Of a stretch of 64,000 nucleotides of DNA, positions 1 to 64,000 are shown piece by piece. The DNA is taken from the NCBI GenBank assembly GCA_033064195.1, contig JARBJD010000154.1:106136-170135 (forward strand), in the 5' to 3' direction. Source of the DNA: Blattamonas nauphoetae. Lineage: Eukaryota; Preaxostyla; Oxymonadida. Positions within the stretch are counted from its first letter, which is position 1. Each line of letters begins with the position of its first letter. The position numbers and the translations under genes are program-made. The notes below the pieces were generated by a model. It saw only the letters and a program-made list of their open reading frames with translations, was not told where the DNA came from and did not search any database.

Positions 1-2
1 AG

Positions 3-1448
3 ATCCAATCTAGTCTCGAGGTCCCCCCTCGAAATGGTGATACTCCCAACGAACAACGACGATGCTCGCTTTGTACCCATGTTGGAGGGGCCATGAGCCT
101 AACAACTAAAAACACATTTGTCCATACCTCTTGTGTTCTGTACTCGCAAAAAGTCTGTTCATGCTTAACTTTCAGACATTTTCAGGCTTTTTTTCGGGAT
201 AGACGAGCAGATATCTCCAAAATGGATATTAATAAGCATGTTTTCACGCATATCACTGCGCCAGAAAACAAGAAATGCTGTCTCTGCAAATCACCTGATG
301 GTTGCTTCACTCAGTGTGTCTATCCAGGTTGCATGAATAAATTACATATCCATTGTACTGTTCGTGGTATTATTTTAACATTTTCTTCACAATAATCATC
401 CTCAATTTCAAATCAAAGCACGACTCCATCTCTCTCTCCTCCCAACTCCAACAACATCTCTCGACTTCCCCCAAACATTCACATGTATATTTTGCCCGAC
501 ACATTGGACAGAGATGAATCAAGACGGCACATGGAGGATGATCGGGCGAAAAGGACGCATGAGTGTGTTTCGAGAGAGACAAGCAACTGAAGAAGAAAAA
601 ATTCAACGCAAATATGTCGACACACAATCTCCCGATGATTCTGATGCTGAAAAAGAAGAGAAAGTCATACCAATCGTGAATCTGTCCAACCTTTACCCAG
701 GATCTCTCCCTGTTGAAGATGTCGGGCCACTACGTGACCTCGCTCTGTCTTGTTTGTTTTTTTGGTTGATTATGTTCCTTTATCCATTTTTGTCGCTTCT
801 ATGCCACCAGCCACGACTCGGAGGACACTTCAGTATAAAGATTATCCAAGCGGAAGGAAGGCGCTCTCCGAGTGCCTTTTTGGAAGAGCATTCCCCCCGT
901 CGAAGAAAGCGAAAGGGGAACTGAGACAATCATCGATTGACCAGTACTTCCTCAATCCCGACACCGTTCTGAAGGATTTGGGGATGGACGAGAGCGACGA
1001 TGAGAAGCCGAAGCACCGCAGGCACACCAAGACGAAAGTGCTCGACGACGACGACCCTTCGTTTGAAGGACACTCGGCGAATTCGGATGATGACCAGAAA
1101 CTCGAACAGCTCGACGCAGACGAGGACGAGTCTGAAGAGTGGGGCGACGCTCTCTCCCCTCCCACCCACACTCCCCTCAAACAGAAGCACCAGCATCACC
1201 ACAAACCGTCGGCGTCTGAAATAGCTGCCTCGTCGATGGGCATCAAGCCACGTGTTCGGCAGAATCCGCTGTGGAAGGACAACGCCAACCTCGTCTCGAA
1301 TGTCTTTGGTTCCTTCGGATCCGGATCTGGGCATCCTTCATCTCAAGCCCAGCCTAGCGGACTCCCAGCTTCTCAGGCCACCAATTCAAACACAGCACTG
1401 CCATTCAACTCAACAGCATCGCGCTACCCAACACTGATTCCAATGTGA
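3..1448 (+). CDS. Extended PHD-finger protein, 5' truncated by the window edge
   Basis: The open frame from base 3 carries a Cys/His pattern of the extended PHD (ePHD) type found in BRPF, JADE and AF10 chromatin proteins: CSLCTHVGGAM, then FVHTSCVLYS, then KCCLCKS...CMNKLHIHC. In those families the domain binds histone or DNA and sits in acetyltransferase or methyltransferase scaffolds. A 33-nt GT..AG intron at 153-185 fits the family spacing, joining CVLYSQK to AFFRD. Downstream exons, whose boundaries near 368-500 and 730-810 I could not fix, lead into a charged low-complexity tail that ends at 1448 (frame open from about 810). The N-terminal half lies outside the window, so any HAT-complex, PWWP or bromodomain parts cannot be seen. 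The domain call is good; joining the two halves into one gene is likely, not proven. Confidence 0.55.
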
Positions 1449-1691
1449 TTGCAGAATAAAACTCGTTGATTTCACTCTCATCACTCACTTCCCGTTCACC
1501 TTTCATTTCTACCCATTTCCCGATTGTCGTCTTTGTTGAGAACAGAAATAATTCTAAGCAAGTAAACAGAACTGGGTGCAAATGCTTCTCTTTGAAAAAG
1601 AATGAGTTCTCTAACAAGTATGGAACATCAAAGGGCTGTGAGTGTGCAGTTGGCAAGAGGGGACAGCAGAGTTCGTGTCAACCCGAGGTGC

Positions 1692-4322
1692 CTAGCCAGT
1701 GTTTCGCATTCCAGCTGCAATTCCCGAAATTGTGATCATCAACGCTCGCTGCAGTGTGCGCGACTGAGTCTTGCTGTTCCGTGTCCGCGTGAGGAGCTCG
1801 ATCTGGAGGAGGTTGAGGGGGTCGGTGGAGAGCGTCCGCATGGCAATGTTGGGGCTGCTCTGCCGACACACGGATGGCGTGGTGTGGATCTGGTCCACCG
1901 TCGAGATGTCTTGTTGCAGAGTCTCCCGCAGCATTTGACCAAATCCACGCAGCGACTCGTCGACGAGGTGCTCGTCGTAACATTTTGCGATTTTTGTGTT
2001 GGCCTTTGCGTAGACCATCTCCAAGATGCTGATGAAGGACGTGAAGAAGGGCCACTCCTCCCTCATCTCCCGCAGCAGGTCCATCTTGCCCTCGTCGATC
2101 ACCCTCCGCATGGCTGTGCCTGCCCCCAGCCACGCAGGAAGGAGGAGTCTGTTCTGTGTCCACCCAAACACCCACGGGATGGCATGGAGCGACTCGACGT
2201 CTTCCTGCGCGGAGTATTTGAAGGGGCGGGAGCTGAGAGGGAGCACGGCCAGCTCGGTGACGGGTGTCGTCTGGTAGAAGTACGGGACGAACGAGGGGTG
2301 TTCGTAGACAACGCTTTGGTACTCGTCCTGCGAGTACTCTGCCATGTCGTCCAGAATCGAGCGCCACTCCTGCTTCGGCACAGGCGGGGGGATGAGGTTG
2401 GCCTCCAGAATCCCTTCCGAGTAGAGCGAGAACGTCCTGATGGCCACTTCCGGCGTGCCGAGCTTGAACCGCATCATCTCGCCCTGCTCGGTCACTCGCA
2501 ATCCGTTCCTCAGCGTGCCGGGCGGCTGCGAGAAGAGGGCAAACTTGGCTGGCCCCCCTCCTCGCCCGACTGTCCCTCCCCGGCCATGGCACAGCTTGAG
2601 CTGGACGTTGTGCTCCGAACACACTTTGAGCAAGTCTTCCTGAGCGCAGTATTGTGCCCAGCTCGCAGCGAGGGAGCCGGCGTCCTTTGACGAGTCGGAG
2701 TAGTCGATCATGACCATCTGGCGGCCGCCGATCTTGTTGCGGTACCACTCGACCTGGAGGAGCTGGCTGATGATGTTGGCAGCGTTGCGAAGGTCGTCGA
2801 TGGGCTCGAAGAGGGGCGTGACGGGGAGGAAGTACGGGCACTCCAGCTCGCGCAGGAGGAGATGCACAGCGAGGACGTCGGAGGCGGCGTGGGTGGCGGA
2901 GACGATGTATGTTGGGATGACGCCCTCGCCAGTCTCGCTGATCACACGCATCGTGTCGAGCACTTCCTGCGTCTGCTGCGATGGATTCCAGTTGTAGGGA
3001 AGGAGAGGGCGGTTGGAGTTCAACTCGGAAATCAGGAATTCCATTCGTTCTGCCTCGGACCATTCGGAGTAATCGCCGAGGCCGACAAAGCGTGTGATTT
3101 CGGAGAGGGCTTCCGTGTGGACCCTGCGGTGCTGTCGGATGTCTGTCTGCATCAGAGTCATTCCAAAGCACTTCACTCGTCGCATCGTATCCAAAAGCTT
3201 GCCGCGAGCAGTGATTTCCAGCCCACAGTCAACCAGCGAGCGATAGCATTCCATGAGAGGCTCCCACAGCTGCGTGGCTTCCAGAATAATGTCACTTGGG
3301 ATCTCGGTGGGCTCCCCACGGAGCTGGGCCTCAAAATATGTTATGGTGTGGCCCAGTTTCGCTCGGACTTGGCGCATCAGTTCGCGATACGGTTCTTGGA
3401 CGTCGTAGTCGCCAATATACTCCCGAAAACTGTCGGTGCACTTCCACATCGACATCTCCCACACAAGCACGTCGAAGTCGTCGGCGAAGAGGCGGGCGGC
3501 AGCGAGGCGGTTCTCCAAGAGAATCTCGCGTGTGGCGACAGCAGTCACGCTTGTGTTCCCATCACGATCTCCACCCATCCACGAAGAGAAGGAGATGGGG
3601 CTGAAGTCAACAGGAAGGCACATGTCAAGGCAGTCTTGGACTTGCAGGTCGAGTCTTCTGAGGTAATCCGGAACAGCCGTCCAAAGGGAATTGGTCACAA
3701 GTTCCACTCCCCACTTAGCTTCTTCATTTGGTGTCGGGCGGAACTGCCTGATCTTGTTCGTGTACCAATACTGGGAGATGAGATGTCTGAGTCGTTCGAT
3801 GATCGGCCGTTTCCGGTTGTCCGGAAGGTCGGAATGGTCCAACTGAGAGAGACAGGAATCAACCTGAAGCAAATTGTTGTTAAGAGACTGGCGGTTGACT
3901 TCCGTTGGATGGGCAGTCAAGACCAAGTTGATGGAGAGTCGACAGAGTGTGGCAAGAATTGCAGTATCTGCAATTCCTCTCTTCTGTAACATATGATAAG
4001 TTTCTGTAAAATTGACTGGGTCTGTGGCTCCGGGAGAATTGGGTGAAATACTGTGGTATTGCTCGACTGTGTTTATCAGATTCATGTACTGGCTCAGAGC
4101 TCGTGTAACTGGAAGAAACTCTTCATCTTTGAGATTCTGGAGAGTTTCGATGAGATTTTGCTGAGCCGAGAAGTCGCCATCTTGAATTGAGCCTGACAGA
4201 CGCTTGATTGTGTTCACCAAGTACAGGATGTTTGGTCCTTCCGTCTGTTCAATGGTTTCATCAAGCATCTTGCTCAATATTTGGATGTCATTTGGGAGAG
4301 TAGTATCTTCAACACAGTTCAT
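1692..4322 (-). CDS. ppc: Phosphoenolpyruvate carboxylase, bacterial type, 876 aa, intronless
   Basis: Catalyses PEP + HCO3- to oxaloacetate + Pi, an anaplerotic step in the cytosol. The protein is collinear with E. coli PEPC (883 aa) from end to end. The catalytic histidine lies in LVLTAHPTE at residue 138, the same number as in E. coli. The substrate loop reads CHGRGGTVGRGGG, the central lysine motif is DYSDSSKDAG, and the C-terminus is IAAGMRNTG, matching the bacterial ending rather than the plant QNTG. There is no plant-type N-terminal phosphorylation serine. No intron is needed, unlike most neighbours. The first 130 or so codons are AT-rich and the rest GC-rich. Close likeness to gamma-proteobacterial enzymes, not plant or animal ones, suggests acquisition by lateral transfer. 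The ATG at 4322 gives full family length. Confidence 0.95.
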   Translation of the reverse strand: MNCVEDTTLPNDIQILSKMLDETIEQTEGPNILYLVNTIKRLSGSIQDGDFSAQQNLIETLQNLKDEEFLPVTRALSQYMNLINTVEQYHSISPNSPGATDPVNFTETYHMLQKRGIADTAILATLCRLSINLVLTAHPTEVNRQSLNNNLLQVDSCLSQLDHSDLPDNRKRPIIERLRHLISQYWYTNKIRQFRPTPNEEAKWGVELVTNSLWTAVPDYLRRLDLQVQDCLDMCLPVDFSPISFSSWMGGDRDGNTSVTAVATREILLENRLAAARLFADDFDVLVWEMSMWKCTDSFREYIGDYDVQEPYRELMRQVRAKLGHTITYFEAQLRGEPTEIPSDIILEATQLWEPLMECYRSLVDCGLEITARGKLLDTMRRVKCFGMTLMQTDIRQHRRVHTEALSEITRFVGLGDYSEWSEAERMEFLISELNSNRPLLPYNWNPSQQTQEVLDTMRVISETGEGVIPTYIVSATHAASDVLAVHLLLRELECPYFLPVTPLFEPIDDLRNAANIISQLLQVEWYRNKIGGRQMVMIDYSDSSKDAGSLAASWAQYCAQEDLLKVCSEHNVQLKLCHGRGGTVGRGGGPAKFALFSQPPGTLRNGLRVTEQGEMMRFKLGTPEVAIRTFSLYSEGILEANLIPPPVPKQEWRSILDDMAEYSQDEYQSVVYEHPSFVPYFYQTTPVTELAVLPLSSRPFKYSAQEDVESLHAIPWVFGWTQNRLLLPAWLGAGTAMRRVIDEGKMDLLREMREEWPFFTSFISILEMVYAKANTKIAKCYDEHLVDESLRGFGQMLRETLQQDISTVDQIHTTPSVCRQSSPNIAMRTLSTDPLNLLQIELLTRTRNSKTQSRTLQRALMITISGIAAGMRNTG

Positions 4323-4567
4323 CGGAATTGTTGAATACGTAAAACACTGTTAGATGAATGAAGAAATGTTGTGCCAGATCGACCAATCGAATGGCTTCGC
4401 AAACTACTTAGCCGATCTCTGTTTCTCATCCCGTCCAAATTATGGAAAAAACAACAAAAAGTGTTAAAAAACGTGTCATTCAGCCCCCTGTTTGATTCTC
4501 ATCATCACGATTCATTCTCAATTCATGTTTATAGACAAAGAATGTAAGAATTCAAGAGAATAATGCT
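4323..4567. other. Intergenic gap between the 5' end of PEPC and the 3' end of UFL1
   Basis: AT-rich, with no convincing open frame. It holds the presumed PEPC promoter and the UFL1 3' end, both genes lying on the minus strand. I see no sharp motif. Confidence 0.5.
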
Positions 4568-7500
4568 TCAGGCCTCATCCATCAGCATCTTTCGAAGTGA
4601 GTCCATCTGAGAAGAATACGAAGTCAAAGCTGACACGAGAGGGGCCCGATCAGGCTCCTCTTCTTTGTCGAGCTGCTCTTGAGCGGCAAGAACATCGATG
4701 AAAGCATTGTGGGTGAGAGTAAGTGCGTTGAGGATGGGTGGAACAACAGCGGCGTGTGCTTGTGTCGCCAGCTCCTTTGTGTTGTTGGAGAGGTGGGTGA
4801 TGATGGCAGGGTACGACCGGACAGGAAGTGTGGGCAGAAGCACTCCGAAGAACTTCACACCGATCAGCTCGACGATGAGAGAGATGAGCTTCGCGTCGGG
4901 TGTGCTGTCTGTCACGATGGGGGATGCGCGCATCTCTGTCGAGAAGACAGTCTGCTGTTTGGAGAGAAGAGCCTTCTCGGCTCGCTTCTGGACAGCAGGG
5001 ATGACGAGGCACTCCTCCGTGGCGATCTGGCTGATGCCGTCGATGAATGTGGAGAGGCTGGCGGAGGGCGAGTGGGAGGCTGTCTGGATGGCAGTGAAGA
5101 GCGACTGGAAGAGCGGGATGACCGGCGACTGCGGCATCTGGTTGATGATTGTTTTGAGTGTTTGGATGTGCTCCTCGGCGTTGGTCTGGCTGAGCGTGGG
5201 AAGAGTAAGAGCTGCGAGGGAGGATGAGAGGTGAGAAAGGAGAGGAACAAACAGGCGTCGTTGGCTGCGATTCGGACGAGGGTGGTTGCGCAGTCGAGGC
5301 CGAACGATCGAAGCACCGCTTTGGCGACCGTGCCCTTCAGACTCTCCTTCTTCTTGTCCTTCTTGGCCTTCTTGCTGCGCTTGCCCTTCTGCTTCTCTTC
5401 GTCGTCGGACTCGTCGTTCTCCTCTTCCTTGTCAAACAGCCGCTCGACACCGTTGACCGACGTGTTGAGGACGATCCACTCGTCTTTGAACGCCTCTTCC
5501 AGCTCCTTCCGCTCGACTTTGGACGACGCCCTCTTCTCCACGTTCTGCTGCGTGCGGAGGGCGAGGAAGGCGTGGAAGAGAACGGGAAGCAGGCGGAACG
5601 AGAGGGGCACGACGAGGTCGTCGTTGAGTTCGTTCGATTTGTGGATCGCTGCGAGCTTGAGCTGCTTCTGCTGCTCCACGAAGAGGTCTGAGTTGGACGC
5701 GTTCTCCTGGATGAGGTGTTGGATGTCGTCGAGCGGGAGGATGGACAGGAACACGCCAAACGGGGTCGCCCGCACTGAAAAGAGAAGTGAGAATGAAAGA
5801 TGGCACACGAGCAGCAGCTTCGTCGTCCTCTTCGGGTGTCTGCTTCTTTCCCTTCTTCGCCTTGCCGCCCTTCCCTCGCTTGCCCTTCTTCGGCGCATCG
5901 TCCTCCCACTCCTCATCGTCGTCGGCCTCCTTCGGCGCTTCTGGCGATGGCGCCTTTCCTCCCCACACTTCATCTCGCCGCTGCCACATCCGCAGACGCA
6001 GTTCGGACTCGCACACAGCCAGCAGACGCTCGACGGTCAGCACAGACACAAAGAAGTGGTCAGACGGCACGGCATTCTTGAACGACTTGTGTGTCTTGAC
6101 GAGCTTGGCCTCGGGGGCCTCTGGCTGGAGGGCGTCCATGAAAGCATACGAGAGCGGGGTGAGCGAGCCGTAGTATTCGGGAAGGGTGAGGAGCGACTGC
6201 GCGGTGAAGGGCTGCTTGTCGGTGGTGGACGTGGCGTAGGCTGTGTGGAAGGGGAGGGAGGCGAGGAGGATGGCGTGCGGGTTGAGGTTGGCTGTGCTGG
6301 TCGACCCGCCCTTCTTCTTCTTCGATTCCTTCACAAGTGGCTCTGACGACACGTTCAGTGTCTGTGTGTCCTCGAGGACAGAGCGAGACACGCCCAGTCT
6401 GTCCTGCGTCCTCTCCACGGCCGAGTTGGGGGTGAGGAGGGAGTGGGCGTAGGCTGAGCTGTGGAGTGACCCAACATTCGCAAAGCAGAGAGACTGCCGG
6501 CGGAGGGTGAGCGGCTCTTTCCGCTCGTTGTTTGTGAGCGGGCAGGATTGGGTGTGTTTGGACTCGTCGAGTGTCTCGCGAAGGACGACGAGTTGGAGCT
6601 CGTCTGATTTCGTGGCGGGAGCGAGGAAAGGGAGGTTGGAGAAGAGGACGGCGTAGTCGTCGTCGGTGAGGGGCATCGTGTGGAAGTCGCTGAGCAGCGC
6701 ATATCCTTCGTCGGCGAGGGACTCTTCTAAATTCGCACTCAAACTTTCGAGTGTCGATTTGCCAACCGCGAGCGTGTCTAAGAAGATGAGCTCTTCCTTG
6801 AGACGCTGTTGGAGAAAGCCCTGCATGTCTCCGCCGCCGAGTCCGAGTTTCTTGACGTGCTCGAACGTGACGAAGCCGTTCTGAGCGTAGAAGGATTCCA
6901 GCGCATCCGTCTGTCCTTTGGAGAAGGAAAGAGGAGAGTACAATCCTTTTGAGATTTTTCCCTTCAGTTTTCCGTCAGAAATCAAATGCTCAACAATCGG
7001 CATGAGGAGATTCTCGGCGATGTTGAGACGAGGGACGATCTGCGTCACGATGTTCGTTGGAACTGTAATTCCCATGAAAGTACCCCGAATAAGGGCTTTC
7101 ATTTCATCGCCGTGGGTTTCTGTGACAAGAGTATCGCCTTGGAGCTTTGCTTGGATGATCTTTCCGAGATGCTTCTCAACACTCTTCTGAATGATGTGGA
7201 AGGGAACCTGGAAACGAACGACCAGATCTGACAGAGTTAGAACGCCCATTTCAAGGAGAACTTCCTGAATTTCAACGGCCATCTGTCTGATGTAATCGTC
7301 AGAGATGAGGGTCCCTTCAGCAACAAAAATACTCTTACTCTTCAGCGCATTACAGGCCTCGAAGACTCTATCATAGTCAACGTTGAGAAGAGGTGGGATT
7401 TCAGATATGGTGAGTCTTCCATTGTGTCGCCTTAGCTCGCGAACTACTTCCTGTTGGAGACTTTCTCGTGTCATGATCTCTTTGCCATCCATTGATCGAA

Positions 7501-7684
7501 TGAAATCAAGAAGATTCATCGTTTGCAAGCTTTGGACAATATCTACAGTGGTGGATTCTAGAAATCGTGCTTTGGTTGGAGCTTTTTGAGTTTGACGCAA
7601 TTGTTCTTGGAGTTTTCGCTGAAACACAAAGGGCATGGTGTTGAATCATGACATAGAAGAAATACATACAATTTCGTCCATCAT
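4568..7684 (-). CDS. UFL1: UFL1, E3 UFM1-protein ligase, 996 aa, four exons
   Basis: UFL1 transfers the ubiquitin-like modifier UFM1 from the E2 UFC1 to substrates, mainly on ribosomes and ER proteins. I read the coding exons as complement of 7670-7684, 5809-7618, 5253-5774 and 4568-5211. The first exon encodes MMDEI and joins RKLQEQLRQ, matching the animal start around EEIRRL. The winged-helix N-terminal half (DGKEIMTRESLQQEV, GRLTISEIPPLLNVD, DDYIRQMAVEIQE) aligns through the family, followed by a low-complexity linker and a helical C-terminal domain ending LRKMLMDEA. Introns are 34, 41 and 51 nt and all restore frame exactly. It is longer than human UFL1 (794 aa) because of Ser/Lys-rich inserts near residues 430-470 and 570-610. 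Its 5' end faces UFM1 across 59 bp. Family assignment is strong; the insert boundaries are less certain. Confidence 0.88.
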
Positions 7685-7743
7685 TTTGCCGACAAATTGA
7701 TGGTTTGATGATTTGAAGTTTCACCCATACTAAAAAAGAAGAA
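7685..7743. promoter_or_regulatory. Shared 59-bp region between divergent UFL1 and UFM1 start codons
   Basis: Only 59 bp separate the two ATGs, so both transcripts must start within it or inside the opposing gene. It is AT-rich and contains no TATA box that I would trust. A bidirectional promoter is inferred from geometry alone. Confidence 0.45.
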
Positions 7744-8103
7744 ATGTCAACCGGAGAGGTCAAGTTCAAGATCACTCTTACATCTGATCCACAACAACCA
7801 TATAAGACGTTAGGACTTTCTTTTGCGCTTACTTTTTCTTTTTCTTTGTTATTCGGTTGACCAGATTGTCAGTGAAAGAAGACACAGAATTCACTAATGT
7901 CCTTCATTTTGTGGCGGAAAAATTTGGCATGGTTCCACAAGATGCTGCAATCATTACTTCAAGTATAGATTTTTCTTTCTTCTCGATCTTCACCCTTCTC
8001 AGCTGGTGTTTGTGTGAATCCAAAACAACCTGCTGGTACCATCTTCCTGAAGCATGGCGGAGATCTTCGTCTCATCAACAGAGATCGTGTTGGATCAAAC
8101 TAA
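7744..8103 (+). CDS. UFM1: UFM1, ubiquitin-fold modifier, 87 aa, three exons
   Basis: Exons 7744-7808, 7865-7962 and 8003-8103 (introns 56 and 40 nt) join in frame into a protein that follows human UFM1 throughout. It starts [16 protein letters not shown], continues [47 protein letters not shown], and ends NRDRVGSN. The modifier needs processing by UFSP proteases to expose the terminal glycine of the VG motif. Here two residues (Ser-Asn) follow it, as Ser-Cys do in human UFM1, so a UFSP should exist elsewhere in the genome. In the cell UFM1 is activated by UBA5, carried by UFC1 and ligated by UFL1, which is the adjacent divergent gene. The gene is easy to miss because no single exon gives a long open frame. 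Confidence 0.93.
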
Positions 8104-8113
8104 TATATTGTCA

Positions 8114-8458
8114 TGAGTGAACGCCAGTACTTCCCTTAGCCTCTGCAACCGTCATGGAAACATTCGACATTGACCATCACTTTGTTCTTTTGAGATTATT
8201 CTACCAACTCTTGCGTTTCGAAAGGAAAGTACTAACACTTCATATTTTGAGATCTTCTTTCATGAAATGTCCACCCGAACGCACCACATTCTTTCAGGCC
8301 AAATCGTCACAGAATTATGGATGGACGATGATGGTCTGTACAAACTCTATAAACGTCGTGTCGAAGGTTTTATAGAAAAACAAAATGACTTTCGACCAGA
8401 GATTGATGAGCTTCATTTTCCGATCTTCCCATGGAAGACGATATCGTTCGAGAAATGA
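8114..8458 (+). CDS. Unrecognised small protein between UFM1 and IFT56
   Basis: A possible three-exon model starts MSERQ at 8114, runs through LFYQLLRFERK, then IFFHEMSTRTHHILSG, and ends at the stop near 8458. The third segment (about 8255-8458) is the best supported: a charged reading including VTELWMDDDGLYKLYKRRV. The second intron would be only 23 nt (GTACTAAC...GAG), which is suspiciously short although it restores frame. The predicted end overlaps the IFT56 ATG at 8431 by about 28 bp, so either the two genes overlap or one boundary is wrong. I found no family match; it does not resemble UFC1, UFSP or DDRGK1. It could also be 5' UTR of IFT56. Confidence 0.35.
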
Positions 8459-10589
8459 CGTACGCAAGACGAAGATCGACCAGACCAACAAAGAAGCGTA
8501 CAGCAGTCCAGGAGGAAAGAGAAACTCTTCCAACATTAGACTCATTTCTTGATGCTCGGAACTATGTCGGGGCTTTAACATTCCTCGAGGTCTTTCTCTT
8601 TGCATATCATGATATCGATGATCATTCTCCATTGTTTATTGCTCCACATGCAGCACATGAGTCTTTCGCATCAAACTATCACAACAACACCTTATGGTAC
8701 CGAAACAGCTAAACCAATTAAACATTGGATGGCATACTGCAATTACCATCTAGGAAACTTTGAAGTTGCGTCTGATGTATGAGAATACTGCGTTCATCCT
8801 AATCCTTTGAACAGTTATATCATGAACTCCTCGAAAGCGAAAGAGAGCCGACGTATTATTTGGATATTGCCTGTTGCGACATAATGATGGGTAATCTTCG
8901 TGAAGCTCAGATTAATGCAACAAAAGGGCCATACGATAGCCTCCGTGATCGAATTGAGTATCTTGTCGCAGCACAACTCGACCAAGGCGTGAAAATGCTT
9001 CCGGTCTCACAAAAACCAGGCAGTCAAGACATATCTCCCGAACTGTGTAAGAACCAAGTATCCGCCACTTCATCGTCTTCATCTTCTCAGCTCTGTCAAG
9101 CACATGTCCACTACCTCAACGGTCGCTACACCGAAGCTGTCGCCATCTATGATCGCCTCGTCGACCAGCACCCGTTTGGTTATCTGTCTCTCCATTTTCA
9201 TTCTCTGCTCAGTGACTTTCCTGCAATCCGAATCTACCAGGCTTACTGCAATTTTAAGCTGGAATACTACGACAAAGCACTCCAAGCAGTGCAAGAGTGT
9301 GATCTCCCCTATCCTTCAGTCTCTTTCTTTGAAATTCTCTGCACAGGTATTTGCGGATAAACCCACGCTCTCCCACCGGACTGAACCTTCTCGCATGTCT
9401 CAACCACAAACTGTATGGGGAACGATCCAACTCCGTCGAAATCGTGCGATCCATCGAAGAATCTTCCTATCTCCCGCCATCCACCGAAATGATTCTGAAG
9501 CACAACAAGGTTGTGTTCAAGAACGGCGAGGATTCCCTCCAGGTGCTTCCCCCGCTCACCGAAGAGTTTGGCGAGGCGAAGCAGAACCTGACCATCTTCT
9601 ATCTCAAAAACGACCTCATCCAGGACGCATACGCCAACATGCGCGACCACCAGCCGACATGCAATTTCGAATACACGCTGAAAGGAATTGTTCTGACGCT
9701 GATCGCCCAGTCGCAGGGAGCGATGGGGGAGACGGTGTCGGACGAGAACCTCCGCGCGGCGCAGGAGATGTTCGAAGTGATGGGATCGTCGCCCGAAGAC
9801 TGCGACACGGTGAGCGGGAGGCAAGCCATGGCGTCGTCGCTGTTTCTGAAAGGGAAGTTCTCGGAGTCGCTGAAGTACTTCGAAAGCATCGAGCAGTTCT
9901 TTGTGGAGGACGACGCGTTCAACATGAACTACGGCATCGCCCTCGCCTCGTCTGGCCGGTACAGCAGTGCGGAGTCTGTGCTGGCGCGGATTGAGACGGA
10001 GAAGATCCGCAACGAAGACCTGTCCTACGCTAACTGGATGGCTCGCTGCCACTGCCTGAACGGGCACGCCGAGCAAGCGTGGGATCTGTTTCTGAGTCGG
10101 AAGGTGCTGTCGATGGACGAATCCGACAACCTCGACTCGTCGATGAGCGACAACAGCAACCTGTACGGGCTGCTCCAGGTCATCGCCAACGACTGCTATC
10201 GCACGGGGCAGTTCCTGTACTCGGCGAGGGCGTTCCAGGAGCTGGCGAAGATCGAGGAGAACGAGTCGTTCGACGCTGGGAAGCGGGCAGCGTGTGTGGG
10301 GGTGTTCTACCAAGTGATGGTGGGACAGAAGATGCACACCGACGCGCAGGGAAGGGAGGAGCTGAACGAAGCTGTCAACATCCTCCAGTTCGACCTGTCT
10401 GACCGCGTCGCTCAGAACCACGCGAAGCAGATGATTGAGTGGGGACAGAAGAATCTCAACATGAATTTCTCGAACGATGACGCACCCTTCATGGGCTCGC
10501 GTCCGTCCCGCCGCGGTGCCGACTACGATTCGCTTGAGAACTCAGCCGGGGACGAGGAAGAGTCGTACTCGGAGTCGGACGGGGAGTGA
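8431..10589 (+). CDS. IFT56: IFT56 / TTC26 / DYF-13, intraflagellar transport TPR protein, 655 aa
   Basis: IFT56 is a TPR subunit of the IFT-B complex that moves motility-related cargo into cilia. Exons 8431-8589, 8654-8776, 8815-9173, 9213-9296 and 9347-10589 join exactly (introns 64, 38, 39 and 50 nt). Diagnostic stretches shared with animal TTC26 are GALTFLE near the start, WMAYCNYHLGNF, IYQAYCNFKLEYYDKAL, EYLRINP...LNLLAC, ECDTVSGRQAMAS, WMARCHCLNGHAEQAW, LLQVIANDCYRTGQF and GKRAACVGVF. All TPR helices are present. An acidic tail of about 40 residues ending YSESDGE exceeds the usual length (human 554 aa), as do inserts in the N-terminal half. The gene implies that this organism builds flagella. 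The first four exons are short and AT-rich; the long last exon is GC-rich. Confidence 0.93.
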
Positions 10590-10771
10590 GGCCGTCTTTC
10601 TTGATTATACACGCTTAGCTCTTTATTTTCAATTCACTTTGATCTTTAATCTTCGCAGACCGTTCTAACGTCAATGAACTTCCGGGTGGTGGGGAATGAA
10701 GAAGGAAATGAAAAGAATGAAATGTATGGGTGTGTTTTGAGATATGAGTCGCCAACATTCCGAAGAAAGAG

Positions 10772-11473
10772 TCAAAAGAATGCGCGCAGCTTTTCATACA
10801 TCGCTAACGGCATATTTGTCTGATAGCCGATGGTTTTGAGAAAGCTGATTTCGGATTCGTTGACGAGTTTGTTGGGGATGTTAAAGGAATACGCCCACCA
10901 GGCGTTGTTTAAGGGCACGTCGCGGCTGACTTTGATCGAGAGCATCGTTGCGCACAGAAAGAACGTGCCCAAGCTTCGTGGGGTGAGCTTTGTTTCTCGC
11001 TGCTGGACATACAACCAAACGAGGAAGATGGTATGGATGGCTTCACTGAGCTGAAGGTGAGCGTGATCGCGAATAAATCCATGCATGGTGGCCAGCTTGG
11101 AGACAAAAACTCGGCGGTCTGATGGGACCAGATTGAGGGAGGATTGGCTTTCGCACAGGAGGCGGAACAAAAGATTTGAAAACACGTGGATTTGGGAGTC
11201 GGTAAGTATGGAGGGGGTAAAGCGGAGAGATAGTTGAGGCTTGCAGTAGAGGAGGTGGAAGGACTCGTCTAGAAGGTAGGTGTCCTTATAGGATGAGGAC
11301 TGCTTTTGTGATTTAGCACTCCAAGGAGAACGAAAAGAATACGGTTTTTGGTGAGATAAGCACGAAAGACAGAGTGGAGTGTCCTCAATCATTGAGAGGG
11401 AGACAGGTGAACTTGATGGCAGTATGGACGACGAGAGTTGATTTTGTTGGGATAATTGTTGGGGAGATAGCAT
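10772..11473 (-). CDS. Cyclin-like protein, Pho80/P-type, 233 aa
   Basis: The C-terminal 130 residues fit a single Pho80-type cyclin box: SDRRVFVSKLATMHGFIR, an alpha-helical run FLCATMLSIKVSRDVPLNNAWWA, then LVNESEISFLKTIGYQTNMP. In the family this domain binds a CDK (Pho85/CDK5-like) and controls cell-cycle or nutrient responses. The N-terminal 70 residues are Ser/Gln-rich and low complexity. It is a single exon with an ATG at 11473. It is one of three similar cyclin-like genes in 12 kb; the other two are at 21.3 and 22.3 kb on the opposite strand. The partner kinase cannot be told from sequence. Confidence 0.72.
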   Translation of the reverse strand: MLSPQQLSQQNQLSSSILPSSSPVSLSMIEDTPLCLSCLSHQKPYSFRSPWSAKSQKQSSSYKDTYLLDESFHLLYCKPQLSLRFTPSILTDSQIHVFSNLLFRLLCESQSSLNLVPSDRRVFVSKLATMHGFIRDHAHLQLSEAIHTIFLVWLYVQQRETKLTPRSLGTFFLCATMLSIKVSRDVPLNNAWWAYSFNIPNKLVNESEISFLKTIGYQTNMPLAMYEKLRAFF

Positions 11474-11729
11474 GAATAAAGTCGTTTAACAGAAGATTAT
11501 TAAGTGAAAGACAGATAGTTGGAGCCTACGCACCAAGTGAAAGTACCCCGGAGTTGAAAAAAACTAAAGGGTAAAAAGTCCGATCTCGTAAATTTATCAT
11601 TGACCATTGTGGGATATTATTCACGCATTGCTTGACTGAATGTACGTGCACACGAGTAACAATTTCCCGAGGCGAATGTGAATTTGGTTGTTTTTCTCAA
11701 TGATCAAACCACGATAAAACCCTAATTTC

Positions 11730-12471
11730 ATGACATACCAGTTTCCAAACGTTCCGTTCGAGAACTCGGATCCATATGCCGGGATGTACCAACAAACTCC
11801 ACAATACACCCAACAGCTGCAATTGCATGATGAGGCACCGGATCCCCCACTGATGGAAGGTCTTTCAATCTTCAAATTCACATTTCTGAACAATTTCGTT
11901 CAGAACTCGGTATCGAACCTGACAAATTTCTCCGTCGTTTCCTGTCCATCATCAATCCATTTGGTAAACCAGATACTGATGCATGGGCAGAAGGAGATCT
12001 AACAGGTTTTGTCGTGTTCATCGTTGTGTTCTGCTTTCTCATCCTGGTGGTATGACCCTCCATTGAACTCCATCACATTTTCTTCCCTTCAGAAAGGGAA
12101 ACATGAGATTGGGTACATCATGGGCTTCTCCATCATCGGCAGTTTCCTCGTCTACTTCCTCCTCAACATGATGGCCCCCGCTGACTCCCTCACGAGCTAC
12201 AAAGTCATCTCTGTTCTTGGATTCTCCCTCTTGCCCCTCCTCATCCTTGCCCTCTTCTCACTTGTCATCAATCTGAAGTTTGCCCTCCCTTTTTCTCACC
12301 CCCTTCAGAGGTGTTGTCGGTGTCCTTATCACCATTGTCCTTGCAGTCTGGTGTAGCTTCGCTGCCACAAACATTCTTGTGGCAATGATGGGATACTACG
12401 ACATTCGATATCTTGTTGGATATCCACTCTTCCTGTTTTTCATGACTTTCGCCATTAATGCTCTGTATTAG
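11730..12471 (+). CDS. YIP1: Yip1-family (YIPF5-like) Golgi/ER membrane protein, 207 aa, four exons
   Basis: Exons 11730-11859, 11904-12049, 12093-12277 and 12309-12471 (introns 44, 43 and 31 nt) encode a protein collinear with YIPF5/Yip1. It has a Pro/Gln/Tyr-rich cytosolic N-terminus, then PPLMEELGIEPDKF (family: PLLEELGI), DLTGFVVFIVVFCFLI, KGKHEIGYIMGFSIIG, and the terminal membrane helices GVVGVLITIVLAVWCSFAA and VGYPLFLFFMTFAI. Yip1 binds Rab GTPases with Yif1 and acts in ER-to-Golgi transport. Five membrane segments are expected and visible. It is slightly shorter than human YIPF5 because of a compact N-terminus. The splice junctions are strongly constrained by family alignment. Confidence 0.9.
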
Positions 12472-12581
12472 GTTTTTATCGTCATTTTTCTTCATTTTGC
12501 GTCACCACTTCATCGTCAATGATTTTTGGGAAGTTATTTCAACCATATTCGTTATTTGTCATGCTTTCGATAGATCGAACC

Positions 12582-14090
12582 ATGAATTCGAAGGTTCGTT
12601 TCAATCGATCTCTGAGTTCTCGGAACCATAGCGATATGACGTCCTCAATTTCATGTATGTTGTTCCCCATTTCCATGTGTTCAACATTATGCTATTTACT
12701 TTTGATTTGTTCCTTTGGTTCTCCCAGATGGAACGCAGAGGTTCCACTCCACACAGCCTCCGTCATCAGATCAGGAACAATACATTATGGATCTGAGAAC
12801 AGCCTTATTAGAGAAAGAACAACAAATCCAGGAATATGAACGCAATTCAACACTGCTCAATAGCCAATTGGTCTTGCTCATTTCTTCATGATGGATTATT
12901 TTGTAGCGAGAGAAAGGATCAAACCAACAACAAACTAAAGAGCTTATTCGTCTTGTCAGCGATCATCAGCAGACAATTGACCGTCAAAATAAAGTATATT
13001 TTCATCTTAACAGGACCACTCCAGAAAATTGCATCTTTCTCGAAGCGAAATGAAGAACTGGAAGAAGAAACTGAGGCTCTGAGGAACGAGCTTCATTTGT
13101 TGAAGACAGACTGTGTTACTTTGGGTGACGCCGTTGGGGAAGAGAGGAGAGGCCTCCGACTCATTTCTCAGGAAAATGTGAAGCTGAAAGAGGAAGTTGC
13201 TTCACTCCAAGCATCCCTCAAGCAGTGCAAAGCAGAGCACGAGAAGGACGTGTCTATTTTGACCGCACACATCAAGGAGAGGGAGGCCCAGCAGCTCGAA
13301 AGGGAAGAGGCGCGCCAGTCGGAGCAGTCGGAGCAGGACCAGAAGCTGCAGAAGATGCAGAAGACGTACGAGGCTGAGATTGAAATGTACAGCATCGAGA
13401 TGGAGCGTATGCGCGAGGAGTTCAACACCAAAATGCTGAGCCGCGAGGTGCAGATGCGGGAGCTGATGGAGGAGAAAGCAGGCGCCATCGCGGCGAAGCT
13501 GGCAGAGGGACAGGAAGCTCGCAAGCGACTCGAATCTGAGTTCCGTGACGAGCTTCGGAAGTCGTCGGAGCAAGTGAAGCAGCTGCAGAAGCAGCTCAAC
13601 GAGACGAAGCTCCAGCTGCGGAATCAGATGGACACTGCGGAGGAATACAAGGTCTGTTTGTGTTTGAGTCAACTTTCAGAGCCTGGCGGACATGCGGAAG
13701 GACGAGGTGATGCACAAACAGCGCGAAATCGACGAGCTGCAGCGGGACCTGCGAGACAAGGCGAAGGCGTCGTCGACAGATCGGGCAGAGGCCAGCCGAG
13801 CGAAGGAGGAGCAGCTCCGACAGACACGGCAGCTGAAGGAGATGGAGAGCACGTTCAATTCGGAGAAGAAGCGGATGGAGGTCTGTGGTGCTTGTTGTTC
13901 ATGTTTCAGAACGAGCTGTCCGAAGTGAAGAGGGAACTCTCCAAAATGCGGGAAGAGGCGAGGGAGAACCACCTCCAGTTTGAACACCGAATCCAAGACG
14001 TATCCATTTGTTCTCTTTTCCGCCTTTCAGTCTCTCTCTCAGTACTTCCAAAGTGTGAGTCTCCAGCCGGATGAGTACGAGGACGATTGA
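12582..14090 (+). CDS. Coiled-coil protein, 426 aa, seven exons
   Basis: Exons 12582-12654, 12728-12870, 12907-12993, 13025-13651, 13680-13880, 13910-13999 and 14031-14090 splice in frame (introns 73, 36, 31, 28, 29 and 31 nt). After about 40 Ser-rich residues nearly all of the protein is heptad-rich coiled coil (for example LRTALLEKEQQIQEYERN and KRNEELEEETEALRNEL), ending LQPDEYEDD. Such proteins are common at basal bodies and cytoskeleton, and CCDC77-like or centrosomal roles were considered, but nothing diagnostic is present, so no function is assigned. An in-frame upstream start at 12519 exists but would add a hydrophobic AT-rich stretch, so the ATG at 12582 is preferred. The gene follows Yip1 on the same strand. 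Confidence 0.75.
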
Positions 14091-14227
14091 GCTCCTCGAC
14101 GATTAATTTCCAAATAACTTGTCTTTTCTGTTTTGAAACCGTCTTTTTTTATCTCATTTCACCATTTTTTTCCTTGGCCCTTCCTGCAGAATAAACTCAC
14201 TTTTTCCCCTTAATTTGTTCCTAGGTT

Positions 14228-17200
14228 ATGGAGACAGGCCCGTCTCAGCCGTCTGAACAGGTACCGGAAAGTTCAGATGGTCTATTGCATCTCTTACGTT
14301 TCGTTGAGTCGATTCATCCAGTTTCAGAGCAAAATATTGAGGACGGCAAATCCTCTCGAACTCCCCTCGAAATGTTCCTCTGGTGGTGTACGGATGATAT
14401 CCTTGCGCTTAGTTCATCTTATAGACCATTTTCAAGCAAGAATACCGACGATATATCCACTCTAACGCGTCCTCCACTCGTCAACCAACCTTCTGCAAGT
14501 CTCATCCCCTCGTTCTTGGCATCACCATCGAATCTTCGAACCCAATCCTCACGATATCTATCTCCAATGAATAGCAAGCCTGTCTCGGAACGACCTTCCC
14601 TTCCAACTCATCCATTCCCACTTCCATCTCAGTATCTCTTCTCCACCTCACCAACATCACCAGCTCTCGCAAAATTTCCTCCTGTTCTTCCATATGCATC
14701 AGATGATGTGTTTCATTCGAATTTAGTGTCTTCTAGACTTCAGTTAAATAGTAATCCAGAAAATATTCTTCAGGGAATCCGACATCCATTTCTCGTTCAT
14801 TCAACTTCTCCATTCTTACTTGGGTTTCAAACACCTACATTATTTCCATCGTATGTACAGATGCCGCTCAATTCTGCAATTGAGACGGATACTATGGAGG
14901 AAACACTCATCAATGATCCAACATCATTGTTGTCTGTGCCCCTTCCAACTCTTGCGGAAATTCAGCTCCTCTCCACAATTATTCGAAAGGACCCGCATAT
15001 TACCAAAAGAAAATCACAGTTACCTCTCGATTTCCAGCCAAAGGCTCATTCAGACACACTCACCCTCACATCACTCCTCACCGTGCCTTCCCCGGGCCTT
15101 TCTTTGTCTAATCTGGATAATTTTATTCCTGTCCCTCGACAATCTCCTGAATACCTGCAGAAAGTCGCTTCAAAATCGCTGACAAACAGGAATCCCACAC
15201 AACAATACTACCAGCAGATTATGCACGATTTGTATCAATCTCACAACACCCCCCATCTCATCTCACATTCTCTCTGCCTTTCGAAGAAGCCAGTCGTTCG
15301 ATCTCGTCCTATTCCGCCCAAACCACGCCTGGACGACAACATCGATTTCATTTCATCCACAGACCAGTCCGAGCAGAGGAAAACACGCTCACTGTCATTT
15401 CACTCGCATCACAGCACTCTTGGCCAGATTCCTGTGCCCTCCTTCCACCAGTCGTCCTCGGGTCACAGCACCGACGATGGCTCCCTCAGCGCGAGCGAGA
15501 AACCAGATCCTCAGCTCGTCGCTGTGCGCCCGCTGCTGACAAGACAGTCGTCGTTCTCGATGCACGGGCAGGGCAAGTTGATGTCGCATCCGTACGCGAT
15601 GACGAGCCAGTTTGGGAGCCTGCCTGCGCCGCCGATTGTGCGGAAGAAGTCGAACATCGACTCGTCAGCCCTCCTCTCCGCGCCCCTCACCCGCACACAC
15701 CACCTCTTCTTCCCCTCCGTCCACATCCAGTCCACCATCCTTGCCAGGTCTGTCACGGGCACTCCGCTGAGACACGAGCGAGTCAGCGACACCGAGCCTT
15801 CGACGCAGAAAGACACCGAGTCGTCGACGGAAGGGACAGCAGGCGGGAGCGACTCGTCGAAGAAAAGAAAAAAGAAGCTGAACGAATCTGGAGTGGAGAA
15901 GACAGACACAAAGCTGAGCCCCATCTCTCCTCTCAGCTCGGCCTCGCTCTTCACATCCACCCCTGTCATCTCCCACGCTGCCATCCGCTCCTTCTTCGAG
16001 GCCTTCGAGCAGGAGCAGGAACTCGAGGCGCAGAACGAGCTCCTCTTCGGCTCAGACGCGTCTGAGTACGAAGACGAGACGGAGAGCGAGGGCAGCCTCA
16101 GCGCCCGCGTCGAGTTTCAGAAGATCCCTTCGTACGAACTAAACAAAGCGATTCCACAGCCAGTCAGCGCTGTCGTCCTCAGCCGCACGTTCCTCTCCGA
16201 AGACAACGAGGAGTGTGTCATCCCGGACGAGGTCGACTCAGCCACAGCAACGATGCTGTTCGTTCTGCTGCGCGGAGTGCCTTCCTTCGGCGACGAGCAG
16301 ACCAGCAACTTCGAGTTCAACTTCGAAGCTTCGTCGCAGGTGTTCGCCCTCATCCCGGTGTACCTGACCTTCCTCAACTTCAACCTCCTCTCGATGTCCC
16401 TCAAAGGCTCGTCGCCGGTCGCGTCTGTCCCCGACACGCACACCCTCCTCAACATGCGCTCGCTCGCCCACTCTCTCTTCTGCACGCCGGCACTCAACAC
16501 AACCACAGCAGCCATCCCGCCCAACACGATTTGCTCGCGTCCGTCGCACGATTATTCGGATCCGCTGAAGCTTCACGAGCTGCTGCAGCTGGACAACCCG
16601 TATTCGCTGCTGCACTGGCCATTCATCAACGGACACTACAAAACAACAACCACGCAGACAGTCAGCAAGCACAGGCTGCGGGAAATCGAACGAGAGGCGA
16701 TGGAGATCCAGAACGAGATGCTGAGCCTCGAGCGCATCGACACGTTCATGCGGAAGTCTCGGAAGCTGGTGCTGCCCGGCGAGGACCAGATGTTCGAAAG
16801 CACGACGCCAGCCAATCTCAGCGCTTCCTCACCCGTTGCTCGGATTGGCCACACGACAGAGATCCACCTGACCAACATCCTCCTCACTTCGGTCACGCGG
16901 AAGGCACTTCTGAGCGAGTTCGATCGAGTCCACAGGTTCAGGCAGAGCAAGGCCATCCCAATCTCGACAGGCAAGGCAGGCAATCCAGAACCACTACCAG
17001 CGAAGACAACGGCGACTCTCAACCTCTCGCCGTTCGAGCCGACACTCAACACCAAAATCGCATCCAACCTGACCAAGCTATGCACGTTCTCGTCGGGCAA
17101 CGTGTTCAACAAGATCGAGCAGCTCCGAATGATCTTCCCGCCGAGCTCTCCGCCCGGCAACCTGATGAGTGTGCTCGCCCCGTTCATCCCCATCACCGCC

Positions 17201-20200
17201 CTCGGCGACCACACCTACCCCTTCGCCCCCAGCCTCGTCCAGTTCACGCGCCAGCTCGTCGTCCAGCTTGCTTCGGAGCTGCATCCGCAGTGGACGTCGG
17301 TGGGCGACGAGTCGGACGATGGGAGTGTGTATTCGGACGACATGGACGACATGCCCATGCCCAGCCCGTCCACACGCAATCCGATCGACTCCCTCTGCAC
17401 CATCCAGTTCGGGGATGCTCTGGCAGAGGCTCTCTCCCTTCTCTTCTTCGCTCTTCTGAAGGAGATGGGGCTGGAAGGCGTGAGGGCGGCCGACGAAGGT
17501 CAAGGGACCTCGTTCTTCTCCGAAATGAACACGTTCTGGGCGCAGATGGGAGAGTACAACTCGTCGCTGCTGTCTCGGAAGAAGAAGCTGATCGCATCGA
17601 AGCCCTACCTCGCCCTGCGTCTCCGCTCCACAAACCAGGCCTCGCCTTACACGTCGCCCTTCCTCGTCGCGCAGGACAGCCTGAACATCGCCATTCTGAA
17701 CAAGCTGCCCATCCTGCCCGACTTCGTCCCCGACGCCACGTCGAAGGAGTACGCGACGAAGGTCACTCCGATCCAGGCACACGACAACTACGCCCTCCCA
17801 CGCAGCGACGTGCTCGACTTCACAGGCACGCCGCAGCCGAAGACCATCCGACACTGGTTGGAGGCAGCGAAGAGCGGGATGCTGTTTGGGGAGCTGGTCG
17901 AGTTCTTCAACTTGTGCGACAACTACTCGTTCTCGAACATCGACATCAACGACTTCTACGAAACGGGGTGGATCAGCGAGTTCCGGAAGGAGGTGCACGA
18001 TGAGCCGACGAAGGGCTCGGAGGGGGGCAGGAGGGAGGAACTGGAGGACTGGAACTGCCTCCTTCCGCTCCTCCTCTTCTTCGTCTCTCTGCCTGTCCCG
18101 TCCCTCGCTGCCATCCCTTTCCGCATCCTCCCCATGCTCTCCTCCCTCGTCCTCTCCTCGTCTCCGCCACTCCCCCACGCTTCCTTCTTCACTGCCCTGT
18201 TCGCTCGGTGGCATCGAGTGCTGTGTGAGTATGCTGTCCACCTGCGTGCCTCGTCGCCCTTCCTCCTTCTCCACGTGTACCATTCTCTTTGTTTCTTCGT
18301 CTGCCTCGGCGGCGTCGCTGTCCGCACGCTGATCAGGCAGTACCATCCCGCTGTCCTCCTCTTCCTGGCTGACCATTCGGCAGCGGTGGGGGCAGAGGTG
18401 CAGAGCAACCTGATCACGTGGCTGGTCAACTCCCTCTACTCGGACGTCCACGCCATCGACGAGGCCCGGATGGACCTGCTGGGATCGCCTGTTTGGATCG
18501 TCTCGCTCGTCCAGGCAGCCGAAGGGATGTGTGCCAGACGGAACCTGCTCGTCCTTCTTGTCGACTACAGCTTCATGCTGCTGCAGAAGGACGAGGAGAA
18601 GAAGCAGCCGAGCCCCAGCACACCCGCCTCCACGCTGCCCCTCTCGCCGAGCATGCCCGTGCCGTCGCCCCCTCCCTTCTCCTCCGCCCTCGCCAAGCAG
18701 CACGTGCTGTCTGTGGACGACGTGGAGCAGGCGTTGGAGCTGTTCCGATGGGCCGAGGCGGAGGTTGTGGTGCCGTTCATGTTTGTGTCTGCGCTGTCGG
18801 CGAGTGCCCAGTCGCTCCTCATCAACTACATCTTCGTCGAGTCCGCTCAGACGAGCCAGTCTGCCCCTCCGCCCATCAAATCGCAGGCGATCAACAAGAC
18901 GAGAGTGGTTGGAGTGTATTCGCGGCTCTCTTCCCTCACCGACACGTTCCGATTGGTCTGTCTTCTCTTTTTCTCATCTTCTTCAGTTCTCCCACAGCAA
19001 CACTGTCCTCCTCAACCGCGTTCTGTCCACAGCCACCAACATCCCCCTCGTCCTCACCGCCCTCGCCGCGTATTCGCAGTCTCCGAACTTTTGGGAGATG
19101 AACCAGGCGCGGCTGATGCTGCTCAACCTCTACGCGTCGCTCCCGTTCTTCGTCAGCCAGCACTGGACGCTCATCTTCAAGAAGAGCGAGCGGGTGTTCG
19201 AAGACAAGTACAAAGTGACCTGCCTCGACGTGGTGAACAGCTGGCGCGTGATGGCCGGGATGAGCCTCCTTGCCCCGCTCGGCGAGCAGGCCGACATCAC
19301 CCAACTCTCGCCCATCGGCCGTGTGATGGCCAACGCGCTGTCGCTCTTCACCATCAGCCGGTGTCCGCGTGCCAGCCATCAAAGTGCGAGCTGCTGCTCG
19401 TTCAGCCTTCCTCCGCCGTCGCTGCTCGCCTTCGCCCCGATTATGTACATCATCCGAACGGCAGAGGAGATGCTGCTGTTCGACGTCTCGCTCGAAGGGT
19501 GGGGGGACAGCTGTGTGGACTGGCGGACGAAGCTCCACCACCACATCACCATCACCCCGCAGTTCCATCTCACCACGTCCTCCCGCTCGGCCGTCGAAGA
19601 CAGCGACGCTGCCCTTCGCATCATCGACAGCCTCGCCCTCCCCACTCCACACCCGCATCACAGGCACGCCTCGTCGCGTGTGCTTGTTGAGGTGGTCAAC
19701 GCCCTCGCTGTGGTCGTGCGGGAGAAGGACACGCCGGTCCAGACGAGCATCCACGTCCACACTATCACCAGCCTGTTCGAGACCGCAGCCACACTCGTCG
19801 AGAAGGCACTCGACAAGCGTGCTCTGAACTTGAGCAGAGACAGCCGAAGCGAGATGCGAATGGCTGCTCGGCAGAACACGTCGCCCTCCCGATCCATCCT
19901 CACCTGCTCACACCACCCCTCTCACCACACCCTCGTGTCTCTCTTCCAGCACCTCCTCTCCCACCTCATCTTCGTCCCTGCCCCCTCCCGTCTCCAGTTC
20001 AGCTCCGTCACCGCCTTTCACGTCCAATCCGACGCCCCCGACCCAGCCCTCTTCTCCCCCCACTCGCCCATCGTCCCCGGCTTCGACACCGCCACGCACC
20101 TGCTGCTCGGCGGGCAGGGCACGGTGCAGGTCGACCACCTCCTCCACGTCCGCACAGACACCCTCCGCCTCTTCACTCTCCGCCTTCCCCCGCCGCTCAA

Positions 20201-20504
20201 CGAGTGCGCGCTGGTGATGCTGTCGACGAAGGTGCTGTGCGAGTACAAGCAGGTCGGCATCCACCAGCAGACCAACGTCGAGTTCTTCCAAATGATGATG
20301 GCCCGGAAGGACCCAGCCATCGCACTGTTTGTTTCTGTTTCGCTTTTTATTCTCTTCAGGGTTGCTGCCCAGTTTTTGAAGGAGTATTCATTCCTTCGGA
20401 AGGAAGAACAGGCCACTGATTCGACGACAAACTCCCTGACAGCCGCCATCTCCTCTGATAACACACTCTCTCTAACAAACGCTTTCTTCTTCTTAAATCA
20501 ATAA
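14228..20504 (+). CDS. Very large unrecognised protein, 2,070 aa, three exons
   Basis: Exons 14228-18955, 18987-20326 and 20360-20504 (introns 31 and 33 nt; the second keeps frame whether or not it is spliced). The N-terminal 400 residues are Ser/Pro-rich and low complexity; residues about 500-560 are acidic and Lys-rich. From about residue 600 it becomes a long helical protein with several hydrophobic helices, for example a Leu-rich stretch near 18060-18330 and NLYASLPFFVSQHW near 19120. I recognise no family. The length and alpha-solenoid look suggest a scaffold such as a Mediator- or HEAT-type subunit, but this is a guess. GC rises sharply at about 15.3 kb and falls again at about 20.4 kb. 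Long ORFs on both strands here (for example 16213-18003 + and 17078-18703 -) are GC-driven shadows. Confidence 0.7.
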
Positions 20505-20620
20505 TACTCTTCTTTTTTGTCTTCATTGTGACTTTCCTCTTCTTTTTGACCACATCATCCATTGTGTCCTGGTTCTTTCCTACCAAACTTTCACGATTAG
20601 GGTTTGATCCGAATAACAAA

Positions 20621-21167
20621 ATGTTCGAATACTTCAAACACCGAACACTCCTGGGTAATATTACGCTTATTGTTACATATGCCTACATTGTCTGAACTTT
20701 TTCCCCATGATTCACTCCTTAAGGTGATGGCTGTGTGCAACTGGTATGTTTACCAAGATAACATTAATATCATTATTGGTCTACTTGGACTGGTGGCAAT
20801 TCATCTTCGTGGATCGCTTTTTGTGATGTTTTACATCATTATGGCAGCATTCAGCCTCATTTTTGAGATCGTCTCAATCCCTGTCTACTGTATTCCACTG
20901 CCTCTCTTCTCATTTTTCATCGATACCCATCAGGGAAATCCCGAGCTAATGCTGTCTATTCTTTTCTCTGGGAATTGTTTGCCTTGATCCTGAAAGGTCT
21001 GCCACACCTCTCCATTAATCATTCTCTATTCATCAGTCGGCTCAATCGCTCTATCAGTCATTCTTATTCTGACATCCAATTTGGGTGACCCCGCTAACAC
21101 CCTTTATACCTCACAATCACAATCATATCCCCAAAGCGAGCCACAGATTGTATCAAATCAAGTTTAG
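20621..21167 (+). CDS. Small four-TM membrane protein, 142 aa
   Basis: Exons 20621-20689, 20724-20889, 20934-20996 and 21037-21167 (introns 34, 44 and 40 nt) give a protein starting MFEYFKHRTLL. Four hydrophobic segments follow: about residues 10-32 (NITLIVTYAYI joined to VMAVCNW), 40-53 (NIIIGLLGLVAIHL), 57-77 (LFVMFYIIMAAFSLIFEIVSI region) and 95-115 (SIALSVILIL). A short Ser/Gln-rich cytosolic tail ends SNQV. The layout resembles small tetraspan proteins, but I cannot assign a family. Frame continuity across three junctions and the regular spacing of the helices support it as a real gene. It was assembled by eye, and the first junction has alternatives. Confidence 0.6.
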
Positions 21168-21314
21168 GGCTGTGTTCGAGCAAATCTTCATTTTTTATTA
21201 TCTGTCACACGCTCATTTCTAAAGAGTACTGTCATTTTTACCTTCATTCAATAAAGCAAGTCAAAAAGATGGACAAAATCTCGCGATATTTTATAATGGT
21301 TAGGATCATTTTTG

Positions 21315-21968
21315 ATGTCGGTTGGACCTGGTGTGGAAGATATTTCGTCAGTTCTATGTTCTCTAAATCCCGTGGAACTCCAAAGTCTCCACATAACCGA
21401 AGATCAAGCCTTGTTCTTCTCTTCATTACTTCAAACAAAGGTCGATTCACTTGTATCAGACGAACTCATGGAAATCGTCTCTCTACACCTTGTTCAACTC
21501 TTTCGGGCTCTTTTGGCAAACTCGGATAAAGCGAGTGATTCTATTCCCCAGCTCCCACAGTCATCTGCAAGTCGACGCTCAACCAGCCTCGTCCAGGACT
21601 CCTTTGCTGTTCGCCTCTTCTGCTTTGTCCGATTTATTGCTGACATTGTGGAATGCACAGCATTTGAGATTCTGTACATTGTCTTTCTCATCGAAAAGCT
21701 CGCTCGCGAAGACATCAACTCGTCCTCAAACAAAAAGGGCTCGCTCATCACGCCTAACAATATCGGCACGCTGCTCGTCTGCAGCTTTGTCGTTGCGTTG
21801 AAGTATCTTCGTGACCATGCTCCTCCCACGTCGTGGTGGACGCGGACTCTCCGGCTGCCGGCGACTGTCCTCCCCGTGTCGGAGCGGACGTTCCTCGCCC
21901 ACCTCGACTACCGCCTCTCCATCAACAACGATGACTTCCAGCGACTTCGAGTCTTTTTCGGAGTTTGA
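21315..21968 (+). CDS. Cyclin-like protein (second copy), 217 aa
   Basis: A single exon from the ATG at 21315. The second half matches a Pho80-type cyclin fold: FAVRLFCFVRFIADIVECT, FEILYIVFLIEKLARED, then TLLVCSFVVALKYLRDHAPP, SWWTRTLRLP and ERTFLAHLDYRLSIN. The region corresponding to the WWA motif of the 10.8-kb cyclin is TSWWTRTL. A CDK-regulatory role is expected from the fold only. A short upstream ORF from 21269 (MDKISRYFIM) could be a first exon, but I could not place a clean junction. Confidence 0.65.
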   Translation: MSVGPGVEDISSVLCSLNPVELQSLHITEDQALFFSSLLQTKVDSLVSDELMEIVSLHLVQLFRALLANSDKASDSIPQLPQSSASRRSTSLVQDSFAVRLFCFVRFIADIVECTAFEILYIVFLIEKLAREDINSSSNKKGSLITPNNIGTLLVCSFVVALKYLRDHAPPTSWWTRTLRLPATVLPVSERTFLAHLDYRLSINNDDFQRLRVFFGV

Positions 21969-22287
21969 AGCCCGTTTGGTTTGTTGGTAATTCTTTGCTG
22001 GAGAAATCCACTTGTCCCTTCAATCTCTCATTCATCCACCGTTATATCAACCAAACTCAATTTTTTTGCATATCAGCTAAAATTATTTGGCTTATCTCAT
22101 GGTAAACCAGGGAAATGCTTCCCAGTGTGAATATCTCCAAGTATGAACCCAAGTGTAATTAAATCAAGACAAAATTATTGCATCTGCATCGAAAACAACG
22201 AAAAAGTGACAAAATTAGATCGTCCCATGAGCATTTCATAAAATCTTAGAAGTGTCTCAATCTCTTTCTTCTACCGCTAATTTACAT
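21969..22287 (+). other. Intergenic gap between two cyclin-like genes
   Basis: AT-rich, with no open frame of interest. It should contain the 3' end of one cyclin gene and the promoter of the next. Confidence 0.4.
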
Positions 22288-23106
22288 ATGATTGTTCGTC
22301 CAATAAATCCAATCTCAATCCCCTATGAAGATTCATCATTTCAACCATTCATCGTGGAGATCAATGCGATCGACACAGAACCATCGCCTCTCTCTATTGG
22401 AGACGCCGACAGATTTCCTTCATACAACACAAATTCGCTGTCTAGTGGTGACACCATTATTGGAGATCGAAGTTTTCTCTTGGAGTCACTTGGTTCTCCA
22501 CTGCTTGTCAGTCCTCCGCCTTGGACAGAACCTCCTTCTCTCGCATTCTTTGATATTCCAATCGAAAATGAGAAGACAGTAGCACTTGTGTGTAATTTCA
22601 TTCATGGGATCATCTCTGACCGTATATTCCCGTCTTTTCCGACGCCAAACAGTGTCAAGCCGAAACCAAGCTGTCACTGTTGCCAACGTGCCCAATCTTG
22701 TTTATCTATCCCAATTCCTCACTCCACTCTCCCTTTCACATCCTGTGATTTGGATTCAGATCTTGCATCGTGCATGGCACTTTTCAGTTCAGTCTTCAAT
22801 GTTCGTCGTTCTGAACTTGTTCATGCTCTCATGCTTCTTCGTAAACTATTTGAAAGGCACGAAACATGCCCGCTCTTTTCTATGTTGGCGTCGCAACCTA
22901 TACTGCTCTTCATCGTCTGCATGGTACTCGCCCATAAAACCAGTACGGACACTCCCATACGGACGAGAAAGTGGGCACAAGCATTTGATATAGAACCTCG
23001 GATGCTCACTTTGCTGGAATACGCGTGTTTGGATCTCCTGGATTGGAGAATCACCCTGACTCCACCCCTGTTTGAGGAAATTTGTAACACCTTGCATCTG
23101 TTGTGA
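22288..23106 (+). CDS. Cyclin-like protein (third copy), about 272 aa
   Basis: The frame is open from 22252, but the first ATG is at 22288 (MIVRPINPISIP), used here. The final 120 residues carry the cyclin-like helices: CMALFSSVFNVRRSELVHAL, LLRKLFERH, ILLFIVCMVLAHKTSTD, RKWAQAFDIEPRMLTLLEYA and LDLLDWRITLTPPLFEEI, a typical end for Pho80/cyclin-P proteins. Residues 130-150 hold closely spaced cysteines (SCHCCQRAQSC) that could bind metal. It follows the second cyclin on the same strand after about 320 bp and converges on the proline-rich gene to its right. Confidence 0.62.
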   Translation: MIVRPINPISIPYEDSSFQPFIVEINAIDTEPSPLSIGDADRFPSYNTNSLSSGDTIIGDRSFLLESLGSPLLVSPPPWTEPPSLAFFDIPIENEKTVALVCNFIHGIISDRIFPSFPTPNSVKPKPSCHCCQRAQSCLSIPIPHSTLPFTSCDLDSDLASCMALFSSVFNVRRSELVHALMLLRKLFERHETCPLFSMLASQPILLFIVCMVLAHKTSTDTPIRTRKWAQAFDIEPRMLTLLEYACLDLLDWRITLTPPLFEEICNTLHLL

Positions 23107-23166
23107 GGATTCATTCTCGGCTTTTTGCTCATTTCCATTTTGAGATTTCGATGTGATGTCAAAAGA

Positions 23167-26100
23167 TCAAAACGAAGTGAATATTGAACACGTAAGAAAC
23201 AGGTTAGTGGCACAGCCAACAAGAATCGAGTAAAAGAACACTGTTGGAAAGAGGCAGCGGGACTGGCGGTGGTCCCTGCCACTCTGAAATGTGCTCACCA
23301 GAAAAGAGGACGGGCACACGTGGATTAGACTGGGGGCTGAGGCACAGCAGTCTGAGGCTGCGGGTGCGTGGGAGGCTGGAGCGAGGGGGGGTGTGTGAAG
23401 GCCTGAAGGGGGGTGAGGGGGGTCTGCCCCTGCGCTCCGTTCGTGCGGACAGTTGGGATGTAGTGCGAATTGTGTGTATGTGGGGGGATGGCTTGTGCGG
23501 GTGTGGTGAAGCTCTGTGGGGTGTGCTTGCGAGTGAAGGTGTGGGTCTCGCGGGAGGGCGGCGGGCGGAGCTGGAGGTTGTGTGCCTGGACAATCGAAAG
23601 GTTCTGCTGAATGTGCGTGGGAATGCCACGGCTGAACGAATGAGTCTCGCGCTGGTTCGGTCGGGAGAGGGAGTGGTTGGAGAGGGTGGGCGACGGCGGG
23701 CCGAGGAGGGGCTGGGAGAGGGTCGAGACCGACTGGAGCGAAGAGTGCGAGGAGGACTGAGAGAGGGCGGGGTAGTTGGACGAGGTCTGCAGGATGGAAG
23801 GGGCCTGCTGGATGAACGACGGGACGGGGTTGTTCTTCAGTTGCAGCTGTGGCTGAGACGCCGCAATGACAGGAGAAGCAACGGAAGGTTGTGAGAGGGG
23901 TGAAACAGCGGATGGTTGGGAATGTGGCGAAACAGTGGATGGTTGGGAGAGGGGCGAAACAGCGGAGGGGTGGGGGTGGGAGGGGTGTTTCTGCCTTCGG
24001 GAAGGGTCGCGTGGGGCGTGTCCTCTCCTCCGGCTCTTCCTGCGAGCGGTGTTGGATCCGCCGGGCCTCGTCCGTCTCGCGGAAGCGGTTGAAGGCGACG
24101 GGGTTCAAGAAGCGTCGGTGAATCTTCAAATCGAAGACGGCCGCGTTCTGCTCGGTCAGGTGGAAGAGTTGGAAGAAGAAGGAGTCTTGGTTGATGCACT
24201 GCACGGCCGATGTGGACGTCGTGAATGTTTTGGGAGCTGGCTGATTGGCAGGCTGGTCCTGGCTGAGCTGCATCGGATGGAAGAACGTCCGCTCTTCTGC
24301 CATCTCGAACTCGTCCATCCACGTCCCGTCGTCCTCAAGCGACGTGTCTGGCTCGTCCGAGTCTGATGACGAGTCGACGTCGAAGAAGTTGACTTCGGTC
24401 TCGTCCAAGTCGGGTGCGAGGTGGATGATGTCGCTCGAGTGTCGCTGTGAGTCGGAGAGACGAGACGGCGGCACGCGCTTGCCGATCACAGACTGCTGGT
24501 CCTTTCTGAGCTGGATGTGCTCGAAGTTCTGCCAGCGGACCTGCTGTGTCAGGGCGATGGCTGAGCCCACACTCTCCTCAAACACGCTGCCGTTGAAGTG
24601 GTCGGTCTGCACAGCGCGGCAGGGCATTTTGAACTGCTCGCCGAGTTGGTCGGGAGTGAACGTCTTTTCGCGGTCGGCCTTGTCCAGCAGGCGACGGTAG
24701 CGTCGGAGGATGAGCTCCTGCGTGTTCGCATCGCCGCGCGTCGGCCGCTGTTTGGGTGTGGCGTGTGCGGGGTCCAGTGGCTGTCCTTTGTTGTGGATGC
24801 GGATTCGTCTGAGCTTGCCCATCGCGTCGGTTGCGTAGAACCTGCCGTTCTCGTCGCGGATGCACTTGATGGGCTGTGGAGTGGGCTGCGAGGGGTCGAG
24901 GGGTGTGCTGGGGACGAGGAAGTAGTCCGACCCCACCACTTTCAGGAAGAGGTGGTATCGCGACTCGCTCGGAGGGGCTTCTTGCGACGTGGCTGTGGGC
25001 GGGCGGAAGGTGCGTCGCTGTGGAGTGTGGACGGGGTCGGCGGGTGGCGTGGGGTTGGACGTGAGAGACTCGGACGGTTGGGACGAGGCGTTGGAGGAGT
25101 GTGCTTGGGATGTCGTTTCGGAGAGCGGTTTGGTTGGCGTGGGAGTCTCCTCGCGTGTACTCCCGCGCTGGATCTCTTGCGTGGGCTGTGTCTGGTCAGC
25201 TGCGATGGCCGTCGGAGAGGCAGCGGTGGGAAGGGTGGGCGCAGACGGGCTGGGCATCGTCTGCGTCGTGTTTTTGTGTCTTGATGCGTCGAGGAGAGGC
25301 AGCTCTGTCCGTCTTTCCGGCGTGAGGAGAGGAGCAGTGTTGACTCGCCGCGTGTCCTGCCTCGTTCGCACGCTGTTGAGGAACTGGGCGCGCGTGGCGA
25401 GTGCGTAGATGCGTGCTTGGAAGGCCTGGAGCATCCAGTTTGAGTCGACAGGCTGCGTGATCATCGACCAGAGGCAGGACTGCTCGATGGAAAGAATCGC
25501 GTTTACCTCCACCTGAAAGGGGCGGTGATGGACTTTGGTGCCTCCTGGCGATTGGGGAGGGGGAGGGCGAGGGTTTTGCTTGACAGCAACGGAAAGGCAG
25601 CAGTCAGCATGAGGTTGCGATGAATTCATCATTTTTAGTGGAATCAGATATCCGTAGTTGACAAAGAGTTTTGGGTTCGAATTGAAGGGTGGGGGATCGG
25701 CTGGTGAAGTCGTGCCATCTTCGGGGACAGCTGCGGGTGTAACGTTCTCATGAATACTTACAAAAGGAATCAGTTCGCGGGGTCTCCCATTCACTCGATT
25801 CACAGAATTCCTGAAGGCTTCCTTGAAGCGGGCGAAAGTGTCAGCAGGCGATGAGTGTCCAAAATAAAACGACAAAGATGGGTGGGCTTTCAAAACGTCG
25901 ATTGTCTCCGGAATTTCGGGTATTTTCATTTCATATCGTTGAACATACTCGATAAATGAGCTGAATGGTAAACAGGAAAGAAATCACACTTGAGGATTCT
26001 TTGGGGATCCCTGACTTCCAGTTGGAGAGGGAAGTCACTTGGAGTAAAAGAATACAGATCCTGTTGTGTTAGTCGATGGAGACCAGGTAATGAGTGTGAG

Positions 26101-26645
26101 AGAGGAATCTGTCGCCTTGAACAGGTTTCCGCGAGGTGATCTCCAGGAACAAAATCATCAAATATCCAATTGTTTTGATCTTTAAAAAATATAGAAGTTT
26201 CAGGGAAAGATAGTACCTTCTTTTAAGAGAAAAAACATTGGTTTCGACGTTGAGACATAAGTAAGACCAGTATTGAATAAAATGTAGCGTGGTGAATCAG
26301 ATGATGTCGGCACGAACAGAAGGAGAGAATGATAGTAATGAGAAAGTTTGAGTTTGAGTTTGAGATAGTTTTTGACGAACTGTGCATTGAGAATGTGACG
26401 ATTGTTTTTGAATGTCAAAATTACAGGTGTATCATAGAAATATAACAAAGAAAAGGGCTGAAAAAGATATGAAAATGGCATACCTGTGATTCAAAAGATT
26501 GAAAAACAGAATGCCCACCAGAATTGAGAAGATCGATACTTGGGCCAATGATTGCTTGAATATACGTTGGTGTCAAGCTTTTCCATCGAACATCAGGGAA
26601 AAAGGAACAAGGCTTCCATTTTCCTTGGTGTTCTTTGGTGTCCAT
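23167..26645 (-). CDS. Unrecognised proline-rich protein, about 1,120 aa, four exons
   Basis: Exons (complement) 26484-26645, 26217-26457, 25990-26179 and 23167-25960 join in frame with introns of 26, 37 and 29 nt. The first 330 residues look folded: they open MDTKEHQGKWKPC, include RYILFNTGLTYVS, and run into FIEYVQRYEMKIPEIPETID. After about residue 400 the protein is Pro/Thr/Ser-rich, with a short conserved-looking block (KCIRDENGRFYATDAMGKLRR) and an acidic block near 24350. The last 250 codons, below about 24000, are extremely Pro/His-rich and repetitive, and all frames stay open there, so the true 3' end may be shorter or in another frame. I do not recognise a family. The 26-nt intron at 26458-26483 is among the shortest in the window. 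Confidence 0.55.
23895..23990. repeat. Short tandem repeat, units of about 27 bp, in the proline-rich gene
   Basis: Three to four imperfect copies built on GAAACAGCGGATGGTTGGGA. On the coding strand they encode a repeat seen as RCFAPLPTIHCFATFPTIRC. They mark the low-complexity tail. Confidence 0.6.
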
Positions 26646-26846
26646 CGCTTCTATCTCTCGGAATCACACAACAACAAAATTAAACCCATAAGAATAGCTT
26701 GTGTTAGAAGCCTCCCATCAACAGGAACAATTCTGAATTTATGTATCATTCAACATTGAAAGTGTGAAGATCGGCTTATATCCGTAAATGATGAAGAATC
26801 CAACGGTTGGGACAAGAGAATGTCCAAAACAATTGAAAGGAAGTTC

Positions 26847-29800
26847 TCAAAAATTGCCTCTCTGAAGAGGCTTGTTCGATCGCAGTTCAAAATCACAAGG
26901 AGAAGATGAGCTCATCTGAAAACAGTGAAAATAAAGCAAGCAAACTGAGAGTGTGTGTGGGAACGAGACACGTTCTTTGATTGTGTGAGATTCTTTGTCT
27001 ATTTTGAACACGATCTCATCGCGTCGGACTGTCAGTGTGATCTTTGAAAAAGGTGTCATCACTCTTTTGAGGCGGTCTGAAGTTGGGGTGGACTTTCCAT
27101 TGAAGATGATGGCTCTTGCGGTGATTTTGATGGAGTCGGTCTTGCCTCTCCTCTCGAATTGAAATGCGACATCGAAGGGGCATCGATCGGGACGCTTGAG
27201 GTGGTAAGAAACTTCATACTCACGTTGGTGATTTGTCTGGAGGTTTTTCTGTCTAGCATTGTCTGGGCAATAGTGTTCAAGCCTAATTGTCAGTCCTCTC
27301 TTCTGAGGAGAAGTCGATCGGGTTGGGGATGCAATCGGCAAGGGAGGAGCCGAGGGATTGTTTGGGTACGGTGACTGTGTTGCATTATACGACTGATTGG
27401 TTGAAGGCTTTTGAGGGTTGGCTGGTGTTTTTTGTGGACTCGGACTGCGGGAAGGAGAGTGTCGAGTCTGGTTTGTCTGAGGGCGCTGGTAATGGTACAG
27501 TTGTGATTGGAGATGTGTTGCAATATACGACTGATCGGTTGAAGGCTTTTGAGGGTTGGCTGGTGTTTTTTGTGGACTCGGACTGCGGGAAGGAGAGTGT
27601 CGAGTCTGGTTTGTCTGAGGGCGCTGGTAATGGTACAGTTGTGATTGGAGATGTGTTGCAATATACGACTGATCGGTTGAAGGCCTTTGAGGGTTGGCTG
27701 GTGTTTTTTGTGGACTCGGACTGCGGGAAGGAGAGTGTCGAGTCTGGTTTGTCTGAGGGCGCTGGTAATGGTACAGTTGTGATTGGAGATGTGTTGCAAT
27801 ATACGACTGATCGGTTGAAGGCCTTTGAGGGTTGGCTGGTGTTTTTTGTGGACTCGGACTGCGGGAAGGAGAGTGTCGAGTCTGGTTTGTCTGAGGGCGC
27901 TGGTAATGGTACAGTTGTGATTGGAGATGTGTGCATCGCGATTGAAGATTCTCGTGCTCCTTTCTTCGCTGATCCGCTTCCCCCAATAACGATCTGATCT
28001 GGCGTTTCATGTTTTCTCCCTCATTCTCCTGTCTCCTCCATTTTGCTTCAAAGTCTCGGGCTCTCTCCTCGCTTGCTTTTCTTGCCTCTTCACTTTTGTG
28101 TAGTTGTCTCTGAAGTGTCTTATTCTCGATTAAGAGTTGAATCTTCTCATTCTCCGGTCTTGCTTGGGAAGTGTTCCGCTGATCTTCGATGATAAGGCTG
28201 CGTCTCAATTGATCCTGGGTGACGAACTCGGTTGATGGAAGGGCAATCACCTTCTTCCGAAGCGATTCAGCTCGGAGATTCTCGAGTTCTCCATCATGGC
28301 GCTGCTTTTGTTCTTGGATCTCCCTCTCGTGCTGCTCCTGCATTTTCTTGTTATTTTCTCGTTCTTCCAGCCAGCTAGCCTTGGATCGTGTGTTGGCCTC
28401 TGTTGCCATCTTGAGATCGATTTCCAAACTCTTGCTCTTCTTCCGTTCGGCGTCGAGTGCTGTTTGAAGATGTCTGGATGCTTCTGAAAGTTTGATCCTT
28501 TTGATGTGTTCTTCTTTCTCTTGCACGGTCATTCTGAGAGCAGCTAATTCTTTATTGTGTTCTTGTTGTTCATTCCTGAGTGCTTGGATGATTTGCTCAA
28601 GTTGAGTGATTCTTTCTTGTGCTTCGTTAAGTGTGTCTGTCTCTTCTTGCTGTTGTTCTTCTTGCTTTAATTTCTCGCTTGTCTTCTCTAGTTCCGAGTG
28701 GAGGCGTGCGTTCTCTTTTTGCTCCATTTTGAGCTCGTTCACAACTTTGTCCTTTTCCTTTTCCAAGTGTTCGAGCTGATTCTGAAAACCATCGCTCTTT
28801 TCCAGCAGTTGATTCCTTTCGTATACGAGCTTTTCGAATGCATTTTTGTGATCGTTTTCTTGTCTTGCCATTTCCTGCTTTGTGTCTTTCAACTCCTTTG
28901 CTCGATGTTCCACTTCCCTCCTTAACGTTGTGATCTGGCTATTCACGTCTTCTTTCTCTCCCTCCAGCTTCTTCACCTGCAGTTGAACCTGGTTGGTGGT
29001 TTGGAGTTGGTCATTCAGAGCCTTGATGGTTTGGTTCAAACGGTTCCTCTCGTCTTCGAATGTATTGTTTCTGTTCTGGAGGTCGGTCGCTTTCCGTGTT
29101 AGATCATCAATCGTTTGTTCAAATTGCGCCTTCACATTGTTCAGTTCTGTTCGGTTTCGTCTCAATTCTTCATCTTTCTTGCGATTCATCTCTGCTTCTG
29201 ATTTTCTTGCGTCTTCGCTCTTTAGTAGATCGTTCTGGAGTGTTCTGATTTCACTCCCAAGCTTTTGGTTGTCTTGTTGAAGTCGAGCGAAACTGTCTTG
29301 TGTTGCGCTCAGTGTGCCTTTCTCCAATTGATGTTTTGTTTTGTAATTCTCGAATTCTCGCTGGATCTCTTCGGCTTTCGTCGTTTTCTGCTGCAACTCG
29401 TCGATGTCTTTGATTCGTCGATCCACTTCTGATTGGAGTTGTCCTGTCTTTTCTTTCTCCGTTTGGAGCTCCTTCGCCGATTGTGCGGCTGTTTGTCGAA
29501 TCGCTTCAGATTGTCTTTTCTGCTCTTCGAGTTCATGTCGGAGTTGTTTCATGTCCTTCTCCAGGTTTTTGAGTTGGCTCTCAAGTTGATTCCTTTCGTT
29601 TGTGAGTTTGTTGATTGCACTGTTGTGATTGGTGGTTTGTCCTACCATTTCCTTATTCATGTCTTCGAATGCCTTTCCTCGCAGTTCCGCTTCCCTCCAT
29701 TTTGCTTCCAAGTATTGGGCTCTGCCATTCGTTTGTTGAAGTTGTGCCTTCACAGTGTTCAATTCCTTTTGATTGCGTCTCAATTCTTCATCTTTCTTGC

Positions 29801-32800
29801 GATTCATCTCCTCTTCTGATTTTCTTGCATCTTCGCTCTTTTGTAGATCGTTCTGGAGTGTTCTGATGTCACTCCCAAGCTTTTGGTTGTCTTGCTGAAG
29901 TTGAGCGAATCTTTCCTGTGTTGCGTTCAGTGTGCCTTTCTCCAATTGATGTTTTGTTTTGTAATTCTCGAATTCTCGCTGGATCTCTTCGGCTTTCGTC
30001 GTTTTCTGTTGCAACTCGTCGATGTCTTTGTTTCGTCGATCCACTTCCGATTGGAGTTGTTCTGTCTTTTCTTTCTCCATCTGGAGCTCCTCCGCTGACT
30101 GTGCCGCTGTTCGATGGGCCGCTGAAGTCTGACTTTTCTGATCTTCAAGTTCTTGTCGGAGTCTGTTCAAAATGTTCTCCGTTCTGGTTTGATAATTCTT
30201 CATAGTCTCGTTTGCGTGATCTCTCTCCGAGCGAAGACGTGCTGCCAGTTCTCTTCCCACTTCAAGTTCACTGAGAGTGTCTGCCTTCTCGCTCTCCAAT
30301 TTTTGGCGTTGGCGTCGATGATCTTCCTTTTCTTGGATCAGTTGAGATTCGGTGCGTTGAATCTTGTCCGTCAGGGTTTGGATGCTTCGCTCATATCGAT
30401 TTATTTCGTTTGTGATCTGGTTCTTCAGGTCTTCTTTCTCTCCCTCCAGCTTCTTCACCTGCAGTTGAACCTGGTTGGTGGTTTGGAGTTGGTCATTCAG
30501 AGCCTTGATGGTTTGGTTCAAACGGTTCCTCTCGTCTTCGAATGTATTGTTTCTGTTCTGGAGGTCGGTCGCTTTCCGTGTTAGATCATCAATCGTTTGT
30601 TCAAATTGCGCCTTCACATTGTTCAGTTCTGTTCGGTTTCGTCTCAATTCTTCATCTTTCTTGCGATTCATCTCTGCTTCTGATTTTCTTGCGTCTTCGC
30701 TCTTTAGTAGATCGTTCTGGAGTGTTCTGATTTCACTCCCAAGCTTTTGGTTGTCTTGCTGAAGTCGAGCGAATCTTTCCTGTGTTGTGTTCAGTGTGCC
30801 TTTCTCCAATTGATATTTTGTTTTGTAATCCTCAAATTCTTGTTGGAGTCTCTCTCGTTCTCGTTCTTCCTTCTTCAATTTCTCAACCATCTTCCGTTGT
30901 TCCTCTTGCGATTGTGCCGTAGTTAGTTGTGCTGTTGTAGTCTGCCTTTTCTGATCTTCGAGTTCTTGTCGGAGTCGATCCATGTCCTTCTCCTTCTCCG
31001 CTTTGAGTTCCTTCATAATTGTGTCAGTATCCTTCTCCAGGTTTTTGAGTTGGCTCTCAAATTGATTTCTTTCGTGGGTGAGGTTGTCAAGTGCATTTTT
31101 GTGATTGTTTTCTTGTCTTGCCATTTCCTGCTTTGTGTCTTTCAACTCCTTTGCTCGATGTTCCACTTCCCTCCTTAACGTTTCGATCTGGCTATTCATG
31201 TCTTCGTTCTCATTCTCCAGTCTCCTCCGGTTTGCTTTAAATTCATCATCTTTTTTGCGATACATCTCCTCTTCTGCTTTTCTTGCATCTTCGCTCTTTT
31301 GTAGCTTGTTCTGGAGTGTCCTGATTTCACTCCCAAGTGTTAGGTTGTTTTGTTCAAGTCGAGCGAATCTGTCTTGTGTTGCTTTCAGTGTGTCTTGCCC
31401 TTCCCGCTGCTGTGTTTTGTAATAATCGGTTTCTCGCTGGAGCCTCTCTCGTTCTCGTTCTTCTTGTTTCAATTTCTCGTCTGTCTTCAGTCGTCCCTCT
31501 TCGGCTTTCGTCGCTTTTTGCCTCAACTCGTCGATGTATTTGTTTTGACGATCCACTTCCGATTGGAGGGCTTTCGTCTTGGCTTTCTCCGTTTGGAGTT
31601 CTTTCTCTGACTGTGCTGCTGTTTGTTGAATCGCTTCGGTTTGCCTTTTCTGAACTGCAAGTCTTTGTCGGAGTTGGTCCATTTCCTCCTTCAGCTTTTC
31701 ACGGCTCGTATTGTCCTTTTCCATTTGATCGACTGTCTGGCTGAGTGTCTTTGTCTTTTCCTTTTCTGTTTTGAGTTCGGTCACAAGTTTGTCATGATCC
31801 TTTTCCAAGTTTTTGAGCCGGCCCTCAAATTGATTTCTTTCGTTTGTGAGCCTTTCGATTGCATTTTTGTGATTTGTTTCTCGACTTGCCATTTCCTGCT
31901 TCATGTCCACCTTCTCTCTCTCCAGCTTCTGAACCTGTGGCTGAACCTGGTTTGCGGTTTGGAGTTGGTCTTTCAGTGCTTTGACAGTTTGGTTCAAGTT
32001 GTTCCTCTCTTCTTCGATCGCTTTGTATCTGCTCTGAAAATCATTGGTTTTCTGTGTCATTTCGTCCTTCATTTTTTGGTTGTTCGCCTCTGATCGACTG
32101 AGCAATTCAATGGTTTGTTGGTGACTGATTTCTTGCTTATTCATTTCCTGTTTTGTGTCCTTCAACTCCTTTGCTCGCTGTTCCAAATCCCTCCTCAACA
32201 CTGCGATCTGTCTCCTCATCTCATCTCTCTCCTTTTCAATGTTGGCCGTTGCTGTTCTCATTTCTTGCTCCGATCTTTGGATTTGTGTGTCAACTTGTTT
32301 TTGGGCTTGTTCAGCATTTTTGAGTTGATCTTTCAATGCCTTGACGGCTTTGTCCAAGTTGTTCTTCTCGTCTTCGATTGAGTTGTTTCTGTTCTGGAGG
32401 GCGTTGACCTTCCGTGTTAGATCATCAATCGTTTGTTGACCGTTCGTGTTGGCTATCTCTGCTTGTCTCAACTGAGACTGAAGATGGTCACATTGTTGTC
32501 TCAGAGAAATGAGTTCTGATTGATTCTGCATTGGGTCTGGTTTTAGGATTGGATGCGGGTCCGGTTTTGGGACTGGATGCGGGTGCACTCTGGTTGGCTC
32601 TTTCATCGCAATCCGATCCGCGTGGCAATCCTGGACGTACACCAAACTCATCGCAGAATGGGCCACTTCCCTTCCATTCACCACTCCCCCAAACTGGCCC
32701 TCGATTGCTTCTCTCTCCTCCACCCTCCGAATCGTCTCGTCGTTGCACTCAAACCATTCCCTCGTTCCAAGCGGGCGAATGAACGAGTAGTAATGTCCCA

Positions 32801-34315
32801 CTGTGAGCGAGCCTGAGTGGACTTCCACAGCGAGGAGCGAGTAGCGGAAGGACTGCGAATAGAACGGCCCGGTCTTCTGCTTGGCCATCCACGCCTGTTC
32901 CTTCTCCGACTCGCCCAGCCCGCTCAGTTCGGAAGAGTAGACCAGTCTCTGGGCAGCGTGTCTCGGTTCATTGAAAGTGAGGGATTGTTGGAGTTGAGGT
33001 GATTGAGGAGCTTGAGCGGAAGGAGCTTGTCCTTTTGCTTTCTTGATCTCTTTCTTCTTTTGGATGGCATTCATCTTCTCTGTGAGTGTGAGGGGCTCAA
33101 TCATACGAGACAAGTCGAGAGAGGTCGGGAAAGCGAATCGTTTGTTGTTCTTCATCAGTCCTCCTGGGCCAGATGTCCAACGGACAAGATCAACAAAAAG
33201 AACAGGAGGGAGAGAGTAGATCTTTTGGGTCTGAGAGAGGCGAGAGAAGAGAAAGAGAAAGAGAAATATGGAAGAGGAGGGCATACGTTTCCGCGTTGAT
33301 CGGGAATGAGGAGTTTGGGCAGCACGTCCTCCACTCCATTCCCCAACTCGATCGGCACTCGGAGCGACCAGAAGTGTTCGGGGTGGACCGACACGCTCAT
33401 CCGACCCCTTTGTTCAAGTGGTGTCCTGCGGATGAGTCGACCGCTGAGGAGAGACGAGGCCAGCCCGCGAAGGGGAGTGTTCTGGTTGTGACAGGAAACA
33501 GGGACAAAACTCAATGGATGAAGAAGTGCAGACCTTGAGCTCAGTATGGAGTCCATTGACGAGTCTGTTGAAGAAGTCTTGAGTGTCGTTCATCTGGCGA
33601 ACATCAAATTGGGGGAAGTGGATGGTCTGGGTGAGCACACTCGTGTTCACTGGCGTCTGCGAGGTGAGCATTGCTTGGAAGAGTCTGTGGAGGCCGACAT
33701 GGAGGGGATGCCTTGGAGAGGGGGATGGGGGGAGTGGGAGAGAGGTGAGAATCTGATGACAAAGAGGGGTGAAGGGAGATGAGGGCGAGGGAAAGGTGCT
33801 CACACGTTTCGGAAGAGAGGGATGTGGAAGAGAGACTGGACAACGATGTTCAGGTAGCATTGGAGACCTGGGTTCACCAATCCCACAAAGTGCAGGCGTG
33901 CTGCTTCGGGTGGGGCTGGCCCCATGAACTTCGGGACGAGCTGAGGGAGGGGCACAGCAGCAGGTGCAGACACGCTCAGTTTGTGCTCGTTTTCTTTGTG
34001 CTGCTTCATCTGATCCATCGGCACAGCCTTTCCGCAAACCTCGCAGACTTGGGCAGGACCCGTGGACTGACGGGCTGGGAATCGCGCTCCATTCTGAATG
34101 TGTTTGGGCATGTTTTTGGGAAGTGGGTGGGGTGGCCGTGCCGGATCTGCTGAGAATGCAGACGGAGGACGGGTTGGGTCGTGGGGGGAGGAGGCGGGGT
34201 ACGGGGAAGTTGAGGCTGGCTGAGAGTGACTGGAAGGTCTGTTCTGTGCCCGACGGAGAGGAGACACGTGCCTGTAGTTCTGTTCGGTGCGATGTGTGTC
34301 TGGGATGTAGTAGAT
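26847..34315 (-). CDS. USP7-like deubiquitinase fused to a giant coiled coil
   Basis: Exons (complement) 33806-34315, 33534-33752, 33287-33481 and 26847-33230 (introns 53, 52 and 56 nt). First a C2H2-like finger (CEVCGKAVPMDQMKQHKENEH spacing), then the USP Cys box VGLVNPGLQCYLNIVVQSLF, a QDA-like box (MNDTQDFFNRLV), a USP7-like segment (LPPVLFVDLVRW and NNKRFAFPTSLDLS), and the His box GHYYSFIRP followed by WFECNDETI, so Cys, His and Asp/Asn are all present. About 1,450 residues of heptad coiled coil follow, then four 46-aa SPSRSPSP-type repeats and a beta-rich tail (FDVAFQFERRG, KITLTVRRDEIVFKI). An extra intron may remove bases 26915-26975 near the stop. The frame has no ATG before 34111, and the upstream kinase exon splices into it in phase, so it is probably one gene with the kinase. 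Confidence 0.8.
27374..27925. repeat. Four tandem 138-bp repeats in the coding sequence
   Basis: Four units with a period of exactly 138 bp (46 codons); units two to four are nearly identical and the first is more diverged. They encode a Ser/Pro/Gln-rich repeat around PSRSPSPQKTPANPQ. The near identity points to recent expansion or homogenisation. Confidence 0.9.
28947..29291. repeat. Copy 1 of a 345-bp internal duplication in the coiled coil
   Basis: Matches 30429-30773 at a fixed offset of 1,482 bp with almost no differences. It encodes about 115 residues of coiled coil including NNTFEDERNRLNQTIKALN. Confidence 0.85.
30429..30773. repeat. Copy 2 of a 345-bp internal duplication in the coiled coil
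   Basis: Second copy of 28947-29291 in direct orientation within the same exon. Shorter related blocks (for example 29321-29390 and 29939-30008) show further rounds of internal duplication. Confidence 0.85.
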
Positions 34316-34380
34316 CTGCGGGGGTGGTTTGGGGACTGGGGAGTGAAGAGAAGGAATCACAAACAGTGTCCAGAAGTGAC

Positions 34381-35670
34381 CTGTGCAAACGTAGTCCACG
34401 TCACCCCGCTCTGGGCATCTTCCTCGAACTGCTTGAAGAATGGGAGTTCGAGGGCTTCCCTGGCTGTTGGTCGTTGAGCGGGTGATTTGGACAGAAGAGC
34501 GTTGATGGCGTCTGTGCAGTGTTGGGAGAGATCACGTCGAGTGATGGTGTGGGGCTTTGTTTGGATGGACGTGTACAGCTGGTGTGTCGAGGCCCCTTCG
34601 AACGGGTATCTGCGAGAGTGATGAAAAGCAGAGCACACGAGCGGCAGAGAAGAATAAACAGCATGACTCCGATTGCCCAGGTGTCAGATTTGTGTGAATA
34701 ACGAGGGGAAAGATAGACAATCTCGGGTGCGAGGTAGACAGGAGTTCTGAGAGCAGAGAAGAAATGGTGTCAGAAAAGGAGAGGGTACCCCACTACGTCT
34801 TTTGAAGAAGGAGCTTCTGATTCTTGGATTATCAGTCCATAATCGGAGACCTGTACAAAGACTGAGTCATCTCCATCAAAGTGTAGAAAAATGTTTTCAA
34901 GTTTTAAATCTCTGACATCGATATTTTGCGAAAGAAACACACCTATGAATGAGTCTATGCTCATAGAACTCCGCGATACAGAGTACTACAGTTTATGATG
35001 GAAGAGAGAAATCTATTCAGACAGATTTGACTGATGAAAATTCCGACGACGTTTTCAGGAAGTGGAGGAAATCTGCCGTCTATCAAACGATTCAAGGCCT
35101 ACAAATCGGGAAATAGCGTTGATAATTCAAACTGGCAGGTTTGCATAATCCATCATGAGAATGAATTGCCCTTCAAGTTGTGTTGTGAGTCGAATTCGAA
35201 TATAAAAAGGATTTTTTATCCCTTTTCTACAAAAATGTGAAATAAGGAACATGTATACTCAAAAAAGTGAACAGCATATTTCTGTTCCCCATCAATGTTC
35301 TGACCTCGAGCAATGATTTTCACTGCTGCCAACCCGCCTTGATATTGGACAAGATAAACACTAACAAATTACCCAAATCAAAAATGGCACATACATTCCG
35401 GAGGTTCCTTGACCTATCTCAGAGAATGAATCATGTTTGAAAAATAAAAAAAACGAGTGACAGACCAAGAATTTTGATCACCTAGGACAAAAAATGAATG
35501 ATAAGAAACAAAACACAAACATAACATTGTAAACAAGCTAAAAGGCGGCTGTGTTCAGCATTGAATGCAGACATATGGTCAAAAGAATCAAGAAAAAAAA
35601 ATTGTTCTTTGATCGAGGTGGACATATGTTTATCTCCGTGAACACGATTCTGTAGACATTCCATTCTCAT
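34381..35670 (-). CDS. Serine/threonine protein kinase module, likely 5' part of the kinase-USP gene
   Basis: Eight small exons (complement) 35395 to about 35450, 35259-35360, 35133-35226, 35023-35098, 34943-34985, 34789-34911, 34639-34746 and 34381-34609 splice into a complete kinase domain. It has the glycine loop IGQGTSGIVYLV, the VAIK-type lysine AAVKIIARG, LMMDYANLPAL, HRDLKLENIF, a DYG variant of DFG (VQVSDYGLI), GTPVYLAPEIV, SDTWAIGVMLF, and the C-lobe end RPTAREALELPFFKQF. Introns are 29-42 nt. Catalytic residues are intact, so it should be active, with Tyr replacing Phe in DFG. The N-terminus is unresolved; an ATG at 35670 (MRMECLQNRVHG) is one possible start. The last exon can splice (intron 34316-34380, phase 0) straight into the USP frame; without that intron the kinase stops at 34357. 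Confidence 0.8.
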
Positions 35671-36472
35671 CTCAATTGCTCTTAGATATCACATGAAGAG
35701 TGTCGATGTCTCAGATCCCAAGGATCCGAGTTTAGCATCGATCCAGAGATCGAAGCCATAGCATTTATTGAAATGGACAGTAAATCAAGAAACAAGGAAC
35801 CCGAATTGAAAAACAAACGATATGGCTATTCCAGCACTGGAGCAAAAGGTTTGGAGGTCTTCACTTCACTGCTAGTCTCTCCGTTGGTTGAATGATCATC
35901 GCTAATTTTACATACCAATTCTTGTGAATCTCTCTTCTGCCATCTTCAACTTCTTCCTTTCCGTCACAGGTGGTGCTGGTGGCTCTGGCAGCTGGGGTGA
36001 CCCTCGTGATCCCAACGTAGACTTCGACGACTACGACCCAAATGACCCAAACTATGCCGACCAATCTCCGACTCCTGAGCAAGAACAAAAGAAGGTATGT
36101 TCTTCCACTCTTCTTGGCACGACAATTTTCTCCATAAACAATTCTAGAAGGAGTAACAGCCTCTTTTTTCTGAATCAATCACCCGTTCATTTCGTCTTCA
36201 AAACACAGACTATCGCTTCTCCTTCCGAAATGAATCATTCCCCATGACTTTTTTTCTGATATTCAGTTAATGAGTGTTATGTCCTCAAAGGGAAAACTCT
36301 CCAATCGAAACGGTTTTAACCATCCTTCAGGTACAATAAATCTGTGTGGTGTCTCTGTTTCTTGTACTAATATGTCAATAAGTGATATGTTTCTGAATTT
36401 CGTTCTAACTTCTTTCGATCGGTTCGATCTGGAACGTCTTTTGTTCTTTTTCATCTTCGTTTTCTGACAACA
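35671..36472 (+). other. Weakly coding stretch upstream of the membrane pseudokinase
   Basis: A short frame at about 35979-36095 encodes a Gly/Asp/Pro-rich segment (GGAGGSGSWGDPRDPNV... ending EQEQKK) preceded by a good 3' splice site and followed by GTATGT. It may be an exon of a separate small gene or an extra 5' exon of the pseudokinase gene. Starts at 35892 or 35822 are possible, but none gives a clean frame. The rest is AT-rich, with nothing I can support. Confidence 0.3.
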
Positions 36473-37849
36473 ATGGTTGTTCCTAGTTTTCTTCTGGTAG
36501 CCGTCTCACTTTTGGTCGGTGATGATGAACTGCAATGTGATGAGTCTCCTCGTGATATCAAATGCGGTGACTACCCGTGGCACCTGGTCATTGATCCTTG
36601 CAGTAACATCATGAAAAGCAGTTATGTTTACAATCCCTACCAATTCATTTTTGGTATTGCTGGTGTTGCCATTGGTGTCATTATCGTTTTGTTTCCGATT
36701 ACGTGGGGTAGATTCTGCATCAGAAAATTGAACTATCAAGTCAAGGAAGAGAAGAAAGAACTGGAAAGAGATAGCAGTTCTGAGGAGGATGAAGCAGGAT
36801 CAGATGATGAGGAGATGGAAACAGTAGGAAAGGACGGAAAGCCAAAATACGCTGGCGCAAAATACGGCTTGACGGAAGAAGATGAAATACATCCAGAATA
36901 CGTGCACCTCCACGAGAAAATCAAGGATTACAACATGGAACAGACAATGGATCAGCTGACAAATATCAAGAAGATTCATACCTCGTCGAACGGACAGATC
37001 AGCAAGGCCCAATGGCGTGGGCAAGATGTGGTCATGAAAGAACTTACCAAAACACTCCCAGATGATCCCACATTTGGAGAGGAAGTTAAGAATATCCTCA
37101 AGTTGAAGCACGACAATGTTCTTCCATTTCTTGGAATTCTCCTCCCACCTCTTCCTTCACCAGCTCTTGCGCAATGGTCAGCCTCCGCCCTGGATCAAGA
37201 TCCACCGAATCCAGCCTATCCTGTTCTTATTTTCCCTGCGGCACATCGTGGATCACTATATGACCTCCTTCATGGAATTGATGCCAAACCACTGGAATGG
37301 TCAACAAAAAAACAGTTCATGACGGACATTGTCATCGCTGTCGGTTACTTGCATCAGAACAACTTCTTCCATGGAGATATCCGCTCCTCACACATTCTCG
37401 TTGAGAAGGATTTCTCTCTTCGAATCGGCGGTTTTGCATCATCCATCCGCCTGGCTCTCCGCAAAGGAGAAAACAAAAACGACACGTCGAAGGCTGCCCA
37501 AGTTCGACACGAAAAATTCTACACTAATCGTGACCCACTCATCGTGAACCAGCCACAATGGCTGTCACCAGAGATATTGAAGGGCAACGGCAAGCTCACG
37601 CAGAAGAGTGATGTGTACTCGCTTGGGATTCTGATGTGGGAGATCCTGACCATGCAGCTCCCGTTTGAAGGCTACTCGTTCAAGTCGCTCGTCGAGGCGG
37701 TGTGCGAAGACGACGAACGCCCCGAACTCCCATCACCATCGGAAGATGTCCCCAAGGGCATCTTAACACTCATTCAGTCGTGTTGGAAAACTGATCCAGA
37801 AGAGCGGTGCAATCTGGAAACCCTCAAAACACAATTGTCGAGAATTTAA
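36473..37849 (+). CDS. Single-pass membrane TKL-type pseudokinase, 458 aa
   Basis: Intronless ORF. Residues 1-17 (MVVPSFLLVAVSLLVGD) look like a signal peptide. A short Cys-containing ectodomain follows, then a membrane helix at about residues 57-80 (FIFGIAGVAIGVIIVLF) and an acidic cytosolic linker. The kinase-like domain spans about residues 165-458. It keeps a lysine in VVMKEL, LEWSTKKQFMTDIVIAVGYLH, PQWLSPEIL and KSDVYSLGILMWEILT, typical of tyrosine-kinase-like domains. The catalytic loop reads HGDIRSSHIL instead of HRDLKxxN, and the metal-binding DFG is IGGF, so catalysis should be lost or very weak. A signalling or scaffold receptor is the likely role. A Pro-rich insert sits in the N-lobe (LPPLPSPALAQW). 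Confidence 0.85.
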   Translation: MVVPSFLLVAVSLLVGDDELQCDESPRDIKCGDYPWHLVIDPCSNIMKSSYVYNPYQFIFGIAGVAIGVIIVLFPITWGRFCIRKLNYQVKEEKKELERDSSSEEDEAGSDDEEMETVGKDGKPKYAGAKYGLTEEDEIHPEYVHLHEKIKDYNMEQTMDQLTNIKKIHTSSNGQISKAQWRGQDVVMKELTKTLPDDPTFGEEVKNILKLKHDNVLPFLGILLPPLPSPALAQWSASALDQDPPNPAYPVLIFPAAHRGSLYDLLHGIDAKPLEWSTKKQFMTDIVIAVGYLHQNNFFHGDIRSSHILVEKDFSLRIGGFASSIRLALRKGENKNDTSKAAQVRHEKFYTNRDPLIVNQPQWLSPEILKGNGKLTQKSDVYSLGILMWEILTMQLPFEGYSFKSLVEAVCEDDERPELPSPSEDVPKGILTLIQSCWKTDPEERCNLETLKTQLSRI

Positions 37850-38022
37850 TCATATCAAACTTCCTTTCTTCTTTCTTTTCATTCTTGATTTCCCTCTTCA
37901 CTCCATACAATGACGATCATCTCAGTTGTATTCAACAACTATCATCTTAGAGTGATCTCGATGGTGATAAACTTGATCCAGCGAACGGCCCAATAAAGGA
38001 AGACCAATTGCAACAAACGGCC

Positions 38023-38104
38023 GACAAGGTGGCCGAGCGGTTAAGGCGTTAGCCTGCTAAGTTAATTCCCTTTGGGAGCGTGGGTTCAAATCCCATCCTT
38101 GTCG
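38023..38104 (+). tRNA. tRNA-Ser (anticodon GCT)
   Basis: An 82-nt cloverleaf with acceptor stem GACAAGG/CCTTGTC, discriminator G, D-arm GGCCGAGCGGTTAAGGC, anticodon loop CTGCTAA with GCT at 38056-38058, a long variable arm with stem TCCC/GGGA typical of class II serine tRNA, and T-arm GTGGGTTCAAATCCCAT. No intron. It reads AGC/AGU. Confidence 0.97.
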
Positions 38105-38107
38105 TTC

Positions 38108-38112
38108 TTTTT
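38108..38112 (+). terminator. RNA polymerase III terminator of tRNA-Ser
   Basis: A run of five T residues starting 4 nt after the tRNA 3' end. Confidence 0.7.
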
Positions 38113-38156
38113 CATTTTGGTCTCAAACCCGGATCATAGTGAGGACAATATAGGCA

Positions 38157-40772
38157 ATGCTTTTTGAAAATAAAACTCTTAGTATGATCTGCTTTGACTT
38201 CATTTTTATTGTTTAGCGGTTCAAGCTCGCTCAGGACTTGAGCAATCGATTCAATTTCTTCGAACGAACTCAGGTGTTCTGTCCGTTCGATATTCGAAGG
38301 GTGTTAGTGGATCACCTCTTCCCATTGATGCTGGCATAATGTCGTCACTCTGTACAGCGTTTTCAAAAAGTGCATCGGCGACACAACTCACACTCTCTCA
38401 TATTCCACTTCGTCCGTCTGTCCTGAAGGAAATGACTCCTTTATTTTCCCCTTCATCGAAACTCCGAACGTTGATTCTTTCAGATTGTGAGTATCTCTCC
38501 TTTTCTTCATGTATCCATCCAGCATGGACGAAGAAGCATTCATCATCCTCTTCACGATGATCCTTCGCAGTGCACATTCGAAACTCCAGTATTTAGACAT
38601 TAGTCGAAACAAACTTGGAGAATTTAAAGTTCAAAAACATGCACAATTTGACGCAACTCCTGCCACCAAGGTGTCTCTTTTTTTGTGTTCTTTCTTCTGA
38701 ATTTTGGAATATTATACTTGATTAAGCTTCTTTCTCGCCTCCTAGTTGATCGTAGAATTCTTCTTTCATCTGTGAACCTCGGAAATAATCCACTAGGCAA
38801 CTTTGGTGTCCATTGCATCTCGCAGGTCCTCCCTCACTCGTCCCTTCGCGAGCTGTCTCTGAATTCTGTGCATCTCACCCCAAAAGGTGCATTGTGCCTC
38901 TTTCGGATCCTTCGCCACGCCCCATCGCTGACCAAGCTCGTTCTCAGCGAGAACATCATCGGCCACGACTCCCTCGTCTTCCTCTTCCGCGAACTCCCCT
39001 CCACGCGCCTTGTCGCCCTCGACCTCCGCAGTATCCTTCTTTTCGCCGTCACTTCCGCAGACACCCACCTCGACGACGCCGCCCTGCTCCATCTCGGCCA
39101 GGTGCTCAAGTCCCCCTCGCTCACCCTCGAGGACATCGACATCTCCTGCATGCCTCCTTCCTTGCTCACTCTTCCCAGCCAATGAACTCCACAAACCGGC
39201 TGTCCAGAGCTTCAGCAACTGCCTGAAGCAGAACAAGTCACTCCGCCGCATCACATGTTACGGTGTGTCCATCCTCTCTTCTCATTCCATCCTCTCTCTT
39301 CCTCTTCTTCTATCTTCCTTCATTCTCTCTTCTCTTTCTCTCTCTTCATTCCTCCTCTCATTCCACGCCTGTCTCTTCCTCTCCATCCTTCGCAGACTGC
39401 AGCATCAACTCGCTTTACCCTTTCATCCGCACTGCTCGCCGCTGCCAGATTGAGAAGGACGGGCTGCCTCCGATTGAGATCAAGCCGCTGCTGACGGAGG
39501 AGGTGACGAGCATCACGCCCATCAAATACTGGACAGTCAACAACGTCGTCGTGTTCGGCGCACTCTACACCATCCTCCTCACCGCACTCGACGTGTTCGA
39601 CAACGTCAACGTCTGCCCCCCTCGCTTCTCATCTCCTCTCGATCTTTCTGCTCTCCTCTCCTCTCACTCTCTTGTCCCTCTCCTCACAGGATCTGGTGGC
39701 TGGGATCCAGCTGATGCAGGATGGGCTGTACCTTTACGGCATCCTCACCTTTTCCTTCCTCCTCCTCTCGTGGATCGCTGGCTTCGTCTACTACTGGACC
39801 GCGTCGAGCAAGAAGAAGAACAAGCGGCGCCTGGTCAGTCTCCTCTATCTGATCTCGGTGGGCCAGATCTGGGACACAGCTGTGCTGCTCTGGCGAGGAC
39901 GAGGTGTGCTTCTCTCTTTCTCATCCGCGCAGGAAACTGGGACGAGCTGGAAGTGGAGAACACGGACGATCTTGTCTCGATGGACACGTTTGAGATTCTG
40001 GGCATGCTGCGGACGATCACAGAGGCCATCCCGCTGATTGTGATGGACTCATACCTCATCCTGGTGACCCACGAGGAGGTGAATGCGAGTGTGATCATCC
40101 AGTTTGTCATCCAGGTCCTCTCGTTCGGCTGGTCCATCGCTGAACATCTCGTCGACGTCGACATTGACAAGTGTGCCTCTCTCCTCTCTCACCGCTCGCT
40201 CTTCTCCCTCCATTCTCTCCTCGTCTTTGCTCTCTCCTTGCAGAGACATCCCCATGTCGCTCCAGGTCCGCTCTTCGTTCATGTGGCGTCTCCGCATCGC
40301 CATCTACCTGATCGTGTCCCTCGTCGTCCTCGTGTTCCAGCTGTCGATGGTGCTGGCGTACTCGCTCGGCCACTTCTTCCTCACTCTCGGCGCTGGTCTC
40401 ATTTACTACCTCGCCTTCTCCTTCGCCATCGTCCGCCCGCAGAAGAAGGGCCTCCTGTCCACGCTGTACATGGGCATCCAGCTGGTGCCGATGTTCTACC
40501 TGTCGTACTCGGACCAGATCCTCTGCACGACGAAGGGCCGCAGCAAGTACTTCACGCGCTACTACTCCATCAACCGCTCTGCGTTCATCGTCGCCGACCT
40601 GCTGTCGTGTGTGTGGAAGCTGGTGCTGCTCTTCCTCTACCTCCTCCCGCAGCAGGCCTACCTCCCCGTCGGCATCCCCTTCTTCGCCTACCTCATGGCC
40701 TTCCTCGACGTCATGCTCATCTTCCTTCGCATCGTGACCGAGACCAACGGCGTCTCGTCGTCGCTCAACTGA
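38157..40772 (+). CDS. Leucine-rich-repeat protein fused to an XK-related-like multi-pass membrane protein
   Basis: Exons 38157-38181, 38217-38490, 38523 to about 38660, about 38755-39030, 39061-39147, 39179-39262, 39396-39604, 39690-39903, 39933-40170 and 40244-40772. The first start is MLFENKTL. The N-terminal half carries ribonuclease-inhibitor-like LRRs (LQYLDISRNKLG, LSSVNLGNNPLGNFG, LTKLVLSENIIG, VALDLR). The C-terminal half has about seven hydrophobic helices, including VVFGALYTILLTALDVF, LTFSFLLLSWIAGFVYYW and MDTFEILGMLRTITEAIPLI; the last recalls the FExxxESxPQL element of XK/CED-8 lipid scramblases. That family link is tentative. The intron at 39148-39178 has a GC donor. The third junction is not settled. 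Confidence 0.7.
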
Positions 40773-40938
40773 CGAGTGCCGCTTCCCTTTACAAAATATT
40801 TTCTTTCTTTGTCGACGACATATCTTGTCCTTATTGTTGGTTTCATTCTTCCCCGTTCTGTGAAACAGTGCCTCGCGTGAAAGGAGAAAGCAAGAATCAA
40901 ATTAAACTCAAATGAAGACGTGTTGTGCTCGTCGGCGG

Positions 40939-42821
40939 TTAGGCCTGGTCGTCCTCTCGCCACGTCTCGACCCACGTTTTGACGCCCTTCTCTCGCATCT
41001 CCTGAACCACAGCGCGCTCCCGTGCGAAGACGGCGTTGAGCAGGTCCTCCTCCGACTGGCCCGAGATGTTGGCGATGGAGTTGCGGATGTAGACGAGAGT
41101 GGGGTACTGCTTGTCGTTCAGGATGTCCAGCACCCTCTTCCGCGACAGCAGCAGCTCCATCACTCGCCGGCGGGACTCGGGTGTGTGTTTCTGAGAGGGA
41201 GAGGGGGGGAGAGGGAGGGAGAGGGAGGGAGGGAGGGAGAGTGAGAGGAGAGGGAGGGAGAAGAGAGGGAGAATGGGGAAGGAGGGGAGAGGTGGGGTGG
41301 GTGAGGGAGGAGAAGAGACAGACCATCCGGCGAGCGTCGTTTCTGGCCATTTCGGCCTCCGTCTCGGCGATGCACTGCTGCAGGTGCACCTGAAGCTCAG
41401 TCTTCTGGGCAAGTGCCTGGAGATGCGAGTTGCGGATGGACGACGCGTTGCGCTTCTCTTTTGCGACGAGCTGGCGCAGGTTGTCGTTCTGCTGCTGAAG
41501 GTAGGCAGGCGTGAGGTAGGCAGGGTCGGCGAGGTTGGGTGCTGCTGTGCTCGCTCCGAGTGAGCGGAGGGTGCTCTGGCGGACACCTGAAGAGAGGAGA
41601 GGAAGGAGTGAGAGGGGGTGAGTGTGAGTGAGTGAGTGAGTGGAGAGGAGCAGACTCGACTCGCGTGTGCTGTCCATCTCTCGCGCGTAGCGTCTGTTGT
41701 TGCCCTGCTGCGATGTGAAGAAAGCCCCTCCACGGCTGCGCTCGGTGGCTGCCCCGCGTGTGCTCCGTTCCGAGCTGCCGGCTCTGTGGACTCCGCGTTC
41801 GGACAGTGCTGGCTGGGCTGTGTCGTAGCCATCGCTGCTGCGACGCGACTCGCGAAGTGTCTGAAGAGCCTCGGAGAGATTCTGGGATCGGCGGACAACC
41901 TGCGAGAGGAGAGGAGGGGAGGGGAGGGGAGGGGCGAAGGTGATGAGAGGGAGGGGAGGAGAGAGGGAGGGGTGAGGGGAGAGGGGAGAGTGATGAGGGA
42001 GGGATGCGACAGACAGATGACATTCGCATTGTTTGGTGGTCGAGTTCGCTTTGGCCCGCGTGCAGCTCTGTTCTCAACATTTTGACTTCTTTCTCTAGCT
42101 GGACACATGACACAGAACAGGAGACATACAATGTCGTTCAGTTTGTCCAGTCGGATCGCCTCTGCGCGCAGTTTCTCCACCTCGTTCACACTTTCCTTGT
42201 ATTTGTGCATCCAGTGATGTGCGTCTAACTCAGGTTCCTAGGAGGAGTAAATAAACGAATGCTGAACTTTTTTCTTCAGTTCTTCAATCTCTTTCTGAGC
42301 ATCGGCGAGTTTCTCTTGAAAGCGCTTCACGAGTTCGATCTCATTTTCTAAGAACATTAAAAGAAGAGAATATCAATAAACACACGACGGGCAATGGAGA
42401 GACACCTATCTTGAACGGCTTCAATTGAGTCTTGGATCTGTTCGTTCAACTTGACAAGTTCGTCGATTTTTTTCTGACATGTTTGAAGATAAGAATGGTT
42501 CAAATTGACAAACAGGATCCACAACTGGCTTTTCAACAGAATCTTCATCCAGTAAACTAGTATCTGTTGAAGTAGAGTCTGGAGTGTTCTTTCCATTTGT
42601 TTCGTTGACTGTCCTTGATCGAATGGATGATGGGCGCTAAATGGGGGAGAAAGTGAATATAAAAGGAATATCAGCGAAATGAAACCGCTTGATTTCGTGA
42701 ATCTGAGGTCGGTGGGTGCGGTTCGTGAGTAGTTCTTGTGAGACAATACAGAGATGGAAGAAATGAAACAGTTTAGAAATGGGAAATACACGGAAATTGT
42801 CGAGTTTCTTTTGGATGACAT
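40939..42821 (-). CDS. Coiled-coil protein with pyrimidine-rich introns, about 8 exons
   Basis: The first exons (complement 42792-42821, 42514-42636, then from 42473) encode MSSKRNSTIS, a Ser/Thr-rich stretch, then KKIDELVKLNEQIQDS. Further exons give a coiled coil (EKLADAQKEIEELKKK, ESVNEVEKLRAEAIRLDKL, LEKEVKMLRTEL). The final exon 40939-41190 (KHTPESRRRVMELLL) ends WVETWREDDQA. I do not recognise the family; a cytoskeletal or basal-body role is poss­ible but unproven. Several introns are long pyrimidine tracts, for example 41191-41323. Exon boundaries in the middle (41590-42360) are approximate. The start codon lies only 19 bp from the divergent gene at 42841. Confidence 0.6.
41191..41323 (-). 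repeat. 133-nt polypyrimidine/polypurine intron
   Basis: On the plus strand this intron is almost entirely A/G (GGGAGAGGGAGGGAGAGGG-like blocks), so the coding strand is almost pure C/T. Its ends are GT..AG in the minus orientation and it separates two in-phase exons. Confidence 0.8.
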
Positions 42822-42840
42822 CCCGTTGACGTTGGATTGA

Positions 42841-43161
42841 ATGCTCTTGATTGAAACTGTTCAGCCTCGATCAGATCTGTGGTCCAGATCCTCACTCACA
42901 AACAGAATGGTCTGTTCATGTTTTCATACTTTGATTCACCCTTCCTGGTTATTTTTTCTGTTTCTTTTCGTTACTCATTCTCTCTTCTATTGTTGTTTTG
43001 TGATTCAGGGAGTGTTCACAGTTCTCGCAATCATCCTGATCGTTCTGATCGTTCTCTTCGCCGCCGTTGTCCTCGTTGGCTTCATCGCCAGAAAGAAGAG
43101 CGGACAAGCAGCATTCGGAGGTAGTTCCTCGGGGCAGGATGACGTTGGATCCCAAATTTAG
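42841..43161 (+). CDS. Small single-pass membrane protein, 73 aa
   Basis: Exons 42841-42909 and 43009-43161 (99-nt intron) give MLLIETVQPRSD..., a very hydrophobic helix (VLAIILIVLIVLFAAVVLVGF) and a short tail RKKSGQAAFGG...GSQI. The positive residues directly after the helix suggest a cytosolic C-terminus. No family assigned. It is divergent from the coiled-coil gene with a 19-bp gap. Confidence 0.5.
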   Translation: MLLIETVQPRSDLWSRSSLTNRMVCSCFHTLIHPSWLFFLFLFVTHSLFYCCFVIQGVFTVLAIILIVLIVLFAAVVLVGFIARKKSGQAAFGGSSSGQDDVGSQI

Positions 43162-43364
43162 TTGGACCTGAACATTGTCTGTTTGGCCTCTCCTAAAGGT
43201 CATTCAGTTTGTCAATGATGTGATCAAGGATTCCTCTGACGTTCTAAAGTCATCTGTTATCTCATCTTCACTATGTCTTTCTTTAAATCGTTAATCAAAT
43301 CAAAATATTATCTAACCAGCGAAAATGGCAAAAATCATAAAAATATGAACGGTGAGGTTGACGG

Positions 43365-44939
43365 ATGCTCAATCCGAGGCAGAGAACGGAGAATATCAGT
43401 TATTTAACGATACAAAGAAATGAATGGTGGTTCTGCGATCATGGAATGGAGAAGAATGAACCCCAAACTGGAGATTCTAATCATCCCAAGATGTGGAGTA
43501 GCAGACATGGGCAAAGTACTGACGTTGATTTAGATACAGCTTCTGAGTACGAATCATTTATGTCAGCATCTCAATTTGATGATGAACATCACCCAACTGA
43601 AGTTGAATCTGACACTGACGACGATAATATATCATCTGCAGACGTTAGCATTGTCGAAGATAACGAATCAGTCGCTAGTGAGGGTTCATTCAACGATCGA
43701 TTTGATGCCGTCATTAATCGCGACAGACGGATTCTTGAGGAACAAAACGTGCAGATGAAAGACATTATCGATGGTTTGAATGAATCAGATTCTGACAATC
43801 TGCTTGCATCTTTCAAACGCGAAGAACCGTCGCCTCCACATCTCAGTCGACCTCTATCTGCGGAAGCACAAAGAATTAGGTTCACTCCCATCCGCCAACA
43901 TTCTCCTGTGAGTTCACCACCGCGAGACGTTCAAACTAACTTTGCGACAGTTCGTCCACGCTCAGGAATCACGAGGACTCAATCCACACAGCAGAACTAC
44001 CAAAACAGACGAAGCAATCTCTCCAAACAGCAGATCGCGATAAGACAGTCACTTAACAGACCCCAGACTGCGCTTCGCTCCAAAAGACGAAATCCTTCAT
44101 CTCATTCACGACATCCCTCCTCAACTGCACACCGCAGCCCGTACGACTCTGTTCCACAATCATCAAAGAGACCAAGATCGGGCAAAGCTTACAATTCCTC
44201 CGCTAAAACACCCTCCACTCCACGAGACCGCTCATTTCAGCCGAAAAACACCGCAACCACGAACCCTCAACAAAAGAGACCTGTATCATCGTCAGCCTAT
44301 CAACATCAAACTATGCGTGCTCGCCCTTCATCAAGAATGGAAAGAGACACACCACGTGATCATTCGAGTGGAATTCAGAGAAAGAAAATGCGACCGTCAA
44401 CGGCCCAGACGCAAAGGGCTAAGACATCCCATAATGCCTCGGCCACAACAACTGGAGCAAAAAGACCGATGGTACGCTTGAAGAGCGGACGACTTGTTCC
44501 ATCAGAAGGCACTCTAAACCAGAACACCTCACCCTACATCCAACTCCTCACAATCCGCGGGAATCCGTTGGCCCACACATCCTCCTTCACTACTGCAGGT
44601 GACTTTGTTGAGAAAGATGAGTGGGAAAGCTCACGGCGCCGCCAATCACATCAGAAACGAAAGGCTCCAGCACGGCGTGACTCACCAGACGACAGAGACT
44701 CGTATGAATGGGATGAAGACCGAGACCGAGGGTTCTCGAGGCATCCCCACGATGGGGATCGGTACGATGGCTATCCCTTGTATTCTGGACCCGAGAATCC
44801 AGACAGTGAGAAACGTCCAAGCTTCACGACAACCCAAATTAAACGAATGTTCAACTCCAATATTCATATGTATTCACGAGGTGATTTCTATTCAGATGGA
44901 CAACATCAATCATCTCTGCATCCACGGTCTAGACACTGA
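43365..44939 (+). CDS. Basic, disordered Ser/Arg-rich protein, 524 aa
   Basis: A single exon from the ATG at 43365. Residues 50-135 are acidic (DTDDDNISSADVSIVEDNES). The rest is rich in Arg, Ser, Pro and Gln, with short repeats such as RPSS, RPQTALRSKR and RPSTAQTQR. A more ordered block near residue 395 reads SPYIQLLTIRGNPLAH, and the C-terminus is charged. The composition suggests a nucleic-acid or microtubule-associated protein, but no domain is recognised. Confidence 0.6.
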   Translation: MLNPRQRTENISYLTIQRNEWWFCDHGMEKNEPQTGDSNHPKMWSSRHGQSTDVDLDTASEYESFMSASQFDDEHHPTEVESDTDDDNISSADVSIVEDNESVASEGSFNDRFDAVINRDRRILEEQNVQMKDIIDGLNESDSDNLLASFKREEPSPPHLSRPLSAEAQRIRFTPIRQHSPVSSPPRDVQTNFATVRPRSGITRTQSTQQNYQNRRSNLSKQQIAIRQSLNRPQTALRSKRRNPSSHSRHPSSTAHRSPYDSVPQSSKRPRSGKAYNSSAKTPSTPRDRSFQPKNTATTNPQQKRPVSSSAYQHQTMRARPSSRMERDTPRDHSSGIQRKKMRPSTAQTQRAKTSHNASATTTGAKRPMVRLKSGRLVPSEGTLNQNTSPYIQLLTIRGNPLAHTSSFTTAGDFVEKDEWESSRRRQSHQKRKAPARRDSPDDRDSYEWDEDRDRGFSRHPHDGDRYDGYPLYSGPENPDSEKRPSFTTTQIKRMFNSNIHMYSRGDFYSDGQHQSSLHPRSRH

Positions 44940-45410
44940 TCGTTTCTTTGTTTGGTTAATTTTCATTCTATCCTGTTTTTTCTTGATTTTTTAAGTGACC
45001 TGACACGTTTGCATCATTGATTTTGGGATGGTGGGATTGTATTTGATTTGAAGAATGATTCATAAACGAGAGCTTTCACTCAAGCTTTTTGCTAAGTTTT
45101 TGTCGAGGAGTCTCATGATTGGAACGTGTTATCAAGGAGAAAAGTTATTTTGTTATAGAATTCAATTGTTATATTGAAATTGATTTGAACATCAAAACTG
45201 AGGAGAAATCAAAAATGATGTGGGTCGATCAAAAACAAAAGTGTATCAGCTCGGTTTCGTTGTTCGTACCTCAGAGAACCGAATACACGATCACCGAGCT
45301 TACAGACGAGGGCCAAGAAGATTTTGTCGAAATACAGGGGGTTGCACGAAAACTTAGCACCGAATTTGTGATCGATCGGGGGTAAATCATGAACTAATTT
45401 CTTCGCTAGA
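44940..45410 (+). other. AT-rich left flank of the hAT element
   Basis: Contains a small frame (45119-45385) of no recognised family and one arm (45333-45358) of a 26-bp inverted repeat whose partner lies at 52615-52640. No gene supported. Confidence 0.4.
45333..45358 (+). repeat. Left arm of a 26-bp perfect inverted repeat
   Basis: A 26-base stretch beginning TACAGGGGGTTGCACG that is the exact reverse complement of 52615-52640. It lies outside the hAT ends. Confidence 0.85.
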
Positions 45411-45418
45411 CTCTTTCT
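45411..45418. repeat. 8-bp target-site duplication, left
   Basis: CTCTTTCT immediately before the hAT terminus, repeated exactly at 51170-51177. Confidence 0.93.
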
Positions 45419-45434
45419 TATACTGGCGTGACCG
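45419..45434 (+). repeat. hAT left terminal inverted repeat
   Basis: TATACTGGCGTGACCG, complementary to 51154-51169. GTGACC motifs repeat just inside, at about 45428-45483. Confidence 0.92.
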
Positions 45435-45691
45435 GGGTGACCGGGTCACTTTTTGCCGAAAAGTGGTGACGGTCAGTGACCGGGAGAGGCAAAAATATGG
45501 GCAATCTCAGATCGAGGGCAGTTGTCATTTCTTCCCGAGAAGTGATGAGGATGATTGTCTGTATTCACCTCGAAGCATTTTTTCATTTCTTCCTCCATCC
45601 AACGTTGAAATTACGTCACACAAATCAACTTTATCTTGTCTAGCATGAGGAAGTTTTATTATGGGAAGATTCAATTTTGACTACTCGAAGG

Positions 45692-48331
45692 ATGATTCCT
45701 CAGAGTGATCAAGAGACAGGGCTCTCACTTCAATTGGGTTTAGCCACAAATGGAAAATGGTTTCGTATGTTTTTGTTTCGATTTCACTTATCAGGGATTC
45801 CTGGAGAAGAAAAGTTTGAATTTCAACTCAAAGTCGACAAAACCAATGCTAACTTTGAGACAGAAGTCGTAAAAGTCAGATTTCAGAATTCAAAACAGTT
45901 ATTCCAGCCAAAACGACTCTTCCTCCTCTGCTCACATCATGATCCTGTAAATGGAAGATGTGCCCATTTTTCTCGTCGTTCTGTTTGGGACCCTCTCCAC
46001 ACGCATATTTTCAAATCTACACCTCGGTCTCTCCAAACGGAATTGGATTCCACGCCTCAATTCACTTCTTTCGAAAGATTTTTGTATGTCTGGGCCACTA
46101 AGCATCATATTTCGTATCGAGCCCTCGCCGCTCCAGAATTTATAAAAATGGTTGATATCCTTATGGGATTTATCAAAACTCAAACGAAAAACAGACAAGA
46201 GATTCACCGAATTCTCTCTCGCGACAGGATATCTCTAAGAATTCGTGAATTGGGATTACGAAATATTCAACAATCTTTGATTGCACGGCGACATCAAATG
46301 GGATCTATTGTGGTAGATGGAGGGAAAATTGGAGATATGCACATCTTTCTAGCAATTTTTGTTACACCGCATGTGGGATTCGAACCGTTGTTGATCAATG
46401 CATCTTTTCAGGAAACAGAACTCAACACTCAGTTCTATTCATCATTCGCTGATGAATGTCTTCAAATCTGCAGGAATCATCGAATTCAACCGATTGCATT
46501 TGTGGCAGATAATGCTGTACCACTTCAGAATGGCTTAAACTCCATCCACAATCAACCCAGGGACAGTGACAATATCGACCCGCTCCTCCAACCTCTTCTT
46601 CCAGTTTCTCCTCATCCAATTGTGGGAAGATGCCACAATCATCTACTTGATTTGGCTTGGAATGATTCCAAAAAGTATGCTCCTCACATATCCATTCTTC
46701 TGGAGACACTCCGACGCTGTGCTGCCACTTTTCCTGTTGCTCTCTCTGACGAATTAGGATCCAAACCTCCCTCATTTTCACCAACTCGTTGGCTAGACGA
46801 GATGTACCAAGTTTCCTGGTTTGGACGAAACTACCCTCGATTCAACACACTCTCGGTCGAGGAGGAGCAATTCTTCCTGGAACTTGTTGAACTTCTAAAA
46901 ATCCTCCAGCCGCTGTTCCATCTCAAAAACCAACTTGGATCAAGGACATGCAATATAACTCATGTCTTCCCACTCCTGATGCAAACAATATCCACAATTT
47001 TACAGAATCTCTTGCATTCCCCAACTCGATGGAAAGATATGGGATCCATCATCATTGATTGTCTCTTCGTTCGTTTTTTCTGTAACACCGCATCGTCACT
47101 AATGCTAGTGGCATTCGCCCTCACAAAACAAGGCAGGGATTCTTACCATGAACAAGTGTCAATTCTCCCCAAGCCAGAAGACATCGATCTCAACTTTGTC
47201 CCAATTGTCCTTGATGAAGACGACCGTGTTCCTGTGGATCCGATTGAGATATCCGACACTTCAGATGATCTTTCTGAAGTAGAGAGACGAGAGAGAATTC
47301 GAAGGAGCAAAGGAAAAAAACCGAATGGCATCGAACAACCAAAACACACTCAAACTAGCTATCATCATTTTCAGAAACCAATCGTTCCTGTGAATGTATG
47401 CCCACCAATCGTGGCCCAAAAACGACAATTTCCAACAACCATGACTACTATTGAATCCCACAGTCAAGACTCCGAAGAGAAAGATGACCCCACTAAAAGT
47501 ATCAGACCTCGCCAAAATTTTCCTCCACTTCTACCAATCTCGATTCTGTTGAATCCACCATCATTTACCAAGGGACAACTGCCAATCACATTGTTCACCA
47601 TTCCAAAACAAAACCAAAGCAGTTTTACTAAACCACTTTCATTTCCGATTCCTGTTAAACCCTTGACTATCAACAAGGCCAACCAAGCCAATGGATTGAT
47701 AAGTTCTCCTACAAACAGTCACCAGACACCACAAGAAACAAGTCTCAATCATCGACCTCGTCCTCAACAAACTCAGCCCCTTTTCCCAGGAATCGTATCA
47801 CAGATTGAATATACTCCCCCTCACCGTCATCTCCACCAAATGCGAACTGGAATCGAGTTGCCATCAATCGTCCACAAAATCGCAAATGAAACACAGGGTC
47901 AGAATCAGGACGTGCAATCTGAAGACTTTCCAAGAACTCCAGCATTTTCGGTTCTTTCTTGCTTACACACCTTTCATCATGAAATCGCTGCTGGATTCAG
48001 AAAATATTCGACCTTGCTACTTGGTCACACAAATCCATCTCTCGAGCAACAATTCGATGTATGGATCAACCGGGAGGAGACCATCTCATTCGAAATATCA
48101 GACTTGAGCTACAGGCAGTTTTGGAGGCGATACAAAGACCGTGCAAACGCATCAGAACTTGGAGACTTTGCATTGTCAATTGGAACAGTAGCAGTGTCGG
48201 AGATTGAGTGTGAGCGCTATTTCTCACACCTTGGGAAGATATATTCGAAATCCAGACGCAATCTTCATCGAGAACAAGTACTGGCTGAACTATCGGTTGC
48301 CTTTCACACCACGTTGGACAGTCGCGAATAG
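45692..48331 (+). CDS. hAT transposase, about 879 aa
   Basis: An uninterrupted ORF; the frame is open from 45677 and the first ATG is at 45692. The RNase H-like core includes IVVDGGKIGDMHIF (first Asp) and PIAFVADNAVPL (second Asp), followed by a helical insertion domain (IVGRCHNHLLDLAWND, SFSPTRWLDEM). The C-terminus is a typical hAT dimerisation region: YRQFWRRYKDR, ELGDFALSIGTVAVSEIECERYFS, then LGKIYSKSRRNLHREQVLAEL. Between these, residues of about 500-760 form a long Pro/Gln/Ser-rich disordered insert unusual for the family. I see no clear N-terminal BED zinc finger. The reading frame looks intact, so the protein may be active. Confidence 0.9.
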   Translation: MIPQSDQETGLSLQLGLATNGKWFRMFLFRFHLSGIPGEEKFEFQLKVDKTNANFETEVVKVRFQNSKQLFQPKRLFLLCSHHDPVNGRCAHFSRRSVWDPLHTHIFKSTPRSLQTELDSTPQFTSFERFLYVWATKHHISYRALAAPEFIKMVDILMGFIKTQTKNRQEIHRILSRDRISLRIRELGLRNIQQSLIARRHQMGSIVVDGGKIGDMHIFLAIFVTPHVGFEPLLINASFQETELNTQFYSSFADECLQICRNHRIQPIAFVADNAVPLQNGLNSIHNQPRDSDNIDPLLQPLLPVSPHPIVGRCHNHLLDLAWNDSKKYAPHISILLETLRRCAATFPVALSDELGSKPPSFSPTRWLDEMYQVSWFGRNYPRFNTLSVEEEQFFLELVELLKILQPLFHLKNQLGSRTCNITHVFPLLMQTISTILQNLLHSPTRWKDMGSIIIDCLFVRFFCNTASSLMLVAFALTKQGRDSYHEQVSILPKPEDIDLNFVPIVLDEDDRVPVDPIEISDTSDDLSEVERRERIRRSKGKKPNGIEQPKHTQTSYHHFQKPIVPVNVCPPIVAQKRQFPTTMTTIESHSQDSEEKDDPTKSIRPRQNFPPLLPISILLNPPSFTKGQLPITLFTIPKQNQSSFTKPLSFPIPVKPLTINKANQANGLISSPTNSHQTPQETSLNHRPRPQQTQPLFPGIVSQIEYTPPHRHLHQMRTGIELPSIVHKIANETQGQNQDVQSEDFPRTPAFSVLSCLHTFHHEIAAGFRKYSTLLLGHTNPSLEQQFDVWINREETISFEISDLSYRQFWRRYKDRANASELGDFALSIGTVAVSEIECERYFSHLGKIYSKSRRNLHREQVLAELSVAFHTTLDSRE

Positions 48332-48498
48332 AAGTCTTTTCAACATATTGAGAACAAGTTCTGGTTCTTTTCCTTCAGTAATTGTGCATCTCATCTCATC
48401 AAAGAAAGTGTTTACTGTTTAAATCACATGAAATGAGTAAGTCTATAGAATGAGAGCGATCAATAAAATCAACTGAAATATAGAAGATTTAAATGTTG

Positions 48499-49520
48499 TC
48501 ATGAGTGTGTTGGCAGACTTCTGTCATATCCTCCAAGGTGAATTGAACAAATCTGGTGTTCTCGGTCGAAACAAACAACCAAGTCATGGAAAGGATGGAT
48601 CATCCATGAATACCGCTTTTTGCGACGGTGAATACAGCACTCTAATTGAGGCGATCTCCATCTTTGGTCAAAGCCATTGAGATGAGGGTGAACGCGGAAA
48701 TATTTGATGACGATGTAAAAAAGGAATTGGTAACACTGGAATGTCATCGGGGGGCGGCAATGGGGTTTGGAGACGCTGGAGTGACGGTCGTGTGAGATGG
48801 AGGTCGACGCATAGGAGCTACGTGTGTATTCTTACGCGGCTGAGGAAGTGAAAGAGCGAGGAAGGACGGAGTCGGCGTACTTCCTGTTGTCTGAAGCAGT
48901 GAAGGTGGTTGGGAGGATGGTGTAGGAAGATCATGTTGTGAGCGGAGTGAAGAGCTGGATGCTGCTGGAGAAGGACCGTCTGATGATAAAAGAGTGTGAG
49001 AAGGTTGTTGGGATGCTTGGAGGGCAAGGCGAGGGAGCTGTGTGGGAGAGAGTGAGGCGTTAGAAGTAGAGCTGGTTGATTGCAGTTTGAAGTTGACCAT
49101 CTCCCATGTCCGTTTTCGCTTCAAATAGTCATGCTCAGAACATGGTTGTTGCGAATGGGAGTCGAGTTGGATTTGCGTCAATCTGACACCTCACTTCATC
49201 TTAGCAGTTGAATTCTCAGAATGAGTTGTGCGTCTGTCGTCGCTGTTGTGGAGGAGGATGAGGATGTGATAGAGATGGAAGACATCTCGTTTTCAGTGTC
49301 GGTTGCAAAGGGAGTTGACATTGAATGGGGACAGTCAGGCGAGGAAGTCCGAAGAGTCGTTCGAGTGATTGGAATTGATAGTAGAGTTTTTATCTGTCAT
49401 GTTGATGTGTGAAATGTACGACAAGAGTTCGGAGAAAGACGAGAGTGTTTTGAAGGATTGAGAAAGGACGAGTGATGGGATGGGGGAATCAATCACTGTG
49501 ACTGACAGTGTGAAAGCCAC
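48499..49520 (-). CDS. Possible second gene inside the hAT element
   Basis: Minus-strand frames at 48744-49181 (Ser/Pro/Gln-rich, starting MTQIQLDSHSQQP) and 48499-48747 (VIKYFRVHPHLNGFDQRW..., ending YDRSLPTHS) adjoin and could be exons of one gene, with an upstream stretch to 49520. I could not find a clean GT..AG junction between them. No family recognised. The 3' part (CCIHRRKKRYSWMIHPF) has non-random composition. Confidence 0.3.
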
Positions 49521-51153
49521 ACGACTTATCCAATTTCTGTATACATTCTTTTTCTTTGCATGTCTAGCTTTTCAGCCCTTTTCGTTCATGATTGTTGTCC
49601 ATTCATTTTGTTATGATACACTCTATCCCTGGTGAAGCACGTACAACATTACACTAGCTATTTCTCCGCGTCCACAACACTCTCCCTGTTACTTCTGTTT
49701 CATTTACCGACCTCAGCAATGAAAACAGAAGCGAAGAAGCCCTCACTCTCGTCCGTTGCCACTTCAGTCGATGTGTCTCGCAAAACGACCAGACATGGAG
49801 TTCGGTCCATGTTAAAAAACAGAACACTTGTCAGAACTTTGCCAAAGTTAGATTCTTACGCATTTGACTCATACTGTTTTTTCCACTCGTCTCAATAGAA
49901 TGCTCATCTCACTGGAGCTCAGAACCTCATTTGTCAGATCAAGTATCGTCACTGAGAACAAAGCTCCATCTTGAACGTATTGCGAATCCTCTGGAACAGT
50001 TATCTCTACACATCAAATCTGATCGGTTCACGCACTCTCAAACTCCACAATCCAGTTCACTCAATTGTGCACTGTCAGTTTATTCAATGAATCCAGCGTA
50101 TGCTGTAATCGTCTGATGAAACTGTCGACAAAAAGCGCACATTTCATCAAAGCGTTGTTCAGGAGTGTGATCGTTCAGAAATGACGAAATATGAGATCAA
50201 CACCAATCAGATTGGAATGAGGACGGAATCAGGAAGGGAACCATACTTCAGTCAGAGCGATCGGTATGGGATAGGATGGATTAATGAGTGAGTAGAAAGG
50301 AAATGCGAGAATAAGAGGTATATTCAAGTTTATTTCATTCAATTTGACATTTCATACAGTATATAGTCATTATTCCCTTCATTATATCGAAAAAAATGTC
50401 AGAGATCCTAAAAATGCTGTAAAAGTGAGATGTCGCTTTCATCCCCAGATTTCGCCCTCCGCCTCAGATCATACCCTCCACCTCAGATATCACTCTCCAA
50501 ATAGAGCGTTCCTTGTCGTCCTTGCCGACAACTGGGATAACAATTCGGGAAATCGAAAAGCGTGAATGGGGAGGTGACTTTGAAAGATGAACTCCCCTTC
50601 CTGAGTCAAGAGCTGTGCGATAGGCTGTGTATGGTTGTTAGGATCTGCTGAGAATGTGGAAGATGGTGAAGACAATGAAAAAAAGTGAAGAGAAGTCACA
50701 ATGATGTTGAACAATTAATCCTTAAATATGATAGTCGAATCATCTATCATATCGACACACACTGTATGAAACAGAACGAGGTGCAGACAGAGTATCGGGC
50801 CTGTATATAAAACAAGTGAATCAGGAGGGGATGAGAAAGGAGATCGAGTTGAACAAAGTGTAGAGAGAGAACAACGAATACTCATGATATGATGGAAAAA
50901 TGAAAAAGATGATAAGACTGAGGAAACAAACCTTGACTAGAAGATAAGAGTAATGTTAGAAATGTCAGATCAGTGTGAAAGACGTAAACGGGTTGATCAA
51001 TGGCACAGTATGGTTTTTCATCTTTGATATTTTCAATACTTGTTCTGATGAAAATCAAGTCATTATAAATCGGTCTTGGAAAGAAAGTATCAAAACACAG
51101 TTGATCTGACCCTTGGAATAAAAGGCCGGTGACACTGACCGAGCCAAAAGGCT
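49521..51153. other. Right interior of the hAT element, no supported gene
   Basis: AT-rich, with only short frames (for example 49632-49898 with a hydrophobic start). A small direct repeat based on CCTCAGATCATACCCTCC occurs near 50460. Nothing else is supported. Confidence 0.4.
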
Positions 51154-51169
51154 CGGTCACGCCAGTATA
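51154..51169 (-). repeat. hAT right terminal inverted repeat
   Basis: CGGTCACGCCAGTATA, the exact complement of the left terminus. Just inside is an inner palindrome with arms GAGCC and GGCTC (51131-51144). Confidence 0.92.
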
Positions 51170-51177
51170 CTCTTTCT
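51170..51177. repeat. 8-bp target-site duplication, right
   Basis: CTCTTTCT, identical to 45411-45418. Confidence 0.93.
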
Positions 51178-51253
51178 TCAAGTATTTTGGACAGTATTTT
51201 AGAAATTTGAAAAAAGTGAAGTGTTTGAACTTTTAGGTTTGATCTTCCCCACA

Positions 51254-52233
51254 ATGTCCACGAAAATTATCAGAATTCGTAATTGATCATTGGTGGACGT
51301 ATGCTATAACATGGGAATGAATGCCACAGATGCCCATGACTTCCTAGCAAATTTCACACAAATCCTCCCTCTTATTCGAACATTACCCATCTCTATCGCC
51401 TCAAAAGAGCTGGTGACTTCAGTCTCGAAGGTCCAAAACCGCAACACGACAGATTCGACCCTCTCTTCTCTCAACTCCTCCTTCAGATGATTCAGATGGA
51501 CGAATCGGTCTCGATTACTCGCATTTCACTGATTGCTGGACATTCCAAGAACATGATCAAAAATTATCTGACAAACAGACTTCATCTTGTGAAAAAAAAC
51601 ATTAAATGGGTCCCTCATCAACTGACGAACGCACAAAAGCACCAAAGAGTCCGAATTTCTCAGAGACTCCTCGATATTTTGGTTCCTCATTCTGGCAGCA
51701 ATTTCGTGAATATACTGACGGGAGACGAGAGCTGGATTTCGTGGTCAACACCATCATATTTTGTGTGGAGAGCACGCGACGAGGAGAGAGATGTCCATCC
51801 GAGAGACATTCTTCGAAGCGAAAAGACCATACTGATCGTCTTTTTTGGCGTGGTCAATATCTTCACCCATCTTGTCCCCCCAATCAACACTCATTACCAA
51901 ACAGTCCACGATGACAACCCACCAGAAATTCTTTTTCACTTTGACAACGCCCCTGCGCACAGGGCAATCGTCACGCAGCAGCGCATCCAAGAGACATGCT
52001 TTACCCGTCTTCCGCATCCACCGTACAGTCCCGATCTCGCAATTTGTGATTTTTATCTCTTCGGTGCACTCAAAGAGCATTTACGGGGGCGTCCATCACA
52101 CAGTCGCCAGGAGCTCCACCAAAACATTCATAACTTTCTCAACGCAATTAGTGTACCAGTGCGGGTTGATGTTTTTCGCAATTGGTGTCATCGTCTTCAC
52201 GCTGTTACGAACAATGGGGGTGAATATCTCTAA
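51254..52233 (+). pseudogene. Decayed mariner transposase (D,D34D type)
   Basis: The long frame 51487-52233 has the mariner signatures WVPHQLTNAQKHQRV, LTGDESWISW (first Asp), FHFDNAPAHRA (second Asp) and HPPYSPDLAICDFYLFGALK (third Asp, at the spacing expected for mariner). The N-terminal DNA-binding part lies in another frame: MGMNATDAHDFLANF at 51311-51357. A later N-terminal motif, RLKRAGDFSLEGP at about 51395, is already in the catalytic frame, so a frameshift lies between about 51357 and 51390. A TGA at 51284-51286 also interrupts the frame from the ATG at 51254. With two lesions and no clear terminal repeats it is probably inactive. It sits just outside the right end of the hAT element. 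Confidence 0.85.
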
Positions 52234-54061
52234 CCATGTTTGATTCTCTGTTTTTGAATGATGTTTTACGCGATTTGGCATTTTTCACTCAATCACGTCC
52301 ATTCTAGACACTCAAAACACTTGATCGTACACAGTTTCAGACTCACCATTTTGGCATTGCCGTGCTCCCAATTCAAAGGGCTGGGATCACGAATGAATCT
52401 GAATTTTGGTGCAAAATTAAGTGCAGTTCCCTTTTTTCACCACTGGCATCAAGAACTTTTCTTTGATCACAGCTCATTTTTTGTTTTTTTTCCTCATTGT
52501 CTCGATAAGGGGCCTCAGTTCAAACAATTTGAAAATCAAAGGGAAAACTCAACCAGAAATGAGAAGGATGACCAATTTTTCGACATATGCTGGTTTTTCG
52601 GCTCCAATCCCAGAGCTAAGTTTTCGTGCAACCCCCTGTACGATTGCATTGGTTTCCACAGATCACATACCCAAAATTCAACAAATGTTACTCGTGCGGA
52701 ATCATCAAATATGGCGGTGGGAATGTGATTGTGCCAGAGGAATTCCAGAAAGAACCATATTTCTACGAACAGAAGTAGGATAGAAAACGATTACGGAACC
52801 CGATTAAAATTATCGTTGAAAACCAAAGTTGAAAGTCGATGCCGATTGACCATTTTTGAATCTTGTATTAAAAGGAATTTATGACATTATGATGACATCA
52901 TTATTTGGCCTAAATTCTACTAATATGTTCAATATTTAGACCTCTTGAAAAATGTCTTTTTTGAAGCAAATTTCGACAACATTCCAAAAAATGTTGGCAC
53001 TTTTTGGTATTTTTCGCTTTTTTCCACAAATCAATTGAGTCCAACTTGAGAACCACTTCGAAAAAGTCTAAAAAAGTCTAAAATCTCGAGAACAATGTAG
53101 ATCATCGATGAAGACAACCCCGATCAAAATCGGTTGAGAATTCGTCGAGCTACGTACCGGACTTACGTCCAAAAAGTGACGAAAATGTCGATGTTCGGAT
53201 TTCGCCACTATGAACACCTTTACGTCTCAAATTGTGTTCAAACACGTTCTAAAATTACAAAATTACAGATAATCGTGGCGTCACTAATTAGTTCCATGTC
53301 AACAATTAGTGCTTTTTTCTGGAATAATCACTATTGGTCAAACTAAGAAAAAATAAAAGTTTAGAATTGTTTTCCCTTACGATCCCGAGAAAACCTCAAA
53401 ATACTTTATACAACGAAACCACACACTTTCCACATTTTTGACGATCATTTTTCCATAACCAGACGTCCGTTTGAGACTGAAGAAAAAGCATGATTTTCGT
53501 TAAAATATCGATAAAAGACACTCAAAAAAATTAAACAAAAAATGTCCAAGCAATTTTGTTCAGCAAAAAACCGCCTTTTTTCACATCTTCCCAGATACCC
53601 AGAATTTATTGTTCATTTTTTCAAAATGTTCGTTCCTCCAAAAAAACGTTTCTGTGAAAAATTTCATCAAAATCCGTTCACAGGTTGTGAAGATATGGGT
53701 CAATATTTTTGACATCATAGATCGTAACGGAAAAAGTTCGAGCGACATTTCGATTTTCAAATATCCTTTTCTCCTTCACACATTCACATTGTTTGCATTT
53801 CTAAATGGAGATTCCAGACGTTCTGATCTACAAGATCGTTCAGTCTCGGAATGTGGTCTGATCAAACCATAATAGTGCGTTTTTGTCAATCTTTTCTGAT
53901 TGTATCGTTTTTTTCGATTTCGCTGCTTGTGAAATATATCGTTGTCACGAATGAAGGAATTTTCTAGAAATGTTGTTCGGAATTTTCAATGATCCAAAAG
54001 ACAACGTATTCCGGAACAATGTGCACAGTTTCAGGAAAAAACGGTTCATGGAACCAATATA
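52234..54061. other. AT-rich repeat-like region without a supported gene
   Basis: Only short frames. It includes the right arm of the 26-bp inverted repeat at 52615-52640 and a related weaker copy near 52395-52430. From 52850 to 53900 the sequence is full of runs such as AAAAATGTC and CGTCGAG with no codon structure. Probably transposon debris. Confidence 0.45.
52615..52640 (-). repeat. Right arm of a 26-bp perfect inverted repeat
   Basis: Exact reverse complement of 45333-45358, 7.3 kb away. The pair encloses both the hAT element and the mariner relic. Confidence 0.85.
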
Positions 54062-55830
54062 GTGAAATTGATTAAAGATAAGTATGTGTTCTTCGATGCC
54101 CAGAGTGCTTATGTGCCCTCGCCGTTGTTTTCGGAAGCACGCATGTTGCCGGAGCAATTGTCGAAAAGCTGTTGCCTCTGCGCGTCTCTCGAAAATGCAC
54201 TGGACGCTGTTCTGGCCGCTCTCCGCGGTCCGTCGGTGGATGGCACCGGAAAACCGGAGTTTGGGAGCTTTGGATTGCCTCTGCTGTTGTCGTTTGGTCT
54301 GCTGTCCCCTTCTCCACCACCGAACGTGGTGTCGCTGTTCGACGAGCTGGTTCAGCCGTTTCTGTCTTCTTTCCGATCGATGCTGTCGTTCTTTCACTCG
54401 TCGCTCGCTCTCTTCTCGCTGAACATGCCGTCGCTGGTATTCCCTGCTCTGCACTCGCTGAGCCGTCTGAACGCCACTGCTAGGTGTTGTGCATGGGGTT
54501 CTGGTAACGCCCTCGGAAACGCTGTTGCAGATGGACTTTCTACTGTTCTTGTCTGAACTGCAGACGGCGCTGATCAGTTTCGCTTCGTCGATCGAGTAAG
54601 ACGCGTCGCTTCGTGTTTCGCAGCCTCTTTCGGAGTTGGTGGAGGAGCGAGTTGTGGAGGAAGGCCTGCGTGCGATGTGTGCATTGGAGCTGTTTCAGTT
54701 TGTGTTGGCGTTGGATGGAGACAAACAGTCGGAGCTGTCGAAACTGCTGCACACCAACTCGATCTGCACGGAGTTCATTTTGCTGGCGAATCAGCTACTG
54801 ACTTCGCTGCACACGTTCTTCGAAGCGGACCGCTCTGTTGCCCCCACTCGCCACACCCACCCTTCCTCTCTGACTTCCGAAACCCCCGCACGCAGCCGCT
54901 TTGCTTGTTGATTGGATTGGGACAGGCTGTTCTCGACGAATGTTGTTCTTTCGGAAGGAGGAGCTACAATTGTTCGGATTGAGTTTGGGACGCTTCTCCA
55001 AACACTCTGCTGGTTTGTTCATCTGTCGCTGGTGATGCTGGACGATCTGATGCAGTCGTTTCTTCTGACGCTGTCGCCGTTCATTCCACACCCTCTCGCA
55101 ATTCTGGTGCCAACATTCGCACCTGAGCACGAGCCTCGCCAGATTGGGCCGAAGATCCGGCACTTCCTTCTGTCGCCGTGGGTGGAGACGGGGCGGAGTG
55201 GAGATGGATCAGAAAAGAGAAAGGGACTGGCATTCCCGTTGAGTCTGAGTGGAGAAGTGTTCACGACTGCGATTGTGTTGCTTCTGATACACAAAATCCA
55301 CCGAAAACGAACGAACCAGCGATTCTGGGCACGGATCTGCAGTAGCTGTTGTCCCCGTCGATGGATGTGTGCTGGCAGATGTGGCATCGGAAGAGAGGAG
55401 GCGTGCGACTTTGCGATTCTCTCGTTGTTGGACTGGACCACTTCGTAGATTAACTTCACATCCAACGGCACAGGACTTAAGTGGTGGAAAGTGTGGATTG
55501 GATTGTGGTGTTGGGGGAGGTGGTGGACGATGTGGTTTGTGGGAATGAAGTTGGAGAGCGCGAACTGAACGAGCTGTCCAAATTGAAGATCCCGTCGCTG
55601 CTCAGCCCTCTCTTCCCCATCACTCCCATCCACCACTCGCAGCCTCAGCCGCTCTGCCTGAAGTCCCTCGCTTCGTTTCTATCATCACTCGGTGCTGTTC
55701 ACAGATGAGGTTTTGTCGTCGCTGGCTCGGATTCTGCGCTCGCTGCTTGGGACGTTCGACAAGGAGTGGAGGATAATCGAGTCGAAATCCATTTTTGTGT
55801 GGACGTTGTTGCTCGCGGTGATTGGATGAG
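54062..55830 (+). CDS. Unrecognised, probably multi-exon helical protein
   Basis: A series of plus-strand frames (54062-54556, about 54625-54911, about 54935-55448, about 55490-55830) have coding-like composition, with Leu-rich amphipathic helices such as LFDELVQPFLSSFRSML, GLRAMCALELFQFVLAL and EVLSSLARILRSLLGTF. Exon joins could not be settled; stops separate the frames, and several have plausible GT..AG sites of about 30-50 nt. It may be one gene with the kinase downstream, a separate gene, or a decaying copy. No family recognised. Minus-strand frames here are probably shadows. Confidence 0.4.
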
Positions 55831-56479
55831 TGAGTTCAGATTAAAGGCGAAGTCCTTCGCATTGTCCAAATACTCTAGAGTCTTGTTCTCACCGAAATGT
55901 GTGTCTTCAAAGAAAATCAGGTTTGGTTGATTGAAGAGAGTGCGCCGCCTCTTTCAGCGGCTGTGTTCTTCCGAAAGATGCATCGGTGGAAACTGTGGTC
56001 GGAATAATGCGTTGAGATGCACCCTCCCTTCGTCCCTGCCTTGTTGTTTTCGAAAAGCGAGTCGAAGACACGGAGGACGTGAAACGTTCCACTATTGCTA
56101 AAACAATACCGCTCCCAGACAATGTCTGATCGGAGAACTGGCTGTTGAAGACTTGAATGAAGGTAATAGAATCAGCTGCTTGAAATGTCCGAGTTCGCGA
56201 GGCTCCATCCAGCGATGTGAATTCGGAGACGAACCAGTGTCTGGGATTTATCGTGAAGGAGAACAACTAAAACAGATAAGTCCAATTCTTGATAAGAAAA
56301 ACACATTCAGCCAGCGATGATTGAAGACGATCAAACTTCGAGATGGTAATGGAAAATGTAAGTGATATCGTGAATAGTCGTGTTGTTAATTGAGAGAAAG
56401 ATCTCAGGGGCAGATCCATCCTCCATGGCTCCCACGCAAACATTCGCTTCTCCGACGTGCTCAGTTGGAATAAGAGAGC
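55831..56479. other. Unassigned stretch before the NEK-like kinase
   Basis: Should contain the N-lobe of the kinase, but I found no glycine loop or lysine motif on the plus strand. Minus-strand frames (55907-56266 and 56267-56623) are open and not obviously shadows, but match nothing I know. Confidence 0.3.
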
Positions 56480-58125
56480 GTGTTTGTTGTGATTGAGTTT
56501 AGCAACTCGGGGGATGCGGGCCAGCTGATTAGGAAGCACCGGAAAGAGAACTACATACTCGTTGAATCGGTATGTCTCTGATATCGTCACTCTCTTCAGC
56601 GAATTTTGGATATCATCACACACATTTCTTTAACATTACGAGAACTGCACAAGCAGATAAGTTTTCATCGCGACATCAAATCAGAAATCGTGGATTTGAC
56701 GAGCCCTGGAGTGGCGAAACTTGGTATGGATGGTTCTCTCTTTCAATGTGGGGTGTGTGTCTAGGTGACTGGTGAGTTGCAGAATCTACGGCACTCGTTC
56801 AAAATGGCAACCACAAAAAAACAGGCACACTTTTCTACATGAGCCCTGAGCTTCTGACAGGCCAATTGTGTGTATCCTTGGCTTTTGATTCATTGTTCGT
56901 TAGTTCAGATACAACTCGAAAAGCGACATCTGGTCATTGGGAGTTCTGTGGTACGAGCTGGAGATGCTTCAAATTCCTGTCAACCCAACAAACATCCCGC
57001 AACTGCTGCAGAGGATCAACGATGGGGAGTTGGATGCGCTGCCTGCCCAAGACTGTGCTGTGATGAGCGATTTAGATGTAAATATCCTGGACATTGTTTG
57101 TTGTCATTGGTTCGTCATCTTGGCAGAATTCGAATGTCAGGCCAAGAACGGATGACCTTCTGCACGACTCAATTGTAGTGAATCTGATGAAGGAGTTTGT
57201 GACATATATGTGTGGACCTGGATTATCAGTGGAGGAACGTCAGTTTGTCTTTTTTGCTCGTTTTCTTGGATTACTCTCAGACAATCTGCACAACACATTG
57301 GGTCTGGCAGTGAATGGGACGATGACTGATCGTCGGGAGCTGACACAGGTGTTCGGGATTATCAAAACGATCTCGACCATTCAAGCGTCGATGAACCTGG
57401 TGGACCCGCACCATCATCGTATGATTCAGGATCATGAAGTATTCGGCACGCTTATCGGGATACTTGGAACACTGTCACGCGTTTGAGTCTCTGATGGAAA
57501 CACGATTCAACGATTCTGTGGCGAAACCGCAGTGCTTCTTCCCTCACACAGAAACTGACGAATACCTAACATTGTTCTGTATCGCCTTCTCCACCTTGGC
57601 GGCGCTGCCTGTTCTGCTCAAGTCGTCACCGGACCTCATTTCGTATGAACAGTTCGCACACATCTTAAACGCGATTCTTGTTCCTCTGCCTTGGCCTCTG
57701 CTCCTGACGACATATCAAGCAGATGCTCTTCTTATAATTGTGTGCTTCCAGGAACTTACGTGGCGAAGGAAAAGTTGTGAGAAGACAAATGCGGAAACAG
57801 TTGTACGTTGAGTTCGAATGCGCGAAGGCAATTGAGAATATTACAGAATTCATCACACTCAACCGTTCACAGCTGCTGAACGAGCATTCATCGCAGGCTT
57901 TAGTGATGATCTCGAAGTACAAGCCGCCTGGTGTGTCACTTGTCTCGTTTGAGCGTGTTTTAGGTGAAATGCAGATGTCCAGCGAACCTGAGCCGATATT
58001 GGACACGTATTTAGCGCCTCTTGTGCAAATGAAGCATCCCGGCGACTCTTTGTTGTTTCTCTCGTCGAATGTGGGTACAACATTGATTGCACTTATGAGA
58101 AGCGACTTGGCGGAATTAAGGTAGA
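56480..58125 (+). CDS. NEK-like protein kinase C-lobe plus helical C-terminal region, partial model
   Basis: Exons beginning 56480-56569 (VFVVIEFSNSGDAGQLI) and 56600-56723 (RILDIITHISLTLREL, then FHRDIKSEIVDL) give a kinase catalytic loop HRDIKSE with Glu in place of the usual Asn. Downstream come GTLFYMSPELL, then RYNSKSDIWSLGVLWYEL and RPRTDDLLHDSIVV, the end of the kinase fold. The DFG region is unclear: one splice choice reads GDW followed by a stop, another skips it altogether. A helical region follows, through 57483 and, after a probable 51-nt intron (57437-57487), SLMETRFNDSV to about 57700, and a last frame ending at 58125. The N-lobe was not found. It may be a pseudokinase or a degrading gene. 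Confidence 0.5.
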
Positions 58126-59261
58126 TATCAACATTCATTCTGCTTGATGATGCACATTTGAACAAAACAAGTGACGAAACTTGGAGAATTCGATGGTGAG
58201 ACTGCGCCGTCGAATCGGACAAATTTGCTGTTGTGTGGGTTTCTGAAGACCGGTCTTTCACAGATTATGGGCCATGGAATAATTTGAAGAGGTGTGCGAA
58301 CAATTTGGAGTTTTTTTTGATTTTTCTTTCCACTCGCTGTTTTATCGTTGTTGTTTGCTTGGTACTCATTTTTCCTTCATCCATCCAGTTCTCACAGCAA
58401 GCCCTCCTCACCGCCCTCTTCAACCTCCCCGCACCTGCGCCACCTCTCGCCCTTCATCGTTCGTGTTCGCGATTGTGTCACACGAGCACACTCACTCCAA
58501 CAAACAATCATCCCTCATCACACCATCCTTCCCTCCCTCGAACCTCTCCGCATTTCCACCTACTCATTCAAATCCACTCTACTCGCACCACATCCGACCC
58601 CTCGCTTCCAACTTGCCTCCACCACAGACTGGTGGTGTGTAATCAAAGGGAGAGGTTCTAATCAAGCGAACTCCATACTTCTTTGTTGACCAAACACCAC
58701 TCCTGTTTATCCTCACCCACCCCAAGCCTCACCACGCCGTTTCTGTCACTGTGACTCAGTCAGGCTTTTCACTTCAATTCGTCTCCCAAGATCCATTATA
58801 TCAGACGAAACACACTCAACAATCACGTTTACATTGCTTGGTGAATACCTCTCGCCAATTTCACCACTGTTGGTGTTCTAACCCTAACAACTTTTCGTTT
58901 TTATCCAAGACAATCTCTTGTCCGATATTTTTTTCCATCTTTTCATTATTTCGAGATGAACATTCAGAAAAAGCAAGAATTGAAGAGAAATCGACGAAAA
59001 TATGAAAGGAAAAGAATGGCCGGAAAGTCATGTACGGTGAAGAGAAACTGATTCAGACGGAACAAAAAAAACGACTCTGTGCTGTTATAATGACATTCAC
59101 ACTGTGGGAAGACAGTTGAGAGGACTTGTTGGAGCTGGGAAGTCGGATCATGAACATGGTAAGTGTGCTTCGCCATCGAAGTTGATGAGAGAGGGGGGCA
59201 GGAGATATGAGAGAGAGAGACGAAAAAATGATGGCAAGGACGATAATAGCATGTCATGGTG
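58126..59261. other. Weakly coding region after the NEK-like kinase
   Basis: A short frame near 58168-58284 (KLGEFDGETAPSNRTNLLL) and Pro/Ser-rich frames at 58390-58690 may be further exons. The rest is AT-rich. No product can be named. Confidence 0.3.
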
Positions 59262-60090
59262 TCAATTAGAACGAGTTGGATGACGATGAATGAGGATGCA
59301 GAAGCATCCCAAATTTAGTGAATAGAAATTAAACATCGACAAAAACCCTATGTCACAGCGAGAGTGAATTCCGTTGAGAGTGAGACTGTCTGAATCCTTG
59401 TCAGACTCGACAAATTGTTGCTCGCCAACGAAGCAGTGTGCACGGGTCTTCCCAGTGATCACAAGTTTCTTCAGCTCGTGATTTGCAAAGTCGCATTCGT
59501 TAATCATCCCCATGTCGTTTTCGAAACCCATTTCAGACTTCGTGACTTCAGTTCCGTGGGTGGGGAAGAGAGTGGAGAAAGGAGACGATTCCAAAGGTGG
59601 AGAGAATGAAGAGACTATGGAAGCGGTGTTATCGACAACAAGACATTTGGAGTTCATATCAATTCGTTGGAATGATAATGAGGGGAAAGACGATGGAGTT
59701 TTGGACAGTGACGTCTTCCCTGCTTCTGAAGATAGTTTGGCAAGACAAACATGTCCATGTGTCAATGTTATCCACAAAACAGCGGCAAGTGTGGACAAGA
59801 TTGAATTGCTGCTGGCTGGATTTGAGGCTGTGGGTTGTTTCGTTCTTTGATCCCACATCACTTGGTATTCCTTCAAATGCTGAAAATTCACTGCCTGCAC
59901 TGATGTCAATTCGCCTCACCGGCCTCCCTCCAACAGGACGATACCAAACGAGTTCATCGCTTTGACAGGTTGAAAAAAGGAATCCTTGCATCCACGCCAG
60001 CGAATTCTCCGATTTGTGTCCAGATGACGAGATGATGTGTAGAGGTGAGTAGAAGCGGAGACAGAACTGAATTCAACTCGGATGAGATGA
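59262..60090 (-). CDS. Possible minus-strand gene of unknown function
   Basis: Minus frames 59262-59909 (Ser/Thr-rich; contains KCLVVDNTASIVSSF, GTEVTKSEMGFENDMG and KLVITGKTRAHCF) and 59659-59991 (contains DELVWYRPVGGRPVRRIDIS) overlap and could join by an intron near 59850. Composition is more protein-like than the opposite strand, but the start is not identified and no family is recognised. Another minus frame (55907-56266) has a similar feel but no clear alignment. Confidence 0.35.
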
Positions 60091-60102
60091 GTTTTGGAGG
60101 AA

Positions 60103-61432
60103 TGGGATGGGTGGAAGGCGGAAGGAGGTGAATTTGTGATGAGTGGAGGGCGGAAAGAGGTCAATTTGCGATGAGTGGAGGGAGGAAAGAGGTCAATTTG
60201 CGATGGGTGGAGGGCGGAAGGAGGTCAATTTGCGATGGGTGGAAGGCGGAAGGAGGTCAATTTGCGATGGGTGGAGGGCGGAAAGAGGTCAATTTGCGAT
60301 GGGTGGAAGGCGGAAGGAGGTGAATTTGTGATGAGTGGAGGGCGGAAAGAGGTCAATTTGCGATGGGTGGAGGGCGGAAAGAGGTCAATTTGCGATGGGT
60401 GGAGGGCGGAAGGAGGTCAATTTGCGATGGGTGGAGGGCGGAAGGAGGTCAATTTGCGATGGGTGGAGGGCGGAAGGAGGTCAATTTGCGATGGGTGGAG
60501 GGCGGAAAGAGGTCAATTTGCGATGGGTGGAAGGCGGAAGGAGGTGAATTTGTGATGAGTGGAGGGCGGAAAGAGGTCAATTTGCGATGGGTGGAGGGCG
60601 GAAAGAGGTCAATTTGCGATGGGTGGAGGGCGGAAGGAGGTCAATTTGCGATGGGTGGAAGGCGGAAGGAGGTGAATTTGTGATGGGTGGAGGGCGGAAA
60701 GAGGTCAATTTGCGATGGGTGGAGGGCGGAAAGAGGTCAATTTGCGATGGGTGGAGGGCGGAAGGAGGTCAATTTGCGATGGGTGGAAGGCGGAAGGAGG
60801 TGAATTTGTGATGGGTGGAGGGCGGAAAGAGGTGAATTTGCGATGGGTGGAGGGCGGAAAGAGGTCAATTTGCGATGGGTGGAGGGCGGAAGGAGGTCAA
60901 TTTGCGATGGGTGGAGGGCGGAAGGAGGTCAATTTGCGATGGGTGGAGGGCGGAAAGAGGTCAATTTGCGATGGGTGGAAGGCGGAAGGAGGTGAATTTG
61001 TGATGAGTGGAGGGCGGAAAGAGGTCAATTTGCGATGGGTGGAGGGCGGAAGGAGGTCAATTTGTGATGAGTGGAGGGAGGAAAGAGGTCAATTTGCGAT
61101 GGGTGGAGGGAGGAAAGAGGTCAATTTGCGATGGGTGGAGGGCGGAAAGAGAGTCAATTTGCGATGGGTGGAGGGCGGAAGGAGGTCAATTTGCGATGGG
61201 TGGAGGGCGGAAAGAGGTCAATTTGCGATGGGTGGAGGGCGGAAGGAGGTCAATTTGCGATGGGTGGAGGGCGGAAAGAGGTCAATTTGCGATGGGTGGA
61301 GGGCGGAAGGAGGTGAATTTGTGATAAGTGGAGGGCGGAAGGAGGTCAATTTGTGATGAGTGGAGGGCGGAAGGAAGTGAATTTGTGATGGGTGGAGGGA
61401 GGAAGGAGGTGAATTTGCGATGGGTGGAGGGA
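60103..61432. repeat. 32-bp minisatellite, about 41 tandem copies
   Basis: A G-rich unit of 32 bp beginning GATGGGTGGAGGGCGGAAAG repeats without interruption apart from one 2-bp insertion near 61149. Variants cluster: AAAGAGG versus AAGGAGG, and TCAATTTGCG versus TGAATTTGTG. The TGAATTTGTG variant recurs at 60129, 60321, 60545, 60673, 60801 and 60993, that is 6, 7, 4, 4 and 6 units apart, showing block duplication. The unit has no stop in any plus frame, so long ORFs (for example 60715-61356) arise automatically; they are not treated as genes. Confidence 0.95.
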
Positions 61433-61694
61433 GAGTGAGGGTATAATCAGGTCGAATGGAGGGCGAGAGGGGGAAAAATCAGGTCATTTGCTGATGAGTG
61501 TGGGGAAGGGAGAGGTGAAATGTCAACAAGTTGAGTGATGTGAGGAGCGAATCAGGTTGGTTGAATGTCTTTCCAGGTGATGACACAGACTTGTGGGCCA
61601 TGGAAGGCAGATTTCTCAGTAATCCTTTCGTCCCCCCAATATACATTCTTGCAAAACTCATCCATTTTCAACCCCATCATATCTTCTCTTAATC
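61433..61694. other. Decayed minisatellite edge
   Basis: Degenerate GGAGGGAGAGTG-like repeats fade into unique sequence. No gene seen. Confidence 0.5.
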
Positions 61695-63369
61695 ATGGAA
61701 ACTTATACCACGAAACCAAAATCGACTATCAGCACGCACGGGAAGGAGATTTACGACCTTCTCGTCAAACAATATAGCGACTATCCAGCAGCACCTCTCA
61801 TCAAAGCTCTGGATAGTCGTCATGAACTCATACCAATCAAGGAGATAGTTCTGGCTTATTACAATAGTTTGTCTCTCTTTTCTCTCAATCTTTCTCTCTT
61901 TAGATAAATTCACTTCACTTTGTTCGTCTTTGTCTCATTTACATCGTGAAATGAGAAATAAAGACGATAAGGTGAAACTAATGCAGTGTGTCTCCCAAGT
62001 GTTGTCACTTGGCGAGACCCAGGCTGCCGGGTTCGACGTCGAGGAGGGGCATACAATTATGCCCGCTCCCGATTCGACAGAATCGGTGGGAGACCTCGAA
62101 ATCCCACTCGACGTCGACCAGCGTCAAAACAGGTTACCGCTCATTTTTTCACTTTTTTCATAGAAAATCAACATACAAGAAGATACTGAATTAATGAAAG
62201 CAATTCACGAAAACACATCGCCAAGCTGCGAAAATCAAGCCAGACAGTCACGAAAGGAGAAAAAACAGTCCAACTCTCTTTTCTCTTATTTCTCTCTTTT
62301 CCTAATCTCATAGAACCATCAATCCTTGATTCAATCAACGAAGAGGACATCACTTTCCTCCTCACTCCTTCACAAGCATCATTCGCTTCCATTCCGAATA
62401 CACCTTCAACCAATAGTGTCCCAACTCAAAACAAAATTCTGAAATCCGGCTTCTCGAATCAACGAAGAAGGATTTACACCGCAAACTCGTTGAACAGGGA
62501 AAACAAACATGTCATATTCTTCATTTTGCAACAAAACAAAAAATTCTACAAAACCAAAAGAACAGACCTTTGCTCGATTTGTGAGCGAGGGAAATATCTG
62601 CAAAAACAAGAAACATTAAAATCACAAAACAAAAACTCACACAAAAGAAGAAAATGAATTAAAACAATTGAACAACACAAAAATAGCAGAAACACAAAGA
62701 AAGTTTTACAATACTTCCACTTCATCCATCGACGATAACTCTTTAGTTATCGTGATGGATTTTAAAGAAAATTGGCACTTGCCAATCTCAAACACCCAAA
62801 TAGGTCATGATTTCTATTCACAAGTTTCAGTTTCTCATTTGTGCATTACGTGTTTCACTTCACAAAATTCTGTTATTTCAAAACACATCACAACTTTATT
62901 TCACCAGTGCTTTCGCACGACCACCGTTTCGTTCAAGAATGTCTTTCCGATTTATTTGCACTTCCTTCATATCATTCCAAATCACATGTCACTGTATTTT
63001 CGGACACTGGTCCACATTTTCGGAACCAGTTCGTCCTTGGTTTCTTTTGGCTTCCTTAAACCCTCTTTTTCAGAGAAGAGGGTGTGTTACTCTTTCTTCG
63101 CCGAGCAACACGGCAAGAATTGTTGCGACTCCGAGTTCGGAGTTCTTACAAATTTAGTTTCCACTCACCTCACAACACCCATCCGCTCCTCGGATGACCT
63201 TTTCAATTTCTTTGACAGCCAAACTGGCTCTCTTAATTCATCCGAAAGGAATACTTTCCATTCTTTTCACGGAAGTCTGCCATTTTTCTTAAATCATTAT
63301 TCTCTATTTTTAGACATGAGGTCTTTCCAGAAGACCATAGTTATTTTAGGGTCACCATTACTAGGATGA
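61695..63369 (+). pseudogene. Decayed DDE-type transposase of a eukaryotic element
   Basis: The N-terminal piece METYTTKPKSTISTHGKEIY runs to 61907. A Cys-containing piece TDLCSICERGKYLQKQE lies near 62565-62615. The catalytic part then begins SLVIVMDFKENWHLP (first Asp, frame of 62668), shifts frame to HVTVFSDTGPHFRNQFVLGF (frame of 62841, second Asp) and returns to FFAEQHGKNCCDSEFGVL at about 63092 in the first frame. The order MDFKEN, then SDxGPHFR, then ExHGKxxxDxxFG is the pattern I know from uncharacterised transposase-like proteins of many eukaryotes; I cannot name the superfamily with confidence. At least two compensating frame changes imply decay, unless introns explain them. Confidence 0.6.
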
Positions 63370-64000
63370 AGGATTGTTTGGGATTTTACGCGATGGCACT
63401 TCGCTCACCGGAGCACCTGTTATTATTGATTTCTCATCATTTTCATTTCTTCTTTCCTATTCTCAGAAGAGGGCAGAGACAACAGGGTGAGGAAGATTTT
63501 TGAGAAGGAAGAGGTGGAAAGAGAGGAGGAGCGCGGATTGAGTGCAGAGTTGGGTGAAGACATCTTTTCGTTTTCATATTTGGATTCAGTGACAAACTCC
63601 TCTAATCATTCTTCTGTTATTCCTTCAACTCCTACTGTTCCTTTCCATTACGATTCTCCTAATTCTCCCATTCTTATTTCTCCTCCAAGCTCTCCTATTC
63701 TTTTCATTCTGATTCATTTTCACCTCACCTTTTCATCATTCTAAAATAACTACCACCTCACCATTCCATACCTGGCTTATCCTGCCAGGCCTTTTGGCCG
63801 AACAGGGCTAGCCTAGTACCTTTTATGGCCCTGTGTCCGTACTAGGTTCACAGCAGGACTTGGAATGCGTGAGGACAACACTCAAACTCTTAGTTTTCAG
63901 TACCTTTCCTTTCTTAACTTGATTACTTTTCATTTTATCAAACTTTTCAACAATATCAAGCATCATTTATTCCTCTTGTCATTTCTTCTCTTGTAGTTGC
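63370..64000. other. Right edge: low-complexity ORF and a palindrome-rich segment
   Basis: A frame at 63487-63744 (MRKIFEKEEVEREEERGL, then Ser/Pro-rich) may belong to the decayed element. Bases 63775-63860 contain nested inverted repeats, including AGGCC-TTTT-GGCCG and CCTAGTAC/GTACTAGG. No gene is supported after that. Confidence 0.35.

Follow-up and report, generated by a model that had tools for sequence, protein, structure and literature searches.

A head-to-head UFM1-UFL1 gene pair with 59 bp between its start codons in Blattamonas nauphoetae

Closely spaced divergent gene pairs have been described in other protists. In Toxoplasma, 1490 of 5868 genes are reported to lie in divergent pairs with a common nucleosome-free region, a count that the authors themselves suggest may be too high (PMC7854901). 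Intergenic regions of the oxymonad M. exilis are reported to average 1855 bp in length (PMC8767320). For the two proteins of interest here, UFM1 has been reported in eukaryotes only, while an Asgard origin has been reported for UFL1 and DDRGK1 (PMC10183829). Human UFL1 contacts UFC1 through its first helix, a contact that designed changes at I8, F15 and Q19 were meant to break (PMC10937380). The genome of B. nauphoetae has a GC content of 44.96% and 25,221 genes (PMC10703272); the words UFM1 and UFL1 are absent from the main text of that article. A weak search of the open-licence literature, covering titles and the starts of abstracts, found no report of a UFM1-UFL1 pairing.

We analyzed a window of 64,000 bp of B. 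nauphoetae DNA, that is, the whole stretch at its full length. It contains spliced genes that use the standard code and one tRNA gene, and has a GC content of 0.487; because its genes are spliced, we regard it as eukaryotic. Two transposase-like frames lie in the window, a long open hAT-like frame at 45644-48328 on the forward strand (PF05699, E 4.9e-06) and a DDE_3-like frame at 51340-52230 on the same strand (PF13358, E 3e-04, under the cut-off). The first-pass annotation had described UFM1 and its ligase UFL1 as a head-to-head pair that can be rebuilt from small exons and whose start codons stand 59 bp apart. Both genes, their exons and their spacing stand in our analysis:

7744..8103, forward strand: UFM1 gene, three exons (7744-7808, 7865-7962, 8003-8103), 87 amino acids
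7809..7864, forward strand: UFM1 intron 1, 56 nt, GT-AG
7963..8002, forward strand: UFM1 intron 2, 40 nt, GT-AG
7685..7743, no strand: spacer between the UFM1 and UFL1 start codons, 59 bp, GC 0.32, putative divergent promoter region
4568..7684, reverse strand: UFL1 gene, four exons (7684-7670, 7618-5809, 5774-5253, 5211-4568), 996 amino acids
7619..7669, reverse strand: UFL1 intron 1, 51 nt, GT-AG, with an in-frame stop inside if unspliced
5775..5808, reverse strand: UFL1 intron 2, 34 nt, GT-AG
5212..5252, reverse strand: UFL1 intron 3, 41 nt, GT-AG

The identity of UFM1 was examined with the spliced product, which matches the Pfam family Ufm1 (PF03671) with an E-value of 1.5e-30 and 105.4 bits at a cut-off of 27. 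The match covers profile positions 2-75 of 75, and the Ufm1 fold domain spans the whole protein. At E ≤ 0.01, UFM1 matches 14 distinct PDB sequences (best E 2.5e-28); 12 of these are UFM1 by name, including two that are fusions or come with a second peptide, and the remaining two are named hypothetical protein only. The protein ends in RDRVG-SN, a Val-Gly followed by a two-residue tail. The tail, which the first-pass annotation had taken to imply a maturing protease, is indeed present, and from it a UFSP protease is expected to be needed for maturation. Animal UFM1 carries the tail SC in place of SN. Tails of this kind are normal in UFM1 precursors and nothing out of the ordinary.

The spliced 996-aa UFL1 was verified in the same way, with a match to the Pfam family E3_UFM1_ligase (PF09743) at an E-value of 4.4e-67 and 227 bits (cut-off 23.2), so that the domain profiles bear out both spliced products. 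This match corresponds to the UFL1 N-terminus and covers profile positions 1-265 of 272. All four PDB matches at E ≤ 0.01 are UFL1, the best being 8ohd_A (E 4.5e-39, residues 3-334). When the 5′ ends of UFM1 and UFL1 are read unspliced, both run into stops, and splicing is therefore required for both products. Exon 1 of UFL1 measures only 15 nt and encodes MMDEI. In the alignment with 8ohd_A, the numbering of which we take to be that of native UFL1, human I8, F15 and Q19 fall opposite I5, L12 and Q16, so that two of these three residues are identical and one shows a hydrophobic change (F15 to L12). I5, the counterpart of human I8, comes from the 15-nt exon, and this exon-1 isoleucine in the predicted UFC1-binding helix supports the spliced UFL1 start.

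An ATG at 7636 on the reverse strand lies inside UFL1 intron 1, in frame with exon 2. UFL1 could begin unspliced at this codon, with an N-terminus reading MPFVFQRKLQEQ and a spacer enlarged to 107 bp. We consider such a start very improbable. The PF09743 match reaches profile position 1 with the spliced start and position 4 with the 7636 start, and DEIRKL from the spliced start pairs with EEIRRL of PDB UFL1, whereas a start at 7636 loses the isoleucine aligned with human I8. The scores point the same way (227.0 bits spliced, 223.6 for the 7636 start), in a comparison that is not clean in that the two queries also differ C-terminally.

In its C-terminal half, UFL1 has diverged and gives no UFL1 match at the cut-off. 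The C-terminal 60S-binding domain PF23659 is matched only weakly (E 0.0044, 17.8 bits, cut-off 27), and a search of the PDB with the last 388 amino acids at E ≤ 5 returned no UFL1 among 11 matches. Because of this divergence, the last two exon joins, which depend on the open frame and the splice words and less so on homology, are a weaker point of the gene model. The C-terminus also matches Gasdermin-B (best E 0.026), a weak match that we put down to chance.

UFM1 and UFL1 thus face away from each other on opposite strands, and the 59 bp between their start codons are AT-rich (GC 0.32 versus 0.487 for the window). Judged from these positions, the spacer must contain or touch both core promoters, which makes a common divergent promoter region for UFM1 and UFL1 likely. 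Both genes would then be transcribed from a single open region in or near 7685-7743, with two core promoters back to back and 5′ leaders that would be very short or overlapping. The spacer also carries an upstream open frame of 15 codons on the UFL1 (reverse) strand at 7728-7681, MGETSNHQTINLSAK, whose TGA stop overlaps the UFL1 start ATG. Just before this frame, at about 7737-7730, lies TTTTTTAG, which could be the 3′ splice site of an upstream leader exon.

We also compared seven upstream regions of 80 bp for common promoter words; some of the seven starts were picked by eye, the UFM1 and UFL1 regions overlap, and two others cover coding sequence. Among words of 5, 6 and 7 nt, the most widespread ones are present in four, three and three of the seven regions, respectively, and these counts are reached by 448, 384 and 59 of 500 shuffled sets. 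The 7-mer ATCAAAC is mildly uncommon relative to the shuffles and not convincing as a promoter word in these seven 80-bp regions. The longest word common to both strands of the spacer measures 5 nt; at least this length is reached in 472 of 500 shuffles.

For comparison with the surroundings, we annotated the genes on both sides of the pair:

about 4322-1692, reverse strand: phosphoenolpyruvate carboxylase gene, single open frame (PF00311, E 1.8e-281), adjoining UFL1 on its far side
8154-8458, forward strand: short open frame after UFM1, with no Pfam family at the cut-off
to 10589: TPR gene after the 8154 frame, with TPR-like Pfam repeats, one just above the cut-off and the others below

By eye, the gene ending at 10589 looks like IFT56. 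The 8154-8458 frame ends in a stop that shares bases with a putative start codon of the gene behind it (ATGA near 8454). The five neighboring gaps measure 245, 59, 50, 182 and 256 bp, values that depend on the ATG and stop positions we chose, all lie within 12 kb and exclude the overlapping junction of the 8154 frame with the TPR gene. The 256-bp gap belongs to the only other divergent pair resolved nearby (n = 1). The UFM1-UFL1 gap is short, yet it stands among short gaps; other parts of the window, for example 34.8-35.9 kb, look less packed. In a host like M. exilis, a gap of 59 bp would fall well short of the mean intergenic length.

Taken together, these results describe ordinary UFM1 and UFL1 genes with very short introns, arranged head to head among packed genes, and packing is probably the best explanation for their closeness. 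The first-pass annotation had gone further and placed both genes behind one putative bidirectional promoter, with co-regulation as a suggestion. A shared divergent promoter region can fairly be read from the 59 bp, but the co-regulation part could not be upheld, given that the upstream regions show no convincing shared word and nearby gaps are short as well.

Two independent promoters, each overlapping the neighboring gene, would provide a different arrangement, with antisense 5′ leaders and possibly interference rather than cooperation. There is little space in 59 bp for a pair of promoters and their leaders. In dense regions of the M. exilis genome, gene models are reported to overlap, especially in their UTRs; 5′ leaders in this species average 62 bp (PMC8767320). 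This average exceeds the 59-bp spacer, so the promoters may sit inside the opposite gene if the host resembles M. exilis. For P. falciparum, an abundance of genes that overlap at their 5′ ends is mentioned (PMC7854901). Against this arrangement, the same source reports no such abundance in Toxoplasma, and promoters and leaders in Giardia are described as minimal (PMC3091692). We regard this arrangement as possible but doubtful.

Packing, our preferred explanation, does not account for the choice of partners. Arithmetic with random gene order and assumed gene numbers of 25,221 to 10,815 gives a probability of 7.9e-5 to 1.8e-4 per genome that UFL1 neighbors UFM1, and of 2.0e-5 to 4.6e-5 that the two lie head to head by chance. 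The rarity of such same-pathway adjacency by chance is something that packing alone leaves unexplained. These odds overstate the surprise, however, because the pair was singled out post hoc from a genome scan; the probability that any of the 28 pairs among eight pathway genes is adjacent amounts to 2.2e-3 to 5.2e-3 per genome.

With a chance of adjacency of about 1e-4 per genome under the assumed gene numbers, the pair could also be a selected co-expression unit, in which expression of modifier and ligase is coordinated by a single bidirectional promoter, for instance during ER stress. In wild-type mouse fibroblasts, brefeldin A is reported to induce Ufm1, Uba5, Ufl1 and C53 together, and this induction is lost without Xbp-1, although according to the same study Xbp-1 is not needed for induction by thapsigargin or tunicamycin (PMC3496721). 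Metazoan divergent pairs are stated to be often co-regulated, whereas for Toxoplasma divergent pairs the same source reports no evidence of co-regulation (PMC7854901). For yeast, highly associated head-to-head pairs are reported to be concentrated where the transcript starts are 0-200 bp apart (PMC3303733). The post hoc choice of the pair and the lack of a convincing common word in the upstream regions speak against such a unit. Moreover, the modifier would probably be required in excess over its ligase, so that equal output would bring no obvious benefit. On this evidence we hold a selected co-expression unit to be rather unlikely; the weight given to it overlaps with that given to packing, and the two readings are not exclusive. 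The full version of the idea, in which modifier and ligase under one bidirectional promoter form a lineage-conserved, operon-like piece of the UFMylation pathway, appears unlikely. An advantage from joint control of UFM1 and UFL1 is possible but unproven.

Judging by the families to which they belong, the two products would act in UFMylation: pro-UFM1 would be trimmed by a UFSP protease to its Val-Gly end, the mature protein would be activated by UBA5 and then handed to UFC1, and UFL1 together with its partners would attach it to substrates, the 60S ribosome among them. A Pfam scan of 130 of the 167 open reading frames of at least 110 amino acids in the window matched none of the families UBA5, UFC1, UFSP, DDRGK1 and CDK5RAP3, a further point against a co-expression unit; the other 37 frames overlap scanned frames or rebuilt genes, and short exons could escape such a scan. 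At 26847-34531 on the reverse strand, the window also holds a ubiquitin-specific protease, with the UCH domain PF00443 matched in two frames. Its long frame runs into a coiled-coil and repeat tail of roughly 1950 residues, and this tail contains four near-identical copies of a unit that starts with HLQSQLYHYQRPQTNQTRHSPSRS. A stretch of a MINDY-3/4-type deubiquitinase is found at 59265-59915 on the reverse strand (PF13898, E 6.4e-11).

Relatives of the two proteins were also sought in prokaryotic and viral collections with few patterns, a scan that is uninformative on eukaryotes. For UFM1, prokaryote genome contigs yielded 72 pattern matches with a single protein and 41 with a three-row alignment, and viral contigs yielded 159; for the N-terminal part of UFL1, viral contigs yielded 109. 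None of these matches was confirmed by tblastn.

If the pairing is conserved and the two transcripts co-vary, the locus would represent a natural case of modifier and ligase dosage tied at the DNA level; if the pairing is not conserved, it would be one further tight pair among packed genes.

Compared with known systems, UFM1 from B. nauphoetae is matched over its full length, shows 61 and 65% identity to two aligned PDB sequences, likewise has the RDRVG end with a two-residue tail, and differs by an N-terminus two residues longer than the aligned PDB chain. The N-terminal third of UFL1 agrees with known UFL1, including its UFC1-binding helix and the stretch that forms a winged helix in the human protein. 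In contrast, the C-terminal half is diverged, with charged stretches that have a disordered look by eye, and the protein is longer (996 amino acids versus 794 in 8ohd_A). The UFL1 and DDRGK1 homologues of Asgard archaea represent the reported origin of UFL1, but UFM1 is reported in eukaryotes only, so that the pair is not easily an inherited operon, and we set aside an archaeal operon for this reason (PMC10183829). The pair shares opposite strands and close starts with the divergent pairs of Toxoplasma, which share a nucleosome-free region (PMC7854901), with the difference that our distance runs from start codon to start codon and not between transcript starts. In its measured features, the UFM1-UFL1 pair shows no departure from known divergent pairs.
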